From contig JAEULQ010000106.1 in assembly GCA_016792685.1 (NCBI GenBank), forward strand, positions 48,906 to 112,905: a DNA stretch of 64,000 bases, given 5' to 3'. This document shows, one piece after another, positions 1 to 64,000 of the stretch. The stretch comes from Tabrizicola sp. (GTDB lineage Bacteria; Pseudomonadota; Alphaproteobacteria; Rhodobacterales; Rhodobacteraceae). Each line of letters begins with the position of its first letter. The first letter of the stretch is position 1. The translations under genes were made by a program, and so were the position numbers. Below the pieces are notes generated by a model. The model had not been told where the DNA came from. It saw only the letters and a program-made list of their open reading frames with translations, and did not search any database.

Positions 1-1110
1 CCGATGCTGACGCTGGCCCGCCACGCGCTTGGCATCCGGATGATGGGCAAGGCCGACTTCCGCGAATTCCTGCGGATGATCCTGATCAACGTCTATGACG
101 TGCTGAACGATGAACTCGAGGACCCCCGGCTGAAGGGGCTTCTGGCTTTCGATGCGACGCTGGGCTCCTGGCTTGGCCCCCGCTCGCCCAATACGCTGAT
201 CCAGCTTCTGAACCGCTATGCGGGCGAGGCCTCGGGCCAGCGCGCGGCGCTGGCGCTGCCGAAAGGTGGCATGGGCGCCGTCGCAGCCGCCATGCTGCGC
301 GCGGCCGAAGCTGCTGGCGTAAATGTCCGCAGCCAGGCCCGGGTCGAAGGGATCATCCTGGAAGACGGCAGGGCCAAAGGTGTGCGCCTTGCGGGTGGCG
401 AAGAGATCAGGGCAGGGTGCATCGTCTCGGCAATCGGTCCGAAGCAGACCTTCCTTGACCTCGTCGGACCGCGTCAGCTGGACACGGGCTTTGTCAACCA
501 GATCCGCAACCTCAAGTCGCGCGGGGCCGCCGCAAAACTGCATCTCGCTCTGACGGGAACCCCGGATTTCCGTGGCGCCGACCTGCGGACGCGGCTCGTC
601 ATCGCGCCCTCGGAAGCGGCGGTCGAACTGGCCTACAACCCGGTCAAGTATGGCGAGGTGCCCGCCCATCCGGTGATGGAGATCATCCTGCCATCAGCCC
701 ATGAGCCGGGCTTTGCCCCCGCTGGCGGGCATGTCCTGTCCGCCATCGTTCAGTATGCGCCGTATGCCCCGAAAGCGGGCAAGGACGCCGCCCGTGCCGA
801 GATGCTGGAGAACACGCTTTCTGTCCTGGAAACCCACGCCCCCGGCATTCGCGGCCTGGTGGCCCATGCCGAACTCCTGATGCCCTATGACATCGAGGCG
901 CGATACGGCCTTGCGGGCGGCAACTGGCACCACGGCGAACTCAGCGTCGAGCAGATGCTCTTCCTGCGCCCCGTGGCCGGAATGGCCCAGTACCAGACGC
1001 CGGTTGAAGGTCTGTGGCTGGCCAGTGCCGGGGCGCATCCGGGTGGCGGCATCTCGGGCGCGCCGGGTTGGAACGCGGCCGAACGCATCATCAAGGGGGG
1101 CGCGGCATGA
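1..1110 (+). CDS. Phytoene-dehydrogenase-like FAD oxidoreductase (5' end outside window)
   Basis: C-terminal about 369 residues of a flavin amine-oxidase/phytoene-desaturase superfamily protein. The frame is open from base 1, so the start and the N-terminal dinucleotide-binding motif lie outside the window. Visible features are a mid-protein FAD/substrate region with GGMGAVAAAM, and the typical C-terminal FAD loop GGGISGAPGWNAAERI. The stop overlaps the next ATG by 4 bases (ATGA), so it is translationally coupled to the GcvT-like gene. In this operon it probably oxidises an amine, imine or alcohol intermediate made by the Rieske oxygenases; substrate unknown. The family call is firm; the role is inferred from context. 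Confidence 0.8.
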   Translation, partial: PMLTLARHALGIRMMGKADFREFLRMILINVYDVLNDELEDPRLKGLLAFDATLGSWLGPRSPNTLIQLLNRYAGEASGQRAALALPKGGMGAVAAAMLRAAEAAGVNVRSQARVEGIILEDGRAKGVRLAGGEEIRAGCIVSAIGPKQTFLDLVGPRQLDTGFVNQIRNLKSRGAAAKLHLALTGTPDFRGADLRTRLVIAPSEAAVELAYNPVKYGEVPAHPVMEIILPSAHEPGFAPAGGHVLSAIVQYAPYAPKAGKDAARAEMLENTLSVLETHAPGIRGLVAHAELLMPYDIEARYGLAGGNWHHGELSVEQMLFLRPVAGMAQYQTPVEGLWLASAGAHPGGGISGAPGWNAAERIIKGGAA

Positions 1111-2309
1111 GGGTCGAAAAGCGCGCCGATCCGCGGCTTCACTATCTTGAGCCCCTGCGGCAAACGCCGTTTCATCCGCGCACCGCAGCGGCGAACCGGC
1201 TGAACTCCTGGACGGCCTGGGCCGGCTATACCACCGCCCTCGTCTTCGAGGACGAGGCGATGGAATACACCGCGATCCGCAACGCGGCCACCGTCTATGA
1301 CCTCTGCCCGATGGTCAAATACCGGATCGAGGGACCAGAGGCGGCGGTTTATCTGAACCGGCTGACCTTGCGCAACGCCGCAAAGCTTGCGGTGGGCTCG
1401 GTCCACTATACCGCCTGGGTCACCGATGCGGGGCATCTCCTGGACGACGGCACGCTCTTCCGCCTGTCCGAGACGCGCTACCGCCTATGCTGTCAGGAAC
1501 GCCATCTGCCGTGGCTTCTGGACAGTGCCTTTGGCTTCGACGTCGCGATCAGCGAAGAGACCGAGGATGTCGCAGCCCTGTCGCTGCAGGGGCCGACCTC
1601 GTTTGCGGTGCTGCAGGCCGCAGGCTTCGATGTCAGTGCGCTCAAACCCTTCCGCATGGCGAACTTTCCGTTCGAGGGCGGAGAGCTGATGATCTCGCGC
1701 ACCGGCTTTACCGGCGATCTCGGCTATGAGCTCTGGACGACGCCAGACCGGGCCCTGGCGCTCTGGGATCGGCTCTTTGCAGCAGGAGAGCTCCTTGGCA
1801 TCCGGCCGATCGGCTCGGCGGCGCTCAACATGGCGCGGATCGAGGCCGGTTTCGTCATCACCGGATACGACTTCATTCCCGCCGATATCTGCGTGCGTGA
1901 AGACCGGCTGCGTTCGCCGCTGGAACTTGGCCTTGGCTGGCTGATCGACTGGGATAAGGGCCAATTCACTGGCCGGGCGGCCCTTGCGCGGCAAAAGGCG
2001 GCGGGGACGGAATGGTCCTTCGTCGGGCTGGACATCGACGGCAACAATGCGGCCGAAGGCGCGATCCTTTACCACAACCAGAAGCACGAAGTCGGCGTGA
2101 TCACTGGTGCCTGCTGGTCGCCTACCCTGAAGAAAAGCATCGCCTTGGCCCAGATTCGTACAAAGTACGCCGCGGACACCAATCTCTGGGCCGAAATCTA
2201 TGCGCTGCGCGAGCTCCACTATGCCAAGATGATGATGCGCGCGACCGTGGTCGTCCGTCCGTTCTTCAACCCCGACCGCCGTCGCGCCACGCCACCGGGG
2301 AGGTTCTGA
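1107..2309 (+). CDS. GcvT-family aminomethyltransferase-like protein
   Basis: 400-residue folate-binding GcvT/DmdA-superfamily protein. Family members transfer a one-carbon (methyl or methylene) group from an amine or sulfonium substrate to tetrahydrofolate. The DDG (Asp113-Asp114) lies where GcvT-type enzymes carry the catalytic Asp region, and GFTGDLGYELW is a classic GcvT-family segment. The start was chosen at the ATG overlapping the upstream stop (ATGA); longer frames would run into the upstream gene. The stop overlaps the next ATG by one base (TGATG). Between a FAD oxidoreductase and two Rieske oxygenases it likely captures the C1 unit released on demethylation. It could be DmdA-like; the sequence alone cannot tell. 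Confidence 0.8.
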   Translation: MRVEKRADPRLHYLEPLRQTPFHPRTAAANRLNSWTAWAGYTTALVFEDEAMEYTAIRNAATVYDLCPMVKYRIEGPEAAVYLNRLTLRNAAKLAVGSVHYTAWVTDAGHLLDDGTLFRLSETRYRLCCQERHLPWLLDSAFGFDVAISEETEDVAALSLQGPTSFAVLQAAGFDVSALKPFRMANFPFEGGELMISRTGFTGDLGYELWTTPDRALALWDRLFAAGELLGIRPIGSAALNMARIEAGFVITGYDFIPADICVREDRLRSPLELGLGWLIDWDKGQFTGRAALARQKAAGTEWSFVGLDIDGNNAAEGAILYHNQKHEVGVITGACWSPTLKKSIALAQIRTKYAADTNLWAEIYALRELHYAKMMMRATVVVRPFFNPDRRRATPPGRF

Positions 2310-3451
2310 TGGGAAGCCAAGATCGCCATCCGCTGTCGCCGCGCCTGGACCACTGCCCGCAGGGCCTGCCGCGCGCGGCCTATCTGGATCGCGACTGGTA
2401 TGACCGCGAAATGGCGACGATCTTTTCGCGACAATGGGTGATGGTGGGGCGGGCCGCAGATTTCCCGGCCGGGAAGATGCGGCGTGTGCTGGTTGGCGCG
2501 GCCCCCGTAATCGTTGTCCGGGACGCCGAAGGCGCACTGGCCGCCTGGCACAATTCCTGCCCGCACCGTGGTTCCGAACTTTGCCGTGAGGCGGAAGAAC
2601 CGGTCGGCAAGCTGATCCGCTGCCCCTACCACGCCTTTTCCTTTGCGGCCTCGGACGGGCGGCTGGTCTCGACCGCACACGCCGTGCCGACCGAAGACTT
2701 CGACAAGTCCGCTCATGGGCTGAAGCCGGTCGCGACGCGCCAGTGGAACGGGTTCCTGTTCCTTTGCCTTTCGGCCGATCCGGGTCCGCTTTGGGCCGAT
2801 GTCGGGCTGCAGACGCTGGACAACTGGCCGATGGAAAGCCTCGTCACCGGCCACCAATGGGAGACCGAGATCGCCTGCAACTGGAAGGCCTTTTGGGAAA
2901 ACTACTCGGAATGCCTGCATTGTCCCGGCATCCACCCCGAGCTTTGCGACATGGTGCCGATCTACGGTCGCGGGATCATGGGGCCGTCCGAAGCGCTGGG
3001 CTGGACTCCGGATGATCCCGCCCGCCCGAACCTGCGGCAAGGGGCGCAGACCTGGACGCCGGACGGCGCGGCCTGCGGCCCGGTCTTCCCCGGCCTGACC
3101 GAGACCGAACGCCAGGCGGGCTACAACTTCGTCACGCTCTGGCCCTCGGCCTATATCGTGGCGCATGTCGACTATGTCCGTTCGGTCCGGATCGTCCCCG
3201 ACGGGCCCGAGAAGACACGTCTTATCGCCGAATGGCATTTCCCGGCCGAGACGCTGGCCCAGCCCGGCTTTGACGCGGCCAAGGTCGCGGCCTTTGCCAA
3301 GATCGTGATCGAACAGGACGGTGCCGCCTCTGAAATGAACCAGCGGGGAATGCGATCTCCGGCCTTCACCGCCGCGCGACTGATGCCCGAGGAATATGAG
3401 ATCCATCGCTTCCACCAATGGATTCTCGCCCAGATGGAGGACCCCGCATGA
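2309..3451 (+). CDS. Rieske non-heme iron oxygenase, GbcA-like alpha subunit
   Basis: 380 residues. The N-terminal Rieske [2Fe-2S] centre is C84-x-H86 ... C105-x2-H108 (CPHRG and CPYH). The C-terminal SRPBCC catalytic domain carries the mononuclear iron motif ENYSECLHCPGIHPEL, with His204 and His209 as likely ligands. That motif is close to glycine betaine/stachydrine/carnitine-type monooxygenases that cut N-methyl groups. Start at the ATG coupled to the upstream stop. A second, different Rieske oxygenase follows with an ATGA overlap. No reductase (GbcB-like) is present in the visible operon, so electrons must come from a gene left of the window or elsewhere. Substrate not determinable. Confidence 0.85.
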   Translation: MGSQDRHPLSPRLDHCPQGLPRAAYLDRDWYDREMATIFSRQWVMVGRAADFPAGKMRRVLVGAAPVIVVRDAEGALAAWHNSCPHRGSELCREAEEPVGKLIRCPYHAFSFAASDGRLVSTAHAVPTEDFDKSAHGLKPVATRQWNGFLFLCLSADPGPLWADVGLQTLDNWPMESLVTGHQWETEIACNWKAFWENYSECLHCPGIHPELCDMVPIYGRGIMGPSEALGWTPDDPARPNLRQGAQTWTPDGAACGPVFPGLTETERQAGYNFVTLWPSAYIVAHVDYVRSVRIVPDGPEKTRLIAEWHFPAETLAQPGFDAAKVAAFAKIVIEQDGAASEMNQRGMRSPAFTAARLMPEEYEIHRFHQWILAQMEDPA

Positions 3452-4662
3452 ACGAGCTTTCGTCGCACACCCTTCGGGTGCCGAACGACTGGGACCGCCG
3501 CGGGCTGCCGGCCTGGACCTATCATTCAGCGGCCCTGTTCGATCTGGAAAGGACGCATGTCTTTCTCAATCACTGGCAGGTCGCCTGCCATGTGAACGAC
3601 ATTCCCCACACCGGGGATTGGCGGGCCTTTGACCTCCTGGGGGAAAGAGCGCTGGTTGTGCGCGGGCAGGACGGCGCAGTCCGTGCCTTCCACAACCTAT
3701 GCCGCCATCGCGGTGCGCGGGTGGTCGACGGTATGGCCGGAAGCTGCAAGGGCGCCCTGGTCTGCCCCTTCCACGGCTGGGTGTACAATCTGGACGGCAC
3801 GCTGCGCGGCGCCGCGCGGCCCGAGACCTTCGGCACCGGCCTCGACCGCCAGAAGTTCGGCCTGAAACCGATCGAGATGGAAATCTGGCAGGGCTTCGTC
3901 TTCCTGCGCTTCCTGCCCGGCCCGCAACCCTCGGTGGCCGAATGCCTGCAACCCTATGCCGCCGACTTCACCGATTTCCGGTCGGAGGGCCTCTTGCCGG
4001 TCGGCCAGCACGGCTACTGGGGGCAGACACCGGTCAACTGGAAATCGGTTTGCGACGTCGACAACGAAGGCTACCACGTCGCCTTGGCCCATCCCTCGCT
4101 GCAAGAACTTTACGGGCGCAGCTACACCGACGTCTTCCACCCGAACGGGCTGTCCCAGTCCAAGGCCACCTATGGCGACCGGCCGGGGCGGCTTTGGTCG
4201 GTGCGCAACTATGTCAAGCTCTCGCCCCTGCAGGACTGGTTGCCGCCGCACCTGCAGCGGGCCTGGAACTACTACGGGATGTTCCCCAACACGGTGTTCA
4301 TCTTCACGCCCGAGGGGGTGCAGTACTATCAGGAAATCCCGATCTCGGTGAACGAGACCTGGATGAGCTTCTGCGCCTATCGCCAGCCGAACGAAAGCCG
4401 CCAGACCCGCATTGCCCGCTACCTCGTCGCGCGCATCGATCGCCACACTTCGGCCGAGGATCAGCAACTGACGATCTGGTCGAACGAGTCGATGAAGTCG
4501 CTGGCCTTCGACGGCTTCCACCTGTCCGACCTGGAATACGGCGTGCGCAGGCACCACGACAAGCTGCGCCAGCTGCTGCCGGTCATGACCTTGCAAAGTC
4601 CGCCACGCGAAGAAGAGATCAGGGCCCGCAACGAAGAAATGGCTTGTCAGGGGGCAGGCTGA
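3448..4662 (+). CDS. Second Rieske non-heme iron oxygenase alpha subunit
   Basis: 404 residues. Rieske ligands are C85-x-H87 and C106-x2-H109 (CRHRG, CPFHGW). The catalytic domain has NWKSVCDVDNEGYHVALAHPS, giving His210 and His215 as iron ligands; the usual ENY before the first His is replaced by DVDNEGYH, so it is clearly different from its neighbour. Start ATG overlaps the preceding stop (ATGA). A tandem pair of alpha-type oxygenases without a beta subunit could form a hetero-oligomer or perform two successive oxidations. The family is certain; the division of labour is inference. Confidence 0.85.
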   Translation: MNELSSHTLRVPNDWDRRGLPAWTYHSAALFDLERTHVFLNHWQVACHVNDIPHTGDWRAFDLLGERALVVRGQDGAVRAFHNLCRHRGARVVDGMAGSCKGALVCPFHGWVYNLDGTLRGAARPETFGTGLDRQKFGLKPIEMEIWQGFVFLRFLPGPQPSVAECLQPYAADFTDFRSEGLLPVGQHGYWGQTPVNWKSVCDVDNEGYHVALAHPSLQELYGRSYTDVFHPNGLSQSKATYGDRPGRLWSVRNYVKLSPLQDWLPPHLQRAWNYYGMFPNTVFIFTPEGVQYYQEIPISVNETWMSFCAYRQPNESRQTRIARYLVARIDRHTSAEDQQLTIWSNESMKSLAFDGFHLSDLEYGVRRHHDKLRQLLPVMTLQSPPREEEIRARNEEMACQGAG

Positions 4663-4714
4663 GAATAAGCTGACTGAAAAATCAATCACGACGAACCACG
4701 GGGAGAAGACCGCC

Positions 4715-5818
4715 ATGAAACTGAACCGCCGACAGGCGCTTATCGGTGCAACAGCAACTCTCGCCACCCCCTGGGTTCGCCCAGCCCGGGCGCAGGGCGG
4801 GGTCGTGAACGTCTACAACTGGTCCGATTACATCGGCGAAACGACGCTGGCCGACTTCACAGCCGAAACCGGAATCGAGGTCGTCTACGACCTTTACGCC
4901 AGTGCCGAAGAGATGCAGGCCAAGCTTCTGGCCGGGTCCACCGGCTATGACGTCGTGCTGCATTCGGGGCAGGGCCTGCCGCGGTCGGTCAAGGCGGGCG
5001 TCCTGCAGAAGATCGACAAGTCCAAGTTGACCGGGCTGGGCAACCTTGATCCCGAGTTGATGAAGGTCGTCGAGGGCTATGACCCCGGCAACGAGTATAC
5101 CGTGCCTTACATGTGGGGGTCGGTCGGGATCACCTACAACCTCGACATGGTCAAGGAACGCCTGCCGAATGCGAACCTGAATTCGCTGGATGTGCTGCTC
5201 AAGCCCGAGAATGCGGCGCTGCTGGCCGATTGCGGTATCTCGCTGCTCGACAGCCCGAACGACATCGGCTTCATGATCCTGAGCTATCTTGGCGTCGATC
5301 CGAACAAGGCCGGCCCTGCCGAATGGGCGATGATGGTCGAAGCGGTCAAGCCGATCCGCGAATACATCGCGACCTTCGACAATGCGAACTACCTGACCAC
5401 GCTGCCGAACCAGGAGCTTTGCGTCGCCAACACCTGGTCGGGCGACTATGGCGTGGCCAAGGCGCGGGCAGCCGAGGCCGGGATCGATCTGAACCTTGGC
5501 TACTTCATCCCCGAAACCGGCGCCCCCGCCTGGTTCGACCTCTGGGCCGTTCCGGTGGATGCGCAGAACGTCGACAACGCGCACAAGTTCCTCGACTTCA
5601 TGCTGCGTCCCGAAGTCATCGCCGCCTGCACCAACTTCACCGGCTATGCCAGCCTCAATACGGCGGCCTTGCAGTTTGTCGACCCCGCAATTGCGGCCGA
5701 CCCTGCGATCTATCCGGACGCTGCTGCAATGGCACGGCTTTACACCCCGATCCCGCAGACCGCCGAGCAAGAGGCCGACATGACCCGGGCCTGGACCGAG
5801 ATCAAGACGGGCGGCTGA
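4715..5818 (+). CDS. PotD/PotF-type periplasmic substrate-binding protein
   Basis: 367 residues. The N-terminus reads NRRQALIGATATLATPW..ARAQ, a twin-arginine-like signal with probable cleavage after ARA. Mature sequence begins with the family hallmark VVNVYNWSDYIG, as in putrescine/spermidine-binding PotF/PotD. A GGGGAGAA ribosome site precedes ATG. It heads a complete ABC cassette (ATPase and two permeases follow at 1-4 bp spacing or overlap). Ligand is likely a cationic amine or betaine-like compound, the presumed substrate of the flanking oxygenases. A close paralogue lies at 50722-51828, sharing the run YIGETTLADFTAETGIEVVY. Confidence 0.9.
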   Translation: MKLNRRQALIGATATLATPWVRPARAQGGVVNVYNWSDYIGETTLADFTAETGIEVVYDLYASAEEMQAKLLAGSTGYDVVLHSGQGLPRSVKAGVLQKIDKSKLTGLGNLDPELMKVVEGYDPGNEYTVPYMWGSVGITYNLDMVKERLPNANLNSLDVLLKPENAALLADCGISLLDSPNDIGFMILSYLGVDPNKAGPAEWAMMVEAVKPIREYIATFDNANYLTTLPNQELCVANTWSGDYGVAKARAAEAGIDLNLGYFIPETGAPAWFDLWAVPVDAQNVDNAHKFLDFMLRPEVIAACTNFTGYASLNTAALQFVDPAIAADPAIYPDAAAMARLYTPIPQTAEQEADMTRAWTEIKTGG

Positions 5819-5819
5819 C

Positions 5820-6914
5820 GTGGAAGAACCCTTTCTGCGGATCGAGGGGGTCTCGAAGGACTTCGGGTCCTTCCAGGCTGTCCGGAATGTCTCGCTGACC
5901 GTGGGCAAGGGCGAGATCTTCTCGCTTCTCGGCGGGTCGGGCTGTGGCAAGACCACGCTTCTGCGCATGCTTGCCGGGTTCGAAGAGCCGACCGCCGGGC
6001 GCATCTTCCTTGATGGCCGTGACATGGCGGGCGTTCCCCCTTGGGAGCGCCCGGTCCACATGATGTTCCAGTCCTATGCGATCTTCCCGCATATGACGGT
6101 CGAAGCGAACGTCGGTTACGGGCTGAAGCACGAAAAGGGCCTGACCAAGGCGCAGAAGGCCGCCCGAGTGGCCGAAATGCTGGAACTCGTGCAACTGACC
6201 CCCTTCGCGCACCGCAAGCCGCACCAGATTTCCGGCGGACAGCGGCAACGGGTGGCGCTTGCCCGGGCCTTGGCGCGGCAGCCCAAGCTCCTGCTCTTGG
6301 ACGAACCCCTGGCCGCACTGGACAAGAAGCTGCGCGAACATACCCAGTTCGAGCTGATGTCGATCCAGGAACGCACCGGCGTGACCTTCATCGTCGTCAC
6401 CCACGACCAGGAAGAGGCGATGACGCTTTCGGACCGGATCGCGGTGATGGACAAGGGCGAGGTCAAGCAGGTGGGCAGCCCGACCGAAATCTATGAATTT
6501 CCACATAGCCGCTTCGTGGCCGGCTTCATCGGATCGGTGAACAGTTTCGAGGCGACCGTCCTGTCCCGCGAGGACCGCGCGCTCCGTCTTTCAGTCCCCG
6601 GCCTTGGCGGCGAGGTTCTGGCCCGTGACGTGCCCGGTGTGGTTGCCGGGCAGTCGGTGACACTCGCTGTCCGACCCGAGAAGCTGGCGCTGTCAAAGGA
6701 TCGCCCGCAGTCGCCCAATGTCTTTCAGGGGCATGTCAAGGACCTGGCCTATTTCGGCAAGGACAGCCTCTATCGGGTCACCCTGCCCGGGGCATTGGTG
6801 CAGGCCCATGCCGTCAACGCCCGTCGCGGCGACGAAGGTGCGCGCGTGGCCGACTGGAATGACGCGGTCTGGCTGGCCTTCGATCCGGCCTCGGCCATCG
6901 TGCTGGCGGATTGA
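5820..6914 (+). CDS. Polyamine-type ABC transporter ATP-binding protein (PotA/PotG-like)
   Basis: 364 residues, GTG start one base after the upstream TGA. Walker A GGSGCGKTT (about 38-46), signature SGGQRQRVALARAL, Walker B LLLLDEPLAALD, H-loop VVTHDQEEAM, then a C-terminal TOBE-type regulatory domain (about 280-364). This length and domain order match PotA/PotG ATPases that energise uptake of putrescine/spermidine-like ligands. It pairs with the two permeases immediately downstream. Confidence 0.93.
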   Translation: MEEPFLRIEGVSKDFGSFQAVRNVSLTVGKGEIFSLLGGSGCGKTTLLRMLAGFEEPTAGRIFLDGRDMAGVPPWERPVHMMFQSYAIFPHMTVEANVGYGLKHEKGLTKAQKAARVAEMLELVQLTPFAHRKPHQISGGQRQRVALARALARQPKLLLLDEPLAALDKKLREHTQFELMSIQERTGVTFIVVTHDQEEAMTLSDRIAVMDKGEVKQVGSPTEIYEFPHSRFVAGFIGSVNSFEATVLSREDRALRLSVPGLGGEVLARDVPGVVAGQSVTLAVRPEKLALSKDRPQSPNVFQGHVKDLAYFGKDSLYRVTLPGALVQAHAVNARRGDEGARVADWNDAVWLAFDPASAIVLAD

Positions 6915-6916
6915 CG

Positions 6917-7831
6917 ATGAGCAGCGGGCGCTTTGCCGGGTGGTTCGATCGCAAGGGCTGGACGGGCATCCTGATTGGCGCGCCCTATGTCTGGCTGGTG
7001 ATCTTCTTCCTGTTCCCCTTCCTCATCGTCGTCGCGATGAGTGTGGCCACCAACACGCCGACCGCCCCGCCGTTCTCCTTCGGCGGCGAGTATCCCCTGA
7101 TCAATACCGGCGCCTATGAGCGCCTGCTCACCGACGGGCTTTACCTCCGCGCCTTCCTCACCTCGGTCGTCAATGCGCTGCTTGCGGCGGTCCTTTGCCT
7201 CCTGATCGGCTACCCGATGGCGCTGGGCCTGACCCGCGTCTCGAAAAGCCGGCGCAACATCCTCCTGATGCTGGTGATTCTGCCGTTCTGGACCTCGTTC
7301 CTGCTGCGCGTCTATGCCTGGATGGGGCTGATGGGCAAGAATTCCTGGTTCAACGACCTGCTCACCGACGCCTGGAACTTCCTCGTCCCGATCGATTGGG
7401 CCGTCCGGTCGATCCCGATGATGAACTCGAACTTCGCTGTCGTGCTGGTCATGGTCTACACCTACCTGCCCTTCATGATCCTGCCGCTCTACGCCAGTCT
7501 CGAACGGCTTGACCCGACGCTGGACGAGGCGGCAATGGACCTTGGCAGCCGTCCCTCGCAGGTGTTCCGCGATGTCACGCTGCCGCAGTCGGTTCCCGGC
7601 ATCATTGCCGGTGGAATGCTGGTCTTCATCCCTGCCGCCGGCGAACTGGTGATCCCGACGCTGGTTGGCAATGCCTCGCAACCGATGATCGGGCGGCTGA
7701 TCTCGGATGAATTCTCGCAGGCGCGGGACTGGCCGATGGCCTCGGCCGTGGCAGTGGCGCTGCTGGTCCTCATGGTGGTGCCGACGATGATCTACAGCCA
7801 CTACCAGGCCCGGGCGGAGGGCACGAAGTGA
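6917..7831 (+). CDS. ABC transporter permease (PotB/PotH-like)
   Basis: About 304 residues. Hydrophobic segments start with APYVWLVIFFLFPFLIVVAMS, and the cytoplasmic EAA loop reads EAAMDLGSRPSQVFRDVTLP, as in binding-protein-dependent permeases of the PotB/PotH group. The start is uncertain: an in-frame TTG at 6911 overlaps the upstream stop, but the ATG at 6917 is more likely. The stop overlaps the GTG of the next permease (GTGA). It forms the membrane channel with the following gene. Confidence 0.92.
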   Translation: MSSGRFAGWFDRKGWTGILIGAPYVWLVIFFLFPFLIVVAMSVATNTPTAPPFSFGGEYPLINTGAYERLLTDGLYLRAFLTSVVNALLAAVLCLLIGYPMALGLTRVSKSRRNILLMLVILPFWTSFLLRVYAWMGLMGKNSWFNDLLTDAWNFLVPIDWAVRSIPMMNSNFAVVLVMVYTYLPFMILPLYASLERLDPTLDEAAMDLGSRPSQVFRDVTLPQSVPGIIAGGMLVFIPAAGELVIPTLVGNASQPMIGRLISDEFSQARDWPMASAVAVALLVLMVVPTMIYSHYQARAEGTK

Positions 7832-8667
7832 AGCGAAGCCCGACCTTCCTGATCACCGTGCTCTGTTTCGGCTTTGCCTTCCTTTACGTCCCGATCCTGT
7901 CGATGATCGTCTACAGCTTCAACGCCTCGCGGTTGGCGACGGTCTGGGGCGGGTTCTCGACGAAATGGTACGTCTCGCTCGTCTCGAACCAGGCGGTGAT
8001 CGATGCCCTGGTCCTGTCGCTGAAGATCGCACTCGTCTCGGCGTCCATCGCCACGATTCTGGGCACGATGGCCGGGATCGCCCTGGCGCGTTTCAGCCGG
8101 TTCCGCGGGCGCATGTTCTTCTCCGGCCTGGTGATCGCGCCGCTGGTGATGCCCGAGGTGATCACCGGCATCTCGTCGCTGATCTTCTTCATCCTGATGG
8201 CCGACTGGGTTGGCTGGCCGGGTCAGCGGGGGTTCACCACCATCACGTTGGCCCATATCACCTTTTCCATGGTCTTTGTGACCACCATCGTCCAGGCCCG
8301 GATGGTCCAGTCTGACCGCGCCATCGAAGAGGCGGCGATGGACCTTGGCTCGCGTCCCTGGCAGGTGCTGTTCGACATCACGCTGCCGGTGATCTCGCCG
8401 GCGATCCTGTCGGGGTGGCTTTTGGCTTTCACCATCTCGCTTGACGACGTGGTGATCACGGCCTTCACCACCGGGCCCGGCTCGACCACGCTGCCGCTCC
8501 TGATCTGGTCCAAGGTCAAGCTGGGCGTGACGCCTGACATGAACGCGCTGGCCACGCTGATGGTCCTGTTTGTCGGCGCCGGGGTCGTTACGGCCGGCAT
8601 CATCATGAACCGGGCCGAGAAGCGTCGTCTGACCGACGAGCGACTGGCCTTCCGTGCCAATGACTGA
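7828..8667 (+). CDS. ABC transporter permease (PotC/PotI-like)
   Basis: 279 residues with about six membrane segments and the EAA loop EEAAMDLGSRPWQVLFDITLP. GTG start overlapping the previous stop (GTGA). PotC/PotI-type inner-membrane subunit completing the transporter made by the three genes upstream. The 3' end overlaps the cupin gene by 8 bases, tying the cupin to the transport operon. Confidence 0.92.
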   Translation: MKRSPTFLITVLCFGFAFLYVPILSMIVYSFNASRLATVWGGFSTKWYVSLVSNQAVIDALVLSLKIALVSASIATILGTMAGIALARFSRFRGRMFFSGLVIAPLVMPEVITGISSLIFFILMADWVGWPGQRGFTTITLAHITFSMVFVTTIVQARMVQSDRAIEEAAMDLGSRPWQVLFDITLPVISPAILSGWLLAFTISLDDVVITAFTTGPGSTTLPLLIWSKVKLGVTPDMNALATLMVLFVGAGVVTAGIIMNRAEKRRLTDERLAFRAND

Positions 8668-9508
8668 CGCGCGCCACCTCTTGTACAGCCCCCTCGGGCA
8701 ACCCGGCTCGGGGCGGGTGCGGTATGGCGCGGCCATGGCGCTTTGGCGTGCGGGCCAGATCAGCGAGGCGGTCCTTGAAGTCTATCGCATCGCCGCCGCG
8801 CATGACGGACGGGACCCGCTGTCGATGCTCGCCGAACGCGGCCTGCCAGCTCCGCCTCTGCCCGAACCGCAGTCGGCCCTTCAGCGCCTCTACACTACGG
8901 CCCGCGCCTATCTTCTGACCCTCGATCATCCTGGCGCCGAGGATGTCCGCGCCGGACTTCCCATGGATCCGGGGCATGAAGCCGGGATCACACCGCACGG
9001 CAATCCGGTCGTCGAACGCTGGCTCGCCCCTGCACTGGATGCGCTGCGACCGAAAGAGCCGCAGCTCGCCGAGGCAATTGCCGGGGCGGCAGATCAGCTC
9101 AACTGGATCACCTACGACGCCTATCCCCGCGAAAGGATCGGCGAGTCCTTTGCCACGGGCCATGCCTATGCCTCGATCATGGGAGGCGAAGCCGCCTTCG
9201 AAGCGGAGGATTTTGATCTTGGCATCTTTCTCATCGCCCCCGGCGTGCTCTACCGGGACCACCGCCATGCCGCGCCCGAGCTTTACGCCCCGCTGACCGG
9301 GCCGCATGGCTGGCGCTTTGCCCCACAAAGGCCTCTGCAGATCAAGCCCGCGCACGAACCGGTCTGGAACCCGCGGTATCAGCCGCATATGACCAAGGTC
9401 GGCCCGGTTCCTTTCCTTTGCCTGTTTGTCTGGACCCGGGACGTCAACGAGATCGCCGAGGTCATTCCAAGCGACGACTGGCCCGCGCTTGAACAGCTGT
9501 CACTCTAA
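8660..9508 (+). CDS. Cupin with DddQ-type dimethylsulfoniopropionate lyase motif
   Basis: 282 residues from the ATG at 8660 (a GTG at 8654 is possible). The C-terminal half is a cupin with Y198-x4-H203-x3-E207-x-Y209, the same spacing as the Tyr120/His125/Glu129/Tyr131 set I recall from the DMSP lyase DddQ. A later His (232 or 243) could be the fourth metal ligand. The protein is about 80 residues longer than DddQ, with an alpha-helical N-terminus. Translation is coupled to the permease gene (8-bp overlap). Known DddQ cleaves DMSP to acrylate and dimethyl sulfide. Here the neighbours are Rieske and GcvT-like genes, so the substrate may be DMSP or another onium compound. Confidence 0.7.
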   Translation: MTDARHLLYSPLGQPGSGRVRYGAAMALWRAGQISEAVLEVYRIAAAHDGRDPLSMLAERGLPAPPLPEPQSALQRLYTTARAYLLTLDHPGAEDVRAGLPMDPGHEAGITPHGNPVVERWLAPALDALRPKEPQLAEAIAGAADQLNWITYDAYPRERIGESFATGHAYASIMGGEAAFEAEDFDLGIFLIAPGVLYRDHRHAAPELYAPLTGPHGWRFAPQRPLQIKPAHEPVWNPRYQPHMTKVGPVPFLCLFVWTRDVNEIAEVIPSDDWPALEQLSL

Positions 9509-9690
9509 GCGGTCCGGACAAGATGCTGACGGGACTGCAACGGGAAGCGCGGATCCGTCCGCCTTGCCGAACGACAGTCTCCTGGCAGACCCGGGCTAAG
9601 GTAATCATGACCTGAAAGGCGCTCCCGAAAGCCGGTAGGGGCAATAGCGGCCGAGGGCAGGATGATCCTTTGCGGAATCGACACATTCCT

Positions 9691-9907
9691 GGCCCGAGGC
9701 CATCGCCTCGGGCCAAGTGCTGACGGTACAGCTTTCTCCGGCCGTGCGCTCCGCGTACGGCCGGCGCCCGCCCCCCGGGCGGCGGGCGCAAATGCGCCCA
9801 CCGGGGCGGGCTTTGTCCGTACCCCAATCGCTCAGGGATATCTGACACCCCCTTGGCCCTTCCTTGCGTCAGGGCCAACCGGACCGGGTGACATGCCACT
9901 GGCATGT
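9691..9907. repeat. Cluster of extragenic palindromes in a 450-bp gene-free stretch
   Basis: The gap 9509-9961 has no convincing gene. It contains GGCCCGAGGC/GCCTCGGGCC (9691-9714, loop 4), CCGGCCGT/ACGGCCGG (9738-9764), GCGCCCGCC/GGCGGGCGC (9764-9789), GGGCGC/GCGCCC (9784-9799), TTGGCCCT/AGGGCCAA (9853-9878) and ACATGCCA/TGGCATGT (9891-9907), all perfect stems. Together they lie between convergent transcription units (cupin, plus; HxlR regulator, minus). They could act as transcription stop or mRNA-end structures or be a REP/BIME-like repeat. No T-tract follows. Confidence 0.75.
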
Positions 9908-9961
9908 CCCCTATCGGCCCGGGGCGCAGGAACCGGCTGGTCCGCGTAGGTTTATCCCGCC

Positions 9962-10351
9962 TTAGGCGGCCTTGGGCTTCCGTTCCGCCAGAATGCGGGG
10001 CAGGGCACCCTCGATCCAGCTGGTCAGCGCCACCACATGTTCCGCCGCTTCCCGACCGAGCGGGGTCAGCTCATAGTCGACATGCGGCGGGACGACCGGA
10101 TGCGCTGTCCGCAGGATGAACCCGTCGGCCTCCAGCTCTTGCAGCGTCTGTGCAAGCATTCTTTCGCTGATCCCGCCCACCCGCCGCCGCAACTGCGCAA
10201 AGCGGTGTGACCCCGTGGCCAGCACGATCATCACAAGCCCGCCCCAACGGCTGGTCAGGTGTTGCAGGATCGGCCGCGAGGGACAGTCGGGCGCCAGGAC
10301 ATTGCCGCGCGCCCAGCGGTCGATCAGCGCCTGTGCATCCGTGTCCAGCAT
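9962..10351 (-). CDS. HxlR-family transcriptional regulator
   Basis: 129 residues with an HxlR winged-helix core: HRFAQLRRRVGGISERMLAQTLQELEADGFILR, the recognition helix and wing. Members often sense reactive carbonyls, quinones or disulfide stress and repress a divergent oxidoreductase. It is divergent from the QorB-like gene at 10450, the same arrangement as ytfH-ytfG in Escherichia coli, so it most likely controls that gene. No cysteine lies near the N-terminus except C23, which could be a redox sensor; this is inference. Confidence 0.88.
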   Translation of the reverse strand: MLDTDAQALIDRWARGNVLAPDCPSRPILQHLTSRWGGLVMIVLATGSHRFAQLRRRVGGISERMLAQTLQELEADGFILRTAHPVVPPHVDYELTPLGREAAEHVVALTSWIEGALPRILAERKPKAA

Positions 10352-10449
10352 GATGTGCGTCCCCGTCCTATACTAACAAATTTGTGCGTACTTCCTTTCC
10401 GTAAGTATCCGGATATGTCTGCTGCGTCAACCCAAGCAGGAGAACAGAC
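10352..10449. promoter_or_regulatory. Divergent promoter region of HxlR regulator and quinone oxidoreductase
   Basis: 98-bp AT-richer intergenic region with an inverted repeat TACTT (10389-10393) and AAGTA (10403-10407), a plausible HxlR operator. AGCAGGAG before the ATG at 10450 is the ribosome site of the oxidoreductase. Assignment of the repeat as operator is inference. Confidence 0.45.
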
Positions 10450-11283
10450 ATGTCAAAGATCGCCATCACCGGGGCCACCGGCCAACTCGGCCGACTGGCC
10501 GTTGCCGCCCTGAAAGACCGTGGCGCTACCCCCATCGCTCTGGCCCGCGACCCCGCAAAGGCCGGGGATCTTGGCGTGGAAACCCGGGCATTCGACTATA
10601 CGGCAGCCGATCCGGCTGCGCTTTCCGGCGTCGAGACCCTGGTCCTGATATCCTCGAACGATTTCAATGACCGTGCGGGCCAGCACCGCAATGCCATTGC
10701 CGCGGCCAAGGCGGCCGGGGTCAAGCGGATCGTCTACACCTCGATCCTGAAGGGATCGGCCAATCCGATGCTCCTGGCCTTGGACCATGTCGCCACCGAG
10801 GCTGCGCTGCAGGACAGCGGCCTTGCCGTGACCACCCTGCGCAACGGCTGGTACACCGAGAACTACACTGGCGCGCTTGACGCTGCGGTCCAGCACGGTG
10901 CGATCATCGGTGCGGCAGGCGAGGGGCGTGTGTCCTCGGCCGCCCGCAAGGACTATGCCGAGGCCATTGCCGTGACTGCGCTGGATCCGGCCCATGCCGG
11001 AAAGACCTATGAGCTGGCCGGTGACACCTCGCACAGCGGCGCCGATCTGGCGGCAACCCTGGCACAGGTCGCGGGCAAACCCGTTGCCTATGTGTCCATG
11101 CCTCAGGCCGACTATGCCAAGGCACTGGTGGGTTTCGGTCTGCCCGAAGGCTTTGCCCAGGCCCTGGCAGACAGTGACGCCCAGGCCGCGAAAGGTGCGC
11201 TGCACGACGACAGCCGGACACTGTCGCGGCTGATCGGTCGCCCGACAACGCCCTTCGCAGAAACGCTTCGCGCGGCCTTCTGA
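10450..11283 (+). CDS. qorB: NmrA/QorB-type NAD(P)H:quinone oxidoreductase
   Basis: 277 residues. Rossmann start MSKIAITGATGQLGRLA with the GATGQLG nucleotide-binding loop at 8-14, and the atypical-SDR pattern VYTSILKG plus LRNGWYTENY. This matches the QOR2/YtfG family, which reduces quinones with NADPH and protects against electrophilic quinones. A good Shine-Dalgarno (AGGAG) precedes the ATG. The divergent HxlR gene supports the YtfH/YtfG-like assignment. The symbol is by homology of family and context. Confidence 0.85.
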   Translation: MSKIAITGATGQLGRLAVAALKDRGATPIALARDPAKAGDLGVETRAFDYTAADPAALSGVETLVLISSNDFNDRAGQHRNAIAAAKAAGVKRIVYTSILKGSANPMLLALDHVATEAALQDSGLAVTTLRNGWYTENYTGALDAAVQHGAIIGAAGEGRVSSAARKDYAEAIAVTALDPAHAGKTYELAGDTSHSGADLAATLAQVAGKPVAYVSMPQADYAKALVGFGLPEGFAQALADSDAQAAKGALHDDSRTLSRLIGRPTTPFAETLRAAF

Positions 11284-11534
11284 CGACCGCGATCGCGGAA
11301 TGCTCCCCATGCTCATCCCGTCCGCTTTCTGGCAAGACGGGGTGGGCATGGGGGGAATGCCAAATCTGAAGAAAGGGTAAACCGGCTGCGGCAACCCATT
11401 GATTTGGCTAAGGTGGCCAATTTGTCCACGCTGGACAGGGTAGGGCGCAGGTCGCAAACGATCAACAAGCCGTCCCCTTCGGCTTGGAAAGAGCCCGGTC
11501 GGCCGCTAGTCTCCTCCCGAAGAAGGAGAGCCCC

Positions 11535-11945
11535 ATGCCGCGCGCCGAAACCCTCGCCCTGATCCGCCGCTACTATGATGCCTTCAATGCCGGGAACCCC
11601 GCCGGCATGCTCGACTGCCTGACCGACGACATCGAGCACCGGGTGAACGAGGGCGCCCACCGGATCGGCAAGGCGAAGTTCGCCGAATTCTGCAGCCACA
11701 TGGGCGTCAGCTACCGCGAGCAGCTGAAGGGCCTGGTGGTCTTCGCCACGGACGACGGCACCCGCGGGGCGGCAGAGTTCGTGGTCCACGGCGAGTATCT
11801 CAAGACCGACCCCGGCCTGCCCGAAGCCCGCGGCCAGCGCTACGTTCTTCCAGCTGGCGGGTTCTTCGAGGTCAAGGGCGGAAAGATCGCGCGCATCACC
11901 ACCTTCTACAACCTCAACGACTGGATCCGGCAGGTGAGCCTGTGA
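11535..11945 (+). CDS. SnoaL-like (NTF2-fold) ketosteroid-isomerase-related protein
   Basis: 136 residues with the SnoaL/NTF2 barrel pattern: ALIRRYYDAFNAGNPAGMLDCLTDDIEHRVN at the N-terminus and FFEVKGGKIARITTFYNLNDWIRQV at the C-terminus. The start at 11535 has AAGGAGAG five bases upstream; an earlier in-frame start at 11484 lacks one. The downstream GNAT starts inside its stop codon (GTGA), so both are co-translated. Function unknown; the fold serves isomerases, hydrolases and binding proteins alike. Confidence 0.8.
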   Translation: MPRAETLALIRRYYDAFNAGNPAGMLDCLTDDIEHRVNEGAHRIGKAKFAEFCSHMGVSYREQLKGLVVFATDDGTRGAAEFVVHGEYLKTDPGLPEARGQRYVLPAGGFFEVKGGKIARITTFYNLNDWIRQVSL

Positions 11946-12538
11946 ACATCGACGACATCGACGTCCGCGCCCTGCGCGGCCCCGACCTGGAAGCCGCCCT
12001 TGATGGCGTGGCCCAGCTTCGGATCACCGTCTTCCGCGAATGGCCCTATCTCTACGACGGTTCGTCCGAATACGAACGCGAGTACCTCAACACCTACCGC
12101 GACAATCCCGGCGCGCTTCTGGTGGGGGCCTTCCATGACGGCCGGCTTGTCGGTGCCTCGACTTCCACCCCGATGGAAGACCACTCACCGGAATTCTCCG
12201 CCCCCTTCCGCGCCCTCGGCATCCCGCCCGAGAAGATCCTGTACGGCGCGGAGTCCGTCCTCCTCCGCCCCTATCGCGGTATCGGCCTTGGCCACCGTTT
12301 CATCGACCTGCGCGAGGATCACGCCCGTGCACTGGGACGGACCCATGTTGCCTTCTGCTCGGTGATCCGCCCGGAGGACCACCCGGCCCGGCCTGCGATC
12401 TACCGATCGAACGACAGCTTCTGGATGGGCCGCGGCTATGACCCCGTCCCCGGCGCCGTCGCGCATTTCAGCTGGAAGGACCTTGGCGACACGGTCGAGA
12501 CTGAAAAGCCCCTGCAATTCTGGATGCGCGAGCTTTGA
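11942..12538 (+). CDS. GNAT-family N-acetyltransferase
   Basis: 198 residues starting at a GTG that overlaps the upstream stop. An acetyl-CoA binding stretch is visible as YGAESVLLRPYRGIGLGHRFIDLREDHA (motif A variant RGIGLG). It is coupled to the SnoaL-like gene; this pair recurs in Rhodobacteraceae genomes as far as I recall. The acceptor is unknown. It sits immediately upstream of the infA block but is separated from it by 250 bp. Confidence 0.82.
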   Translation: MNIDDIDVRALRGPDLEAALDGVAQLRITVFREWPYLYDGSSEYEREYLNTYRDNPGALLVGAFHDGRLVGASTSTPMEDHSPEFSAPFRALGIPPEKILYGAESVLLRPYRGIGLGHRFIDLREDHARALGRTHVAFCSVIRPEDHPARPAIYRSNDSFWMGRGYDPVPGAVAHFSWKDLGDTVETEKPLQFWMREL

Positions 12539-12630
12539 CCGACGCGTGGCCGGCGTCAGCAGGCCCCATCGTGCGCCCCATTAGGCATGGCCCGGTGCCA
12601 TACACCTGCCATACGCATGCCAGACACAAA

Positions 12631-12650
12631 GCAGACGCTTTGCAGACGCT
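12631..12650 (+). promoter_or_regulatory. Tandem 9-bp repeat upstream of infA
   Basis: GCAGACGCT occurs twice (12631-12639 and 12642-12650) with an 11-bp period, about one helical turn, in the 250-bp gap upstream of infA. It could be a regulator or UP-type site of the infA promoter. Nothing else coding is seen in 12539-12787. Confidence 0.35.
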
Positions 12651-12787
12651 GATTTTCGGGGAATTCCGTGGGATTAACCCCGATTCGGGCCATATTCCAG
12701 AATCCGCTTGAAAACCGCCCTTTTCGCGGGCATATCGCCCGGCGGAAGCCTGCGGCCACCCGCGGGCCCATCTGCAATGGAGAGACC

Positions 12788-13006
12788 ATGGCCAAGGAAG
12801 ATATTCTCGAATTCCCCGGTGTCGTGAAGGAACTCCTGCCGAACGCGACATTCAGGGTCGAACTCGAGAACGGCCATGAACTGATCGCGACGATGGCAGG
12901 CAAGATGCGCAAGAACCGCATCCGGGTTCTGGCAGGCGACAAGGTGCAGGTCGAAATGACCCCATACGACCTGTCAAAGGGTCGCATCAACTACCGCTTC
13001 AAGTAA
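12788..13006 (+). CDS. infA: Translation initiation factor IF-1
   Basis: 72 residues, the normal IF-1 length, starting [20 protein letters not shown] and containing the S1/OB-fold core [20 protein letters not shown] followed by [16 protein letters not shown]. It binds the 30S A site during initiation. The start at 12788 has TGGAGAGA upstream; extension to 12668 would add non-IF-1 residues. First gene of the infA-maf-RNase-yacG block, a conserved alphaproteobacterial arrangement. Confidence 0.98.
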
Positions 13007-13012
13007 CTGATC

Positions 13013-13588
13013 TTGCGGCTTATTCTGGGATCTGGCAGCCCGCGCCGGAAAGAGCTTCTGGCTGGGCTTGGCATCGTGCCCAATCTGATCCTGCCCCCCG
13101 ACATCGACGAAGACCCCCGCAAGGGCGAGCTTCCCCGCCCCTATGCCGCCCGCCTGGCAGCGGAAAAGGCGCGGGCGGTTCCGGCTGGCCCCGAGGATGT
13201 CGTCCTGTGCGCCGACACCACCGTGGCGCTTGGCCGACGCATCCTCGGCAAGCCCGAGGATGCCGGGCAAGCCGCTGAATTCCTGACACTTCTCGGCGGT
13301 CGCCGGCACGAGGTCATCACCGCCATCGCTGTCCGCAAGGGCGACCGGCTCCTCTCCCGCGAGTCCTTAAGCGTGGTGAAGATGAAGCGCCTCTCGGATG
13401 ACGAACTGAACGCCTATCTTGCCAGCGGCGAATGGCAGGGCAAGGCCGGAGCCTATGGAATTCAAGGACTTGCCGGTGCGTTTATCCCGTGGATTTCCGG
13501 CTCCTTCACCGGCATCATGGGCCTCCCGGTGGCCGAGACCGCAGCGTTGCTGAGCGCCATCGGCTACCCGGTCTGGAGGCAGGAATGA
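13013..13588 (+). CDS. maf: Maf-family nucleotide pyrophosphatase
   Basis: 191 residues, TTG start six bases after infA. The N-terminus [19 protein letters not shown] is the Maf signature. CADTTVALG carries the catalytic Asp and GKPEDA the conserved Lys. Maf proteins hydrolyse non-canonical NTPs (dTTP/UTP/m5UTP type) and affect septation. TTG is the only start that keeps the Maf signature at the N-terminus. The stop overlaps the next ATG (ATGA). Confidence 0.94.
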
Positions 13589-14622
13589 AGGGCCGTCTGC
13601 TTGTCCTCGACGAACGTTCCGGTCGCCAGGCCGCTGCGCTACTGGTCGACGGCCGTCTTGAAGAGCTCTCCATCGACCCAGAGGGCGACACCGCCCTTCC
13701 CGGTGCGATCTACCGCGCCGTTGCCGACCGTCCGGTCAAGGGCCAGGGCGGCATCTTCGTCAAACTGCCCGAGGGCTCGGGCTTCCTGCGCCAGATCTCT
13801 GGCGTCGCCCCCGGCCAGCGGCTTTTGGTCCAGGTCACCGGCCCGGCAGAACCCGGGAAGGCCACGCCCGTCACCACGCGCCTCCTCTTCAAGTCGCGCT
13901 TCGCCATCGTCACCCCGGATGCTCCGGGCCTGAATATCTCCAGACAAATCAAGGATGAAGATCGCCGCGCCGAGCTTTCTGCCCTGGCCGAGGCCGGGAT
14001 GAAGGGCGCGGATGACCGTCTCGGCCTGATATTGCGTTCCGGCTGTGCTGCTGCCGAAGAGGATGCCATCGCCGAAGATATCGCCGCCATGCGCGGCCTT
14101 GCCGAAGCGGTGCTCGCCGACCTCACCGGCGGCCCCGAGCTTCTGGTCGACGGTCCTTCCGCGCATGACATCGCCTTTCGCGACTGGCTTGACCCTGCGG
14201 TTGATGACGCCGACACCGACCCCGGCAGCTTCGACCGCCATGGCGTGACCGAGGCGATCGAGGCCCTTCGCACCCCTCGCGTGGCGCTCGACGCCGGGGC
14301 GAGCATGATGATCGAGCCGACCCGGGCGCTGGTTTCAGTCGATGTTAACACTGGGCCTGATACATCTCCGGCTGCGGCGCTCAAGGCCAGCATCGCCGCC
14401 GCCCGCGACCTGCCGCGCCAGCTGCGCCTGCGGGGCTTGGGGGGCCAGGTGGTGGTGGACTTCGCGCCGATGCCGAAACGCGACCGGCATATTCTCGATC
14501 AGGTGCTGAAAGCCGCCTTCAAGACCGATGGCGATGCGAACCTTGCGGGCTGGACGACGCTCGGCCTTTACGAGCTGACCCGCAAACGCGACCGCCTGCC
14601 GCTGGCGGAGCTTCTGCCATGA
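13585..14622 (+). CDS. Ribonuclease E/G-family protein, short form
   Basis: 345 residues, ATG coupled to the maf stop. Catalytic metal-site segments [10 protein letters not shown] and [16 protein letters not shown] are those of RNase E/G. It is much shorter than RNase G (about 490): the C-terminal zinc-link CPxCxG and small domain are absent and the S1 part is reduced. Such short forms occur beside yacG in Rhodobacteraceae; full-length RNase E would be elsewhere. Probable role is rRNA or mRNA 5'-end processing. Activity without the Zn-link is uncertain. Confidence 0.88.
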
Positions 14623-14795
14623 GCTGCCCTGTCTGCGGCAAGCCGACCGATGCCGCCTACCGCCCCTTCTGCTCCCGCCGCTGTGCCGACGTCGACCTCG
14701 GCCGCTGGCTGACCGAGAGCTACCGCATCCCTGCCGAATCTCCGGACGAAGGCGAAGACGTACCGCAGGACGCCCCCTCGCCTAAGCCGCATTAA
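14619..14795 (+). CDS. yacG: DNA gyrase inhibitor / zinc-binding protein YacG
   Basis: 58 residues; small and easily missed. ATG overlaps the preceding RNase stop (ATGA). The zinc knuckle is CPVCGKPT ... PFCSRRCADVDLGRWL, followed by YRIP and an acidic tail, exactly the YacG pattern. YacG binds GyrB and blocks DNA binding in enterics. The four cysteines are at 3, 6, 18 and 22. Last gene of the core operon, followed by tRNA-Phe. Confidence 0.95.
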   Translation: MSCPVCGKPTDAAYRPFCSRRCADVDLGRWLTESYRIPAESPDEGEDVPQDAPSPKPH

Positions 14796-14855
14796 GGGGC
14801 GTTTTCCCTCTGGACAGCCCCCCTTGGCTTGAGTATCACCCGCCCACCAAACGGT

Positions 14856-14931
14856 GCCCAGATAGCTCAGTTGGTAGAGCAGCGGATTGAAAATCCGCGT
14901 GTCGCTGGTTCGATTCCGGCTCTGGGCACCA
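14856..14931 (+). tRNA. tRNA-Phe (GAA)
   Basis: 76 nt, folds as a standard cloverleaf. Acceptor GCCCAGA/TCTGGGC, D stem GCTC/GAGC, anticodon stem GCGGA/TCCGC with loop TTGAAAA (anticodon GAA at 14889-14891), T stem GCTGG/CCGGC with loop TTCGATT, discriminator A and encoded CCA. Sits 60 bp after yacG. Confidence 0.98.
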
Positions 14932-15061
14932 CTTGATTTCCATGATGAGCGGGTGGTGCGGGGTGGTGCTGACAGCGGGTCAGGCTACAGCCGTTTTTTT
15001 GTGGCGGGTTGCGGGGCGGCCTTGGGTATCGGGGCTGGACCGCTGGTGAGCCTTGGGGGCG

Positions 15062-16102
15062 TCAGATCCCGCGAGGGGACTGCGGCGTGAAATCAAAGTG
15101 CATGTGGTGGTCGTAAGGCTGACCGGGATCGAGCCTTGACGAAGGGAAGGCGGGCTGGTTCGGGCTATCGGGGAAGCGTTGCGTTTCCAGCGCAAAGCCC
15201 GCGAAGTGCGGGTAGGTTGCGCCCGCCTTGCCAGGGGTGCCGTCAAAATGGGCGCCGGTGTAAAGCTGGACGCCGGGCTCGGTGGTCCAGAGCCGCAAAC
15301 GTCGGCCCGAGGTCGGATCCAGGGCTTCAGCGCAGGGTCGCAGGCCGCTGTCGGCGTCAAGAGGAGCCGAAAGACAGAAATTGTGGTCAAATCCCCCCGG
15401 TGAAGGCCAGGGGTCGCCGATCAGGCGGAGACTGCGGAAGTCATGCGCCGTGTCCGCGACGGGGCAAAGCTCGCCGGTCGGGATCAGCTGCGCATCGACG
15501 GGCAGGTAATGCGCGGCGTCGATCCGGAGGAGTTGCGTCCGCATGTCGCCGGATTGCTGGCCGGCCAGATTGAAGTAGGCGTGATTGACCAGGTTCACCA
15601 CTGTCGGGGCATCGGTCTCTGCCTCCATGCGGATCTGCAGGACAGACCCCTCAAGCCGATAGGTGGTGCGAACCGAAAGTCTGCCGGGATAGCCCATTTC
15701 ACCGGCCGGAGAGACGGTGGCGAAGGTCACATGTTCGGCGCTATGGCTCTCGATCTGCCAGGTCTTGCGATCAAGCCCAAAGCTGCCGCCGTGGAGATGC
15801 TGTTCCCCTTCATTCCGGTCCAATTGCACCAGGCGTCCATCCATGACGAACTGCCCCTTGGCGATACGGTTGGCATAGCGCCCGCAGGTTGCTCCGAGGT
15901 AGCCGCCTTGCGTGGCCCAGTCTTCCAGCCGGTCGTGGCCCAGCACGATGTCAGCCAGGCGCCCGTCACGGTCCGGAACCCAAAGCTCGGCCAGCCGCGC
16001 GCCATAGCTGAGGAGCAGGACGTGCAGGCCATCGGTCCGGCCAAGCAGTGCGGATTGCACCTCGACCCCGTCAATCTGCCCGATGCTGCGGATTTCGGCC
16101 AT
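15062..16102 (-). CDS. galM: Aldose 1-epimerase (galactose mutarotase)
   Basis: 346 residues, last gene of a three-gene minus-strand operon. Signature motifs are GRYANRIAKGQF, the catalytic-site His in NEGEQHLHGGSFGLD and NLVNHAYFNLAG, and the general-base region near TGAHFDGTPGKAG. It interconverts the anomers of aldoses so the dehydrogenase upstream receives its preferred anomer. Gap of 31 bp to the Gfo/Idh/MocA gene. GAGAGG precedes the ATG. The sugar is not fixed by the sequence; the context says L-arabinose or D-galactose. Confidence 0.92.
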   Translation of the reverse strand: MAEIRSIGQIDGVEVQSALLGRTDGLHVLLLSYGARLAELWVPDRDGRLADIVLGHDRLEDWATQGGYLGATCGRYANRIAKGQFVMDGRLVQLDRNEGEQHLHGGSFGLDRKTWQIESHSAEHVTFATVSPAGEMGYPGRLSVRTTYRLEGSVLQIRMEAETDAPTVVNLVNHAYFNLAGQQSGDMRTQLLRIDAAHYLPVDAQLIPTGELCPVADTAHDFRSLRLIGDPWPSPGGFDHNFCLSAPLDADSGLRPCAEALDPTSGRRLRLWTTEPGVQLYTGAHFDGTPGKAGATYPHFAGFALETQRFPDSPNQPAFPSSRLDPGQPYDHHMHFDFTPQSPRGI

Positions 16103-16133
16103 TGTCTGCCTCTCCTGGATCGCCGGGGTGCGT

Positions 16134-17057
16134 TCAGAACTGGAACGGTTCGGTGATGACCCGCTCGCCCAGCGTCATCGCATCCGCCACATGGACCATC
16201 GGGGCGAGGTCGACTTCGGACGCACCAGCGCGGACCAGCGCAGCCATGCGGGCATAAAGGGCGGGGTATTCGCCCATGATCGTGTCCGCGCCTGCTACGG
16301 CCTTACCGTCGATTTCCAGTACATTGCCACCCATCCGCAAGGCCAGTCGCCCTTCCGCGGTCGCGACCTCGATGTCCCAGGTCTGCGGGCCTTCCTGGCG
16401 CCAGTCGAAGTCGGCAGTGACAGCACCCGAAAAGGTCAGCTGCGCGGCGATAGGGGTCTGGCGGTTGGCCGGAAATTCCAGCCTGGCCCATTTCAGGTGA
16501 ACCGGAGCGGGCAGGATCTCGGTCAGGATCGACAACGCATTGATGCCTGGGTCAAAGACGCCCATGCCGCCCGGTTCGAAGACCCAGTCCTGGCCGGGGT
16601 GCCATTTCCGCACATCCTCGCGCCAGGTGATATGGGCGGACGTGATGGACTTGCCCTGAAGCCATGCTTTGGCGGGGGCGACCGCCTGGGCCATCCTGCT
16701 GTGCCAGGTGGCGTAGAGAGTGAGGCCCTTCGCAGCGGCAAGGTGCTGGAGCGCGTGCACTTCGGCCAGCGTCGCGCCCGGGGGTTTTTCCAGCATCACA
16801 TGCTTGCCCGCCTTCAGCGCGGCTTCGGCATAGGCGAAGCGGGGCGCGGGGGGCAGGGCCAGCGAGACGACCTGGATATCGGGGCGAGCCTCCAGCATCG
16901 CCTCGATCGTGGTGAAGCTTTCCACGCCTTCGATCCGGCCCTTGCGGCTGACGGTGCAGGCAAGCTCCCAATCCGGGCTGGCGGAGATCGCCGGGACATG
17001 CTGGTCCACGGCGATCTTGCCGATGCCGACCAAAGCAACCTTGGCGGCAAGCTTCAT
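16134..17057 (-). CDS. Gfo/Idh/MocA-family aldose (L-arabinose/D-galactose) 1-dehydrogenase
   Basis: 307 residues. Rossmann start KVALVGIGKIAVDQHVPAI, the catalytic motif EKPPGATL (Lys of EKP), and C-terminal Gfo/Idh domain with GMGVFDPGINALSI. This small subgroup contains galactose/L-arabinose 1-dehydrogenases of oxidative pathways. The ATG overlaps the stop of the dehydratase (ATGA); longer frames run into that gene. With dehydratase and mutarotase it forms the sugar to lactone to 2-keto-3-deoxy acid route. A lactonase and later enzymes are not in the window. Confidence 0.85.
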   Translation of the reverse strand: MKLAAKVALVGIGKIAVDQHVPAISASPDWELACTVSRKGRIEGVESFTTIEAMLEARPDIQVVSLALPPAPRFAYAEAALKAGKHVMLEKPPGATLAEVHALQHLAAAKGLTLYATWHSRMAQAVAPAKAWLQGKSITSAHITWREDVRKWHPGQDWVFEPGGMGVFDPGINALSILTEILPAPVHLKWARLEFPANRQTPIAAQLTFSGAVTADFDWRQEGPQTWDIEVATAEGRLALRMGGNVLEIDGKAVAGADTIMGEYPALYARMAALVRAGASEVDLAPMVHVADAMTLGERVITEPFQF

Positions 17058-18802
17058 CAATGGCTCTCCCGCGCGACTGCGTTGCCCCGGCACCCGATGA
17101 GGAAGTCCATGTCGGCCCCCTTGTCGGCGCCTTGCACATGGTCGTGGTAAAGCTTGGCATAGCCGCTTGCGGGCGGCTCCACCGCGGGCTTCCAAGCGGC
17201 GAGGCGGGCGGCAAGCTCGGCCTCGGGGATGTCGAGATGCAGGCGGCGGGCCCCCACGTCGAGCTCGATCATGTCGCCGTCCCGCACCACGGCCAAGGGC
17301 CCGCCGCGCGCGGCTTCGGGTGAGGTGTGCAGGACCACGGTCCCGTAAGCCGTGCCCGACATCCGCGCGTCCGAGATGCGGACCATGTCGGTGATCCCCT
17401 TGCGCAGGACCTTGGGGGGAAGCCCCATGTTGCCGACCTCGGCCATGCCGGGATAACCGCGCGGGCCGCAATTCTTCAGGACCATCACGCAGGTCTCGTC
17501 GATGTCCAGCGCCTCGTCCTCGATCTTCGCCTTGTAGTCGTCGATGTCTTCGAAGACGACCGCGCGACCCCGGTGCTTCATCAGAGAAGGCGAGGCGGCG
17601 GAGGGTTTCAGGACCGCCCCGTCCGGCGCGAGGTTGCCTTTCAGGACGACAATGCCACCCGACTGGGTCAGCGCCTTGTCCGCCGGAAGGATCACATCGT
17701 CATTGTCGATGCGGGCATCCTTGACCTCGTCCCAGACCGGCCCGCCAGAGACGGTGAGGGCGTCCTTGTTCAAAAGCCCGGCCTCGCCCAGCCGCTTGAT
17801 CACCGCTGGAAGACCGCCTGCGTAGAAGAATTCCTCCATCAGGTATTTGCCCGAGGGCATGAGGTTGACGATGGTCGGCACATTACGACCCCATTCGTCC
17901 CAGTCGTTGAGGGTAAGGTCGATCCCGCAGCGGCCGGCGATGGCCAGAAGATGGATCACGGCATTGGTCGAGCCGCCGATCGCCGCATTGGTACGGATCG
18001 CGTTCTGGAAGGCCTCGCGCGTCAGGATGTCGGAAGGTTTCAGGTCGTCCTTCACCATCTGCACGATCCGCCGCCCGGTCAGATGCGCCATCACCCGGCG
18101 GCGGCTGTCCACGGCGGGAATGGCCGCGTTGCCGGAAAGCGTCATCCCGAGTGCCTCGACCATGCTGGCCATGGTGGAGGCCGTGCCCATCGTGTTGCAG
18201 GACCCGGGGCTGCGGGACATCGAGGCCTCGGCCTCGACGAATTCGGCGGCGGTCATCTCACCCGCTTTCACGGCCTCGCTGAACTTCCAAAGGTGGGTGC
18301 CCGAGCCGACCCTTTCGCCCCGGAAATAGCCGTTCAGCATCGGCCCGCCCGAAACCATGATTGTCGGCAGGTCGCAGCTTGCGGCCCCCATGAGAAGCGA
18401 GGGCGTGGTCTTGTCGCAACCGACGAGGCAGACGACACCGTCCATCTGCTGGCCGCGAATGGTCTCCTCGACCGCCATGGCGGCAAGGTTGCGAAACATC
18501 ATCGCAGTCGGGCGGAAGCCGGACTCGCTGACGCTGAAGACCGGGACGATGACAGGAAGCCCGCCTGCCTCATAGACCCCGTGCTTCACCCGCTCGGCCA
18601 GGTCGTTCAGGTGTGCGTTACAGGGGTTCAACTCGCTGAAAGTATTCAGGATGCCGATCACCGGGCGGCCGTCGAAAAGATCGGCGGGAAGGCCCTGATT
18701 CTTCATCCAGCTGCGATGGTAGATCGCGTCTTTCGAGCTTCCGGCGAACCATTCCTGCGAGCGCAGTTTCCGGGGCCAGGGGGCGGGTTTGAATTTGGAC
18801 AT
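17057..18802 (-). CDS. IlvD/Edd-family L-arabinonate-type sugar-acid dehydratase
   Basis: 581 residues. [2Fe-2S]/Mg ligands are Cys61 (NPCNAH), Cys129 (GCDKTTP) and Cys202 (GSCNTMGTAS), offset by two from those I recall in the 579-residue L-arabinonate dehydratase of Rhizobium leguminosarum. It dehydrates aldonates such as L-arabinonate, D-fuconate or D-galactonate to 2-keto-3-deoxy acids. First gene of the operon, divergent from a LysR regulator. It is distinguished from IlvD (valine synthesis) by its context with an aldose dehydrogenase and GalM. Confidence 0.9.
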   Translation of the reverse strand: MSKFKPAPWPRKLRSQEWFAGSSKDAIYHRSWMKNQGLPADLFDGRPVIGILNTFSELNPCNAHLNDLAERVKHGVYEAGGLPVIVPVFSVSESGFRPTAMMFRNLAAMAVEETIRGQQMDGVVCLVGCDKTTPSLLMGAASCDLPTIMVSGGPMLNGYFRGERVGSGTHLWKFSEAVKAGEMTAAEFVEAEASMSRSPGSCNTMGTASTMASMVEALGMTLSGNAAIPAVDSRRRVMAHLTGRRIVQMVKDDLKPSDILTREAFQNAIRTNAAIGGSTNAVIHLLAIAGRCGIDLTLNDWDEWGRNVPTIVNLMPSGKYLMEEFFYAGGLPAVIKRLGEAGLLNKDALTVSGGPVWDEVKDARIDNDDVILPADKALTQSGGIVVLKGNLAPDGAVLKPSAASPSLMKHRGRAVVFEDIDDYKAKIEDEALDIDETCVMVLKNCGPRGYPGMAEVGNMGLPPKVLRKGITDMVRISDARMSGTAYGTVVLHTSPEAARGGPLAVVRDGDMIELDVGARRLHLDIPEAELAARLAAWKPAVEPPASGYAKLYHDHVQGADKGADMDFLIGCRGNAVARESH

Positions 18803-18895
18803 GGTTAGGCCTCCTCAAGGCGGTCATTCCGGGGCAGGACTGGGCCGTCGGGCCAGAACTGCCTGCTGCTTCACCCAGATTGCGCGGGGGTCATA

Positions 18896-18945
18896 TATCT
18901 GTCAAATGGCAGTTCTGCAGATAATCATGCCAGAATAGCCATGAT
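18896..18945. promoter_or_regulatory. Candidate LysR operators between dehydratase and regulator
   Basis: In the 138-bp divergent gap, TATCTG (18896-18901) and CAGATA (18918-18923) form an inverted repeat. ATCATG (18924-18929) and CATGAT (18940-18945) form a second one that covers the ATG of the LysR gene. LysR proteins usually bind one site to autorepress and activate the divergent operon with a sugar co-inducer, which this spacing suits. Binding is inferred. Confidence 0.5.
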
Positions 18946-19885
18946 TCTAACGCCAACAGCGCTTGCGATCCAGTTGCGCCAGCTGAAGCCGGTGCAGCTT
19001 CGCCTGCTGGCCGAATTGGGCGAGACCGGCGCGCTCGGGGTTGCGGCAGCAAGGATCGGCATTGCCCAGCCAGCCGCATCGCGGCTTCTTGCGGAAATGG
19101 AGGAGATGCTCGGCCTTGGCCTGCATTTGCGGCAGGGGAGGGGACTGCGGTTGACCCAGGTCGGCGAGGCCCTGGCGCGCCGCGCCGCACGCATCCAGTT
19201 CGAGCTTGCGGATGCCGCCCGGGAAATCGCCGAGGCAGCGACGGGCAGGGCGGGCGTCGTGCGCGTGGGCGCAGTCACCGGGCCAGCCCTGAGCCTCGTG
19301 CTGCCGGCGTTGACCGATCTGCAACGCCAGTTGCCCGACTATCGCGCTGAAGTCACCGTCGCCACATCGGTCGAGCTTTGCGACCAACTGCGGGACGGTC
19401 GGCTGGACTTTGCCCTCGCGCGTTTGGGTTCGGGCGAGACCCAGCTTCAGGCACAGCGCCTGGGCGGCGAGCCCCTGTCTTTGATCGTGCGGCGCGGCCA
19501 TCCGCTTCTGGCGCAGCCCGAGGTCACGCTAAGTGATCTTCTCCGGCATGACTGGGTGATGGGGGATGACGAGACGCTTTTGACCCAGACGGTCATGGCC
19601 CGCCTAGCTGAACTGCACTTGCCCGGACCGCAGCGACGGATATCGACCTCGTCGTTCCTGTTCACGCTGGCATTGCTGAACCAGACCGAGGCGATTGCCC
19701 CGCTGGCGACGGCCGTGGTCGACAGCCTTGCCGCGAACCCGGCATTTCCCTTTGTCGCGCTGCCCGTCGACCTTGGGCTGGCGGTGGCTCCCTACAGCCT
19801 GGTGACCCGCGTCGAATCCCGCCTGACCCCCTCGGCACAGAGGCTGGTCGACGGCATCCTTTCCCGGTCGAGCGGGCAGGGCTAG
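18941..19885 (+). CDS. LysR-family transcriptional regulator (GbpR-like)
   Basis: 314 residues: N-terminal helix-turn-helix (LRLLAELGETGALGVAAARIGIAQPAASRLLAEME) and a periplasmic-binding-like effector domain (from about 100). Divergent from the aldonate dehydratase operon, like GbpR-type regulators of galactose/arabinose genes in Agrobacterium and Azospirillum. It probably activates that operon. Its TAG stop sits in a CTAG that also forms the stop of the convergent PanB-like gene, so the two genes overlap by 4 bases tail to tail. Confidence 0.88.
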   Translation: MILTPTALAIQLRQLKPVQLRLLAELGETGALGVAAARIGIAQPAASRLLAEMEEMLGLGLHLRQGRGLRLTQVGEALARRAARIQFELADAAREIAEAATGRAGVVRVGAVTGPALSLVLPALTDLQRQLPDYRAEVTVATSVELCDQLRDGRLDFALARLGSGETQLQAQRLGGEPLSLIVRRGHPLLAQPEVTLSDLLRHDWVMGDDETLLTQTVMARLAELHLPGPQRRISTSSFLFTLALLNQTEAIAPLATAVVDSLAANPAFPFVALPVDLGLAVAPYSLVTRVESRLTPSAQRLVDGILSRSSGQG

Positions 19886-20682
19886 TCGGCTTGGTCCAGC
19901 CAGTCGCGGAAGGCAGCTACCACGTCAGGATCACAATCAACCAGGTATTGGGGCGCCGGATAGTCGCCTTCGTGGACATCCGCGACAAAGCGGCCCATCG
20001 CCTCGACCCGCTTGGCTTGAAGCAGATCGTATTCAGCCGCGAAGTCGGCATAGACCTTGGCGTGACGCGGCACCCGGCCGCGGTTCTGTCCAAGAACATC
20101 GTCGGCAAACAGATACTGGGCGTGGCCGGCGGCCCCTGCTCCCATCGAGATCAGGAACAGCCCGGTCTTCTCGGCAATCGCCTGGGTGATCGAATGCGGC
20201 ACGACCTCGATCTCGACGGCGAATGCCCCGGCCGCTTCAAGGGCCTTGCACTGGTTCCAGACCAGCTTTGCCGTTTCCAGCGTCTTGCCGACGGCCTTGA
20301 ACCCACCTGTCCAGGTGCGTTTCGAAGGGATCAACCCGACATGGCCGCAAACCGGAAGCGCATGATCGGTCATGGCACGCACCGTTGCCAGACTGCCCGA
20401 GCAGTAGAAGGCATCCGCCCCATGCTTGTAGAGCGGGAAGGCCCATTTCAGGAAATCCTCGGTTCCGCCGATCTCGTAGAAATTGTCCCCGGGAAAGATG
20501 AAAACGTCAGGCGCAACCTCGCGGAAGCGGCGGTCCATGACCATTGCGGGCGGCACGGACAGAAGCTCCACCCCCGCCTTGGCTGCGGCCTCGGCCTCTT
20601 CCAGCGTCTCGACGCGGAGCATGGCGAACTGGTGCTTGCCCCGCTGGTCCAAGAGGTCCCTGACTGTCAACCGAGCCATCAT
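19882..20682 (-). CDS. Divergent PanB-fold protein (ketopantoate hydroxymethyltransferase-like)
   Basis: 266 residues aligned to PanB: PVCGHVGLIPSK matches the conserved PVCGHLGLTPQ, and EAAGAFAVEIEVVP matches EEAGAFAIVLECVP. Key PanB positions are changed: VGDS (Mg ligand Asp) is VPPA, and the KLEGG substrate Lys/Glu is YCSGS. It is therefore unlikely to make ketopantoate. ATG overlaps the stop of the MocE-like ferredoxin gene (ATGATGG), so it is the third cistron of the mocD-mocE operon. One idea is a one-carbon or aldol-type step on the O-demethylation product; unproven. Confidence 0.75.
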   Translation of the reverse strand: MMARLTVRDLLDQRGKHQFAMLRVETLEEAEAAAKAGVELLSVPPAMVMDRRFREVAPDVFIFPGDNFYEIGGTEDFLKWAFPLYKHGADAFYCSGSLATVRAMTDHALPVCGHVGLIPSKRTWTGGFKAVGKTLETAKLVWNQCKALEAAGAFAVEIEVVPHSITQAIAEKTGLFLISMGAGAAGHAQYLFADDVLGQNRGRVPRHAKVYADFAAEYDLLQAKRVEAMGRFVADVHEGDYPAPQYLVDCDPDVVAAFRDWLDQAD

Positions 20683-20990
20683 GCGACCTCGACGAAGACG
20701 CGGCCGGCTTCGACCTTGACCGGGAAGACCTTCAGATTCACGCAGACCGGGGCACGCATCGCCTCACCTGTGCGGTAGTCGAACTGGCCGTTGTGCTTGG
20801 GGCATTCGATCAGATGACCCATCACCAGCCCGTCGCACAGATGCACGTTTTCATGGCTGCAAAGACCTGCGGTCGCAAAGAACTCGCCTTCGGGGGAGTG
20901 GTAGATGGCAAAGGTCTGTGCGCCATGATCCCAACGGATCAGGTCTTCTTCGTCGATGTCGTCGGTAGAGCAGGCGTCAATCCAGGGCAT
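20679..20990 (-). CDS. mocE: MocE-like Rieske [2Fe-2S] ferredoxin
   Basis: 103 residues, a stand-alone Rieske ferredoxin. Ligands are in CSHENVHLCDG (C-x-H) and ECPKHNGQFD (C-x2-H), with RTGEAMRAPVCVNLKVFPV following as in MocE/NdoA-type ferredoxins. It should deliver electrons to the adjacent MocD-like oxygenase (12-bp gap). No cognate ferredoxin reductase (MocF) is seen nearby. In rhizobial rhizopine catabolism MocE pairs with MocD for demethylation of 3-O-methyl-scyllo-inosamine. Confidence 0.8.
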   Translation of the reverse strand: MPWIDACSTDDIDEEDLIRWDHGAQTFAIYHSPEGEFFATAGLCSHENVHLCDGLVMGHLIECPKHNGQFDYRTGEAMRAPVCVNLKVFPVKVEAGRVFVEVA

Positions 20991-21002
20991 TATCCCGTGT
21001 CC

Positions 21003-22094
21003 TTATTCTGCATCGCCGGGATGCATCATCCCCGGCACGTATTGATGGAAGTCTTCACGATAAGGCTTTGCGGTCGGCGGCAGGTCACGGCGAATGAAGT
21101 AGTCCTCGTTCAGCACCTGGCGCTTGATCGCGGGCCACATCTCGGCAAAGGCCTCGCCGATGGAGCGGTTCGGCGGCGGCAGGTCGTCCTTGATAACCTC
21201 ATGCAGGCGCGGGAGAGCGTGGTAAGGGACCATGGGGAACATGTGGTGTTCGACGTGGTAATTCATATTCCAATAGATGAACCGGCTGATCGGGTTCATG
21301 TAGACCGTGCGGCTGTTCAGACGGTGGTCGATCACGTTGTCGGCAAGCCCGCCATGCTGGAGCAGGCCGGTCATCACATGATGCCAGGCGCCATACATCC
21401 TTGGCAGGCCGATCACCATCAGCGGCAGGATCGAGCCCCACGAGATGGCCGCAATCAGCGTCACCGCATAGATCGCGACACAGATGATCCCGACCTTCTG
21501 CACCTTGCCCCAGTCGCTTTGCGGCACAAAGGTCTTCTCGGCGGCGGTCGGGCCGGAAAGGGCGTTCTGGATCAGGTTGGGGAAGAACTTTATGACGTCG
21601 ATGATGCCGAAGAAGTTCAGGATCAGCTTCGCCACTTCCGGCGGGCGCATCACGGCGATTTCGGGGTCACGGCCGACGAGATAGGTCTCTGAATGATGCC
21701 GCGCGTGGCTCCAGCGCCAGGTGGCCGAGTTGCGCATGATCATGAAGCTGGCGATCTCGTACACCCAGTTGTTCATCCAGGGCGTCTTGAAGGCCGTGCC
21801 GTGGCCGCATTCATGCCAACGGGAATCGGACGCCGAGCCGTAAAGGACGCCGTAAGCGAGCCAGAACGGTGCGGACCACCAGGACGGCCAAAGCGCGATG
21901 CCGATGCCGGCGAAAAGGATCATGCTGCCGTAAAGGATGATGGTGTCGCGGATCGCAGGCCGGTCGCTGCGGGCCATCAGGTCCTTCATCACCTTGCGCG
22001 GCACTTCGGTGTGATACCACTCCGCCGCCGTCAGGCCACTTTCCACCGCGCGCTTCGCGTCTGCCCCAAAGAGGCTGTAGTCCCGCTTGCTCAT
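21003..22094 (-). CDS. mocD: MocD-like membrane di-iron oxygenase / fatty acid desaturase family
   Basis: 363 residues from the ATG with GGAGGT six bases upstream; the in-frame ATG at 22112 lacks one. Three histidine boxes of the membrane di-iron family are present: HECGH (94-98), HARHH (130-134) and HVEHH (280-284). Hydrophobic pairs lie at about 51-85 and 200-235. The MocD subgroup hydroxylates or demethylates rhizopine rather than desaturating lipids; co-transcription with a Rieske ferredoxin supports that. A lipid desaturase or alkane hydroxylase role cannot be excluded. Confidence 0.78.
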   Translation of the reverse strand: MSKRDYSLFGADAKRAVESGLTAAEWYHTEVPRKVMKDLMARSDRPAIRDTIILYGSMILFAGIGIALWPSWWSAPFWLAYGVLYGSASDSRWHECGHGTAFKTPWMNNWVYEIASFMIMRNSATWRWSHARHHSETYLVGRDPEIAVMRPPEVAKLILNFFGIIDVIKFFPNLIQNALSGPTAAEKTFVPQSDWGKVQKVGIICVAIYAVTLIAAISWGSILPLMVIGLPRMYGAWHHVMTGLLQHGGLADNVIDHRLNSRTVYMNPISRFIYWNMNYHVEHHMFPMVPYHALPRLHEVIKDDLPPPNRSIGEAFAEMWPAIKRQVLNEDYFIRRDLPPTAKPYREDFHQYVPGMMHPGDAE

Positions 22095-22216
22095 CCCTGA
22101 CCTCCGCTGCATTCCCCAACCGATTGGCAGATCGGCCTAGCGCACCTGACAGGAGCGCCTCCTCGCTTCGCTGATAAGTCGACCATGTCCCAATCTCCAA
22201 TAGCGGTGCTTGCAGG

Positions 22217-22268
22217 TTTCGTCATGATCCATCATGATTCAGCACCAACTTGATGGATTTTCGTCAGA
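22217..22268. promoter_or_regulatory. Operator candidates in the mocD/lacI divergent region
   Basis: TTTCGTCA occurs at 22217-22224 and, as TTTCGTCAGA, at 22259-22268 just before the regulator ATG (42 bp apart). TCATGAT-CC-ATCATGA (22222-22237) is a perfect palindrome of LacI-operator size overlapping the first copy. The same TTTCGTCAGA motif recurs at 23300-23342. These are likely sites for the adjacent LacI-type regulator; not shown experimentally. Confidence 0.5.
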
Positions 22269-22272
22269 ACCA

Positions 22273-23304
22273 ATGGCAAACCGTCCCACGATCCATGATG
22301 TTGCGCGCGAAGCTGGCGTGTCCAGTGCCACGGTGGACCGTGTCCTGAACGGACGCGAGAAGGTCCGCGAGGAGACGGCGCGCAAGGTCTATGAGGCCGC
22401 GCGCCTGATCGGCTATCACGCCGCGTCGCTGATCGGACAGCGCATGCAGGCCGATCTGCCGCGCCTGCGGCTGGGGCTGGTCCTGCACAAGGAGCGCCAG
22501 GCATTCTACCAGGCGTTCAAGGCCGAGGCAGAGCGGGCCGTGTCGCAATCCGTGGGTGTCCGGGCGTCCTTGCAGGTGGCCTTTGCCTCGTCGCAGTCGC
22601 CGAAGGACTTCACCGAGCTGATGGAGGGCATGGCGGGACGGGTCGATGCGATTGCCGCGACCGCCGTGACGCACCCCGAGGTGACCGAGGCCGTGATCCG
22701 GCTGAACGCCAAGGGGATTCCATGCTTTTCGCTCTTGAACGATTTCGCGCAGGGTGTTCGGCAAAACTATTTGGGTCTCAATAACTTGAAGGTCGGGCGG
22801 ATCGCTGCTCACATGATCGCGACGTCTGCGCATCATGCCGGAAAGATTGCGGTCTTTGTCGGGGGCTATCGCTGGCACGGCCATGAGCTGCGTGAAACCG
22901 GGGTGCGGAGCTATTTCCGCGAACACGCACCCCAGTTTCAGGTGCTGGACACCCTGATCAACCTGGAAACCCGGCAACTGACCTATGAGGCGACGCTGGA
23001 TCTTCTGAGCCGTCACCCCGACCTGCGCGGCATCTATTGTGCAGGTGGCGGGATGGAGGGGGCCATCGCCGCCGTGCGCGAGGCGCGCCAGCCGGGCGAA
23101 GTTGCGCTGGTCGTGAACGAGCTGACCCCGGAAAGTCGCGCGGCACTGATCGGGCGCCATGTCTCGATGGTCATCGCCACTCCGCTGCAAAAGCTTTGCG
23201 ACGACCTTGTCCGCCTGGCGGCCGAGGCGGTCAGCGACGGAATGACCCCTGTTCAAGGTCAGCACTTCCTGCAGCCCGACCTTTACCTTCCCGAGAGTGT
23301 CTGA
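22273..23304 (+). CDS. LacI-family transcriptional regulator
   Basis: 343 residues. N-terminal LacI helix-turn-helix and hinge: RPTIHDVAREAGVSSATVDRVLNGREKVREETARKV, then a periplasmic-binding-like effector domain. The subgroup with VDRVLNGR is common for regulators of inositol/rhizopine-like sugar ABC systems. The start at 22273 puts the HTH at the extreme N-terminus; an ATG 39 bases upstream is possible. Divergent from mocD and followed by MocC-like and transporter genes, so it likely controls both arms. Confidence 0.88.
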   Translation: MANRPTIHDVAREAGVSSATVDRVLNGREKVREETARKVYEAARLIGYHAASLIGQRMQADLPRLRLGLVLHKERQAFYQAFKAEAERAVSQSVGVRASLQVAFASSQSPKDFTELMEGMAGRVDAIAATAVTHPEVTEAVIRLNAKGIPCFSLLNDFAQGVRQNYLGLNNLKVGRIAAHMIATSAHHAGKIAVFVGGYRWHGHELRETGVRSYFREHAPQFQVLDTLINLETRQLTYEATLDLLSRHPDLRGIYCAGGGMEGAIAAVREARQPGEVALVVNELTPESRAALIGRHVSMVIATPLQKLCDDLVRLAAEAVSDGMTPVQGQHFLQPDLYLPESV

Positions 23305-23342
23305 CGAAAAGACATCACCCTATTGCGCATACTTTCGTCAGA
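23300..23342. promoter_or_regulatory. Perfect 10-bp inverted repeat upstream of the MocC-like gene
   Basis: TCTGACGAAA (23300-23309, overlapping the LacI-gene stop) and TTTCGTCAGA (23333-23342) are exact inverted repeats spaced 33 bp centre to centre, about three helical turns. The same decamer precedes the LacI gene itself. Probable operator or half-sites for the locus regulator. Confidence 0.55.
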
Positions 23343-23434
23343 AATGATGGGAACGCCCCGCGACGGATTGACGCGACGGGAGAGTCTCGGGGATGGTCCG
23401 GCCCAAGAAATTGCCGCGGTTGGGGAGGCCGGGA

Positions 23435-24241
23435 ATGATCCACTTCGCGATGAACCACATGACGGTGGCCCGCCTCTCGTTCCGTGAGCTTGTCGATCTG
23501 TCGAAGACTCTGGGTTGCGTGGGTATCGAGGTCCGCAACGACCTGCCCCAGCCGCTGTTTGACGGGATGACCCCGGTGGAAGCGGGGGACCACATCCGCG
23601 CCAACGGCCTGCGACTTCTGGCCGTGGCCGAAGTGAAGCGCTTCAACGATTGGTCGTCGGAGAAGGAATCCGAGGCGCTGGCGCTGATGAAGATCGCCAA
23701 GGCCGCGGGGGCGGAGGCAGTGAGCCTGATTCCGCGCAACGACAACCTTGGCATGGGCAACGGCGAGCGGCAGGCGAACCTTCGCGTGGCGCTGAAGGCG
23801 CTGAAGCCGATGCTTGAAGACCACGACCTCGTCGGCATGGTCGAGCCGCTGGGCTTCGAAATCTGCGCGCTCCGCTACAAGTCCGAAGCCGTGGAAGGCA
23901 TCGAGGCAGTCGGCGGCAAGGACCGGTTCAAGCTGGTGCATGACACGTTCCATCACACGCTGGCGCACGGCGGCCCGATCTTCCCTGAACATACCGGCAT
24001 CGTGCATGTCTCGGGCGTGGTCGACCAGGAAGTGAGCCTGTCGCAGATGCGCGACCCGCATCGGGTTCTGGTGACACCGCAGGACCGTCTGGGCAACGTC
24101 GAGCAGATCGCCGCGCTTCAGGCGGCCGGCTGGAATGGTCCCGTCAGCTTCGAGGCCTTCTCACCCGAAGTCCACGCCCTGGCCGACCCGGCTGCGGCGC
24201 TGCGGGCCAGTATGGATCATATGGCGCGTGTCCACGCGTGA
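23435..24241 (+). CDS. MocC/IolE-like sugar phosphate isomerase/epimerase (TIM barrel)
   Basis: 268 residues; AP-endonuclease-2/xylose-isomerase-like barrel. Likely metal ligands are Glu137 (GMVEPLGFE), Asp170 with His173 (LVHDTFHH), His191 (HVSGV) and Glu240 (SFEAF). GGGGAGG precedes the ATG at 23435; a longer frame from 23393 lacks a ribosome site. MocC of rhizopine catabolism and inosose dehydratase IolE belong to this fold. Here it precedes a sugar ABC transporter and an IolG-like dehydrogenase. Isomerase, epimerase or dehydratase activity cannot be told apart from sequence. Confidence 0.75.
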   Translation: MIHFAMNHMTVARLSFRELVDLSKTLGCVGIEVRNDLPQPLFDGMTPVEAGDHIRANGLRLLAVAEVKRFNDWSSEKESEALALMKIAKAAGAEAVSLIPRNDNLGMGNGERQANLRVALKALKPMLEDHDLVGMVEPLGFEICALRYKSEAVEGIEAVGGKDRFKLVHDTFHHTLAHGGPIFPEHTGIVHVSGVVDQEVSLSQMRDPHRVLVTPQDRLGNVEQIAALQAAGWNGPVSFEAFSPEVHALADPAAALRASMDHMARVHA

Positions 24242-24248
24242 ACAGTTT

Positions 24249-24264
24249 TGCAACCGGTTGCAAG
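24249..24264. promoter_or_regulatory. Perfect 16-bp palindrome upstream of the sugar-binding protein gene
   Basis: TTGCAACCGGTTGCAA is a complete palindrome with the central CG step typical of LacI/GalR operators. It lies 8 bases after the MocC-like stop and 145 bp before the binding-protein ATG. It likely controls the transporter cassette separately from the upstream genes. Confidence 0.65.
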
Positions 24265-24287
24265 AATCGGTTGACGCAGAGCAAGCA

Positions 24288-24321
24288 ACTCCTCAGTCTT
24301 TGGTTTCGGGACTGAGGAGTT
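24288..24321 (+). other. Strong 12-bp stem-loop in the leader of the binding-protein gene
   Basis: AACTCCTCAGTC (24288-24299) pairs perfectly with GACTGAGGAGTT (24310-24321) around a 10-nt loop. No T-tract follows, so it is not a standard terminator. It lies 88 bp before the ATG, within the likely 5' leader, where it could stabilise mRNA or end read-through from the upstream gene. Confidence 0.6.
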
Positions 24322-24408
24322 ATCCGCGGCACGCAGGGAGGCGGCGTCGCGGTATTCAGAATTGAACTGCTGTAGTGGACAGCGGGCAATAACCGGGAGG
24401 AGTGACCC

Positions 24409-25350
24409 ATGAAGAAGACCCTTATCGCTGCAGGCTTTGCCGCGCTGATGTCGACGACCGCGATGGCGGATGGCATCGGTGTGTCGATGGCTGCTTTCGA
24501 CGACAACTTTCTGACCGTTCTGCGCAACGGCATTCAGGCACAGGCTGATGCAGCCGGTCTTTCGGTGCAGATCGAGGACGCCCAGAACGACGTTGCAAAG
24601 CAGCTGGACCAGATCAACAACTTCATCGCCTCGGGTGTCGATGCGATCATCGTGAACCCGGTCGACACTTCGGCCACGCAGGCGATGTCGGACGCCGCTG
24701 CTGCAGCGGGCGTGCCGCTGGTCTATGTGAACCGCCAGCCGATCAACGTTGACACTCTGCCCGACGGCCAGGCTTTCGTTGCGTCCAACGAATCCGACTC
24801 CTCGCGCCAGGGCTTTATCGAACAGTGCAACCAGTGGGCCGCTGCGGGCAAGACCGAGGTCAGCGTCTATGTCATGCAGGGCGAGCTTTCGAACCAGGCC
24901 GCCGTGCAGCGCACCCAGAACTACTATGATGTGATGGAAGCCGGCGAATGTGCGGTGAAGGTCAACGTCATCGACCAGCAGACCGCCAACTGGTCGCGCG
25001 ATCAGGCGCAAAGCCTGATGACCAACTGGCTGTCGACCGGTGCCGCGTTCGACGGTGTGCTGGCCAACAATGACGAAATGGCGCTGGGCGCGATCCAGGC
25101 GATCAAGGCGGCCGGCATCGGCATGGACGCCGTCATCGTCTCGGGCGTTGATGCGACCCAGGATGCGCTGGCCTCGATGCAGGCTGGCGAGCTGGACATC
25201 ACCGTGTTCCAGAACGCGGCAGCCCAAGGCGGCGGCGCACTGGATGCGGCGGTCAAGCTGTCGAAGGGCGAAGCTGTAGAAAAGAAAGTCTACATCCCGT
25301 TCGAGCTGGTGACCCCGGCGAACATCGACGGCTACCTGTCGAAGAACTAA
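24409..25350 (+). CDS. Sugar ABC transporter substrate-binding protein (MocB/IbpA-like)
   Basis: 313 residues. Sec signal MKKTLIAAGFAALMSTTAMA, then a periplasmic-binding-protein-like I fold (ribose/galactose class): QLDQINNFIASGVDAIIVNPVDTSATQ and GVLANNDEMALGAIQAIKAAG. GGGAGGAG precedes the ATG. Rhizopine-binding MocB and inositol-binding IbpA fall in this class, and the neighbours are MocC-like and IolG-like. Followed by an intrinsic terminator that would give extra binding-protein transcript over the permease and ATPase. Confidence 0.85.
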   Translation: MKKTLIAAGFAALMSTTAMADGIGVSMAAFDDNFLTVLRNGIQAQADAAGLSVQIEDAQNDVAKQLDQINNFIASGVDAIIVNPVDTSATQAMSDAAAAAGVPLVYVNRQPINVDTLPDGQAFVASNESDSSRQGFIEQCNQWAAAGKTEVSVYVMQGELSNQAAVQRTQNYYDVMEAGECAVKVNVIDQQTANWSRDQAQSLMTNWLSTGAAFDGVLANNDEMALGAIQAIKAAGIGMDAVIVSGVDATQDALASMQAGELDITVFQNAAAQGGGALDAAVKLSKGEAVEKKVYIPFELVTPANIDGYLSKN

Positions 25351-25368
25351 GCCCCTTCCGGGCACCTT

Positions 25369-25400
25369 GGGGCGGCTGGAAACGGCCGCCCCGCTTTTTT
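25369..25400 (+). terminator. Intrinsic terminator after the binding-protein gene
   Basis: Stem GGGGCGGC (25369-25376) / GCCGCCCC (25385-25392), 8-nt loop, then GCTTTTTT. It sits inside the transport operon, so partial read-through would lower permease/ATPase levels relative to the binding protein. Confidence 0.85.
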
Positions 25401-25463
25401 CTGGCGCGCATGGGGCATCATCGGCCAGAGTCTTCGGTACGCATCTTGGGGTAGGAGGGCGAC

Positions 25464-26576
25464 GTGGCAGAAGCAACGCATGGAACTGGCGGCCAGAAAT
25501 ACGATCCGGCAAAGCGCAATCGCGCGCCGGAGTGGAACGTCTTCGGCGCGCTGGTCCTGATCGTCCTGATCTTCGAAATCCTGAACCGGATGCAGGGCGG
25601 GTCCTTCCTGTTCAACATGCGCGACAATGTGGACGCAATCTTCAACCAGCAGCGGCTGGACATCATGATCTTGCAGGTCGCGATCATCGGGATCATCGCG
25701 CTGGGGGTGACGCAGGTCATCATCATCGGGGGGATCGACTTGTCCTCGGGCTCCGTGGTGGGGGCCACGGCCATGATCGTGATGAGCTTTGCGCAGACCG
25801 CCATGGTCAACGGCAACCCGAACCCGAAGGCGATTTTCGGGGACTGGGCGATGGACCTGCCGGTGATCGTGCCGATAGTCGTTGGCCTTGCCTGCGGGCT
25901 GGTGGCGGGGCTGATCAACGGTCTTCTGGTGGCCTACACCAAGATCCCGCCCTTCATCGCCACGCTGGGCGTCATGGTCAGTGCCCGGGGTGTTGCGCGG
26001 TGGTGGTCGAACGGCCAGCCGGTCAGCTTTCCGACCGAGACCTATGGGACCCTGGCGAACGGAGACCTCTTGGGTGGCATGACTTTTGGCCTTTTGTCCT
26101 GGCCGGGCCAGAACCCCGCCGTGGTCTTCGTTCTGCTGGCGATCCTGTTCCACGTCATCATGACCTATACGCTTTACGGCAAGCACAGCTACGCCATCGG
26201 GTCAAACGAGGCCGCGGCGCGGATGTCGGGGATCAACACCGACCGACACAAGGTGCTGGTCTATGCCATTGCCGGAGTGCTTGCCGCAGTGGCGGCGGTG
26301 CTGCTGACCTCGAAGAACCTGACCGCGCAAGCCGGGATGGGGGTGATGTACGAGCTTGATGCCATTGCGATGGCGGTGATCGGGGGCGTTTCGCTGTCCG
26401 GCGGCCGGGGGTCGATCGTTGGAACCGTGCTCGGTGCTGCGATCTTTTCGGTGATCATCTCGGGCTTCACCTCGATCAAGCTGGACGCCTACTACCAGGA
26501 GATGGTCAAGGGCGCGATCATTGTCGGCGCGGTGGTCCTGGACCAGTGGCGTCAACGCAAACGGACCCGGGGGTAA
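25464..26576 (+). CDS. Sugar ABC transporter permease (RbsC-like)
   Basis: 370 residues, GTG start with TAGGAGGG upstream. Multiple membrane helices and the ribose-type permease segments IIIGGIDLSSGSVVG, YAIGSNEAAARMSGI and AMAVIGGVSLSGGRGSIVGT. BPD_transp_2 family, partner of the following ATPase and the preceding binding protein. The N-terminal 30 residues are polar and cytoplasmic. Confidence 0.93.
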   Translation: MAEATHGTGGQKYDPAKRNRAPEWNVFGALVLIVLIFEILNRMQGGSFLFNMRDNVDAIFNQQRLDIMILQVAIIGIIALGVTQVIIIGGIDLSSGSVVGATAMIVMSFAQTAMVNGNPNPKAIFGDWAMDLPVIVPIVVGLACGLVAGLINGLLVAYTKIPPFIATLGVMVSARGVARWWSNGQPVSFPTETYGTLANGDLLGGMTFGLLSWPGQNPAVVFVLLAILFHVIMTYTLYGKHSYAIGSNEAAARMSGINTDRHKVLVYAIAGVLAAVAAVLLTSKNLTAQAGMGVMYELDAIAMAVIGGVSLSGGRGSIVGTVLGAAIFSVIISGFTSIKLDAYYQEMVKGAIIVGAVVLDQWRQRKRTRG

Positions 26577-26581
26577 CGACC

Positions 26582-27349
26582 ATGTCCAAGATCATTCTGG
26601 AAACCCGTGGCCTGACCAAGCACTACGGTGGCGTGCATGCGCTGGAAGACGCGAACTTCATCCTGCATGAGGGCGAACACGTCGCTGTCGTGGGCGACAA
26701 CGGGGCGGGCAAGTCCACCTTCGTGCGCCAGGTCACGGCGGTGGAGCAGCGGACGAGCGGTGACATCATCTTCGACGGCCAGCCCGTGCATTTTGCGGGA
26801 CCGCTCGAGGCGCGGCAGGCCGGGATCGAGACCGTGTTTCAGACGCTGGCGCTGGCCGACGACCTGGACGTGCCGTCGAACCTGTTCCTCGGGCGCGAGC
26901 TTTTCAAGTTCAAGTTGGGGCCGTTCTCCTGGTTGGACCGCAAGACGATGCGTGATCGCACGCTCGAGGCGCTGAAGACCACGGCAGTGAAGATCCCGAA
27001 CGTGGACAACCCGATCCGGAACATGTCCGGCGGACAACGCCAGTGCGTGTCCATCGCGAGGACGGCGGCCTTTGCGTCGAAACTGGTGATCATGGACGAA
27101 CCCACAGCCGCGCTGGGGGTGCAAGAGACGGCTCAGGTGGAAAACATCATACGGGGCCTAAAAGCGCGGGGTATCCCCATGATCCTGATCAGCCACAACC
27201 TTCGCCAGGTCTTCGATCTGGTCGACCGCATCGTCGTCTTTCGGCGCGGGCGGATCGTGGCAAGCCTGAAACGGGAGGAGACCGATGGCAATGATATCGT
27301 GTCCTACATTACCGGGGTGAAGGGCGGGCAAGAGACCAGCTTCGCCTGA
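26582..27349 (+). CDS. Sugar ABC transporter ATP-binding protein, single NBD
   Basis: 255 residues with one nucleotide-binding domain: Walker A GDNGAGKST (38-46), signature MSGGQRQCVSIART, Walker B KLVIMDEPTAAL, H-loop ILISHN. Sugar (CUT2) ATPases are usually about 500 residues with two NBDs; this is the short FrcA-like form. ATG five bases after the permease stop; the longer frame from 26546 would overlap the permease. It drives uptake of the locus' sugar or inositol-like substrate. Confidence 0.92.
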   Translation: MSKIILETRGLTKHYGGVHALEDANFILHEGEHVAVVGDNGAGKSTFVRQVTAVEQRTSGDIIFDGQPVHFAGPLEARQAGIETVFQTLALADDLDVPSNLFLGRELFKFKLGPFSWLDRKTMRDRTLEALKTTAVKIPNVDNPIRNMSGGQRQCVSIARTAAFASKLVIMDEPTAALGVQETAQVENIIRGLKARGIPMILISHNLRQVFDLVDRIVVFRRGRIVASLKREETDGNDIVSYITGVKGGQETSFA

Positions 27350-27462
27350 CCTGACCGGCTAATTGGCCATTTCCTTCACAACGGTGCCAGCAATTCGTGG
27401 GCTCCGGATGCAGAAGCATAGTGAAACGCGGGCCGACGGCCCATGAAACAAGGAACGAAATC

Positions 27463-28464
27463 ATGCTGAAAGTCGGGCTTCTGGGCGCTGGTCGCATCGC
27501 TGGGGTGCATGCGGTCGCCATCTCGGGCCATTCCGGGTCGCGGCTTCAGGCCGTTTCGGACATCAACGCTGACGCTGCAGCCAGACTTGCGGCGGCCCAT
27601 GGTGCCGAGGCACGGGCGACCGAGGCGATCCTTGCGGATCCCCAGATCGATGCCGTCCTGATCGCGACTTCGACCGACACGCATTCCGACCTGATCGAAC
27701 GCGCGACGGCGGCGGGGAAGGCCGTCCTGTGCGAAAAGCCCGTCGACCTCAGCCTTGAGCGCGCCCGTGCCTGCATGGCGCGGGTGGCGCCAACCGGAAA
27801 ACCGGTGATGATCGGCTTCAACCGTCGCTTCGATCCGAACTTTGCCGGTCTGAAGGCGGCCCTTACCGCAGGCGAGATCGGCAAGGCCGAACTTTTGTCC
27901 ATCACCTCGTTCGATCCGGCGCCTCCGCCGGTGGCCTATGTAAAGGTATCGGGCGGGCTTTTCCGCGACATGATGATCCACGACTTCGACATGGCGAACT
28001 TCATCATGGGCGACCTGCCGGTCACCGTATCGGCGGTGGGCTCATCGATTGTCGATCCGGCCATCGGAGCGGCCGGTGACGTGGATACGGCCGTAGTCAC
28101 GCTGACCTATGCCGATGGCCGGATTGCAGTGATCAAGAACTCGCGTCGGGCGGTCTATGGCTATGATCAGCGCGTCGAGATCCTGGGGTCCGAGGGCCTG
28201 CTGCAGGCTCAGAACATGCTGGAAACCACCGTGGTCAAGTCGACGAAGGCGGGGGTGACGGGGGCCAAGCCCATGCATTTCTTCCTTGAACGTTACATGA
28301 CCGCCTATCGCACCGAATGGGCAGCCTTTGTCGCCGCAGTCACCGAGGGCGCGGACCTGCCGGTGACGCTGGCGGACGGCGTGGCAGCGCTGGCCATGGC
28401 CGAGGCCGCTACCCGTTCGGCCAAGACGGGCGCGCCGGTGGCACTCGCGGGCCTGCTGGCCTAA
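27463..28464 (+). CDS. iolG: Inositol 2-dehydrogenase-like Gfo/Idh/MocA oxidoreductase
   Basis: 333 residues. Rossmann LKVGLLGAGRIAGVH, catalytic Lys92 (CEKPVDL), Asp169 and His173 in SGGLFRDMMIHDFDMANF, matching the Lys97/Asp172/His176 set I recall from Bacillus IolG. GFNRRFDPNF and NSRRAVYGYDQRVE are further IolG hallmarks. AAGGAAC lies before the ATG at 27463. It oxidises myo- or scyllo-inositol-type cyclitols to inososes with NAD. MocA of rhizopine catabolism is in the same family. Last gene of the plus-strand arm; convergent with the next operon (1 bp apart). Confidence 0.88.
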   Translation: MLKVGLLGAGRIAGVHAVAISGHSGSRLQAVSDINADAAARLAAAHGAEARATEAILADPQIDAVLIATSTDTHSDLIERATAAGKAVLCEKPVDLSLERARACMARVAPTGKPVMIGFNRRFDPNFAGLKAALTAGEIGKAELLSITSFDPAPPPVAYVKVSGGLFRDMMIHDFDMANFIMGDLPVTVSAVGSSIVDPAIGAAGDVDTAVVTLTYADGRIAVIKNSRRAVYGYDQRVEILGSEGLLQAQNMLETTVVKSTKAGVTGAKPMHFFLERYMTAYRTEWAAFVAAVTEGADLPVTLADGVAALAMAEAATRSAKTGAPVALAGLLA

Positions 28465-28465
28465 G

Positions 28466-29281
28466 TCAGGGCCCGATCTTCGGGCCGGTTGCCGGGGCGA
28501 GGGTGGAAATGTCCTCGTCCGCGACCGCCCGCAGCAGGCCTATCACATTGGCCACCAGATGCTCGGCGGTCAGCCGTCCCTTTTCGGCCGTGGCCAGATG
28601 CGCTTCGCCCACAACCCCTTCGGGGTTCAGGTCCGAGGCGATCCAGCCGCGCGCCACCGGCCCGATCGGGGCAATGGCCGCCGTCTCTGCCGTCGAGCGG
28701 AAGTCGCGGGCGGCGGTCATGTCGACCGTGTCGGGACGGAAGTGCAGCAGGAGCGAGGTTTCCATGTCACCGCCATGGATGCCGAAGTGCTCTTCTTGGG
28801 GCGAGTAGACGCCCGGCGGCATGCCTTGCGCCCCCCAGCCGAGCCGGACCGCAAGCATTCCGGCCTGCACCCGCAACTCACGCGCCAGGATCGAGATCAG
28901 GTCGGCATTGCCGCCATGGCTGTTCAGGATCACGATCTTGCGCACCCCGGCGCGGGCAACGGACAGGCCGATCTCGGTCCAGGCAGCCAACGCTGTGGTG
29001 GCGGAGAGCGTCAGCGTGCCGGGGGCCCAGAGATGCTCGTTCGACTTGCCGACGGCCATGACCGGCAGAATACAGAGATCAAGGTCGGCGGGCGCCCGCT
29101 CGGCCAGAAGCGCACAAAGATGGGTGTTTATGATCGTGTCGGTACCGACCGGCAGGTGTGGCCCGTGCTGCTCGACCGCCGCAGTGGGCAGGATGGCAAT
29201 CGTGCGCATCGGATCGATGTCGCGAAAAGCTGGTGCCCGCAGCGAAGCCCATTGCCGGTCTTGTGCCGGGGGCACGGTCAT
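28466..29281 (-). CDS. Creatininase-family amidohydrolase
   Basis: 271 residues. Creatininase metal motifs are visible: LPTAAVEQHGPHLPVGTD (Glu, His, Asp), NSHGGN and HGGDMETS (Glu). Members open cyclic amides (creatinine, formamidopyrimidines, others). The ATG overlaps the stop of the quinone-reductase-like gene (ATGA), making it the last cistron of an eight-gene operon. A GGCCCGA/TCGGGCC hairpin (28470-28486) lies at its 3' end. Substrate unknown; see the deaminase-like gene in the same operon. Confidence 0.85.
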   Translation of the reverse strand: MTVPPAQDRQWASLRAPAFRDIDPMRTIAILPTAAVEQHGPHLPVGTDTIINTHLCALLAERAPADLDLCILPVMAVGKSNEHLWAPGTLTLSATTALAAWTEIGLSVARAGVRKIVILNSHGGNADLISILARELRVQAGMLAVRLGWGAQGMPPGVYSPQEEHFGIHGGDMETSLLLHFRPDTVDMTAARDFRSTAETAAIAPIGPVARGWIASDLNPEGVVGEAHLATAEKGRLTAEHLVANVIGLLRAVADEDISTLAPATGPKIGP

Positions 29282-29931
29282 TCTGCGGCCTCGACACGGT
29301 GCGATGGCGGTTCGGGCAGGCTGACCGGAACCTGTCGGCCGATGAGCTTGTCCATTTGAGCCGCGACGCGGGCCAGGTGGGCGCGGCGGCTTTCCGGGGT
29401 GGAACTGTCCATCCGGTAGTGCGCTGCAAAGGCCCGGCGGTGGAACGGCGTCAAGAGAAGGCCGACCCCGCGGGTCAGGGTCCGCCTGCCTGGCGCTCCG
29501 ACAAAGAAAGTGATCCAGCGACTGGCCCCGCATGTCGTGAAGACGCCAAGCCTTTTGATGTGGCGCAGCCCCGGCCGGATCGAGCGGTTCGCGCCTTCGG
29601 GCATGAGGAATGCCACATCGGGCAAGAGTACCCGGTCAAGCCAGCCTTTCAGCATGGCGGGCAGTCCGTACCACCAGGTTGGGTAAACGAAGATCAGCGT
29701 GTCGCACCAGCGGATGTCTTGCACCTCTTGCGCCACGGGCGCGCAATTGCCGGGGCAATCGAGATAGCTGGACCACTCGGTCTCGGTCAGGATCGGGCTG
29801 AACCCGCTGGCGTAAAGGTCGTGTAGTCGCACTTCAGCCCCGGCCGAAGACAGCTTGGCCAGCACGAGATCCCGTACGGCAGCATTGAAGCTTTGCGGCG
29901 AGGGGTGACAATAGACGACAAGAGCGCGCAT
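29278..29931 (-). CDS. Flavodoxin-fold NAD(P)H:quinone oxidoreductase-like protein (copy 1)
   Basis: 217 residues. FMN-binding start RALVVYCHPSPQSFN and VYPTWWYGLPAMLKGWLDRVL are the MdaB/KefF/NQO signatures. It forms a tandem pair with the next gene (one base overlap), about 35-40 percent similar by eye, with a longer proline-rich tail. It may reduce a quinone, imine or N-oxide intermediate, or regenerate flavin. Specific role unknown. Confidence 0.85.
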   Translation of the reverse strand: MRALVVYCHPSPQSFNAAVRDLVLAKLSSAGAEVRLHDLYASGFSPILTETEWSSYLDCPGNCAPVAQEVQDIRWCDTLIFVYPTWWYGLPAMLKGWLDRVLLPDVAFLMPEGANRSIRPGLRHIKRLGVFTTCGASRWITFFVGAPGRRTLTRGVGLLLTPFHRRAFAAHYRMDSSTPESRRAHLARVAAQMDKLIGRQVPVSLPEPPSHRVEAAE

Positions 29932-30515
29932 CAGAACTGCTCCATCTTGCGCTGCACGCGGGCAAGATAGTCCGCGCGCCTGGCCGCATCCGCGCGATTC
30001 ATGTCGTAGAGGGCCATGTAGAGAAAGCTATCCGGTCGACAGGCATGACGGAAGGCCCGTGACACCACACGGCGGGGTGGATCGCCGGCCAGAAACGCGC
30101 GCAGGCGGTTGGCGCCGTAGGTGGTGACCGATGCCAGTTTCCGGATATGGGTCATCGCCGGTTTCACCTTGCCGTCTTCAAGCCGGAAGGTAATGCCGGG
30201 CAGGAAGACGCGGTCGGTATAGCCCTTGAGGATCGCCGGAAAACCGAAGTTCCACACGGGATGCACGAAGACCAGCGCCTGTGCCGCCCGCAGTCGATCG
30301 ACATGGTCCTGAACAGGCGCGGTGTTCGTGGCCATGTCATGGTAGCCGCGTCGTTCTTCGGCCCCCATGACAGGATCAAAGCCCTCGGCGTAAAGATCGC
30401 AGAGGTCCACCTCCCACCCCCGCGCCGCCAATGTGCCGGTGACCGTGTCGCGAAGCGCGGCCGCGAAGCTTTCGTCGCAAGGATGGGCGTAAAGGACCAG
30501 CGCGCGCGTTGTCAT
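29931..30515 (-). CDS. Flavodoxin-fold NAD(P)H:quinone oxidoreductase-like protein (copy 2)
   Basis: 194 residues with TRALVLYAHPCDESFAAAL and VHPVWNFGFPAILKGYTDRVFLPG, the same NQO/MdaB-type FMN fold as its neighbour; WW in the partner is WN here. ATG overlaps the FAD-oxidase stop (ATGA). Retention of two diverged copies in one operon suggests a heterodimer or two consecutive reductions. Confidence 0.85.
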   Translation of the reverse strand: MTTRALVLYAHPCDESFAAALRDTVTGTLAARGWEVDLCDLYAEGFDPVMGAEERRGYHDMATNTAPVQDHVDRLRAAQALVFVHPVWNFGFPAILKGYTDRVFLPGITFRLEDGKVKPAMTHIRKLASVTTYGANRLRAFLAGDPPRRVVSRAFRHACRPDSFLYMALYDMNRADAARRADYLARVQRKMEQF

Positions 30516-31906
30516 CTTGCGGGTGTCATCCCGGGATAGCTGTACATGCGCGAATAATCCCAGTCGGGTGCGTCCCAGGCGATCATCTTGCCGGGGTTGA
30601 GGATACCCTTGGGATCGGCCTGCCGCTTGAAGGCAAGCTGAGCCGCATCCGCCGACTGCCGCCCACCCTCTTCCAGCGTATAGCGGTGCGGGTTGAAGAC
30701 ATGGGCGCCCATGGCCTCATGTTGGCGAATGATCTCGTCCAGCCGCGCCTCGCTGGTAAACCGGACCAGCGTGAGGCCCGCAAAGGCCATCTGCCCACCC
30801 ATACGCATCGCCTCGAGGTGCTGGATCAACTCACCCGGGAAAGCCGCGCGGACGGCGGTGATCTTCTCCTCATAGACGCCGGGGGCATAGGCGACCTGCA
30901 GATAGGTGATCGACGGATCGACCTTCAGCGCCCGCAAGGTCGTGTGGTTCCAGCCGTATTCGTAGACCGGACCGGGTTCTTTCGGCCACTGGGTCGTATC
31001 GCTGCGGAAGATGAGCGCGGCGCCCGGATAGCGCGCGAGGAAAGTGAGAAAGCCGTCCATCGATTGCGGTGCGATCATGAGGCCGAGAACCGTGTCCTCG
31101 GCGGTCACATGGGGCGCGAGACGCGGGAAATAGGCCTGCGCGGTCGGCGCCTCATAGACCGAGATCAGCTTTTTCAGGATCCCGTCCTGATGGCCAAGCT
31201 CGCCCGCCATCCGGACGGCAGCCGGAAAATCGCGATGGGTCACGAAAATCTCGACCCAATCATAGGCCGGGGCCAGCGGCATCTCGATTTCGGTGATGAT
31301 GCCGTTGGTGCCATAGGCGTGGCTGACGCGATGCAGCTCTTCGCCGGTGAAGTCATGGACCTGCGGTTTCGCTTCGGCCGTGACGACGCGGAGCCGCAGG
31401 ATGTTGCCCAGGTCGCGCAGCACACCCCAGGTGCAGGACCCGACTCCGCCCGAGCCGCCAGCGATGAAGCCACCGATCGTGGCGGTGGCGTGGGTCGAAG
31501 GGTGCATGCGCAGCTCTTGCCCCGAATGTGCGCGGGTGGCGGCATCGAGGTCGCGGATCAGGCAACCGGGTTCGGCGATGACGCGGCCGGGGTGGATCGC
31601 CTTGACCACGGCCATGTGCTTCATGTGCAGGATGATCCCGCCCCGCATCGGCATCGCCTGGCCGTAATTCCCGGTCCCGGCCCCCCGCACGGTCACGGGC
31701 ACCTCATGGGCATGCGCGGCCGCCAGCACTTCGATCACTTCGGCTTCGCTGCGGGGCGCCACGACGAAATCGGCGGTCAGATGGTCCATCCGGGCCTTGA
31801 GGACCGGAGAGTACCAGAAGAAATCGCGCGACTTGGCCCGGACCGAGATCGGGTTCTCGTCAATATCGAGATGGCCCAGGGCGGATCTCAGGGCTGCGAC
31901 GCTCAT
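30512..31906 (-). CDS. GlcD-type FAD-linked oxidase (PCMH domain)
   Basis: 464 residues. The N-terminal FAD_binding_4/PCMH domain shows VRGAGTGNYGQAMPMRGGIILHM and HPSTHATATIGGFIAGGSGGVGS; the C-terminal cap ends RQADPKGILNPGKMIAW, the usual FAD-oxidase C-terminus. It oxidises hydroxy-acid-like or heterocyclic substrates and passes electrons to a quinone or oxygen. It couples by ATGA overlaps to genes on both sides. No covalent-flavin His is obvious. Substrate unknown. Confidence 0.87.
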   Translation of the reverse strand: MSVAALRSALGHLDIDENPISVRAKSRDFFWYSPVLKARMDHLTADFVVAPRSEAEVIEVLAAAHAHEVPVTVRGAGTGNYGQAMPMRGGIILHMKHMAVVKAIHPGRVIAEPGCLIRDLDAATRAHSGQELRMHPSTHATATIGGFIAGGSGGVGSCTWGVLRDLGNILRLRVVTAEAKPQVHDFTGEELHRVSHAYGTNGIITEIEMPLAPAYDWVEIFVTHRDFPAAVRMAGELGHQDGILKKLISVYEAPTAQAYFPRLAPHVTAEDTVLGLMIAPQSMDGFLTFLARYPGAALIFRSDTTQWPKEPGPVYEYGWNHTTLRALKVDPSITYLQVAYAPGVYEEKITAVRAAFPGELIQHLEAMRMGGQMAFAGLTLVRFTSEARLDEIIRQHEAMGAHVFNPHRYTLEEGGRQSADAAQLAFKRQADPKGILNPGKMIAWDAPDWDYSRMYSYPGMTPAR

Positions 31907-33168
31907 GCGGTCCTCATCAGGTCATCCAGTTCCGAATAGTCGGGCAGGTTGCGATCTACGGCCCGACCGGACCGCAAGAGTATGCGGTCGTGCTGGGGCC
32001 GGGCGAAAAGCTCATTCCAGGTCCGGGCGCGGAAGATCATCAGGTCGGCTGGCGCCCCTGGCGTGAGCGAAGGCGGAGCAAAGCCGCAAAGTGCGGCCGG
32101 CGTGCCCAGGACCGCCTGAACCCAGTCTTCGGCGGAATGATCAAGATGAGCGATCCGCGTGGCCTCGCGCAGAACCTCGACCATGTCGAGATCGCCATAG
32201 GCATAGAACGGGTCACGGGTGTTGTCGCTGGCGAAGGCCACCGGAATGCCGAGAGCGCGAGCCTCGTGGACCAGCGTCACCCCGCGGGCGCGGGGCGTGC
32301 GGGCTGCCTGGCGATCCTGCAGGTATAGGTTGCACATCGGCAGGCTAACGATGCCGACCCCCGCCTTTGCGCAAAGATCGAGGGTTTGCAGAGCCTCGGC
32401 CTCGGGCATGGTGGAAAGCGAACAGCAATGCCCGGCGACGATCCTGCCCTTGAACCCCGTATCCAGCGCGGCCTGGGCGATCTGTGCCAGCGTGTTGACC
32501 GAGGGATCCATCGTTTCATCGGCGTGGAAATCGGTGTCCAAGCCCCTGTCGCCCGCCAGCTGGAAGAAACGCCGCAGACGTGTGGGCATGTCGGGCATGG
32601 GGAAAGTGAAAAGACCCAGAATGCCCCGATGCGCTGCGACCCGGTCGGCAAGGGACACAAATGCCGGGTCCAAGACCAGATCGCATCCCGCAAGCGAGGC
32701 GGCCTGCAAGTCGACCCGCCCCGCCCATTCCTGCCGCAGTTCCGAAAAGATCGGCCACGAGATTTCGTCCTGCGGCCCGATGCTGTCGAGATGCGTACGG
32801 ATCGCCCTAGTGCCATGCGCGAAAGCGGACCGCAGGCCGAACTCCATCCGGCGGCGCAGGTCGGCGGCGGACCAGTGCAGTTCGCGATCCGCCCCGGCCG
32901 CGGCGAGCGCGCCCGGGAAGGTGCCGTCGGGATTTGGACTCCGGCCCCAGATATGGCCTTTGTCGAGATGGGTGTGCATGTCGATGAGGCAGGGCAGCAC
33001 CAGCGCGCCCTTCAGGTCGACTTCGGCCATGCCGGGTGTCGCGGCGGCGATGTGGCCATCGGCCAGGGCGATATCACCCCGAACCAGATCTCCGGACTGG
33101 CCCAAGAGGCAGGCCGGAACCGTAGCGTTCCTAAGGCGTACAGGGTCTTCTGGCAAAATGACTGTCAT
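31903..33168 (-). CDS. Cytosine/creatinine deaminase-like amidohydrolase
   Basis: 421 residues. Metal and catalytic motifs of the CodA branch: IDMHTHLDKGHIW, TDFHADETMD, VAGHCCSLS and ASDNTRDPFYAYGDLD. CodA-type enzymes deaminate cytosine, isoguanine or creatinine. The ATG at 33168 overlaps the permease stop (ATGA); the extra 16 residues of a longer frame lie inside that gene. Together with a creatininase-like hydrolase it points to a small N-heterocycle as substrate. A hydrolase rather than a deaminase is possible. Confidence 0.85.
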   Translation of the reverse strand: MTVILPEDPVRLRNATVPACLLGQSGDLVRGDIALADGHIAAATPGMAEVDLKGALVLPCLIDMHTHLDKGHIWGRSPNPDGTFPGALAAAGADRELHWSAADLRRRMEFGLRSAFAHGTRAIRTHLDSIGPQDEISWPIFSELRQEWAGRVDLQAASLAGCDLVLDPAFVSLADRVAAHRGILGLFTFPMPDMPTRLRRFFQLAGDRGLDTDFHADETMDPSVNTLAQIAQAALDTGFKGRIVAGHCCSLSTMPEAEALQTLDLCAKAGVGIVSLPMCNLYLQDRQAARTPRARGVTLVHEARALGIPVAFASDNTRDPFYAYGDLDMVEVLREATRIAHLDHSAEDWVQAVLGTPAALCGFAPPSLTPGAPADLMIFRARTWNELFARPQHDRILLRSGRAVDRNLPDYSELDDLMRTA

Positions 33169-34019
33169 GTTTCGCGCCGGATCGCGCTTTCGTGCCATTT
33201 GCGCAGGGCAAACCACGACACGAAACTGGTGAGGGCAAAGATTGCCACGCCGACGACGGCAATCAGGGCAAGGGCGGCAAACATCCGGGGAATGTTCAGC
33301 CGGTACGAGGCTTCAAGGATACGGAAGGCCAGGCCCGAACCCGCGCCGCCCGTGCCCACGACATATTCCGCCACGATGGCACCGATCAGCGCCAGCCCTC
33401 CGGCGATGCGCAGGCCGCCCAGAAAGTACGGGAGCGCCGAGGGCAGTTGCAGGAAGATCAGCCGCTGCCAGCGACTGGCCCCATAGATCGCGAAAAGGTC
33501 GCGCAGGTTGTGATCTGTGGATTTCAGGCCCAGCGTGGTGTTCGAAAGGATCGGGAAGAAGGCCACGATCCAGGCGCAGATCAGGACACGGGCCGTCGGT
33601 TCCTTGACATAGATGAAGATCAGGGGCGCGATCGACACGATGGGTGTGACCTGCAGGATCACCGCGTAGGGGTAGAAGACCAGTTCGGCAAACCGGCTCT
33701 GGTTGAAAAGGATGGCCAGCAGCACTCCGCCCAACACGGCCACGGCCAGCGCCATGATCGTGATCTTCAGGGTCACCCAAAGCGCGTCGGCCAGGATCAG
33801 ACGGTCGGTGACCAGCTGTTCCCAGATGCGGGTTGGCGCAGGAAGCAGATAGTGCGGCACCTCGTAGGCAATGACGTACCATTGCCAAAGCCCAAGTGTC
33901 GCGCAGACCACCAGAACCGGGATCACCCAACGCGCCACGGTCTCGATCCGCGCGCTGCGGGCCCGGCGTGCTTCCTCGGCATCCCAGACGGCGGCGGCGC
34001 GGTCATCGGCGAGGGTCAT
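33165..34019 (-). CDS. NitT/TauT-type ABC transporter permease
   Basis: 284 residues; about six helices and the SsuC/ThiX-like loop STDHNLRDLFAIYGASRWQRLIFLQLPSALPYFLGGLRI. ATG overlaps the ATPase stop (ATGA). Partner of the ATPase and the NMT1-like binding protein upstream. This family imports sulfonates, nitrate, thiamine precursors or pyrimidines. Confidence 0.92.
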   Translation of the reverse strand: MTLADDRAAAVWDAEEARRARSARIETVARWVIPVLVVCATLGLWQWYVIAYEVPHYLLPAPTRIWEQLVTDRLILADALWVTLKITIMALAVAVLGGVLLAILFNQSRFAELVFYPYAVILQVTPIVSIAPLIFIYVKEPTARVLICAWIVAFFPILSNTTLGLKSTDHNLRDLFAIYGASRWQRLIFLQLPSALPYFLGGLRIAGGLALIGAIVAEYVVGTGGAGSGLAFRILEASYRLNIPRMFAALALIAVVGVAIFALTSFVSWFALRKWHESAIRRET

Positions 34020-34813
34020 GCCGGCTCTCCCATCGCTTGCGCCAGTGCCCGGGACACCACCTGCGCATGGGCGGCATAGGTTGTCGAAGTGCGGAACTCC
34101 ATCCTGCGGGGATAGGGCGCGTCGACCTGAAGTTCCTCAACCACCCGGCCGGGGCGCGGCGCCATGACGATGATCCGGTCGGACAGGAAGACGCTTTCGA
34201 AGACCGAATGGGTAACGAAGATCACCGTGCAGCCGATCTTGCCGCGCATGGCGAGAAGGTCGTTGTTCAGCTTTTGCCGGGTGATTTCGTCCAGGGCCGC
34301 GAAGGGTTCATCCATCAGGATCAGGCGCGGGCCGGTGACCAGCGCCCTTGCGATCGAGACCCGCATCTTCATGCCGCCCGAAAGCTCTCGCGGGTAGGCG
34401 TCGTGAAAGTTCGACAGGCCGACAAGGTCCAGCGCCTCGTCCACGCGGCTGCGCACAGAGGCAAAGCCCTGGCCGCGCAGGCGGAATGGCAGATGGACAT
34501 TCTGAGCCACCGTGGCCCAGGGCATCAGTGTGGGTTCCTGAAAGACGACGCCGAGGTCGCCCTTCTGCTGGCCGCCGGACCAAAGGATGCGGCCCGCCGT
34601 CGGCTGCATCAAACCGGCGATCAAGCGCAAAGCGGTGGATTTGCCACAACCCGAAGGGCCAAGGAGCGACAGAAAATCCCCCTCGTTCAATGCCAGGTTC
34701 ATGCCCTGCAGGGCTGTGACGGTGCCATTGAACACCTTGGCGACGCCCTGCATCTCCAGAAGCCGGGGACGTTCGCCCAGTGGTCGAATGGTGCGTTGTG
34801 CAAGTTCGGTCAT
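34016..34813 (-). CDS. NitT/TauT-type ABC transporter ATP-binding protein
   Basis: 265 residues: Walker A GPSGCGKST (52-60), Q-loop VVFQEPTLMPWATVAQNV, signature LSGGMKMRVSIARAL, Walker B LILMDEPFAALDE, H-loop FVTHSVFES. The N-terminal 20 residues are polar. The ATG at 34813 follows the binding-protein gene by 62 bp; a longer frame overlaps that gene and is rejected. Confidence 0.93.
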   Translation of the reverse strand: MTELAQRTIRPLGERPRLLEMQGVAKVFNGTVTALQGMNLALNEGDFLSLLGPSGCGKSTALRLIAGLMQPTAGRILWSGGQQKGDLGVVFQEPTLMPWATVAQNVHLPFRLRGQGFASVRSRVDEALDLVGLSNFHDAYPRELSGGMKMRVSIARALVTGPRLILMDEPFAALDEITRQKLNNDLLAMRGKIGCTVIFVTHSVFESVFLSDRIIVMAPRPGRVVEELQVDAPYPRRMEFRTSTTYAAHAQVVSRALAQAMGEPA

Positions 34814-34875
34814 GTGCAGATCCCGAAGGGACGGAGCAACCGGAACGCGTCCGGATGCCCCGTCGCCTGCCCTGC

Positions 34876-35883
34876 CTACTCGGCCGGACGGAGGTCGAGG
34901 CCGACCTTCTTGTTGACGAACTGCAAGGTATAGCCCTTGCGGATATCCACGCCCTCCGGCAGCACGCCGGCCTTGACCATGGACGCGTAGAAGGCGTCCA
35001 TGTGGGCGTCGGTCATGGCGCCGATCCCCATCGTCAACGCGTCGCCGCTGTCGACAATCCCATATTCCTTCAAGGCCCCGATCGAGAAGGCGATGGCTTC
35101 GTCCGACATCTCCGGATTGTCGGCCTTGATCATTTCCACGGCCTTCGTGTTGTCGCCGTAAAGGAAGTTGTACCAGCCGATGGCCGAGCCATCGACAAAG
35201 CACTGCACGACCTCAGGGCGATTGGCGACCGTGTCCGCCATGGTTTCGATGATGGTGGAATAGGCATCGTATCCGGCGTCCGCCATCAGCCAGGCATCCG
35301 GTTTCCAGCCTGTCTCCTTCTCGACGAAGTAGGGCTCGGAGGTGAGATATCCCTGCATCCCCCAGGTCGGGTTGGCGATGAGGGGGGCAGCGCTGAAGGT
35401 ATAGACCTCGCGCTGCTCGGGCTTGAAGCCATAGGCGCTGATCATCCAGGCCCAGAAGGTCGTGACCCCACCATCCGAGATCAGGACCTTGTCCAGTTTG
35501 GCCAGATCGGCAAAGGACGCGGCGGCTCCGGGATGGGTGACGATGACCTGCGGATCCTTCTGGAACGTCGCGGCGACCGTCACGATCGGCAGGCCTTCGA
35601 TCACCGCGTTGATCGTGTCGAGCGTCGAGCCGCCCATGTTGAAATCGACCTGACCCGCCAGCATCAGCGCGCGGTTGTTCACCTGCGGGCCGCCCGGAAG
35701 AATGGTCACATCCAGTCCGCAGGCGGCGTAGGTCCCGTCCGCCACGGCCTGGTAATAGCCGCCGTGTTCTGCCTGGGCGACCCAATTCGTGCCGAAGGTG
35801 ACAGCGACATTCTGGGCCGAGGCGGGCAGGGCCAAGACTGCGGCGGTGACTGAGGCAAGCAAGGGACGCGAAATGGGATGCAT
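34876..35883 (-). CDS. NMT1/THI5-like periplasmic substrate-binding protein
   Basis: 335 residues with a Sec signal (MHPISRPLLASVTAAVLALPASA) and the NMT1 fold: GTNWVAQAEHGGYYQAVADGTYAACGLDVTILPGG, QVDFNMGGSTLDTINAV. The W..AEHGGYYQA motif is typical of binding proteins for pyrimidine-like heterocycles such as HMP or riboflavin. First gene of the operon; CAGGAGAG precedes the ATG. No TPP or FMN riboswitch elements are seen in the 194-bp leader 35884-36077. Ligand unknown. Confidence 0.88.
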   Translation of the reverse strand: MHPISRPLLASVTAAVLALPASAQNVAVTFGTNWVAQAEHGGYYQAVADGTYAACGLDVTILPGGPQVNNRALMLAGQVDFNMGGSTLDTINAVIEGLPIVTVAATFQKDPQVIVTHPGAAASFADLAKLDKVLISDGGVTTFWAWMISAYGFKPEQREVYTFSAAPLIANPTWGMQGYLTSEPYFVEKETGWKPDAWLMADAGYDAYSTIIETMADTVANRPEVVQCFVDGSAIGWYNFLYGDNTKAVEMIKADNPEMSDEAIAFSIGALKEYGIVDSGDALTMGIGAMTDAHMDAFYASMVKAGVLPEGVDIRKGYTLQFVNKKVGLDLRPAE

Positions 35884-36104
35884 GGTTCGGCTCTCCTGTT
35901 GGTTGACCTGTCCGGCGCGCAGGATCGTCCGCTGCGTGACGTTGGCTGATCCTTGCAGACCTCAAGTCGCCTCGCCAGAGTTTTTGGCTGGTCCCGCTGC
36001 ACGTTGAGGATGAAATGCCCAACCGGCAGGCGTTTGTCGGGCCAGCGATTTGCCAATGTGCAGGCTTCATGCACTAGATGCCGCGTCCACTGCCGGAGCC
36101 CGGA

Positions 36105-36494
36105 ATGCGCCCGTTGATACCGCCGTCGATTCGTCCGCCCTTTGCCGCCTATTCCCATGGGGTCGAGGTGCCGCCTGGCTTGCGCTGGGTCTGCTCTTCC
36201 GGCCAGCTTGGCCTAGCGCGGGACGACACTCTGCCGGACACGGCCTATGGCCAGGCCGTACAATGTTTTGCCAATTGCTTGGCAATCCTTGCCGAGGCCG
36301 GGATGACCCCGGCCGATGTCATGCGCATCAATGCCTTCGTGACCGACCGGGCGCATATGCAAGGCTACATGCGCGCCCGGGACGAATGGCTGGCAGGCCT
36401 CACGCGCCTTCCCGCCTCCACGCTCGTCATCGTGTCAGGATTTACCCGGCCAGAGTTCCTGGTCGAGGTCGAGGTCACGGCAGCGGCGCCCTAA
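36105..36494 (+). CDS. Rid-family (YjgF/YER057c/UK114) protein lacking the catalytic Arg
   Basis: 129 residues from the ATG with GGAG six bases upstream; an ATG at 36078 is less likely. Rid hallmarks WVCSSGQLGL, AGMTPADVMRINAFVTD and FLVEVEVTAAAP. At the Arg105 position of RidA (PARS) this protein has PAST, so it lacks the Arg needed for imine/enamine deamination. Divergent from the heterocycle operon, where Rid proteins (RutC-like) often remove reactive intermediates. Role inferred. Confidence 0.85.
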   Translation: MRPLIPPSIRPPFAAYSHGVEVPPGLRWVCSSGQLGLARDDTLPDTAYGQAVQCFANCLAILAEAGMTPADVMRINAFVTDRAHMQGYMRARDEWLAGLTRLPASTLVIVSGFTRPEFLVEVEVTAAAP

Positions 36495-36571
36495 AGCGCG
36501 AGGCAGGGCAGGGCCGGCAGCAACACCCCGTCAGAAGGTGTTGAGCCAGCCCCCTTGGCCCGGTCGAGCGG

Positions 36572-36886
36572 TCATGCGCGCTTGCAGTAGGTGTCGCGCA
36601 GCGCCGTCACGATGGCGGTCACTTCCTCGCGCGCCAGGTGGTAGATCACGCTTTTCCCGTTGCGCTGCGCCTGGACAATCCCCTCGGCGCGCAGTCGCAT
36701 CAGTTGCTGTGACACGCTGACAGGATTGGTTCCCAGCGCAGCGGCGAGCTGAGTGACATTCAGGTCTCCGTCGATGAGCAGACACAGGATCTGCAGCCGC
36801 CCTTCGTGAGAAAGCGTCTTCAGAAGCGCTACCGCCCGGGCCGCCTGTTCAGGCGTGCCACCGAAGCCTTGGAGCATATCTGCCAT
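36572..36886 (-). CDS. sqrR: SqrR-like ArsR-family persulfide-responsive repressor
   Basis: 104 residues, ArsR winged helix: LLKTLSHEGRLQILCLLIDGDLNVTQLAAALGTNPVSVSQQLMRLRAEGIV. Only two cysteines exist, Cys35 and Cys101, 66 apart, the same spacing as Cys41 and Cys107 of Rhodobacter capsulatus SqrR, which forms a tetrasulfide bridge with persulfides. It lies at the 3' end of the operon encoding SQR, so it most likely represses that operon until sulfide is present. Metal-sensor alternatives are unlikely without further Cys/His ligands. Confidence 0.87.
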   Translation of the reverse strand: MADMLQGFGGTPEQAARAVALLKTLSHEGRLQILCLLIDGDLNVTQLAAALGTNPVSVSQQLMRLRAEGIVQAQRNGKSVIYHLAREEVTAIVTALRDTYCKRA

Positions 36887-36898
36887 GACCGTCCCAAC

Positions 36899-37102
36899 CT
36901 ATTTGAAGGCGCTACCCTTCTTCACACCCATTGCCCGGAACACCATCGCCGCCGGGCAGAAGCCGGTTAAGGACGACTGGATCAGATTCAGACCGATGAA
37001 GACGGTGAACCAGACGAACAGCGGCGAAACATAGACCGTCAGCAGGACGCTGAGAAGGACCATTGCCCCGGCAAAACGCAGTACAGCAACATCAAGCGAC
37101 AT
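36899..37102 (-). CDS. DUF2892 (YgaP-like) small inner-membrane protein
   Basis: 67 residues with two hydrophobic helices (about 7-25 and 28-48) and GFCPAAMVFRAMG, the DUF2892 consensus; Cys48 is conserved. AAGGATGAGG precedes the ATG at 37102; an ATG at 37114 overlapping the SQR stop is the alternative. It lies between sqr and sqrR. Such proteins accompany rhodanese and SQR genes and may help move sulfur or thiocyanate, by analogy with YgaP. Confidence 0.82.
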   Translation of the reverse strand: MSLDVAVLRFAGAMVLLSVLLTVYVSPLFVWFTVFIGLNLIQSSLTGFCPAAMVFRAMGVKKGSAFK

Positions 37103-37110
37103 TTCGGACC

Positions 37111-38394
37111 TCATCCTTTTGTGGTTTCCTTGAGTTTGTCGATGCCCAGCACCTTGAGAGCCAGGCTTTCGTAGAAGGGCTCGGACGTGCCCTTGCGAAG
37201 CTTCCGCAGGAAGTATTTCTCGAACCCCGCCTTCGCGAGATGGACCCATTTTCCGCTGGACGACCAGTTGACGTTTCGCGGCGGAATCTGGGGTTGAGCG
37301 ACAAAGGCGATGCCCCCATCGCCGAAATCGGCAAGGCAGACCGCATTCCAGGTGCCTATGCTTTCGGGCGCCTTGCCACGGACCAGCGCCCCGATGTTAT
37401 GGGAGGTCGCCGTGACCATGCTTTCGATCATGAAGCCGGTCTTCGGCACGCCACACGGCACTGGCGTCGGCCCCATCGGCGGGATCGCGACGCAGACGCC
37501 GACGGCGAAGACATTGGGGAATTTCGGGTTCCGCTGGTGCTTGTCGACGATGGTGAAACCGCGCGGGTTTGAAAGGCCCTCGATGCCCGAGACCGGCTTG
37601 ATCCCCCGGAAGGCCGGAAGCATCATCGAGAAGGCGAAAGGCAAGTCCTTCTCGGCCTTGGGTTGGCCGTCTTCGCCCACCTCCTCGACAAACATGTGGC
37701 CCTCTTCCACGCGCTTGATCCGGGTGTTGGTCATCCATTTGATGTGCTTCTCGCGCATCTGGCTTTCCAGAAGACCCTTGGTATCGCCCACGCCGTCCAG
37801 ACCCAGGTGGCCGATATAGGGTTCCGGTGTGACGAAGGTCATCGGCACGCGGTCCCGCACCTTGGCCCGGCGCAAAGCGGTTTCCAGGATGAACAGGAAC
37901 TCATAGGCCGGGCCGAAGCAGCTTGCCCCCTGCGCCGCGCCGATCACCACTGGGCCGGGGTTTGCGACCAGCTTCTCGAACACCGATTTCGCGGCTTCTG
38001 CGTGGTCGATGTGGCAGATCGACTGTGTGTGTCCCTGCGGCCCAAGCCCGGGAACCTCGTCGAAGGCAAGCTCCGGCCCCGTTGCGATCACGAGATAGTC
38101 GTAGGAAACCGACGTCCCGTCGACGAGCGCGATCCGGTTTTCCTCGGGTACCAGCTTCTCGGCTGCCACCGGGATGAAGCCGATCCCCTTCTTCGCCATC
38201 GTGGGGGCCAGGTCCACCGTGATGTCCTCGCGATCCCGCCAACCGACGGCGATCCAGGGGTTCGAAGGCACGAAGTGATACTTCGGGTCCTTCGTGACGA
38301 CTGTCACCTTGTCCTCGGGCCTCAGTTGGTCTTTCAGCTCGTAGGCCATGATGGCGCCACCCAAACCGGCGCCCAGTACAACGACATGTGCCAT
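37111..38394 (-). CDS. sqr: Sulfide:quinone oxidoreductase (type I)
   Basis: 427 residues, the same length as R. capsulatus SQR. FAD start HVVVLGAGLGGAIMAYEL. The three catalytic cysteines fall at 127 (SICHID), 159 (GASCFGPAYE) and 353 (AVCLADFGDGG), the numbering of the R. capsulatus enzyme. A C-terminal amphipathic region for membrane attachment (KWVHLAKAGFEKYFLRKLRKG) is present. It oxidises sulfide to polysulfide and reduces the quinone pool. Preceded by the RND pump gene with a 35-bp gap and followed by DUF2892 and sqrR. Confidence 0.96.
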   Translation of the reverse strand: MAHVVVLGAGLGGAIMAYELKDQLRPEDKVTVVTKDPKYHFVPSNPWIAVGWRDREDITVDLAPTMAKKGIGFIPVAAEKLVPEENRIALVDGTSVSYDYLVIATGPELAFDEVPGLGPQGHTQSICHIDHAEAAKSVFEKLVANPGPVVIGAAQGASCFGPAYEFLFILETALRRAKVRDRVPMTFVTPEPYIGHLGLDGVGDTKGLLESQMREKHIKWMTNTRIKRVEEGHMFVEEVGEDGQPKAEKDLPFAFSMMLPAFRGIKPVSGIEGLSNPRGFTIVDKHQRNPKFPNVFAVGVCVAIPPMGPTPVPCGVPKTGFMIESMVTATSHNIGALVRGKAPESIGTWNAVCLADFGDGGIAFVAQPQIPPRNVNWSSSGKWVHLAKAGFEKYFLRKLRKGTSEPFYESLALKVLGIDKLKETTKG

Positions 38395-38429
38395 TTCAGT
38401 CTCCCTCTCAGGTCAGGTGGGTTTGCCGG

Positions 38430-41400
38430 TCATGTGCGGAACACGCGGTAGATGGCCGGGATGACAAGAACGGTCAGCAGGGTGGAACTCAGCAGACCGA
38501 ACAGAAGCGAGATCGCGAGACCCTGGAAAATCGGGTCCGCCAGGATCACCACTGCGCCGATCATGGCGGCGATGGCGGTCAGCAGGATGGGTTTGAAGCG
38601 AATCGCCCCGGCCTCGATCAGCAGCTCGGTGGTGACGGGGCCTTGCCCGTGGCGAATGAAGTCCACCAGAAGGATCGAGTTGCGCACGATGATCCCGGCC
38701 AGCGCGATGAAGCCGATCATCGACGTTGCCGAAAACGGCGCGTTGAAAAGCCAGTGGCCGACCATGATTCCCAGGAAGGTGAGCGGGATCGGTGTCAGGA
38801 TGACGAGCGGCAGCTTGAACGATCCGAACTGGGCCACGACCAGAATGTAGATGCCCAGCAGCGCGATTCCAAAGGCCGCCCCCATGTCACGGAAGGTGAC
38901 AAAGGTGACTTCCCACTCGCCATCCCAAAGAAGGGTGACCTTCCCCTCGTCTTCAGGCTGACCGTGGAAATCGATTTCCGGCTTCGTCCCTTCCGGCCAG
39001 TCCATCTTCTCGATCTGGTCAGCCACGGCCAGCATGCCGTAAAGCGGCGCCTCGAAGGCCCCGGCAAGCTCGGCCGTCACCATCTCGGCATCGCGGCCAT
39101 TGTGACGGAAGATCGGGAAGCTGGCGGCCTCTTCCTCGATGCGCAGGACATCACCCAGCTCAACCACGCCACGCGCTCCGGGAAGGGCATTGGCGGGGAT
39201 CGGCGTGGTCAGGAAGCGTTCGTCCATGACACGGTCGGACTTGTCGCGTTCCACGACAAGCGGGATCGGCAGGCGCCCTTCGCCACGGTGGGAATAGCCC
39301 ACTGTCTGGCCGCCGTTCAGGAGCGCAAGCGTGTCAAAGACGTCCTGTTCCTGCACGGCATAGAAGTCGAGATCGTCGGTCGAGATGGTCGCACGGAGGC
39401 GCCGCGCCTGCGTGCCGAAACTGTCATCGACATCGACGATGAACGGCACGGCCTCGAAGGCCTGGCGGATCATCGTGGCCGCTGTCCGGCGGGTTTCGGC
39501 ATCCGGCCCATAGACCTCGGCCAGAAGGGTGGCGATGACCGGCGGGCCGGGAGGGGGCTCCACGACCTTGAGGCTGGTGCCCTCCGGCACGGTCAGGGCG
39601 GCCAGGCGCTCGCGCAGGTCCAGCGCAATGTCATGGCTTGCCCGGTCGCGATCCGACTTTGGGGTCAGGTTGATGGCGACTTCGCCAAGCTGGGGTTCCG
39701 AACGCAGGTAGTAGTGACGGACGAGCCCGTTGAAATTGAAGGGCGCGGGCGTCCCGGCATAGGTCTGGAGCGAGGTGACCTCGGGCAGTTCCAGCACCAC
39801 ATCTGCCACGTCGCGCGCGACACGGTCGGTGGCCTCGACCGATGCGCCTTCGAGCAGGTCGATGACGACCGACAGTTCGGACTTGTTGTCGAAGGGCAGG
39901 AGCTTGACCGTCACGTCGCGGGTGAAAAGTGCTGTGAGCGAGCCAAAGGACAAGGCTGCCGTGACCAGCAGGAACCCAAGACTGCGGGTCTTGGAGGCAA
40001 GGATCGGGCGTGCGACCGCTGCATAGGCGCGCTCGAGTCTGCCACCGTGATGCCCGCCGTGCACGTCATCCCCGGCATGATCATGCATGTCCGCCCGACC
40101 GGCAATCTTGACCATCAGCCAAGGGGTGATGATGACCGCGACGAAGAAGGAAAAGATCATCGCGGCCGAGGCATTGGCCGGGATCGGGGACATGTAGGGG
40201 CCCATCAAGCCACTGACGAACAACATGGGCAGCAGGGCCGCGACCACAGTCAGCGTGGCGACGATGGTGGGATTGCCGACCTCGGCCACCGCATCGATCG
40301 CCGCCTGGATGCGCGACCGGCGCTTGTTCATGCCCCAGTGGCGGTCGATGTTCTCGATCACCACGATGGCGTCGTCGACAAGGATGCCGATCGAGAAGAT
40401 GAGCGCAAAAAGCGACACCCGGTTGAGCGTGTAGCCCATGACCCAGGCCGCGAAGAGCGTAAGCAGGATCGTCACCGGGATCACGATCGCCACCACCATC
40501 GACTCGCGCCAGCCGATGGCAAAGAGGACCAGCGCAATGATCGAGACAGTCGCAAGGCCGAGGTGGAACAGGAGTTCGTTGGCCTTCTCGTTCGCGGTCT
40601 CGCCGTAGTCACGGGTGACGGTGATCTCGACCCCCTCCGGGATCAGCTTGTCTTCCAGCGCGTGGACACGGTGCAGAACGTCTTCCGCCACCACGACCGC
40701 ATTGGCGCCGGCACGTTTGGCAATGGCCAGTGTAACCGCCGGGCCGCCAGTCGCGCTGCCATCCTCAGCCTTCGCCAGATGTGAGACGATCGACTGGCGG
40801 GTGTTCGCGACATAGGCCACGCGGGCCACGTCCGAGACATAGACCGGTCGGCCGTCGCGCGTCGTAAGCAAGAGGTTTGCCACTTCGGATGGAGCCGTCA
40901 GCGTCTCTCCGGCCACCAGGTCGATCATCTGACCCTGGTCGCGCAGCTTGCCGGTATTCAGGGTCCGGTTCGCCTGGGCGACTTTCCCTGCCAACTGCTG
41001 CAGGGTAACGCCGTAAAGCGCCAGCCGGTCGGGGTCGGGCTCGATCCTGATCGCATCCTGTGCATCGCCCACAAGATAGGTCAGGCCCACATCTTCGGTC
41101 TTCGCGACTTCGGTCTGCAGCGTGCGTGCAATTCGTGTCAGATCGGTCGCGGTCAGGTCTTCGGCCGACAACGTCAGCGTCAGGATGGCCACATCGTCAA
41201 TGCCCCGGCCGACGATCAGCGGCTCGGGGATCCCGACCGGGATGGAACCGATGTTCGCCCTGACCTTGTCATGCACGCGCAGGATCGCGTCTTCCGAGCG
41301 GGTGCCCACTTCGAAGCGCGCCGTGACCATGGCGGCATCGTCCCGCGTGGACGAATAGACATGTTCAACGTCGTTGATCCCCTTGACGATGACTTCCAGC

Positions 41401-41627
41401 GGTTCGGTCACCAGCTTGACAGCATCCTCGGCCTTCAACCCCTGGGCCTGCACATGGATGTCGACCAGAGGCACGGAGATCTGGGGTTCTTCCTCACGCG
41501 GGAGCGAGACGAGGGCGACAATGCCGGCCGCGAGTGCGGCAAGGATGAAGAGCGGTGTGAGCGCCGAGTTGATGAAGGCCGTGGTCAGCCCCCCGGCAAT
41601 GCCCAGAGGATGCTTGCGGTCAGTCAT
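38430..41627 (-). CDS. RND-type efflux transporter, inner-membrane subunit
   Basis: 1065 residues, the AcrB/HAE1-like size with two halves each holding a large periplasmic loop. Motifs are GILVDDAIVVIENIDRHW (helix 4 acidic pair), PMLFVSGLMGPYMSPIPANA, and the C-terminal FIALAGIIVRNSILLVDFIRHG. A histidine-rich linker HDHAGDDVHGGHHGG at about residues 515-530 is unusual and may bind metal. It overlaps the membrane-fusion gene by 8 bases. Operon partner of sqr/sqrR, so perhaps it exports a sulfur compound or metal under sulfide stress; no outer-membrane channel gene is seen. Confidence 0.93.
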   Translation of the reverse strand: MTDRKHPLGIAGGLTTAFINSALTPLFILAALAAGIVALVSLPREEEPQISVPLVDIHVQAQGLKAEDAVKLVTEPLEVIVKGINDVEHVYSSTRDDAAMVTARFEVGTRSEDAILRVHDKVRANIGSIPVGIPEPLIVGRGIDDVAILTLTLSAEDLTATDLTRIARTLQTEVAKTEDVGLTYLVGDAQDAIRIEPDPDRLALYGVTLQQLAGKVAQANRTLNTGKLRDQGQMIDLVAGETLTAPSEVANLLLTTRDGRPVYVSDVARVAYVANTRQSIVSHLAKAEDGSATGGPAVTLAIAKRAGANAVVVAEDVLHRVHALEDKLIPEGVEITVTRDYGETANEKANELLFHLGLATVSIIALVLFAIGWRESMVVAIVIPVTILLTLFAAWVMGYTLNRVSLFALIFSIGILVDDAIVVIENIDRHWGMNKRRSRIQAAIDAVAEVGNPTIVATLTVVAALLPMLFVSGLMGPYMSPIPANASAAMIFSFFVAVIITPWLMVKIAGRADMHDHAGDDVHGGHHGGRLERAYAAVARPILASKTRSLGFLLVTAALSFGSLTALFTRDVTVKLLPFDNKSELSVVIDLLEGASVEATDRVARDVADVVLELPEVTSLQTYAGTPAPFNFNGLVRHYYLRSEPQLGEVAINLTPKSDRDRASHDIALDLRERLAALTVPEGTSLKVVEPPPGPPVIATLLAEVYGPDAETRRTAATMIRQAFEAVPFIVDVDDSFGTQARRLRATISTDDLDFYAVQEQDVFDTLALLNGGQTVGYSHRGEGRLPIPLVVERDKSDRVMDERFLTTPIPANALPGARGVVELGDVLRIEEEAASFPIFRHNGRDAEMVTAELAGAFEAPLYGMLAVADQIEKMDWPEGTKPEIDFHGQPEDEGKVTLLWDGEWEVTFVTFRDMGAAFGIALLGIYILVVAQFGSFKLPLVILTPIPLTFLGIMVGHWLFNAPFSATSMIGFIALAGIIVRNSILLVDFIRHGQGPVTTELLIEAGAIRFKPILLTAIAAMIGAVVILADPIFQGLAISLLFGLLSSTLLTVLVIPAIYRVFRT

Positions 41628-42630
41628 GGCTCACCTCGGCGGCGGGAACCACCACATCGCCTTCGGAAAGGCCGCTGATCACCTCGACCATCTCGACGCC
41701 GTCGATGAGGTGCAGTTCCCCCAGAACGACACTGCGAAGGCCGACCTTGCCGGCGGTCTGAAGGCCGACGAAATCCAGGCCGGATCGGGTCAGGACGCTC
41801 GCCTTCGGCACCAGCAGCGCCGCGCGTTCGCCGACCGGCAGGCGGACCAGCATTCGCGCACCCACAAAGCGGTCGGGCAGGCCGTCGATTTCGACATCGG
41901 CGACGACACGTCCGCCTTCGATGAGCGGATAGATCCGGGCAAGGCTGCCCTCATGGTCGCCGGTCGCGTCCGAAATCCGGATCGCGTCGCCTTCGTTCAA
42001 GGCTATGGCGTGGCGTTCCGGAACCGAGAGCCGCAGGAATGTCCCGCCGCCCCCGATGACTGCGGCGACTTCGCCCGGCATGACGACAGCGCCCTTGGTC
42101 ACAGGAACCTCCAGCACCCGGCCCGCAACCGGGGCAAGGACGGTCCCTTCACTGGCCTGCTGCCGGATGACCTCGGCCTGAGCATCCAGTGCGGCGATCT
42201 CGCCCCGCAGGACGTCAACTTGTGTGCGCAGAGCATCAACCCGTTGGGTTGTGGTGACCCCGTCCTTCAGAAGCTCCTCGCCGCGCGAGAGGTCCGCTTG
42301 CGCGTTGGCAAGACGGGCGTCGAGTGCACCGCGCTGGGCGGAAAGGGCGTCGAGCTGGAAGTCGAGCTTGTCGTCGACGATCCGTGCAAGGGCTTGCCCC
42401 GCAATCACCAGATCGCCTTCCGTCACCGACAACTCGACCAGGGTTCCCCCAAGCCGCGCCCGCGCGGGAATGCGATCGCGCGCCTCGACCGTGCCGTAGA
42501 CCGCTTTCCATTCGGTGACTTCGGTTGAGACCACAGCCACATCCTCGGCGAAGGAAGGGTTCGCAGCCATCAACAGAAGGGTGGCAATCAGAAGCGCGGC
42601 GGAATTGCGGAGCATGCGACTCGGGTCCAT
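41620..42630 (-). CDS. RND membrane fusion (periplasmic adaptor) protein
   Basis: 336 residues: signal peptide (hydrophobic core AALLIATLLLMAANPSFA), lipoyl/barrel-sandwich halves ARLGGTLVELSVTEGDLVIAGQALARI and TVLAPVAGRVLEVPVTKGAVVMPG flanking an alpha-hairpin (about 80-140), then beta-barrel domains. First gene of the sulfide-response operon, directly downstream of the palindromic region 42636-42671. It links the RND pump to an outer-membrane channel. Confidence 0.92.
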   Translation of the reverse strand: MDPSRMLRNSAALLIATLLLMAANPSFAEDVAVVSTEVTEWKAVYGTVEARDRIPARARLGGTLVELSVTEGDLVIAGQALARIVDDKLDFQLDALSAQRGALDARLANAQADLSRGEELLKDGVTTTQRVDALRTQVDVLRGEIAALDAQAEVIRQQASEGTVLAPVAGRVLEVPVTKGAVVMPGEVAAVIGGGGTFLRLSVPERHAIALNEGDAIRISDATGDHEGSLARIYPLIEGGRVVADVEIDGLPDRFVGARMLVRLPVGERAALLVPKASVLTRSGLDFVGLQTAGKVGLRSVVLGELHLIDGVEMVEVISGLSEGDVVVPAAEVSHD

Positions 42631-42635
42631 TTTTG

Positions 42636-42671
42636 ATAGATCTATAGCTATATAGCTTCAAAGGTTTGAAG
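42636..42671 (-). promoter_or_regulatory. Stacked palindromes with a candidate SqrR operator
   Basis: AT-rich run 6-41 bp upstream of the membrane-fusion ATG. ATAGATCTAT (42636-42645), AGCTATATAGCT (42646-42657) and CTTC-N8-GAAG (42656-42671) are perfect palindromes. The last matches the TTC-N8-GAA core of the ATTC-N8-GAAT SqrR site I recall from R. capsulatus. Likely the promoter/operator of the sqr operon, repressed by the SqrR at its far end. Confidence 0.65.
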
Positions 42672-42904
42672 ATCAATAGGTGAATTGGCCGATCTGATGC
42701 CAGGCGATCCGAGCGACCCAGAGCATGCCCTTCGGCAGCACGGGTCCACGGACGGGCAGGCGACGCCGAAAGTTGCGAAGGGGAAGCAAGGGCTTGACTG
42801 GATCTGCGGCCCATGGCCTAACTCCACGCCCCCAAACACTTCCCCAGGAGAGGGAATTTGGGAAAGATGAAATGCTTGAACTTGGGAATTGGAGTGCGCT
42901 GCGA

Positions 42905-43801
42905 ATGACGATGGAACGTATCACGCTGGGGCCGATCACGATGTCCCGGCTGGTCTACGGCATGTGGCGGCTGGGCGATGACCCCGACACGTCACCCTCG
43001 CATGTCCAGGCCAAGATCGAGACTTGCCTGGCGCAGGGCATCACGACGATGGACCAGGCCGACATCTACGGTGGCTACACGGCCGAGGCCTTGCTGGGCG
43101 CGGCGCTCAAATCGGCGCCGCATTTGCGGGACCGGATCGAGATCGTCACGAAATGCGACATCGTCGCCCCGGTCGGCCGGCATTCTGCCGCTCGGGTGAA
43201 GTACTACGACACATCGGCCAAACATATCACCGCCTCGGTCGAGACCAGCCTGCGCGAAATGTCGACGGACCGGATCGACCTCTTGCTGATCCACCGCCCC
43301 GACCCCCTGATGGACCACCACGAGACGGGCCGGGCTCTGGATGGCCTGGTCGCCAGCGGCAAGGTGCGGGCGGTCGGCGTGTCGAACTTCCGGCCCTGGG
43401 ATTTCTCGCTGCTGCAATCGGCGATGAACACTCCGCTCGTCACCAACCAGATCGAGCTGTCGCTCAACTGCCGCGATCCTTTCACCAACGGCGACATCGC
43501 GTACTTGCAGGAACGGGGGGTCGCACCGATGGCCTGGAGCCCGCTGGCCGGGGGCCATCTGCGGGCCGAGGCCAACGGCGGCCTCAGCGCCAGACTGGAC
43601 CAACTGGGCAAGGCGGCGGGCACCGACTGGACCGCCGTTGCCGTGGCCTGGCTTTTGCACCACCCGTCCAAGATAATTCCCGTTCTGGGCACCAACACCC
43701 TGTCGCGCATCGCCACCATCTCGGACGCGCTGCGCGTGCCAATGGACCGCCAGACCTGGTTCGAGCTCCTGACGCTCGCCCAGGGGCATGAGGTCGCCTG
43801 A
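42905..43801 (+). CDS. ydhF: Aldo/keto reductase, YdhF family
   Basis: 298 residues, the same length as E. coli YdhF. AKR tetrad: Asp and Tyr in TMDQADIYGGY, Lys in VTKCDI, His in LLIHRPDPLMDHHETG; VRAVGVSNFRPW and VATNQ-type LVTNQIELSLN follow. Start at 42905 by comparison with YdhF; the frame is open further upstream but that part is not family-like. NAD(P)H-dependent carbonyl reductase of unknown substrate. Monocistronic, ending at a shared terminator with the convergent histidine kinase. Confidence 0.9.
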   Translation: MTMERITLGPITMSRLVYGMWRLGDDPDTSPSHVQAKIETCLAQGITTMDQADIYGGYTAEALLGAALKSAPHLRDRIEIVTKCDIVAPVGRHSAARVKYYDTSAKHITASVETSLREMSTDRIDLLLIHRPDPLMDHHETGRALDGLVASGKVRAVGVSNFRPWDFSLLQSAMNTPLVTNQIELSLNCRDPFTNGDIAYLQERGVAPMAWSPLAGGHLRAEANGGLSARLDQLGKAAGTDWTAVAVAWLLHHPSKIIPVLGTNTLSRIATISDALRVPMDRQTWFELLTLAQGHEVA

Positions 43802-43830
43802 CGGGCGATAGGGCTCGAAGCGGCTGAAGG

Positions 43831-43856
43831 GGTAGGGCGGTCCTGGCCGCCCTACC
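43831..43856. terminator. Bidirectional stem-loop between convergent genes
   Basis: GGTAGGGCGG (43831-43840) pairs perfectly with CCGCCCTACC (43847-43856) around a 6-nt loop, followed on the plus strand by TGGTGTTTTC. It lies 30 bp after the aldo/keto reductase and overlaps the stop of the histidine kinase. Probably terminates both, more strongly on the plus strand. Confidence 0.7.
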
Positions 43857-45243
43857 TGGTGTTTTCGAAGATCACCCGCGCCAGAAGGCCCGAACCGCCG
43901 CGGGCCGTCTCAAGCGACAACCGGGCACCAAACAGCGCCGAGATTTCGGCGGCGATCGCCAGACCAAGTCCGGTCCCCGAGGTCTGGCTTCTGGCCAGGG
44001 ATGGCAAGGGTCGGCCGGTCCCGCTGCGGGCGCGATCCGCCAGGGCCCGCTGTTCGGGCGAAAGGCCAGGGCCATTGTCCTCGACCTCAAGTGCAATGGC
44101 ATCATCGTCGCGCTTTACCCGGACGGTCACGACGGCCCCGCGACCGGCGTAGCGGATCGCATTTGCAACCAGGTTCTTGAGAAGCTCGGCCAGAAGGACG
44201 GCGTCGGCGATCGCGCTGGCTTCATCCTGGCCTTCGTATCCCAGGTCGATCTCTTGCTGCAGCGCGACCGGCACCATTTCGACCGTGACTTCCTTGGCGA
44301 CGGCGGCAATGTCCACCGGTTGAAGGACCCCCGCACCAGAGCTCGCATCGACACGCGCCAGGACCAGAAGCTGCGCAAGAACCCGTTCCGCCCGCTCAAG
44401 GGCGATCCTTGCCTTTTCGCGCGCCATAGCGGCGTCGCCTGGCTCGGAGCTGCGGTCCATCAGGGCCAATTGGGTGCGAACGACCGAAAGGGGCGTACGC
44501 AGCTGATGGCTGGCATTGCCGGTGAAGTTCCGCAGCGCATCGAGCGCTGTTTCAAGCCGCAGCATGAACGAATTGATCGCCGCGACCAGCGGCTCGACCT
44601 CTTCCGGCGTATCGGCGGTCACGGGCCGTAGATCACCGGGTGAACGCAAGGCAATCGCATCTCCCAGACGTTCAAGCGGGCGAAGGGCCACCGTGACCGC
44701 AACCCAAACCAGAGCGCTGACCCCAAGGATAAGGACCGCAAGCCGCAGGGCCGAGCGCCACAGGATGGCCCGCGCAAGTGCGGTACGCGCCCGCGTCGAC
44801 TCGGCCACTGTGACGGCAAAGGGAATGGACGTCGCACCAGTCGAGATTTCCCGCCTCAGGGTTGCACTGCGGATGCCGACGTCACCGTATACCCCATCGG
44901 CAAAGGCGACACCGCCCGCAGGGGCCGGAACCACCGCAAGGTCGTCATATCCGGTCAGGAAGCGGCCGACCGGGCCGTCGACGCGGTAGAACACCTTGTC
45001 CTGGGCCGTCGATGTCAGCATCTCAAGCGACGAATAGGGGATATCGACCTCGAGACCGCCGGTCTCGTCGACGGTCACCCGCTCGGCGATGGCCAAGGCC
45101 GAGCCGATCAAGACCCGGTCCGAAACGCTTTGCGCCGTGCGCAAGGCTTCCCGCCAGGTATCCATCAGCGCGATCAGGCCCAAACTCACCGTGGCCAGCA
45201 AGAGCCAAAGCAGCAGGCGGCGGCGCAGCGAATAGGGCTTCAT
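43852..45243 (-). CDS. TctE-like sensor histidine kinase
   Basis: 463 residues. N-terminal membrane helix (RRRLLLWLLLATVSLGLIALM), periplasmic sensor of about 130 residues, second helix near 170-190, HAMP, H-box ASHQLRTPLSVVRTQ, N-box NLVANAIRYAG, G1 DNGPGLS and G2 GTGLGLAIA. ATG overlaps the response-regulator stop (ATGA). Divergently placed from a PgtC-like periplasmic protein and the tctCBA transporter, so it probably senses the carboxylate taken up by that system. Confidence 0.92.
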   Translation of the reverse strand: MKPYSLRRRLLLWLLLATVSLGLIALMDTWREALRTAQSVSDRVLIGSALAIAERVTVDETGGLEVDIPYSSLEMLTSTAQDKVFYRVDGPVGRFLTGYDDLAVVPAPAGGVAFADGVYGDVGIRSATLRREISTGATSIPFAVTVAESTRARTALARAILWRSALRLAVLILGVSALVWVAVTVALRPLERLGDAIALRSPGDLRPVTADTPEEVEPLVAAINSFMLRLETALDALRNFTGNASHQLRTPLSVVRTQLALMDRSSEPGDAAMAREKARIALERAERVLAQLLVLARVDASSGAGVLQPVDIAAVAKEVTVEMVPVALQQEIDLGYEGQDEASAIADAVLLAELLKNLVANAIRYAGRGAVVTVRVKRDDDAIALEVEDNGPGLSPEQRALADRARSGTGRPLPSLARSQTSGTGLGLAIAAEISALFGARLSLETARGGSGLLARVIFENTR

Positions 45244-45917
45244 GACGGATCGACCGGCTTTTCCAGCAGATAGCCGATGCCACGGACGGTCCGGAGTGTC
45301 AGGTCGAAAGGCTGCAATCGGCGGCGCAGGCGCGAGACGTATTGCTCGATCGCGTTGTCGGACAGAATGTCCTCAAGCGAGGTCAGGGACTGCACGATGG
45401 CCTCTTTGCCAACGACCTTTCCCGCCCGCGTCAGCAGCAACTCCAAAAGTGCGCGTTCCCGTGGTGGCAGGTCGAGCGTCTGGCCATGGGCCGAGAATTG
45501 GCGTGTGTTCAGGTCCAGTGTCACCGGGCCGAGACTGACCGTCGCGGATCGCAACCCGGCTTGCCGTCGCAAAAGCGAGCGGACCCGTGCCTCGAACTCC
45601 CGGATGTCGAAGGGCTTGGCCATGTAGTCGTCTGCCCCGAGATCCAGTCCCCGCACCCTGTCCTCTGCCGCCCCGCGCGCTGTCAGGATCATCACGGCGG
45701 CGCGGTTGCCCTGCGCCCGCATTGCGCGCAGGACCGAAAGGCCGTCCAGTTCAGGCAGGTTCAGGTCAAGGATCATCAGATCGAATTGCTCGGCCGCGAC
45801 AAGGGTGCGCGCTGCTTCGCCGTCATGCACGCAGTCGACCGCATAGCCCGACGAAACCAGAAGCGCGGTCAGCGCTTCGGCCAGTGGCAGATCATCTTCG
45901 ACCAGAAGCAGACGCAT
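45240..45917 (-). CDS. TctD-like OmpR-family response regulator
   Basis: 225 residues: receiver domain with LLVEDDLPLAEAL, phospho-acceptor Asp in MILDLNLPELDG (Asp51), Thr/Lys switch MILTARGA and KPFD, then an OmpR winged helix ending LRRRLQPFDLTLRTVRGIGYLLEKP. Partner of the overlapping TctE-like kinase. The intergenic 45918-45993 separates it from the divergent PgtC-like gene and likely holds both promoters. Confidence 0.95.
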   Translation of the reverse strand: MRLLLVEDDLPLAEALTALLVSSGYAVDCVHDGEAARTLVAAEQFDLMILDLNLPELDGLSVLRAMRAQGNRAAVMILTARGAAEDRVRGLDLGADDYMAKPFDIREFEARVRSLLRRQAGLRSATVSLGPVTLDLNTRQFSAHGQTLDLPPRERALLELLLTRAGKVVGKEAIVQSLTSLEDILSDNAIEQYVSRLRRRLQPFDLTLRTVRGIGYLLEKPVDPS

Positions 45918-45993
45918 CCTGTCCCCCCATCCGGCACGTTAGGCTGCAACTCAATGGTTGTGAACTGCCCCTGCATCGGGCAGCCTTTTGCGC

Positions 45994-47055
45994 ATGCATG
46001 CCCTTGTCGGAACCCTGGCTGTCCTGACCTTTTCGGCCGCACCGGCCTTGGCCGATGTGGCGGTCTATCCGGCGCAGCAGGACGGCGGACCGGTACTGTC
46101 GATCTATTCGACACTCGACAACCATTTGGCCGCGCCCCTGATCGAGGCCTTTCAGGCGGGCAGGCCCGATGTGGCAGTGCGCTATGAGGATCTTCTGTCG
46201 GGCGAGCTTTCGGACCGCGTCATTGCGGAAACCGATGCGGGCCAGCCTACGGCCGATTTCATCTTTTCGGCGGCAATGGATGTGCAGCTGAAACTGGCCA
46301 ATGACGGATATGGCCAACCCGTCTCGGTCCCGCTCGCGCAGGGCTGGCCCGCGTGGGCCAAGTGGCAGGACACCGCGTTTGCCTTGACCTTTGAACCGGC
46401 GGTTCTGGTCTACCACAAGCCCGCCTTCCCGGACGGGGCACCGCAGTCACGGCTGGAGCTTTTGGAGTGGCTTTCCAACGCCCCGGAGTCGATGACCGGG
46501 CGCATCGGCACCTATGACATCGAGAAGTCCGCCGTGGGTTATCTGTTCCTGGCCCGTGACGCCGAGCATTTTCCCGACATCTGGTCAATGCTCGCGGCCA
46601 TGGGCAGGGCAGGGTTGCAGACCTTTCCGACCTCGCAGGACATCATCGACCGGGTGGCCGATGGGCGCTTGGTCCTGGGATACAACATCCTGGGATCCTA
46701 TGCCGCCGATCGCGCCCGCTTGGCGCCTGACCTTGGGATGGTGCTTCTGCGCGACTATACTGTCGTCGTCTCGCGCGTGGCCCTCGTGCCGCGCGGCGCG
46801 GCCTCGCCCGATCTCGGCAGTGCTTTCCTTGCCTTTCTGATGAGCGCCGAAGGCCAGCGGATCCTGTCGGAAAAGCTGCGCCTGCCTTCGGTCAGCCTTG
46901 AGGTTTCGGGCGCCGGCAGCGGCGCGGCGATGCAGGCCGCTCTCGGCGATCAGTTGCGCCCCGTAGCTGTCAGCCCGGGTGTGCTTGTCTATCTCGACCA
47001 GGCCAAGCGACATCGGCTCTTGCGGCTCTGGCGTGACGCCCTGGGGCGGCAATGA
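45994..47055 (+). CDS. PgtC/AfuA-like orphan periplasmic binding protein
   Basis: 353 residues; Sec signal MHALVGTLAVLTFSAAPALA, then a type-II iron/phosphoglycerate-class binding fold: VLSIYSTLDNHLAAPLIEAFQAGRPDVAVRYEDLLSGELSDRVIAE. No ABC permease or ATPase is adjacent. PgtC-like proteins lacking their own transporter serve as periplasmic ligand sensors for two-component systems, which fits its place next to the kinase. ATG at 45994; an in-frame TTG at 45988 is possible. 113 bp upstream of tctC. Confidence 0.82.
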   Translation: MHALVGTLAVLTFSAAPALADVAVYPAQQDGGPVLSIYSTLDNHLAAPLIEAFQAGRPDVAVRYEDLLSGELSDRVIAETDAGQPTADFIFSAAMDVQLKLANDGYGQPVSVPLAQGWPAWAKWQDTAFALTFEPAVLVYHKPAFPDGAPQSRLELLEWLSNAPESMTGRIGTYDIEKSAVGYLFLARDAEHFPDIWSMLAAMGRAGLQTFPTSQDIIDRVADGRLVLGYNILGSYAADRARLAPDLGMVLLRDYTVVVSRVALVPRGAASPDLGSAFLAFLMSAEGQRILSEKLRLPSVSLEVSGAGSGAAMQAALGDQLRPVAVSPGVLVYLDQAKRHRLLRLWRDALGRQ

Positions 47056-47097
47056 CCATGTCAGCTTCCTGACAGCTTGTTGTGCTGAACTCGTGGG

Positions 47098-47151
47098 CAA
47101 GGACGGCACGAGGAGGTGCCGCCTTGCAAAACCGGCACAATAATCCGTGCC
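47098..47151 (+). other. Two hairpins in the tctC leader
   Basis: CAAGG-A-CGGCAC (47098-47109) pairs with GTGCCG-CCTTG (47116-47126) with one bulged A and a GAGGAG loop. GGCAC (47134-47138) pairs with GTGCC (47147-47151). The GGCAC/GTGCC arms are identical, so alternative pairings are possible. They lie just before the tctC ribosome site (GGGAGGAG) and could modulate its expression. Confidence 0.5.
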
Positions 47152-47168
47152 TTGGGAGGAGAATCACG

Positions 47169-48113
47169 ATGAAACACACGCTTCTTGGCGTTGCTCTTGC
47201 GGCTGCACTGGCGGTGCCCGCTGTAGCGAATGACTATATGATCATGGCCCCGGCGGCCCCCGGCGGCGGCTGGGACGGCACGGCCCGCGCGATGCAGGAA
47301 GTCATGCAGGCCGAAGGCATCTCGGCCTCGGTCCAGGTGCAGAACGTTCCCGGCGCGGGCGGCACTGTCGGTCTGGCGCAATTCGCCTCGACCACGTCGG
47401 GTGATGCAAGCCAGCTGATCGTCGGCGGCTATGTGATGGTGGGCGCGATCCTGACCAATGAATCGCCCGTCTCGCTGGCCGATGTCACGCCGATTGCGCG
47501 CCTGACCGGCGAAGCGGTCGGGATCGCGGTTTCTGCTGCAAGCCCGATCCAGAACATCAATGAACTGGTCGAGATGATGAAAGCCGACCCCGGCTCGGTG
47601 TCCTGGGCGGGCGGTTCTGCGGGTGGTGTGGACCACATCACCGTTGGCCTTCTGGCCAAGGCGGCAGGCATCGATCCGACCAAGATCAACTACGTTGCCT
47701 TCTCGGGTGGCGGCGAAGCCCTGGCGGCAATCCTGGGCAACCAGGTGACCGTGGGCATCTCGGGCGTGGGTGAGTTCCTGCCGCAGGTCGAAGCTGGCAC
47801 CATGCGGATGCTGGCCGTGTCGACCGCCGAGAAATGGCCGGGCACCGATGCCCCGACGCTGATGGAATCGGGCTATGACGTGAACGTACAGAACTGGCGC
47901 ATGGTGGCCGCCGCGCCGGGCCTGAGCGACGAACAGAAAGCCGCCGTCGCTGCCGACATTGAAAAGCTGGTGAACTCGGCCGGCTGGAAGGCGATGCTGG
48001 AATCCAAGGGCTGGGCAAACACCTATCTGGCCGGCGCAGATTTCGACGCCCAACTGGCCAAGGAAATCGAGGCAACGACCGCTGTCCTGAAGGACATCGG
48101 CCTGGTCAAATGA
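47169..48113 (+). CDS. tctC: Tripartite tricarboxylate transporter substrate-binding protein
   Basis: 314 residues with a Sec signal ([20 protein letters not shown]). TctC hallmarks are [33 protein letters not shown] and [20 protein letters not shown]. It binds a carboxylate in the periplasm for the TctAB channel. GGGAGGAG before the ATG. Stop overlaps tctB (ATGA). Regulated presumably by the adjacent TctDE-like pair. Confidence 0.94.
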
Positions 48114-48601
48114 GCGATCAGAAAAACGCAGATGGACGTCGCCCCGGTGGGGCGGCGTTCTTTGTCGCGGCGCTTCTGGCCGCGCTTGGCTGCCTTCTGC
48201 TTTGGCAGGGGCTGTCCATTCCTGACAAGGGCGGCTACGCGGGCATCGGCTCGGGCGATCTTCCGATCTTCATCGCCATCTGCCTTTGGCTTCTGGCGGC
48301 AGCGCATGTCTGGAAGGGGATGCGCGAGGGTTCGCACCGGCTGCCTCGGCAGGAACCCCTTCCGGTTCTCTTCATCGTCGGCGGGCTGGCCATGCAGCTC
48401 ATCTTGCTGAAGCCGCTTGGCTTCTCGATTGCCTCGGGTTTGCTCTTCGCCTGCACCGCAGCCGCTTTCGGCAAACGCCGCATCCATATCAGCCTGCCCA
48501 TCGGGATCGGTTTTGCCCTGGTGGTCTATGGTGTCTTTGACCGGCTCTTGCAGTTGAACCTGCCTGCGGGAGTTCTTGAAAACCTGATCTTCGGGGGCTG
48601 A
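48110..48601 (+). CDS. tctB: Tripartite tricarboxylate transporter small membrane subunit
   Basis: 163 residues, four hydrophobic helices (about 16-35, 50-67, 84-103 and 116-150), TctB family. ATG coupled to the tctC stop and followed after one base by tctA. Small subunit of the TctABC secondary transporter in the inner membrane. Confidence 0.9.
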
Positions 48602-48602
48602 G

Positions 48603-50120
48603 ATGACGACGTTCGACTTCCTGCTCCAAGGGCTTGGCACGGCCCTCGACCCGATGATCCTGCTTTATGCACTGATCGGCGTGACCCTTGGCACCGCCGT
48701 CGGCGTGTTGCCCGGCATCGGCCCTGCGCTGACCGTGGCTCTTCTCCTGCCCGTGACCTATGGACTGGACCCGGCGGGCTCACTGATCATGTTCGCGGGC
48801 ATCTACTATGGCGGCATGTACGGGGGATCGACCACTTCGATCCTGCTGAACACGCCCGGTGAGAGCGCATCGATCGTCACGGCCCTGGAAGGCAACCAGA
48901 TGGCGCGCGCCGGGCGCGGCGGTCCGGCGCTGGCCACGGCTGCCATCGGGTCTTTCGTCGCCGGGTTGCTGGCGACGCTGGCACTCGCCTTCCTTGCTCC
49001 TCATATCGTCAAGCTCGCCCTCGTCTTCGGTCCGCGCGAATACTTTGCGCTGATGGTGCTGGCGTTCGTGACCGTCTCGGCCGCTTTCGGCGACAGCACG
49101 ATGAAAGGACTGACGTCGCTTTTCGTCGGCCTCGCGTTGGCTGTTGTCGGCATCGACGGGTTGACCGGTCAGGCGCGGCTGTCGTTCGGCGTGCCGCAAC
49201 TTCTGGATGGGATCGAAGTCACCACGCTGGCCGTGGCCATGTTCGCTGTCGGCGAGGCGCTCTTCGTTGCCGCCCAGGGGGCAGGTGGCCAGGAAAAGGT
49301 CCACGCCATCAAGGGCTCGGTCGCAATGACCCGCGCGGATTGGGCGCGCTCGTGGAAACCCTGGCTGCGCGGAACTGCCATCGGCTTTCCCATCGGGGCA
49401 ATGCCCGCGGGCGGGGCCGACATTGCCAGCTTCCTGTCCTACGGCACGGAAAAGCGCATGACCCGTCACCCCGAGGAATTCGGCCATGGGGCCATCGAAG
49501 GGGTGGCGGGGCCCGAGGCTGCCAACAACGCGGCGGCGGCCGGGACCCTGGTGCCTCTTCTGACACTGGGCCTGCCCACAACGGCCACGGCCGCCATCAT
49601 GCTGGCGGGATTTCAGCAGTTCGGCCTGCAGCCGGGGCCCCTGCTCTTTGCCACCGCGCCCCAACTGGTCTGGGGCCTGATCGCCAGCCTGTTGATCGCA
49701 AATTTCATGCTGCTCGTGCTGAACCTGCCTTTGATCCGGCTCTGGGTGAAACTGCTGACCATTCCGCGCCCCTGGCTCTATGCCGGCATCCTGCTCTTTG
49801 CCACGCTGGGCACCATCGGCGTGAACCCCTCGCCGGTCGAGCTCTCGATGCTGATGGTCTTCGGCCTCATGGGGTACTTCATGCGTCTGCATGGCTATCC
49901 GATCGCGCCGGTTGTCGTCGGGCTGATCCTCGGACCCATGGCCGAGCAGCAACTCCGCCGTGCCCTGTCGATCTCGCAAGGAGATTGGACGACTTTGGTC
50001 AGCACGCCGCTTTCGGCCGGACTGCTGCTCGTCGCGCTGCTGGCGCTGGTTGTTCCGGCCTTCCTGCGCTGGCGTGGCAAGGGCGCTGTCCTTGCCCAGA
50101 TCGCGGGCGACGAGGACTGA
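48603..50120 (+). CDS. tctA: Tripartite tricarboxylate transporter large permease
   Basis: 505 residues with about 12 helices. TctA motifs [40 protein letters not shown] and [16 protein letters not shown]. Forms the translocation channel with TctB; TctC delivers the carboxylate. Last gene of the tct operon; sequence just beyond it is an insertion-sequence remnant. Confidence 0.96.
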
Positions 50121-50178
50121 TCGGCCCAACCATTGCATCTCTGCCGGATGGTCGGGGAAGGGCAGCCCCACTTATCGA

Positions 50179-50460
50179 TTGGTCGGCGAGAAGGCCGCGC
50201 CACTCTGCGAGAGCGGAGGGGCGCGTCTGCTTGTAGGTGTAGGGGTCCTGCAGGTAGCGCTCTGTCGCATAATGGTTTTGGACCGACGCGAACCCTTGCA
50301 GCGTTCGCATGCGCCGAAACCGCAGCATCGCCTTTTCGTGTCGTCGGAACGGATGCACGAGTTCCCGGCCCGGTTATTGAGCCAGCGCTCCATCTTACGG
50401 TCGTCGTCGCGACCGAGCTCCTTCATGGCTGCGCCGTAGGATCGGACACTGGTCGATCGT
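50179..50460 (-). pseudogene. IS6-family transposase remnant (C-terminal part, frameshifted)
   Basis: Minus-strand reading gives VRSYGAAMKELGRDDDRKM and ERWLNNRAGNS, then a frame change near 50360, then HPFRRHEKAMLRFRRMRTLQ and PSALAEWRGLLA. These are the conserved C-terminal segments of IS6 transposases. The catalytic first two-thirds is missing. The rest of the 600-bp gap 50121-50721 shows no gene. Confidence 0.82.
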
Positions 50461-50721
50461 GCGTTGGGATGTGACCGCGAAGTGACAACCCTTCCCTGGG
50501 TCAATCGCCGCCCCCGGCACTGGGGGCCGGAGCCTCTGCGCCGGATGGGTGTCCATGCGATCCACAAGCTTCTGCGCATTGCCCACCGCCGCTAGACAAG
50601 GTTGGGCACTCTCCCGTCCCGGTACGCGCAGCTGGGGAAGTGGCTTGCCGGAACATGCCTCTACCAGGCCCTTCCAGACCGTTCTCGTGCCCAATCTGGT
50701 AAAAAGGCGACCGGTATAGGG

Positions 50722-51828
50722 TTATCCGTTCCGGATCTTGCGCCATGCGTCGGTGATCAGACGCATCTGGTCGTCGGTCGGCGTCGGCTGGGCGTAAAGC
50801 CGCGCCATCAGCTCGGCATCGGGATAGATTGCCGGATCGGCCAAAATCTCAGGAGCCACAAAGGCTCGCGAGGCAAGGTTGGCGTTGGCGTAGTAGGTAT
50901 AGTTGGACGTTGAGGCGATCACCTCCGGACGCAGCAGGTAGTTCAGGAAGACATGCGCGTTGCCGACATGGGCGGCATCGGAGGGGATGCAGAAATGGGC
51001 CACCCAGATCGGCGCGCCGGTTCTGGGACTGAAGGAGCCCAGATTTACCTCGATCCCGGCTTCCATCGCCCGACCCAGTGCCGCCGCATAGTCCCCCGCA
51101 AAAGTATTGGCGACGCAAACCTCGGACGTGGGCAGGGTGTTCAGGAAGTTGGTGTTGTCGAAGGTCTGGATGGAGGACCGGACCGCCAGGATCGCGGCCA
51201 CGGCGGCATCGATGTTCTCGGCCGTCAGTGCCGCAGGATCAAGGCCAAGATGGGCCATGGTCATGCCCAGCACGGCCTCGGGTGTGTCCAGAAGCGTGAT
51301 GCCGCAATCGGCCAGTTTCTCGGCATTCTCGGGCTTCAGGATCAGGTCAAGCGAGGTCAGATCGGCATCGGGCAGCCGTTCCTTGACCAGATCGGCGTTG
51401 TAGGTAATGCCCGCCGTGCCCCAGGTATAGGGAAAGCCATGGGCATTGCCTGGGTCCCAGGACGCCCCAAGGCGCAGGATTTCCGGATCAAGGTTACCCC
51501 AAAGCGGCAGCGCCTTGCGATCAATCGGTTGTACAGTGCCTGCCGGAACCAGCCGGGGCAGGCTGGATCCTGTCAGCAGCACAAGGTCATAGCCGGACTG
51601 TCCTGTCAGAAGCTTCGCCTCGGCTTCTTCGTTCGAACTCATCAGGTCATAGACAACTTCGATTCCGGTCTCGGCGGTAAAATCGGCAAGTGTGGTCTCG
51701 CCGATGTAATCAGCCCAGTTGTAGATGTGGATCACCGGTTCTTCGGCATGCGCACGGCGGACAAAGGGCATGGGAAAAGCGGCGACCCCAAGAAGGCCCA
51801 GCGTGCGGCGACGGGAAATGACGGTCAT
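50722..51828 (-). CDS. PotF-like periplasmic amine-binding protein (orphan)
   Basis: 368 residues with twin-arginine-like signal SRRRTLGLLGVAAFPMPFV and the PotF hallmark IHIYNWADYIGETTLADF. Close paralogue of the binding protein at 4715-5818. It is the last gene of the amine-oxidase operon and has no permease or ATPase beside it; downstream lies an IS6 remnant, so its transporter genes may have been lost or the protein may use another transporter. Confidence 0.9.
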   Translation of the reverse strand: MTVISRRRTLGLLGVAAFPMPFVRRAHAEEPVIHIYNWADYIGETTLADFTAETGIEVVYDLMSSNEEAEAKLLTGQSGYDLVLLTGSSLPRLVPAGTVQPIDRKALPLWGNLDPEILRLGASWDPGNAHGFPYTWGTAGITYNADLVKERLPDADLTSLDLILKPENAEKLADCGITLLDTPEAVLGMTMAHLGLDPAALTAENIDAAVAAILAVRSSIQTFDNTNFLNTLPTSEVCVANTFAGDYAAALGRAMEAGIEVNLGSFSPRTGAPIWVAHFCIPSDAAHVGNAHVFLNYLLRPEVIASTSNYTYYANANLASRAFVAPEILADPAIYPDAELMARLYAQPTPTDDQMRLITDAWRKIRNG

Positions 51829-51852
51829 GATCGGATCCTTGGGGTTTGGGGT

Positions 51853-53121
51853 TCAGTCTGCGGCAAGGATGCGGCCGGCAATCTCGTCACCTGCGCGCAG
51901 GGCACCTTCGATGAAGCCGGGGAATGAGGGGGCAAGCTCCGAGCCGGTGAAGTAAAGCCCGTCATGGGCTTGGCGCAGCGGTGCCTGCGGGTCGGCACTG
52001 TCCCAGGGTTTGGGCCAGGTGGCATAGCCGCCGCCGACCCAAGGGTGATCGGTCCAGACCGTCTGCACCACGGTCAGCGGGTGACGGACCTTGGGGCCCA
52101 ACATCGGCTCGATGATGTCCATCACACGGGCAAGCGTCTGGTCTTCGGTCAACCCCGCCAGCGCCATGGCCGCCGTGCCGCCGCAAAAGACGGCCAGCAC
52201 GTCCAGCCCGCCCGCAGGGTCCGAGGCATCCATCACAGAAAGGCCCGAGGGGTTGTCGGTCTGGCCCAGCCAGCCATAGTCGCTGCCCAGCCAGAAGGCG
52301 CTTTCATAGCGCATCACGATCTTGATCATCTTGCCCGCGACGAATTGGTCGGGCAGCTCCTTCAGCCACTGGTCCTGCGGGGCCTTCCAGTCGATCTGGC
52401 GCAGAACGGCCGGGCTGGCGGCATAGACCACCTTTCGGGTGGTGACCATGCCGCCGGGGGTAGTCAGGTGGAAGAGCCCGCCCCGCCGTTCGACCGCAGT
52501 CACCGGGGAACTGGCACGGAAAGCCTCGCCAAGGTCAGCCGCCATTCGTCCGGCCAGGGTTCCCATCCCTTCGGCGCAAGCGTATTCCATCGTATTTTCA
52601 AAGCTTTCGAACCTGCTCAGGCAGTCGAGTACCGACCGAAAGGACAGCTCTTCGATCGGACGGCCCATCACCTCTTCGCAGCCCGACTTGATCATCGCCA
52701 CGCCTTCTGCATCCAGCCCCAGCGACATGACCCAGTCCAATAGGCTGCCCGGACGGTGCGGATCGGCTTCGAATATCTGCTCGAAGAAGCCATGCTCCAG
52801 GAAATCCGTCTCCAGAACCTTTCGCTTGCCCCCAAGCATGGCAACGACCCCCGGCACCTTGCGCACCTCACCGCGCGTCAGGCCGAACTTTTCGACCGTC
52901 GCGCAGATATGGGTCATGTCCCGGCAATAGAACTGCCCGCCCTTGTCATAGGCGTGGCCATCGGCGTGCTGGATCGTCTTCACCCGCCCACCCGCCTGTT
53001 CCTGCGCCTCCAGAAGCAGGACATTTGCCCCGCCCGCCCGCAAGGCATGGGCGGCTGACAGGCCGGCCATACCCGCGCCGATGATGGCGACGTCAACCGG
53101 GGTCAATTCTGCGTTCGTCAT
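51853..53121 (-). CDS. Flavin monoamine oxidase family protein (copy 1)
   Basis: 422 residues. Dinucleotide-binding VAIIGAGMAGLSAAHALRAGGANVLLLEAQEQAGGRV, and the FAD C-terminal loop LYFTGSELAPSFPGFIEGALRAGDEIA. MAO/polyamine-oxidase family; no Cys for covalent FAD is obvious. 24 bp before the PotF-like gene, 15 bp after the second oxidase gene. Likely oxidises a primary or polyamine imported by the operon. Confidence 0.9.
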   Translation of the reverse strand: MTNAELTPVDVAIIGAGMAGLSAAHALRAGGANVLLLEAQEQAGGRVKTIQHADGHAYDKGGQFYCRDMTHICATVEKFGLTRGEVRKVPGVVAMLGGKRKVLETDFLEHGFFEQIFEADPHRPGSLLDWVMSLGLDAEGVAMIKSGCEEVMGRPIEELSFRSVLDCLSRFESFENTMEYACAEGMGTLAGRMAADLGEAFRASSPVTAVERRGGLFHLTTPGGMVTTRKVVYAASPAVLRQIDWKAPQDQWLKELPDQFVAGKMIKIVMRYESAFWLGSDYGWLGQTDNPSGLSVMDASDPAGGLDVLAVFCGGTAAMALAGLTEDQTLARVMDIIEPMLGPKVRHPLTVVQTVWTDHPWVGGGYATWPKPWDSADPQAPLRQAHDGLYFTGSELAPSFPGFIEGALRAGDEIAGRILAAD

Positions 53122-53136
53122 GGGTTACCTCTTGGG

Positions 53137-54420
53137 TCAGGGGCGATGGGTGGTCAGGATCGCATCGGCAGCGGCCTCGCCGGACAGAACCGCGCCTTCG
53201 AACCAGCCGGAGGCCTCGGCCGCAATGTCACTGGTGGCGAAATGGAACCGGCCCATCGGGGCCCATTCCGGGCCGGCAAAAAGCGGGCTTTGCCCCAGAC
53301 CATGCGACACCCATGTGCCCGACGACCATGGATCACGGATCCAGTCGTGCCAGTCATGCCCCAGCAATGTCGCTTCGGGGAAGAACCGCTGAACGGCACT
53401 CAGCATGGCTGCGTGGGAGGTGTCAGGCACCTCGTCATAGAGTCCAAATCCAATGATCGCTGTGCTTCCGTCTGACAGCTCCCGCTCCGAGAACATCCAG
53501 CGCAGGCCCTCGGCTTCTCCGGTGACCAGGATGCCGGGTTTCACACCCTGTACGCGGAACAGCACCTTGATGGCCCGGCCCCAATGCCGTTCGGCAGACA
53601 GGCGCGCCTGTGCGGGGCGCAGGGCTGGATCAAAGCGGATGGTGCCGATCGCGTTGACCGGCACTGCCACAACGACCTGACCCGCCGTGACTTCGCGCCC
53701 GCTGGAAAGGCGCAGGCTTGCCTGGCCGTCGCGGTCGCTCGCCTCGACCACGGCATCGCCGAGGATCACCTCGGCTCCGCTTTCCGCAATCATCCGCTCG
53801 ACCAGGTTTCCGACGCCCCCCTCGAACGTATGGGTCAGCTCTTCCAAGGTCGCCTCCATCGTCCCGCCGCAGTAGGACGCAGAAAGCAGCGCATCCAGCA
53901 CATTGACCTTGGTGATGTCGCCCGACCCACTGAGGGTCCACCAGGCGATGAACTCGCGCCGGACGGTCTCAGGCAGGCCCCTGGCGTCCATGTATTCGGC
54001 GAAGGACATGGCCGCCCAGGGGCTGCCCGTTTCCCACCGGCCAGAGCCGCCCAGCATCGCCAGCGAATCCGCCTGCACGGCCTGCAGTCCCCGCAGATGG
54101 GCGGCCAGCTTGTCTGCCGCGACCGGCGCGTCGGTCCGCAGGACCTGTCCGTCATGCCAACGCCGTTCGGCAATCGGCAAGGTCGGGCGCAGGCCGATGC
54201 CAAAGCGGGCGGCAAGGGCTTTCATGCGGGCATGCCGCTCGCAAATCCAGCCGCCGCCGAATTCCAAGCGGTCGGAAATGTCCCCGAAGTTGCGCGTATA
54301 GGTCCGCCCGCCCAACCGACCCCGGGCTTCGATCACGGTGACGGACAGTCCGGCATCGCGCAGCCGCAAGGCCGCCGCAGCCCCGGCAAGCCCCGCCCCA
54401 ATCACCGCAACATCCCGCAT
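53137..54420 (-). CDS. Flavin monoamine oxidase family protein (copy 2)
   Basis: 427 residues: MRDVAVIGAGLAGAAAALRLRDAGLSVTVIEARGRLGGRTYTRN and a C-terminal HFATSDIAAEASGWFEGAVLSGEAAA loop. About as distant from copy 1 as from other MAO-like proteins, so a separate substrate or step is likely. The ATG at 54420 has GGGGTGGG upstream; an ATG 15 bases further is the alternative. Downstream of a palindromic operator region and the PuuR-like regulator. Confidence 0.9.
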   Translation of the reverse strand: MRDVAVIGAGLAGAAAALRLRDAGLSVTVIEARGRLGGRTYTRNFGDISDRLEFGGGWICERHARMKALAARFGIGLRPTLPIAERRWHDGQVLRTDAPVAADKLAAHLRGLQAVQADSLAMLGGSGRWETGSPWAAMSFAEYMDARGLPETVRREFIAWWTLSGSGDITKVNVLDALLSASYCGGTMEATLEELTHTFEGGVGNLVERMIAESGAEVILGDAVVEASDRDGQASLRLSSGREVTAGQVVVAVPVNAIGTIRFDPALRPAQARLSAERHWGRAIKVLFRVQGVKPGILVTGEAEGLRWMFSERELSDGSTAIIGFGLYDEVPDTSHAAMLSAVQRFFPEATLLGHDWHDWIRDPWSSGTWVSHGLGQSPLFAGPEWAPMGRFHFATSDIAAEASGWFEGAVLSGEAAADAILTTHRP

Positions 54421-54443
54421 CCGCCCACCCCGCATATTCTTGC

Positions 54444-54471
54444 TAAGCGAAAAAAATTCGCTTAAAGCGAA
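54444..54471. promoter_or_regulatory. Overlapping palindromes, candidate PuuR-like operator
   Basis: TAAGCGAA-N5-TTCGCTTA (54444-54464) overlaps TTCGCTT-A-AAGCGAA (54457-54471), so three half-sites of AAGCGAA/TTCGCTT lie 24-51 bp before the amine oxidase start and 47-74 bp after the regulator stop. AAAGCGAA recurs at 56636-56643 upstream of the PuuB-like gene. Likely binding sites of the adjacent XRE-cupin regulator. Confidence 0.6.
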
Positions 54472-54517
54472 ATCTGAGCCGACAGGTCCGGTCTGTCAAG
54501 CCCGTTCAGGGGCCCAC

Positions 54518-55126
54518 TCAACGCGGCTGCGGGGTGATCACACACAGCGTCCGGCAGACCTGGCTTTTGCTGGGGTTCAGATACCGGTGCTTCTGGCGCG
54601 GGTCGAAGGTCAGAGCATCGCCCTCGAACAAGTGGAACTGCTGCGCGCCGATCTCCATGATCAGCTCGCCGTTCAGCACCAGAACGAATTCTTCCTCGGC
54701 GTTCAGACTGTGCTGTTCAGGCCCCGACATTCCACCCGGCAACAGCTGGCTCATGATCGACGCCATCTGGTGCGCCGTGCGCGAGGTCAGAAGCTCGTAG
54801 GTGATCATCTGGCCACCATAGCGCATCTTTTCCCGCGCGCCCGCCCGCACAAGAAGCGGTTGATTGCTGGTGAAAAGCGAACCCACAGGAACCCCCAGCG
54901 CGTCGCAAAGCCGGATCAGCGTGGCCACCGAAGGCGAGGCCTGATCGCGCTCGATCTCGCTGAGAAACCCTGTGGCGATGCCGACCTGTTCGGCCACCTG
55001 CGCCAGTGTCAGGTTCAGCTCTTTGCGGCGCTGACGCAGCATCGGGCCGATCTGATGCGTGGTGGTCACGGTGGGCGCAGGCTCGCCTGATGGAAGGACG
55101 GTCGAAGGAAGATCGGCTGGCGTCAT
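54518..55126 (-). CDS. PuuR-like XRE-cupin transcriptional regulator
   Basis: 202 residues: helix-turn-helix (LRQRRKELNLTLAQVAEQVGIATGFLSEIERDQASPSVATLIRL) followed by a small cupin domain (PEQHSLNAEEEFVLVLNGELIMEIG). PuuR of E. coli has this architecture and represses putrescine-utilisation genes. The ATG at 55126 has GGAAGG upstream; upstream in-frame residues overlap the PuuB-like gene. Located between PuuB-like and amine oxidase genes it should control the whole operon. Confidence 0.9.
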   Translation of the reverse strand: MTPADLPSTVLPSGEPAPTVTTTHQIGPMLRQRRKELNLTLAQVAEQVGIATGFLSEIERDQASPSVATLIRLCDALGVPVGSLFTSNQPLLVRAGAREKMRYGGQMITYELLTSRTAHQMASIMSQLLPGGMSGPEQHSLNAEEEFVLVLNGELIMEIGAQQFHLFEGDALTFDPRQKHRYLNPSKSQVCRTLCVITPQPR

Positions 55127-55143
55127 GTCATGCCTTCCACGGG

Positions 55144-56439
55144 TCAGGAGAACAGTCGATCGGCAAGGCGGTACCAGGCAACCGAGGCGGCAAGGAACCA
55201 CGGCTTGCCAAAGTAAAGCGGCCGGGTCTGGAACCGCAAGCCATCCAGCGCCGTCACCCCTTCCGCCTGGCCAAGGATCTTCTGGCCAGCCCGCATCCCG
55301 TAGTACAGCGACAGCGAGACACCGGAACCGCAATAGCCCATCGCATAATGCACCCCGTCCTGAACGCCGGTGTGGGGCAACTCGTCAAAGGTATAGGCGA
55401 CAAAGCCGTTCCAGGCATGACTGACCGGCGTGCCCGCAAGCTGCGGAAAAACCTCCAGCATCATGTCGTAAAGCCGGGGCAGGCTGCGCATCGGATCGGT
55501 TTCGGCCAGCGCCGCCCGTCCGCCAAAGATCAAGCGACGGCCATCGGGCGACATGCGGAAATAGATGACGACCTTGCGGGTATCGACCACCATCCGCCCT
55601 TGCGGGATCAGTCGGGCCGCGACATCGGGCGGCAGCGGGTCGGTCGCCAGCATGTAGCTGCCTATGGGGATGACTCGGCGCCGCAGCCAGGGCGACAGGG
55701 GGCCGGAATAGCCGTTGGTGGCGATCAGCACCTGACGCGCGGCGATGGTCTGATCCCCGGCCTTGACGGAAAAGCCCGCCCCGTCGCGTCGGATGCCCGT
55801 TACGTCTCGCCCGCCCTGCACCGTGACGCCCAGCCGCTGGGCTAGACCCAGAAGGCCCGCATGCAGCTTGGCCGGTTGTACCGCTGCGTTCTGGGCCGTC
55901 ACCGCCCCGCCGAAATAGCGCTCGGACCCCAGTTCGCGCAGCTGTTCGGACTGCGGCACCAGCGTCATCTCCGGCTCGCCTGCGCGGGCACGGGCTTCGG
56001 CCAGCCGGGCCAGCCCTTCGAACGCCTTTGGGCTATGCGCCGCGATGTAGCGCCCGGTCCTTTTCCAGTCGCAGTCGATCCGGTTCGAGGCAATAATCGC
56101 CTCGGTATGGGCCAGAGCCGCATAGCCCTCATCCCGGATCCTCCGGGCCAGATCCGCACCATGCCGGGCTGTCAGCTTGCCAAGTTCCGGCTTGATGCTG
56201 GAGCTGACCTGCCCGCCGTTCCGGGTGGAGCATCCCGCGCCGATTGGGCCACGATCCAGCACCAGAACCGACATACCACCCCGTGCGGCTTCGATCGCAG
56301 CGGAAAGGCCGGTATAGCCCGAACCCACGACCACCAGATCAACAGACGCCGGCAAAGGGTCGGTGCCATTGGCTGAAAGCGGCGCATCCTCCAGCCAATA
56401 GGGCTGAGCCAGGGTCTTCGCAAAAGAGGTCTTCAACAT
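55144..56439 (-). CDS. PuuB/OrdL-like FAD-dependent amine oxidoreductase
   Basis: 431 residues of the DAO family. FAD motif VDLVVVGSGYTGLSAAIEAARGGMSVLVLD, followed by GAGCSTRNGGQVSSSIKP, characteristic of gamma-glutamylputrescine oxidase-like enzymes; C-terminal MGYCGSGVSLSLYYG. It oxidises an amine with release of aldehyde and ammonia. First gene of the operon, 17 bp before the PuuR-like regulator. No PuuA-type gamma-glutamylamine ligase is nearby, so the substrate may be a free amine or betaine. Confidence 0.9.
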   Translation of the reverse strand: MLKTSFAKTLAQPYWLEDAPLSANGTDPLPASVDLVVVGSGYTGLSAAIEAARGGMSVLVLDRGPIGAGCSTRNGGQVSSSIKPELGKLTARHGADLARRIRDEGYAALAHTEAIIASNRIDCDWKRTGRYIAAHSPKAFEGLARLAEARARAGEPEMTLVPQSEQLRELGSERYFGGAVTAQNAAVQPAKLHAGLLGLAQRLGVTVQGGRDVTGIRRDGAGFSVKAGDQTIAARQVLIATNGYSGPLSPWLRRRVIPIGSYMLATDPLPPDVAARLIPQGRMVVDTRKVVIYFRMSPDGRRLIFGGRAALAETDPMRSLPRLYDMMLEVFPQLAGTPVSHAWNGFVAYTFDELPHTGVQDGVHYAMGYCGSGVSLSLYYGMRAGQKILGQAEGVTALDGLRFQTRPLYFGKPWFLAASVAWYRLADRLFS

Positions 56440-56619
56440 CTGGTTCCCGTGCCCGGTCAACTTGGGGTTCCGTTGGGATGGGCGTACCTGCCATGGCCAG
56501 GGACAATGTCGAAAGCGCACTGTTTCGTAAATAGAGAAATTTTTCCGCCTGAGGGTGAGCGCCTTCTGTCATCGCGCTACGCATCTTGCCGTTTCGAGCC
56601 TGGACAGATGAGCCCACGC

Positions 56620-56643
56620 TATAATGCCTTCGCAGAAAGCGAA
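56620..56643. promoter_or_regulatory. TATAAT box and AAAGCGAA site between divergent genes
   Basis: The 330-bp gap 56440-56769 between the PuuB-like gene (minus) and the truncated binding-protein gene (plus) holds a perfect TATAAT at 56620-56625 on the plus strand, followed at 56636-56643 by AAAGCGAA, the half-site seen in 54444-54471. No good -35 is evident. No gene is recognised in the gap. Confidence 0.4.
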
Positions 56644-56769
56644 TTCGATTTGGCGCTGAAGACTTCCACTGCCCGCCATTGGCAAGACCCTGCCTGGCGG
56701 GGACCAGCCCGGGCAACAGGAAGAGGGTACGGCTAGAGCCGCAACACCAACAAGACGGAGGCACATAGG

Positions 56770-56938
56770 ATGAAAACGATCCGCAAACCTGCCCGGACAC
56801 GCCGCAACTTTCTCGCTTCTGCTTCAGCCGTCGTCGCGATGCCGGCGATCATTGTCCGAGCATCGGTCGCCTCGGACGAAACTTCTTTCGCCGGGGAAGA
56901 CCTGATTGTGGTGTCTTGTTCCGGCAACTACGAACTAG
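56770..56938 (+). pseudogene. Truncated twin-arginine substrate-binding protein gene
   Basis: Begins with a good ribosome site (ACGGAGG) and a Tat signal: RRNFLASASAVVAMPAIIVRASVAS, then GEDLIVVSCSGNYE, the mature start of PotD-like binding proteins. After about 56 codons it runs into GGGTCAGGACCC and insertion-sequence-like sequence, ending at a stop at 56980-56982. The rest of the gene is missing. It may once have belonged to the amine-uptake operon. Confidence 0.75.
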
Positions 56939-57277
56939 GGTCAGGACCCATTGATCCGCATGAGACTTCGCGACCTGCGTGATTGAAGCTCCTGATCTGA
57001 CGGGGTTGTTGATGAGCAACCTCTTCGGGCTGACGGACGATCAGGTGGAACCCTGCCCCAAGCGTATTGCACGGCCTCGCGGCCGATCTCGATGTCAAGC
57101 TCGTGCAGCAGGCCCTCGACGCTACGACGCGAAAGTGGAAGCCGGAGGTAGTGCATCACCGCCAGGCGCGCGATCTCGGGGCTCGTCTTGAAGGTGCGGT
57201 GAGGTCTGGGCCTGGCTTGCCCGAAGGTCAATCGGACACACCGCCCCGGCTCACGCGAAGTTCCCCTGACAACACCG
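56939..57277 (-). mobile_element. IS6-type insertion-sequence remnant (transposase N-terminus)
   Basis: Minus strand encodes RTFKTSPEIARLAVMHYLRL followed by PLSRRSVEGLLHELDIEIGR (about 57060-57192), the N-terminal helix-turn-helix region of IS6-family transposases; the catalytic domain is missing. The left junction is a palindrome GGGTC-AG-GACCC beside CTAG. The right side carries GTTCCCCTGACAACACCG (57260-57277), repeated with one mismatch at 60815-60832. Nothing else is seen in 56983-57362. Confidence 0.75.
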
Positions 57278-57362
57278 ACGAGCCTGAGCGGCTTTCGGCG
57301 CGCTGCGCCCAAACCTCCAAGGGCCTGAACGGCACACGAGACCTGTGCGCAACGCGATCAAG

Positions 57363-58799
57363 TTAATCTGCAACCTTGCTCTTGAAGTTAAGCGTTTCCA
57401 GAAGCTGCGACGCACGCAGGACAAGCGCGTCGTTTCCAGGCCGCCCCGTGATCTGCACCGCAAGGGGCAAGCCTTGAGCCGTCGAAGCCACGGGCAAGAC
57501 CGCCGACGGCTGCCCCGCAAGGTTTGCAGGCGTGGCGAAGGGGGCAAAGGCATAGCCACGCTCCGCCCAACGGTCGAGATCGTGGCCGTTGGCCCCAAAG
57601 GTCAGGGTGCCGATCCGTGGCGGGTCTTCTGAAAGCGCGGGAGACAGGATCAGATCAAGATGCTCCATGCTCTTTCCAATCGCATGCGCCGCGGCAACCA
57701 TAAGCTGCCGGGCTTGAAGGTGATCCAGTGCAGTCTGAGCACGGGCTTTTTCCAGGAAGGCCCAGGTCATCGGTTCCAGCTCTTCGGTTTCAGGGTCCCG
57801 GCCGAGTTCGGCGGAGCGCTCTGTCACAAGATGCAAGATGTCGACGATCCAGAGCGACTCGAACCAGGTCCCGGACTGGACGGCCAATGGATAGGCATAT
57901 GGCTCAATGTGATGGCCCAACTCTTCCAGCAGCCTGGCAACTCTTTCGACGCTCGCAACCTGTGCCGGACCTGCCTTTCGCCCGTAAGCATCGCTGACCG
58001 TCACACCGATCCGAAGGGAAGGCAGGCGCTTTTCCAAAGCCGCCAGATAGCCACCTTGCGGGGGGACCCATCCGGTCCGTGTTCCGAGGTCCGGTCCTGC
58101 AGTAAGGTCGAGCGCCACCGCGCTGTCCCGCACGCTTCGCGTCAGGACGTGATCCGAGTCGAGCCCCCCTGCGATTTCCTCCCACCAAGGACCAAGGGGA
58201 TTGAGGCCGACTGAGGGTTTGAAACCGAAGACGCCACAGCAGGCGGCGGGAATACGGATTGACCCACCCAGGTCAGTGCCGTGGGCCAATGGCACCATCC
58301 CGGACGCCACGGCCGCCGCCGCGCCGCCGCTGGAGCCGCCAACCGTGATTTCGGGGTTCCATGGGTTTCGGCAAGGTCCATATGCCAGCGGTTCCGTGGT
58401 GAAGTCGCCGGCAAATTCCGGCGTATTGCTGGTGCCCAGAATGAGCAGCCCCCCGTCCCGCCAACGACGCACCAGAGTACTGTCGCCTTTCGGCTGCGCC
58501 TCGGCGAAGAAGCGCGATGCGAAACGGGTGGGAAGGACCGAAGAATATAGGTTCACATCCTTGAGCAGGAAGGGCACGCCCCATAGCGGGCCGGGCCGCT
58601 CGGGGCGCGCACGATCCATTTGGTCGGCTTCGGCCCTTGCAGCATCGAAACGCTCGGCCACGACGGCATTCAGCAACGGATTCAGACGCTCGATTGCGCC
58701 TATGGCCGCATCGGCGGCCTCACGAACCGAGATCTCCTTGCGGGCAATCTGCGCCGCCAGTGCGAGACCGTCTTCGGTGGCAACGGAGTGAAGCGTCAT
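57363..58799 (-). CDS. Amidase signature family enzyme
   Basis: 478 residues. Ser-cisSer-Lys triad: Lys80 (PFLLKDVN), cis-Ser in GGSSGGAAAAVASG (156-157) and nucleophile Ser180 in GTDLGGSIRIPA. Amidase-signature enzymes hydrolyse amides (including GatA- and carnitinamide-type). Start at the family-like ATG; no clear ribosome site, and a TTG 66 bases upstream is possible. 76 bp downstream of a ChoX-like binding-protein gene, so its substrate may be an amide of a quaternary amine; inferred. Confidence 0.88.
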   Translation of the reverse strand: MTLHSVATEDGLALAAQIARKEISVREAADAAIGAIERLNPLLNAVVAERFDAARAEADQMDRARPERPGPLWGVPFLLKDVNLYSSVLPTRFASRFFAEAQPKGDSTLVRRWRDGGLLILGTSNTPEFAGDFTTEPLAYGPCRNPWNPEITVGGSSGGAAAAVASGMVPLAHGTDLGGSIRIPAACCGVFGFKPSVGLNPLGPWWEEIAGGLDSDHVLTRSVRDSAVALDLTAGPDLGTRTGWVPPQGGYLAALEKRLPSLRIGVTVSDAYGRKAGPAQVASVERVARLLEELGHHIEPYAYPLAVQSGTWFESLWIVDILHLVTERSAELGRDPETEELEPMTWAFLEKARAQTALDHLQARQLMVAAAHAIGKSMEHLDLILSPALSEDPPRIGTLTFGANGHDLDRWAERGYAFAPFATPANLAGQPSAVLPVASTAQGLPLAVQITGRPGNDALVLRASQLLETLNFKSKVAD

Positions 58800-58875
58800 G
58801 TTTGGAACCAGATTCCGGACTTCCGGGTGCCAGTGATCGGCACCCGGATCGATTGACCAAGCCAAAGGCGCGGCT

Positions 58876-59805
58876 CTACTTCACGAGCGCCTCAACGGCG
58901 GCGCGTGCAGGCTGACCATCACGGGTCGTGACCCCATCAAGCCAACTGTAAACCAAATCCGGGTTCTTGCGCATCATCTCCAGCGCAGCATCGCTGGCCG
59001 GAATCTCGTCATTCAGGATCCGGGCCATGCCGGTGTTCTCGTAGTCCATGGTGAACTTGATGTTGGCCAGCAGCTTTGCGGCATTCGGGCAATCGCTGTC
59101 AAACTTCGGCCGCGCGACGGTACGAACGGTATCGGAGCCATAGTTCGGACCGAAGACATCGTCGCCACCTGACAGATAAGTCATGTCGAAACGCGTGTTC
59201 ATGGGATGCGGCGCCCAACCGAGAAATACGATCCAGTCTTTCTGGTCAACGGCACTCTCTACTTGTGCGAGCATGCCCTGTTCGCTGCTCTCGACCACTT
59301 CCCAGCCTTGCGTCCCATGCCCGCCTGCCGCGACCATATCGAGGATGTAGCTGTTGGAGCCCGGTTCGATCCCATAGATCTTCGAGCCAAACTTTTCAGC
59401 GTGGGCTGCAAGGTCATCGAAGGATTTGACACCCGCTTCGGCCACATAGGTCGGAACTGCCAGAGTGAACTTGGTGTTTTCCAGATTGTCGCCCAGCACA
59501 ATCGCCGCATTGCGGTCGTAGTAGGGCTGGAACTCGACCTGCGCCAACGGCCAATTTCCAAGGAATGCGTCGATGCTGCCGGATTCAAGCGACTCGTAGA
59601 TAATGCCAAGTCCAAGCATGTCGCTTTGCGTCTCATAGCCGAGAGCGGTCAGCACATGGCGTGCGGTCTCAGTCGTCAGTGCCAGATCAGTCCAGCCGGT
59701 TTCGGCGAAGTGCACAGAGGTGCATGTCTCAAGCTCTTGGCTCCAGCACGGGCTGGCAAGGGGAAGCACTATTGCAAGGAGCGCAAATCCGGAAGTACGC
59801 AGCAT
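58876..59805 (-). CDS. ChoX/ProX-like quaternary-amine-binding protein
   Basis: 309 residues with a Sec signal ending near PCWS-QE. Choline/betaine-binding features: Trp38-x-Asp40 (TGWTD), Trp85 (LGNWPL), Asn151 (GSNS), Trp197 (LGWAPHP), and a Cys28/Cys239 pair, all consistently offset from the S. meliloti ChoX residues I recall. Strong GAGGAGG before the ATG. No OpuA-type permease or ATPase is adjacent. Divergent from a BetI-like regulator across a perfect operator palindrome. Confidence 0.87.
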   Translation of the reverse strand: MLRTSGFALLAIVLPLASPCWSQELETCTSVHFAETGWTDLALTTETARHVLTALGYETQSDMLGLGIIYESLESGSIDAFLGNWPLAQVEFQPYYDRNAAIVLGDNLENTKFTLAVPTYVAEAGVKSFDDLAAHAEKFGSKIYGIEPGSNSYILDMVAAGGHGTQGWEVVESSEQGMLAQVESAVDQKDWIVFLGWAPHPMNTRFDMTYLSGGDDVFGPNYGSDTVRTVARPKFDSDCPNAAKLLANIKFTMDYENTGMARILNDEIPASDAALEMMRKNPDLVYSWLDGVTTRDGQPARAAVEALVK

Positions 59806-59829
59806 TCTAACCTCCTCGGTTGATAGATA

Positions 59830-59841
59830 GACCGTACGGTC
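59830..59841. promoter_or_regulatory. Perfect 12-bp palindrome, BetI/TetR operator candidate
   Basis: GACCGTACGGTC lies in the 111-bp divergent gap between the ChoX-like gene and the TetR/BetI-like gene, 25 bp before the ChoX ATG. Its size, symmetry and place fit a TetR-type operator repressing both directions. Confidence 0.7.
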
Positions 59842-59916
59842 GATAAATGGATCATGCGGACAGTAGACAGACTGCAGCCTGCATGGCAAGTGTTTTTCGA
59901 AACCGAGGAGCCCTTC

Positions 59917-60573
59917 ATGCCGCGCCGCTCGCTTGAGCATATCCGCCGCGAACAACTGTCGCGCGCGGCCTTCGAGACCCTTGCCGAGCACGGGTTGAAG
60001 GGGACGTCGCTACTGCGCGTCGCCGAAAAGGCCGATCTGTCAAAAAGTGTCGTGCTGCACTACTTCAAGACCAAGGAAGCCCTGATGGAAGCGGCGGTCC
60101 GCCAGTCGAACACCGTCACGAGGCAAGAGGTCGTGGGACTTCTGCGCCACGCCCGTACGCCCTGGGAACGGCTCTATGCTGTGATCGAGGGCAATTTCTC
60201 TGACAAGGTGTTCCGGCCGTCCCTGTGTCACGCCTGGCTCGCCCTCTGCGCCGAGGTGCCCTACAATCTGCAATACCAGCGGCTTCAGACCGTCATCCAC
60301 CGCCGGATGATGAGCAACCTTTTGCCGCCACTGCGCCAGCTGGCGCCCGCCGCAGATCAAGCCCAGATCGCCTTTGCAATTCGTTCGATGATTGACGGGA
60401 TCTGGCTTGCCGCCGGGCTGCAAACCGGTGGTCTGGACCGCGAAGCGGCCCTTGCGCACATGGACTTTCAGTTCGATCGACTCATCCCAGCTGCGGGAGC
60501 ACAACAGGCAGAGAAGACGGCGGCACGAGAGCGGATCCGGTCGGTCTACGAAATCAGGTCGACAGCGGCCTGA
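59917..60573 (+). CDS. BetI-like TetR-family regulator
   Basis: 218 residues. N-terminal TetR HTH: RREQLSRAAFETLAEHGLKGTSLLRVAEKADLSKSVVLHYFKTKEALMEAAVR, close to the BetI pattern, and a BetI-type C-terminal domain (LCHAWLALCAEVPYNLQYQRLQ, IDGIWLAAGL). GAGGAG precedes the ATG at 59917. It probably represses itself and the divergent ChoX-amidase operon, with choline or a related amine as inducer. Confidence 0.88.
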   Translation: MPRRSLEHIRREQLSRAAFETLAEHGLKGTSLLRVAEKADLSKSVVLHYFKTKEALMEAAVRQSNTVTRQEVVGLLRHARTPWERLYAVIEGNFSDKVFRPSLCHAWLALCAEVPYNLQYQRLQTVIHRRMMSNLLPPLRQLAPAADQAQIAFAIRSMIDGIWLAAGLQTGGLDREAALAHMDFQFDRLIPAAGAQQAEKTAARERIRSVYEIRSTAA

Positions 60574-60579
60574 CGCGGT

Positions 60580-60832
60580 TCAGCGGTGCTGTCGGACGAA
60601 TGCGAACCGGTTCCGCCAGAACCTCTCTGTTTCGTGGCTGATATCGATGCGACGCTCGTGCAGTTGGTCCTCGACGTTTCGGATCGACAGCGGGAACCGG
60701 ATGTAGAGCTTACCCACCAATGGGATGATCCCTGGGCTGGTCTTGAAATGGCAAAGTGAAGAAGGTTTGGACATCGGGTAAAGCTGTCGGCCTGCCGGCC
60801 CGGCGGCAGCCGACGTTCCTCTGACAACACCG
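60580..60832 (-). mobile_element. Second IS6-type transposase N-terminal remnant
   Basis: Minus strand reads FKTSPGIIPLVGKLYIRFPL then SIRNVEDQLHERRIDISHET and RFWRNRFAFV, the IS6 transposase N-terminus, stopping at 60580 right behind the BetI-like gene. The upstream end has GTTCCTCTGACAACACCG (60815-60832), matching 57260-57277. The catalytic domain is absent. The copy aligns colinearly with the remnant at 57 kb. The following 60833-60991 has no gene I recognise. Confidence 0.8.
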
Positions 60833-60991
60833 GGCCAGACGATCCTGGAATGGTGCGTGGCCAATCAGGTGGATTGCCTTGTGATCATGTCGCACAGGCC
60901 CGTGCTGCCGAACTATTTCCTGTCGGCTCCGCCGGAAGGGTCGTGCGACAGGCGCAACGCTTGCCCCGCGTCTGCTGGCCTGAAAGATCCA

Positions 60992-61240
60992 CTAGCCCGC
61001 GAGCGCCTGATCCAGATAGGCCACGGCCAGAGCTGTGGTAGCCAGTTGGGGGTAATCGGCCTCCGGAATGGGCAGGCCGAAGCGCTTGTGAAGCGCACTC
61101 ACGAGGTTCAGGAAATCCATCGAGTCAAGACCGAGGTCATTCTGCATGTGATCGTTGTCGCCGATGGTCTCGGGGTCGAGGTCAGGTGCGACGGCGGTCA
61201 GTTCAGCGATGAAGGCAGCGCGAAGGTTGGTCGGGGTCAT
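60992..61240 (-). CDS. Acyl carrier protein
   Basis: 82 residues; the phosphopantetheine site is Ser40 in DLGLDSMDFLNLV, with acidic helices typical of ACPs. ATG overlaps the stop of the E2 gene (ATGA), so it is co-translated with the dehydrogenase complex. It is not the fatty-acid AcpP (different spacing and no fab genes). It may receive an acyl group made by the 2-oxo acid dehydrogenase complex; such loading is known from some tetronate biosynthesis systems. Confidence 0.88.
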   Translation of the reverse strand: MTPTNLRAAFIAELTAVAPDLDPETIGDNDHMQNDLGLDSMDFLNLVSALHKRFGLPIPEADYPQLATTALAVAYLDQALAG

Positions 61241-62451
61241 GGGATTGCGGGCTCCTGCAAGAGGCGGTCGATCTCGGCCAGGAACAGCGCGCCGCGGCGG
61301 CCGTCGCTGACCCTGTGGTCGGCGGCCAGGCTGACAGTCACGGCGAGGCGTGGCTGGACCGCGCCGTCCTGGACCATTGGCCTGACGCGAGGGGCACCGA
61401 AGCCAACCAGTGCCACCTGCGGCGGGTAGATCACGCCGATCAGGGCATCCACGCCGTTTTCACCGAGGGAGGAGATGGTGATGGTGCCTTGGGTGATTTC
61501 GCTGTTGCGCAAGCGCCCTGCGCGGGTGCGGGCCACGATGTCGCGCATCGCCGCCATAATGGCGTCTGGATCTTTCACCTGCGCCTCCAGGATCGCGGGC
61601 GCAATCAGCCCCCCGCCACGCATCGCGACAGCCATGCCGCAATGCACCGGACCGGAAGGGGCGTAAGGTTCGGCCTCATAGCGGCCGTTAAGTTCCGGCA
61701 CCTTCGCCAGCGCCGTGACTGTGGCATGGACGAGAAGCGCCCCCATCAACAGTCGCCGGTCAGGCGTGCGGTCACGGTTTAGCGCGGTCAGCCGTTCCTG
61801 GGCCGATTGGAGGTCGATCTCATGGGTCAGGTAATAGTGCGGGATTTCGCGCTTGGCGCGGCTCATTGCGGCGGCAATGGCGCGGCGCATCTCGGTCATG
61901 TCGAGGCCAGGCTTGCCCTTCGGACGGTCCTCCGCGACTGGCTCTGCGGCGGGCTGAGGTGCAGACGGGACATAGCGCTCGACATCCGACAGCAGGATCG
62001 CGCCGCCCGGACCAGATCCCGCGATCGCCTCAAGCGCCGTCCCAAGCTCAGCAGCACGGGCGCGAGCAGCTGGCGAGGCGAGCACAGCACCACCAAGGGC
62101 CGGGGGCGGAACTGGCCTTGCCGCCGACGCTGGGGCTGGGGTTGGCGGCACGACAGCCTTGGGTGCCTCGACGGCGGGTTCGGGCGCCGCAACTGCAGCA
62201 CTGACCTCAGCCTCCTCCGCAGCGCCAAGCCGCGCCAGCGGTGCTCCGACCGGCAGCGTCTGGCCCGGCTCGGCGAGGAGCGCGCTGATTTCGCCCGCCT
62301 CGAAAATCTCGATCTCGATCGCGCCCTTCTGGGTCTCGACCACAGCGACGATATCGCCCTTCTTGACCTTGTCGCCCGGCTTTACCAGCCATTCGACGAG
62401 CTTGCCTTCCTCCATGTCCGCGCCGAGCGACGGCATTGTGAAGATGCTCAT
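61237..62451 (-). CDS. 2-oxo acid dehydrogenase complex E2 (dihydrolipoamide acyltransferase)
   Basis: 404 residues: lipoyl domain (1-75) with the lipoylated Lys42 in [11 protein letters not shown], a Pro/Ala-rich linker (80-120), an E3/E1-binding domain ([19 protein letters not shown], about 125-160) and the catalytic core with H379-x3-D383 in [11 protein letters not shown] overlaps the E1 stop and its stop overlaps the ACP ATG. No E3 gene is visible. Acyl group specificity (acetyl, branched-chain or other) cannot be told. Confidence 0.92.
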
Positions 62452-64000
62452 GGCGTCACCCCCGGCAAGGCCTTCACGGCAGCTATGATGTCGGCGACTT
62501 GCGGCAGGGCGGCTGTTTCAAGGTGCTTTGGGTAAGGCACCGGCACTTCAGCGGAACAGACCCGTGCGACAGGAGCATCGAGGTTGAAGAAACAGGCCTC
62601 TTGCACCCGCGCGGCGATCTCGGCCGACAGGGACCCGGTGCGCCAGCCCTCATCCACAACCACAGCGCGGCGGGTCCGCGCGACAGAGGCCATGATCGTC
62701 GCGTCATCCAGCGGGCGCAAGCTGCGCAGGTCAATGACCTCGGCCTCGATCCCGTCCTTGGCCAACTCCTCGGCAGCCTCGAGGGCCTTCCAAACAGAAT
62801 TGGACCATGAGACCAGCGTCACATCGCGCCCCGCTCGCCGCACGACTGCCCGGTCGATGTCTACCGCGCCCGCGTTCCCGGCGATCGTCCCGGCCATGTT
62901 GTAAAGCATGACATGCTCCAGGATGATGACGGGGTCAGGCTCCTGCAATGCGGTTGCCAGCATCCCGCGCGCGTCTTCCAGTGTAGCAGGGGCAACGACC
63001 CGCAGACCGGGGATATGGGCGAAGAACGCCTCCAGCGAGTGGGAATGCTGCGCCGCCAGTTGCCGTCCTGCGCCTGTCGCCATGCGGATGACCAGGGGCA
63101 CGCCGAACTGTCCGCCCGACATGTGGCGGATGGTGGCAGCGGTATTCATGATCTGGTCCAGCGCCAGAAGCGAGAAGTTGACGGTCATGATCTCGACAAT
63201 TGGGCGCATGCCGACCAGTGCCGCCCCGATTCCCGCCCCGGTGAAGGCGGATTCGGACAGCGGCGTGTCGCGGATGCGCTCGGGGCCGAACTCCTTCAGA
63301 AGGCCGAGCGACACCGCATAGCAGCCGCCATAGGCACCGATATCCTCCCCCATCATGAAGACGCGGTCATCGCGCAGAAGCGCCTCGATGATCGCCTGCC
63401 GGCAACACTCGCGGTAAGTGCTTTCTACGAGCGCAGACGGCACTACAGGCTCGGGCGCTGCAGGCCGGGTTTCGGCCACCACATGGCGATAGAGGTCCTC
63501 GACTGGCTCGAGCGGCGCCTGTTCACAGGCGGCGACGGCGTTTCGAAGCTGCGCCTCGACCTCGGCCTCGATGGCATCGACCTCGGCCTGATGCAGCAGG
63601 TTGTTGTCCAGAAGCCAGCTTTGGAAGCGCGTGATGGGCGCGCGCTTGCGCCATTCCGCGACCTCGGCCTTGTCGCGGTATTTCTCGGCGTCGAACATGG
63701 AATGTGGCCGGGTGCGATAGGTCTGGCACTCCAGAAACTGCGGGCCGGAACCGGTGCGCATCGCTTCGACCAGACGGCGGGCGGCGGCCTCGACTGCGAC
63801 CACATCATTGCCGTCAACCTTTTCGGCCGGCATGCCATAACTCGCTGCGCGGGCGGTGAAATCGGTATTCGCCTGGACCCGCGCGACTGCGGTGCCCATG
63901 GCGTAGAGGTTGTTTTCCATCGCGAAAAGGACCGGCAGCTTCCAGAGCGCGGCTAGGTTCATCGCCTCGTGGAACTCGCCCTCCGCCAGCGCCCCGTCGC
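62448..64000 (-). CDS. Fused E1 alpha-beta of a 2-oxo acid dehydrogenase (5' end outside window)
   Basis: At least 517 residues, running off the right edge. The N-terminal part is the E1-alpha TPP-binding region ([20 protein letters not shown] ... ENNLYAMG) with [11 protein letters not shown]; then a linker near residues 150-190 leads into a full E1-beta domain ([13 protein letters not shown] ... [20 protein letters not shown] ... [10 protein letters not shown]). Alpha and beta are separate genes in most bacterial PDH/BCKDH. It decarboxylates a 2-oxo acid and passes the acyl group to E2, encoded immediately downstream with ATGA overlap. Confidence 0.92.

Follow-up and report, generated by a model that had tools for sequence, protein, structure and literature searches.

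The steadiest feature of the operon described here appears to be a small helical domain, termed NTD, that travels with the second of two Rieske oxygenases (Rsk2), and not the DddQ-like cupin to which this domain is joined. Judged from gene neighbourhoods and sequence comparison, NTD is probably a partner of Rsk2, either physically or through a direct functional link. We put at about even the chance that the operon as a whole serves the catabolism of a cationic, N-methylated, polyamine-type amine with NTD partnering Rsk2. Taken separately, the membership of the substrate in the amine class seems fairly probable, and its identity as an N-methylated polyamine is offered more tentatively.

The gene run and its recurrence

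The operon lies at the start of the window, a stretch of 64,000 nucleotides from Tabrizicola sp., where nine same-strand genes occupy positions 1–9508 (Table 1). The genes are joined by overlaps of 4, 1, 4, 4, and 8 bp and by gaps of 1, 2, and 52 bp, sizes that depend on start codons picked by the analyst from the listed alternatives; the nine co-directional genes, with overlaps of up to 8 bp and a single gap above 50 bp, are as originally described. The window holds only part of the run: its edge cuts off the 5′ part of gene 1 (FAD2), and the contig further upstream (locus L009, 12466–17016) carries the front of FAD2, a second CrtI/CrtO-like flavoprotein (FAD1), and a class III aminotransferase (AT3). 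The last gene is a fusion of two domains, NTD and a DddQ-fold cupin, and its earlier naming as a DddQ-type cupin was true of the fold and passed over the N-terminal NTD that the gene also carries.

Table 1. Features of the run, in window positions
Feature	Position	Strand	Remarks
FAD2, CrtO/CrtI-like flavoprotein (Amino_oxidase Pfam)	1..1110	+	C-terminal 369 of 519 aa inside window
GcvT-like folate protein (GCV_T + GCV_T_C)	1107..2309	+	
Rieske 1 (Rsk1)	2309..3451	+	Group V (quaternary ammonium) signature Y199-x-E201-C202-x-H204-C205
Rieske 2 (Rsk2)	3448..4662	+	core oxygenase; D205-N-E207-G-Y-H210-V, CntA-like fold
PotF-like binding protein	4715..5818	+	polyamine pocket mostly kept: W36, D38, D183, W241, D244, W273, D275
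PotG/PotA-like ABC ATPase	5820..6914	+	
PotH-like permease	6917..7831	+	
PotI-like permease	7828..8667	+	
NTD, ~66-aa helical domain	8660..8857	+	N-terminal part of cupin gene 8660-9508
DddQ-fold cupin domain (PF16867)	8975..9505	+	metal/catalytic set Y198, H201, H203, E207, Y209, H243

The comparison drew on 80 loci, the best 80 of 445 confirmed Rsk2 relatives and hence near kin of the window operon. Of these best 80 relatives, 36 have the full set of eight genes running from FAD2 to the second permease, and order and strand are identical in 36 of the 36, so the gene run is not due to chance. Within the Rhodobacteraceae the same gene order recurs, as the original prediction had proposed to look for, but it does so patchily. 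Of the 248 genomes searched, one other (G191) belongs to the window's genus, and it has no Rieske 2, cupin, or NTD. Fuscovulum ytuae, a culturable species, carries the operon intact. The Rieske pair and the cupin also co-occur in other genomes, and on that point the original prediction, which had staked itself on their doing so, therefore survives.

Where 9 kb or more of upstream sequence is available (56 loci), Rsk1 is present in 47, GcvT, FAD1, and FAD2 in 33 each, and AT3 in 32; GcvT without Rsk1 was seen in one. The block of AT3, two flavoproteins, and GcvT nearly always accompanies Rsk1 in the Rhodobacteraceae, Rsk1 itself being optional. Three rhizobial clusters hold GcvT and flavoproteins, with no close Rsk1 within the fetched stretch, and their importer showed no relative of the window's binding protein. 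An Amidohydro_3 gene occurs in many loci.

A small domain that accompanies Rieske 2

Searches of Pfam and NCBIfam returned nothing above cut-off for NTD, and the PDB nothing of significance. Its best Pfam candidate, TPR_16 (E 0.0016, in 1 of 30 members, below cut-off), was judged to be a weak helical resemblance, and the best NCBIfam and PDB candidates stood at E 0.017 and E 1.2.

NTD follows Rieske 2 in every one of the 67 loci that have 7 kb or more of downstream sequence, a count that leaves out 13 of the 80 loci with less than this; five of those 13, with downstream stretches of 791 to 4,007 bp, were seen without NTD. Across 248 genomes of the family, the 17 in which NTD was detected are exactly those that hold the closest Rieske 2, and none of the other 231 yielded it (Fisher p 1.2e-26, uncorrected for descent). 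The two lie on one contig and the same strand, at most 4.6 kb apart, in 16 of the 17 genomes, within 81 bp in five of these 16, and on different contigs in the 17th. Elsewhere in the class, among 385 genomes, NTD was found in the window's own genome only. These searches scored no more than 24 (family) or 16 (class) candidates per genome, so weak or distant NTDs may have escaped.

A stand-alone NTD gene is found in several lineages, and in four loci without the importer in between, the NTD match begins 26–30 bp past the last Rsk2 codon. One locus, L033, was scored as having NTD separate from the cupin because unread bases break its NTD reading frame. Three of five matched rhizobial records were examined and all three carry NTD, which in these clusters is placed behind GcvT and at least 4 kb from Rsk2, so NTD might serve GcvT instead. 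We know of no CntA/Stc2-type Rieske oxygenase that needs a small accessory protein.

Oxygenases, importer, and candidate substrates

Group V Rieske oxygenases are characterized, in the parts of the two sources consulted, by a bridging Glu, a cation Tyr (Y203 in CntA), and a Cys-X-X-Cys by the iron His, the Cys pair being present in some members only (PMC7948474, PMC10952381). The full quaternary-ammonium signature of this group is found in Rsk1 in 65 of 65 sequences of at least 300 aa and at least 45% identity to the window Rsk1. Rsk2, by contrast, lacks the cation aromatic and the Cys-X-X-Cys, with Asp at CntA Tyr203 and Gly/Val at the Cys-pair positions in 86 of 86 rows and, in a second count, in 93 of 93. 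The family names given in the original prediction were broadly right, but its GbcA-like pair holds by signature for Rieske 1 only. Against the GbcA model itself (NF058607, cut-off 670 bits), Rsk1 scored 165 and Rsk2 112 bits.

Rsk1 has the Rieske motif, two iron His, bridging Glu, cation Tyr, and Cys-X-X-Cys in common with CntA and Stc2, and Rsk2 the fold, iron His, and bridging Glu, although Rsk2 departs from both in its substituted Tyr and Cys positions and its companion NTD. In sequence both are far from these enzymes (best phmmer scores 137 bits for Rsk1 and 104 bits for Rsk2). Foldseek ranks CntA first for Rsk2 (the 13 best matches), followed by three matches of Stc2, with a model of low confidence in the active-site stretch, so it is possible that Rsk2 also takes a quaternary substrate.

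These matches, like the complete signature of Rsk1, argue for a zwitterionic quaternary-amine route, in which both Rieskes would be CntA/GbcA/Stc2 relatives acting on a betaine- or carnitine-like substrate brought in by a PotF-like importer that had drifted to betaines. A BetI-like regulator, present in 49 of 56 loci, speaks for a cationic substrate in general and for this route as well; the copy in L043 scored 110.5 and 103.5 bits against BetI curated cut-offs of 201.3 and 118 and missed both, and beside the window operon there is no copy, a 67% relative lying on contig C65. A plain relative of betaine or choline would account for both the regulator and Rsk1 just as well. Two loci have MTTB-family genes nearby, which is also in keeping with a quaternary-amine route. 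Stachydrine and choline/betaine catabolic operons bring together an importer, a Rieske demethylase, C1 handling, and a regulator, a design common to window-type loci, which differ in their polyamine-type importer, two CrtI-like flavoproteins, class III aminotransferase, and NTD. Among literature titles and abstract openings, no description of an operon for the homarine pathway was found. The absence of the cation Tyr and Cys pair from Rsk2 and the polyamine-pocket carboxylates retained in nearly all binding proteins tell against the betaine route, which is the best placed of the rival readings and still unlikely.

Like its nearest known counterpart, the PotFGHI putrescine importer (with SpuD as a further relative), the importer has all four components, and it keeps most of the amine pocket. 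It differs in that its proteins fall below the PotF, PotG, PotH, and PotI curated cut-offs (335.9 bits for the binding protein against 636 for PotF), in that the distal S87 is mostly replaced, and in a Trp at F276, as in PotD. Roles in the PotF pocket are assigned, in the part of the source consulted, to W37, S38, D39, S87, E185, W244, D247, and D278, with S87 variable among PotF relatives, 45% (PMC8666671). When these positions were mapped by the analyst via alignment onto 81 binding proteins, W37 and W244 were kept in all 81 and D278 in 80, D39 was Asp in 76 and Glu in five, D247 was Asp in 79 and Glu in two, E185 was Asp in every one, S38 was mixed (kept in 35), and S87 was kept in three. 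The binding proteins of L132–L135, four relatives with a stand-alone NTD, have Glu at D39. Judged from these residues, a polyamine-type dication is a likelier ligand than DMSP or glycine betaine, and the Asp of Rsk2 at the position of CntA Tyr203 is likewise counted in favour of a cationic amine.

A histamine-type or guanidino amine, whose imidazole or guanidine end Rsk2 would hydroxylate beside and whose ring product the Amidohydro_3 protein would open, is suggested in part by these same four relatives, whose neighbouring genes also speak for the preferred amine class. A flavin amine oxidase stands directly after NTD in all four, and a gene of the histamine dehydrogenase/trimethylamine dehydrogenase family adjoins three (L132, L133, and L135), unlike the window operon, which has no such gene; one was found near 1 of 80 window-type loci (L019). 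The L132 copy scored 762 bits against histamine dehydrogenase and 581 bits against trimethylamine dehydrogenase in the PDB, and equivalents of D358 and W267 are kept in all three, but Q65 is Glu in each, and histamine dehydrogenases, in the excerpts consulted, also accept putrescine, agmatine, and spermidine. An aminotransferase, PRK07036, is above cut-off near Rsk2 in L091 and L133, the best model for AT3 is GntE of guanitoxin biosynthesis (437 bits, below the cut-off of 525), and the amidohydrolase weakly resembles HutI (42 bits over 50 residues). Rsk1, GcvT, and the flavoproteins would, however, have no methyls to remove unless the amine were methylated, and we regard a substrate of this kind as improbable. 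Slightly more improbable is the ordinary uptake and oxidation of putrescine or spermidine, which would account for the PotF/G/H/I-like set with its kept pocket and for a class III aminotransferase with amine-oxidase-like flavoproteins, but would not call for a folate C1 protein or for two Rieske oxygenases, one of which bears a quaternary-ammonium signature. Plain polyamine pathways need neither Rieske oxygenases nor a folate C1 protein.

The cupin domain belongs to PF16867 (65.8 bits, gathering score 27), and its six best PDB matches by fold are all DddQ. In DddQ the metal and catalytic residues are Y120, H123, H125, E129, Y131, and H163, in the part of the source consulted (PMC4437653); in the cupin, H201, H203, E207, Y209, and H243 are kept in 64–66 of 66 rows and Y198 in at least 90% of 54 rows, so that the metal ligands and both catalytic Tyr are shared. 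Unlike DddQ, to which it is about 20% identical, the window cupin has an R-D motif ahead of its first His, a fused NTD, an amine-operon context, and absences from some loci. It is absent from 9 of 67 loci where NTD persists, which makes the lyase-like part dispensable. A tree of Rsk2, with six of 93 loci left out as of unresolved state (L016, L020, L039, L042, L052, and L075), forces at least five changes of cupin state; it labels as NTD-less L091 and L092, both of whose clusters carry NTD beyond the first-fetched stretch. Cupins of other families occupy some loci. The cupin family is not confined to the operon, given that, of the 21 genomes with any match, 8 have weaker ones (E 1e-10 to 1e-29) that lack NTD; the window's own genome has a second cupin on contig C103. 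From this distribution the cupin is read as an accessory fused to NTD and not needed for the core, one that most loci keep and that probably matters where present, being kept in 58 of 67. A lyase of DMSP or DMSOP working alongside the demethylases, by which the operon had been predicted to mix sulfonium and ammonium chemistry, draws on this fold, family, residue set, and retention, but is the least probable reading of all in view of the changes of cupin state against a constant NTD, the cupins of other families, and the amine-type pocket of the importer.

A proposed route for methylated polyamines

The uptake and oxidative dealkylation of a cation, as first envisaged for this operon, is supported. 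In the preferred reading, the substrate would have a primary-amine end and a second nitrogen that is methylated and possibly quaternary, and the dication would be taken up by the PotF-type ABC importer. Rsk2, with NTD as a small subunit or assembly factor, would hydroxylate the carbon beside a protonated nitrogen, and the product would collapse to an amine and an aldehyde. Rsk1 would strip a methyl off the quaternary nitrogen as formaldehyde, the flavoproteins would remove further methyls or oxidize the amine, GcvT would pass the C1 unit to folate, and AT3 would convert the primary amine to an aldehyde. The best curated model for the GcvT-like protein is the C-terminal half of trimethylamine N-oxide demethylase (269.7 bits, cut-off 1100), and its scores for DmdA (135.9, cut-off 410) and GcvT (219.8, cut-off 300) are likewise below cut-off.

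To call the path complete was too strong, as no Rieske reductase is encoded among the operon genes. A search of the window's own assembly, which is 89% complete, turned up only two PF00175 reductase genes; read by eye, one adjoins dimethylamine monooxygenase-like genes and the other resembles ferredoxin-NADP reductase.

A bolder and rather doubtful extension is that NTD is the dedicated small subunit of a new Rieske subfamily of the Rsk2 type. It would have begun as a separate protein of ~75–85 residues, which one lineage encodes directly behind the oxygenase, and would later have moved behind the importer genes and been fused to a DddQ-type cupin and, on one occasion, to a cupin of ChrR-like type. 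The oxygenase would take protonated polyamine-like cations and so open methylated polyamines to bacteria.

As a strict genomic partner of Rsk2, NTD makes a direct test possible. Rhodobacteraceae genes that are named 'DMSP lyase family' and carry NTD should not count as DMSP lyases. Should the substrate prove to be a methylated polyamine, the operon would provide a gene marker for tracing the bacterial fate of a nitrogen-rich pool of algal origin.

Gene content and order of the operon

The run of nine co-directional genes claimed in the original prediction is found as described by gene calls on the window, and its family names are broadly matched by Pfam and NCBIfam, except that the last gene encodes two domains. 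The families encompass an Amino_oxidase/CrtO-type flavoprotein (FAD2), a GcvT-like protein, two Rieske oxygenases (Rsk1 and Rsk2), a PotF/G/H/I-like transport set and a cupin of the 'DMSP lyase' family PF16867. The window begins within gene 1, and the preceding contig sequence encodes a second such flavoprotein (FAD1) and a class III aminotransferase (AT3). The assembly is a draft of 3.58 Mb in 136 contigs, 88.9% complete.

A scan with the Rsk2 protein gave 445 confirmed relatives, of which the best 80, mostly from Rhodobacteraceae judging by their record titles, were kept as loci. The usual order is a divergent BetI-like regulator, AT3, FAD1, FAD2, GcvT, Rsk1, Rsk2, the PotF-like binding protein, the ATPase, two permeases and the gene for the fused N-terminal domain (NTD) and cupin, often followed in relatives by an amidohydrolase and a methyltransferase. 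The eight genes from FAD2 to the second permease are all present in 36 of the 80 loci, with identical order and strand in all 36, and in 32 of the 57 loci whose flanks reach 4.5 kb or more upstream and 5.5 kb or more downstream. Upstream, among 56 loci with at least 9 kb of sequence, the regulator is found in 49, Rsk1 in 47, GcvT, FAD1 and FAD2 in 33 each and AT3 in 32, with only one locus harboring GcvT without Rsk1; downstream, among 60 loci with at least 9 kb, every transporter gene is found in 58, the amidohydrolase in 31 and the methyltransferase in 28. From these counts the modules of window-type loci are nested: Rsk1 comes on top of a core, and the flavoprotein/GcvT/aminotransferase block on top of Rsk1. 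The nesting is broken in three rhizobial plasmid clusters, where GcvT and flavoproteins are present with no close Rsk1 within the fetched stretch, and where nothing related to the binding protein of the window was found at E 1e-20. Distribution of the operon is patchy: 17 of 248 family genomes have Rsk2 at 56% identity or above. One named isolate, Fuscovulum ytuae, has the full set, on a plasmid.

Several neighboring features are collected in the table. The site upstream of the operon occupied by the apparent P-ATPase and MerR-like genes is where the BetI-like regulator stands in most relatives; a 67% relative of that regulator lies on contig C65 of the same genome. On contig C13, some 5 kb from the genes resembling dimethylamine monooxygenase, a short stretch of DNA matches the GcvT-like gene of the window. 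The MTTB-family assignment rests on a family scan of the L080 copy, with which the L089 copy clusters. Content downstream of the operon is ordinary.

Coordinates of the operon features and of side observations (L numbers are fetched loci; L009 is the window's own contig)
Locus	Positions	Feature
Window	2309-3451	Rsk1
Window	3448-4662	Rsk2
Window	4715-5818	PotF-like binding protein
Window	8660-8857	NTD
Window	8975-9505	DddQ-fold cupin
Window	9962-15000	genes of HxlR-like and NmrA-like type, followed by look-alikes of infA, maf and ribonuclease E/G (all by eye); tRNA-Phe
L009	9483-12394 (minus)	copper-type P-ATPase look-alike and MerR-like regulator (by eye), divergent to operon
L130 (own genome, C13)	70-2735	genes resembling dimethylamine monooxygenase and its reductase (by eye)
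L080	2076-3614	MTTB-family methyltransferase near operon version without importer behind Rsk2
L089	17412-18989	as L080
L132	3456-4190	cupin of operon version
L133	1853-2566	cupin of operon version
L056	16411-16776	cupin of operon version
L096 (Phaeobacter plasmid)	7794-8480	DddQ-like cupin without NTD match
L097 (Leisingera plasmid)	6929-7615	DddQ-like cupin without NTD match
L095 (Mesorhizobium plasmid)	8983-9678	cupin without NTD match

The N-terminal domain and the cupin

The PF16867 match spans only residues 106-253 of the last gene product. The first 66 or so residues form a separate conserved domain, the NTD, with nine invariant columns among 30 diverse copies; its Pfam and NCBIfam scores all stay below the curated cut-offs, and it has no significant match in the PDB. 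The AlphaFold2 model of the whole product (mean pLDDT 95.5) has helices at 17-30, 36-45, 53-59 and 73-86, then the cupin barrel, and DddQ accounts for all of its six best Foldseek matches in the PDB (TM by target 0.74-0.79, identity 19-20%). Several genomes encode the NTD by itself, as an ORF of some 65-90 residues; L055 has it fused to another kind of cupin, small and ChrR-like.

It is the NTD, more than the cupin, that is tied to Rsk2. Sixty-seven of the 80 loci extend 7 kb or more beyond Rsk2. Among these the NTD is present in every one and a DddQ-type cupin in 58; the other nine comprise four with the NTD alone, four with a separate small cupin and one with the NTD fused to a small cupin. 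The NTD model matches 17 of 248 family genomes (247 genera), the identical set to those with Rsk2 at 56% identity or above. It was not found in the 14 family genomes with Rsk2 at 44-54%, nor in the 217 without an Rsk2 match at 1e-80, nor in 384 further class genomes, absences that hold at the sensitivity of scoring at most 24 (family) or 16 (class) candidates per genome. Fisher's test gives p 1.2e-26, or 3.3e-18 counting all 31 Rsk2 genomes, values that are a guide only because the genera are related and their kinship is ignored. The cupin is matched at E 1e-10 or better in 21 of the 248 genomes: full-length matches below E 1e-70 occur in 10, all among the 17 NTD genomes, three more of the 17 match via the NTD alone, and eight outside the 17 have weaker cupins. 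In four relatives with a stand-alone NTD (L132-L135), the domain lies directly behind Rsk2, within 81 bp. Three of the five rhizobial plasmids with matches were looked at, and there it lies directly behind GcvT in the same cluster. On a quick Rsk2 tree (87 rows, with six loci of unresolved state left out of 93 and with L091 and L092 entered as lacking the NTD, which both in fact have) the cupin-bearing state takes six changes, at least five forced by starred branches, which we read as one fusion and several losses, although the change count alone cannot separate losses from gains.

Cupins of three types, DddQ-like, EutQ-like (Cupin_3) and ChrR-like (Cupin_7), recur in versions of the operon. 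The DddQ-like cupins of L096 and L097, about 32-39% like the window's, have an acyl-CoA ligase gene on one side and FadB-like and thiolase genes on the other, with a betaine-type ABC importer adjoining in L096, and may be part of a CoA-dependent onium or carnitine-like breakdown. The L095 cupin shares 52% identity with residues 61-282 of the window's protein and adjoins ferredoxin, FAD oxidoreductase and sterol-desaturase-like genes.

Cation sites and the class of substrate

According to PMC7948474 and PMC10952381, CntA has a bridging E205, a cation-binding Y203 and a C206/C209 pair, the pair occurring in some Group V members. With these as reference, all 65 rows of Rsk1 have the Glu, the Tyr and the Cys pair. 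In Rsk2 the bridging Glu is retained, but Y203 is replaced by Asp and the Cys pair is absent in 86 of 86 rows (93 of 93 with rows at about 50% identity). The Rieske Cys/His and two iron His are kept in both. The AlphaFold2 model of Rsk2 has a mean pLDDT of 80 and is weak around the active site; its closest structures are those of CntA, followed by Stc2, so Rsk2 has the fold of CntA but an altered cation site.

PotF positions, with reference residues from PMC8666671, were mapped by alignment onto 81 binding proteins. W37 and W244 are kept in all, D278 in 80, D247 in 79 (two Glu) and D39 in 76 (five Glu, including L132-L135); E185 is Asp in all 81, S38 is kept in 35 and S87 in three. F276 is Trp throughout, a likeness to PotD. 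Both the Rsk2 Asp and the binding-protein carboxylates would suit a protonated amine better than a betaine that bears a carboxylate.

In each of L132-L135 the gene after the NTD encodes a flavin amine oxidase (Pfam on two, the others via 51-53% identity), and L132, L133 and L135 harbor a histamine-dehydrogenase-like gene. In the PDB the L132 protein matches histamine dehydrogenases best, at 762 and 748 bits, with trimethylamine dehydrogenase lower at 581 bits; the L133 and L135 proteins share 57% and 75% identity with the L132 protein. D358 and W267, site residues listed in PMC10180351, are kept in all three, with Q65 replaced by Glu; the same source states that this family also accepts putrescine, agmatine and spermidine. 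Such a gene is near one of the 80 window-type loci (L019), and a class III aminotransferase (PRK07036, above cut-off) is near Rsk2 in L091 and L133. These neighboring genes hint at a class, cationic amines, not at a compound.

Proposed working and significance

The nesting of modules in Rhodobacteraceae suggests a division of labor in which the core alone would handle a non-quaternary amine, Rsk1 would open access to the quaternary form, and the GcvT/flavoprotein block would recover the methyl carbon. Diatom polyamines carry N-methylation and are a candidate source of substrate. The description of long-chain polyamines seen in PMC6356823 does not mention methylation. Among the open-access papers listed, taken mostly at the level of titles and abstract openings, none was recognizable as a description of the gene set.

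The observation behind the original prediction stands, and its interpretation does so in part. What is new is the NTD with its strict tie to Rsk2, the dispensable cupin, and an importer pocket that, judged from its residues, would be of the amine type.
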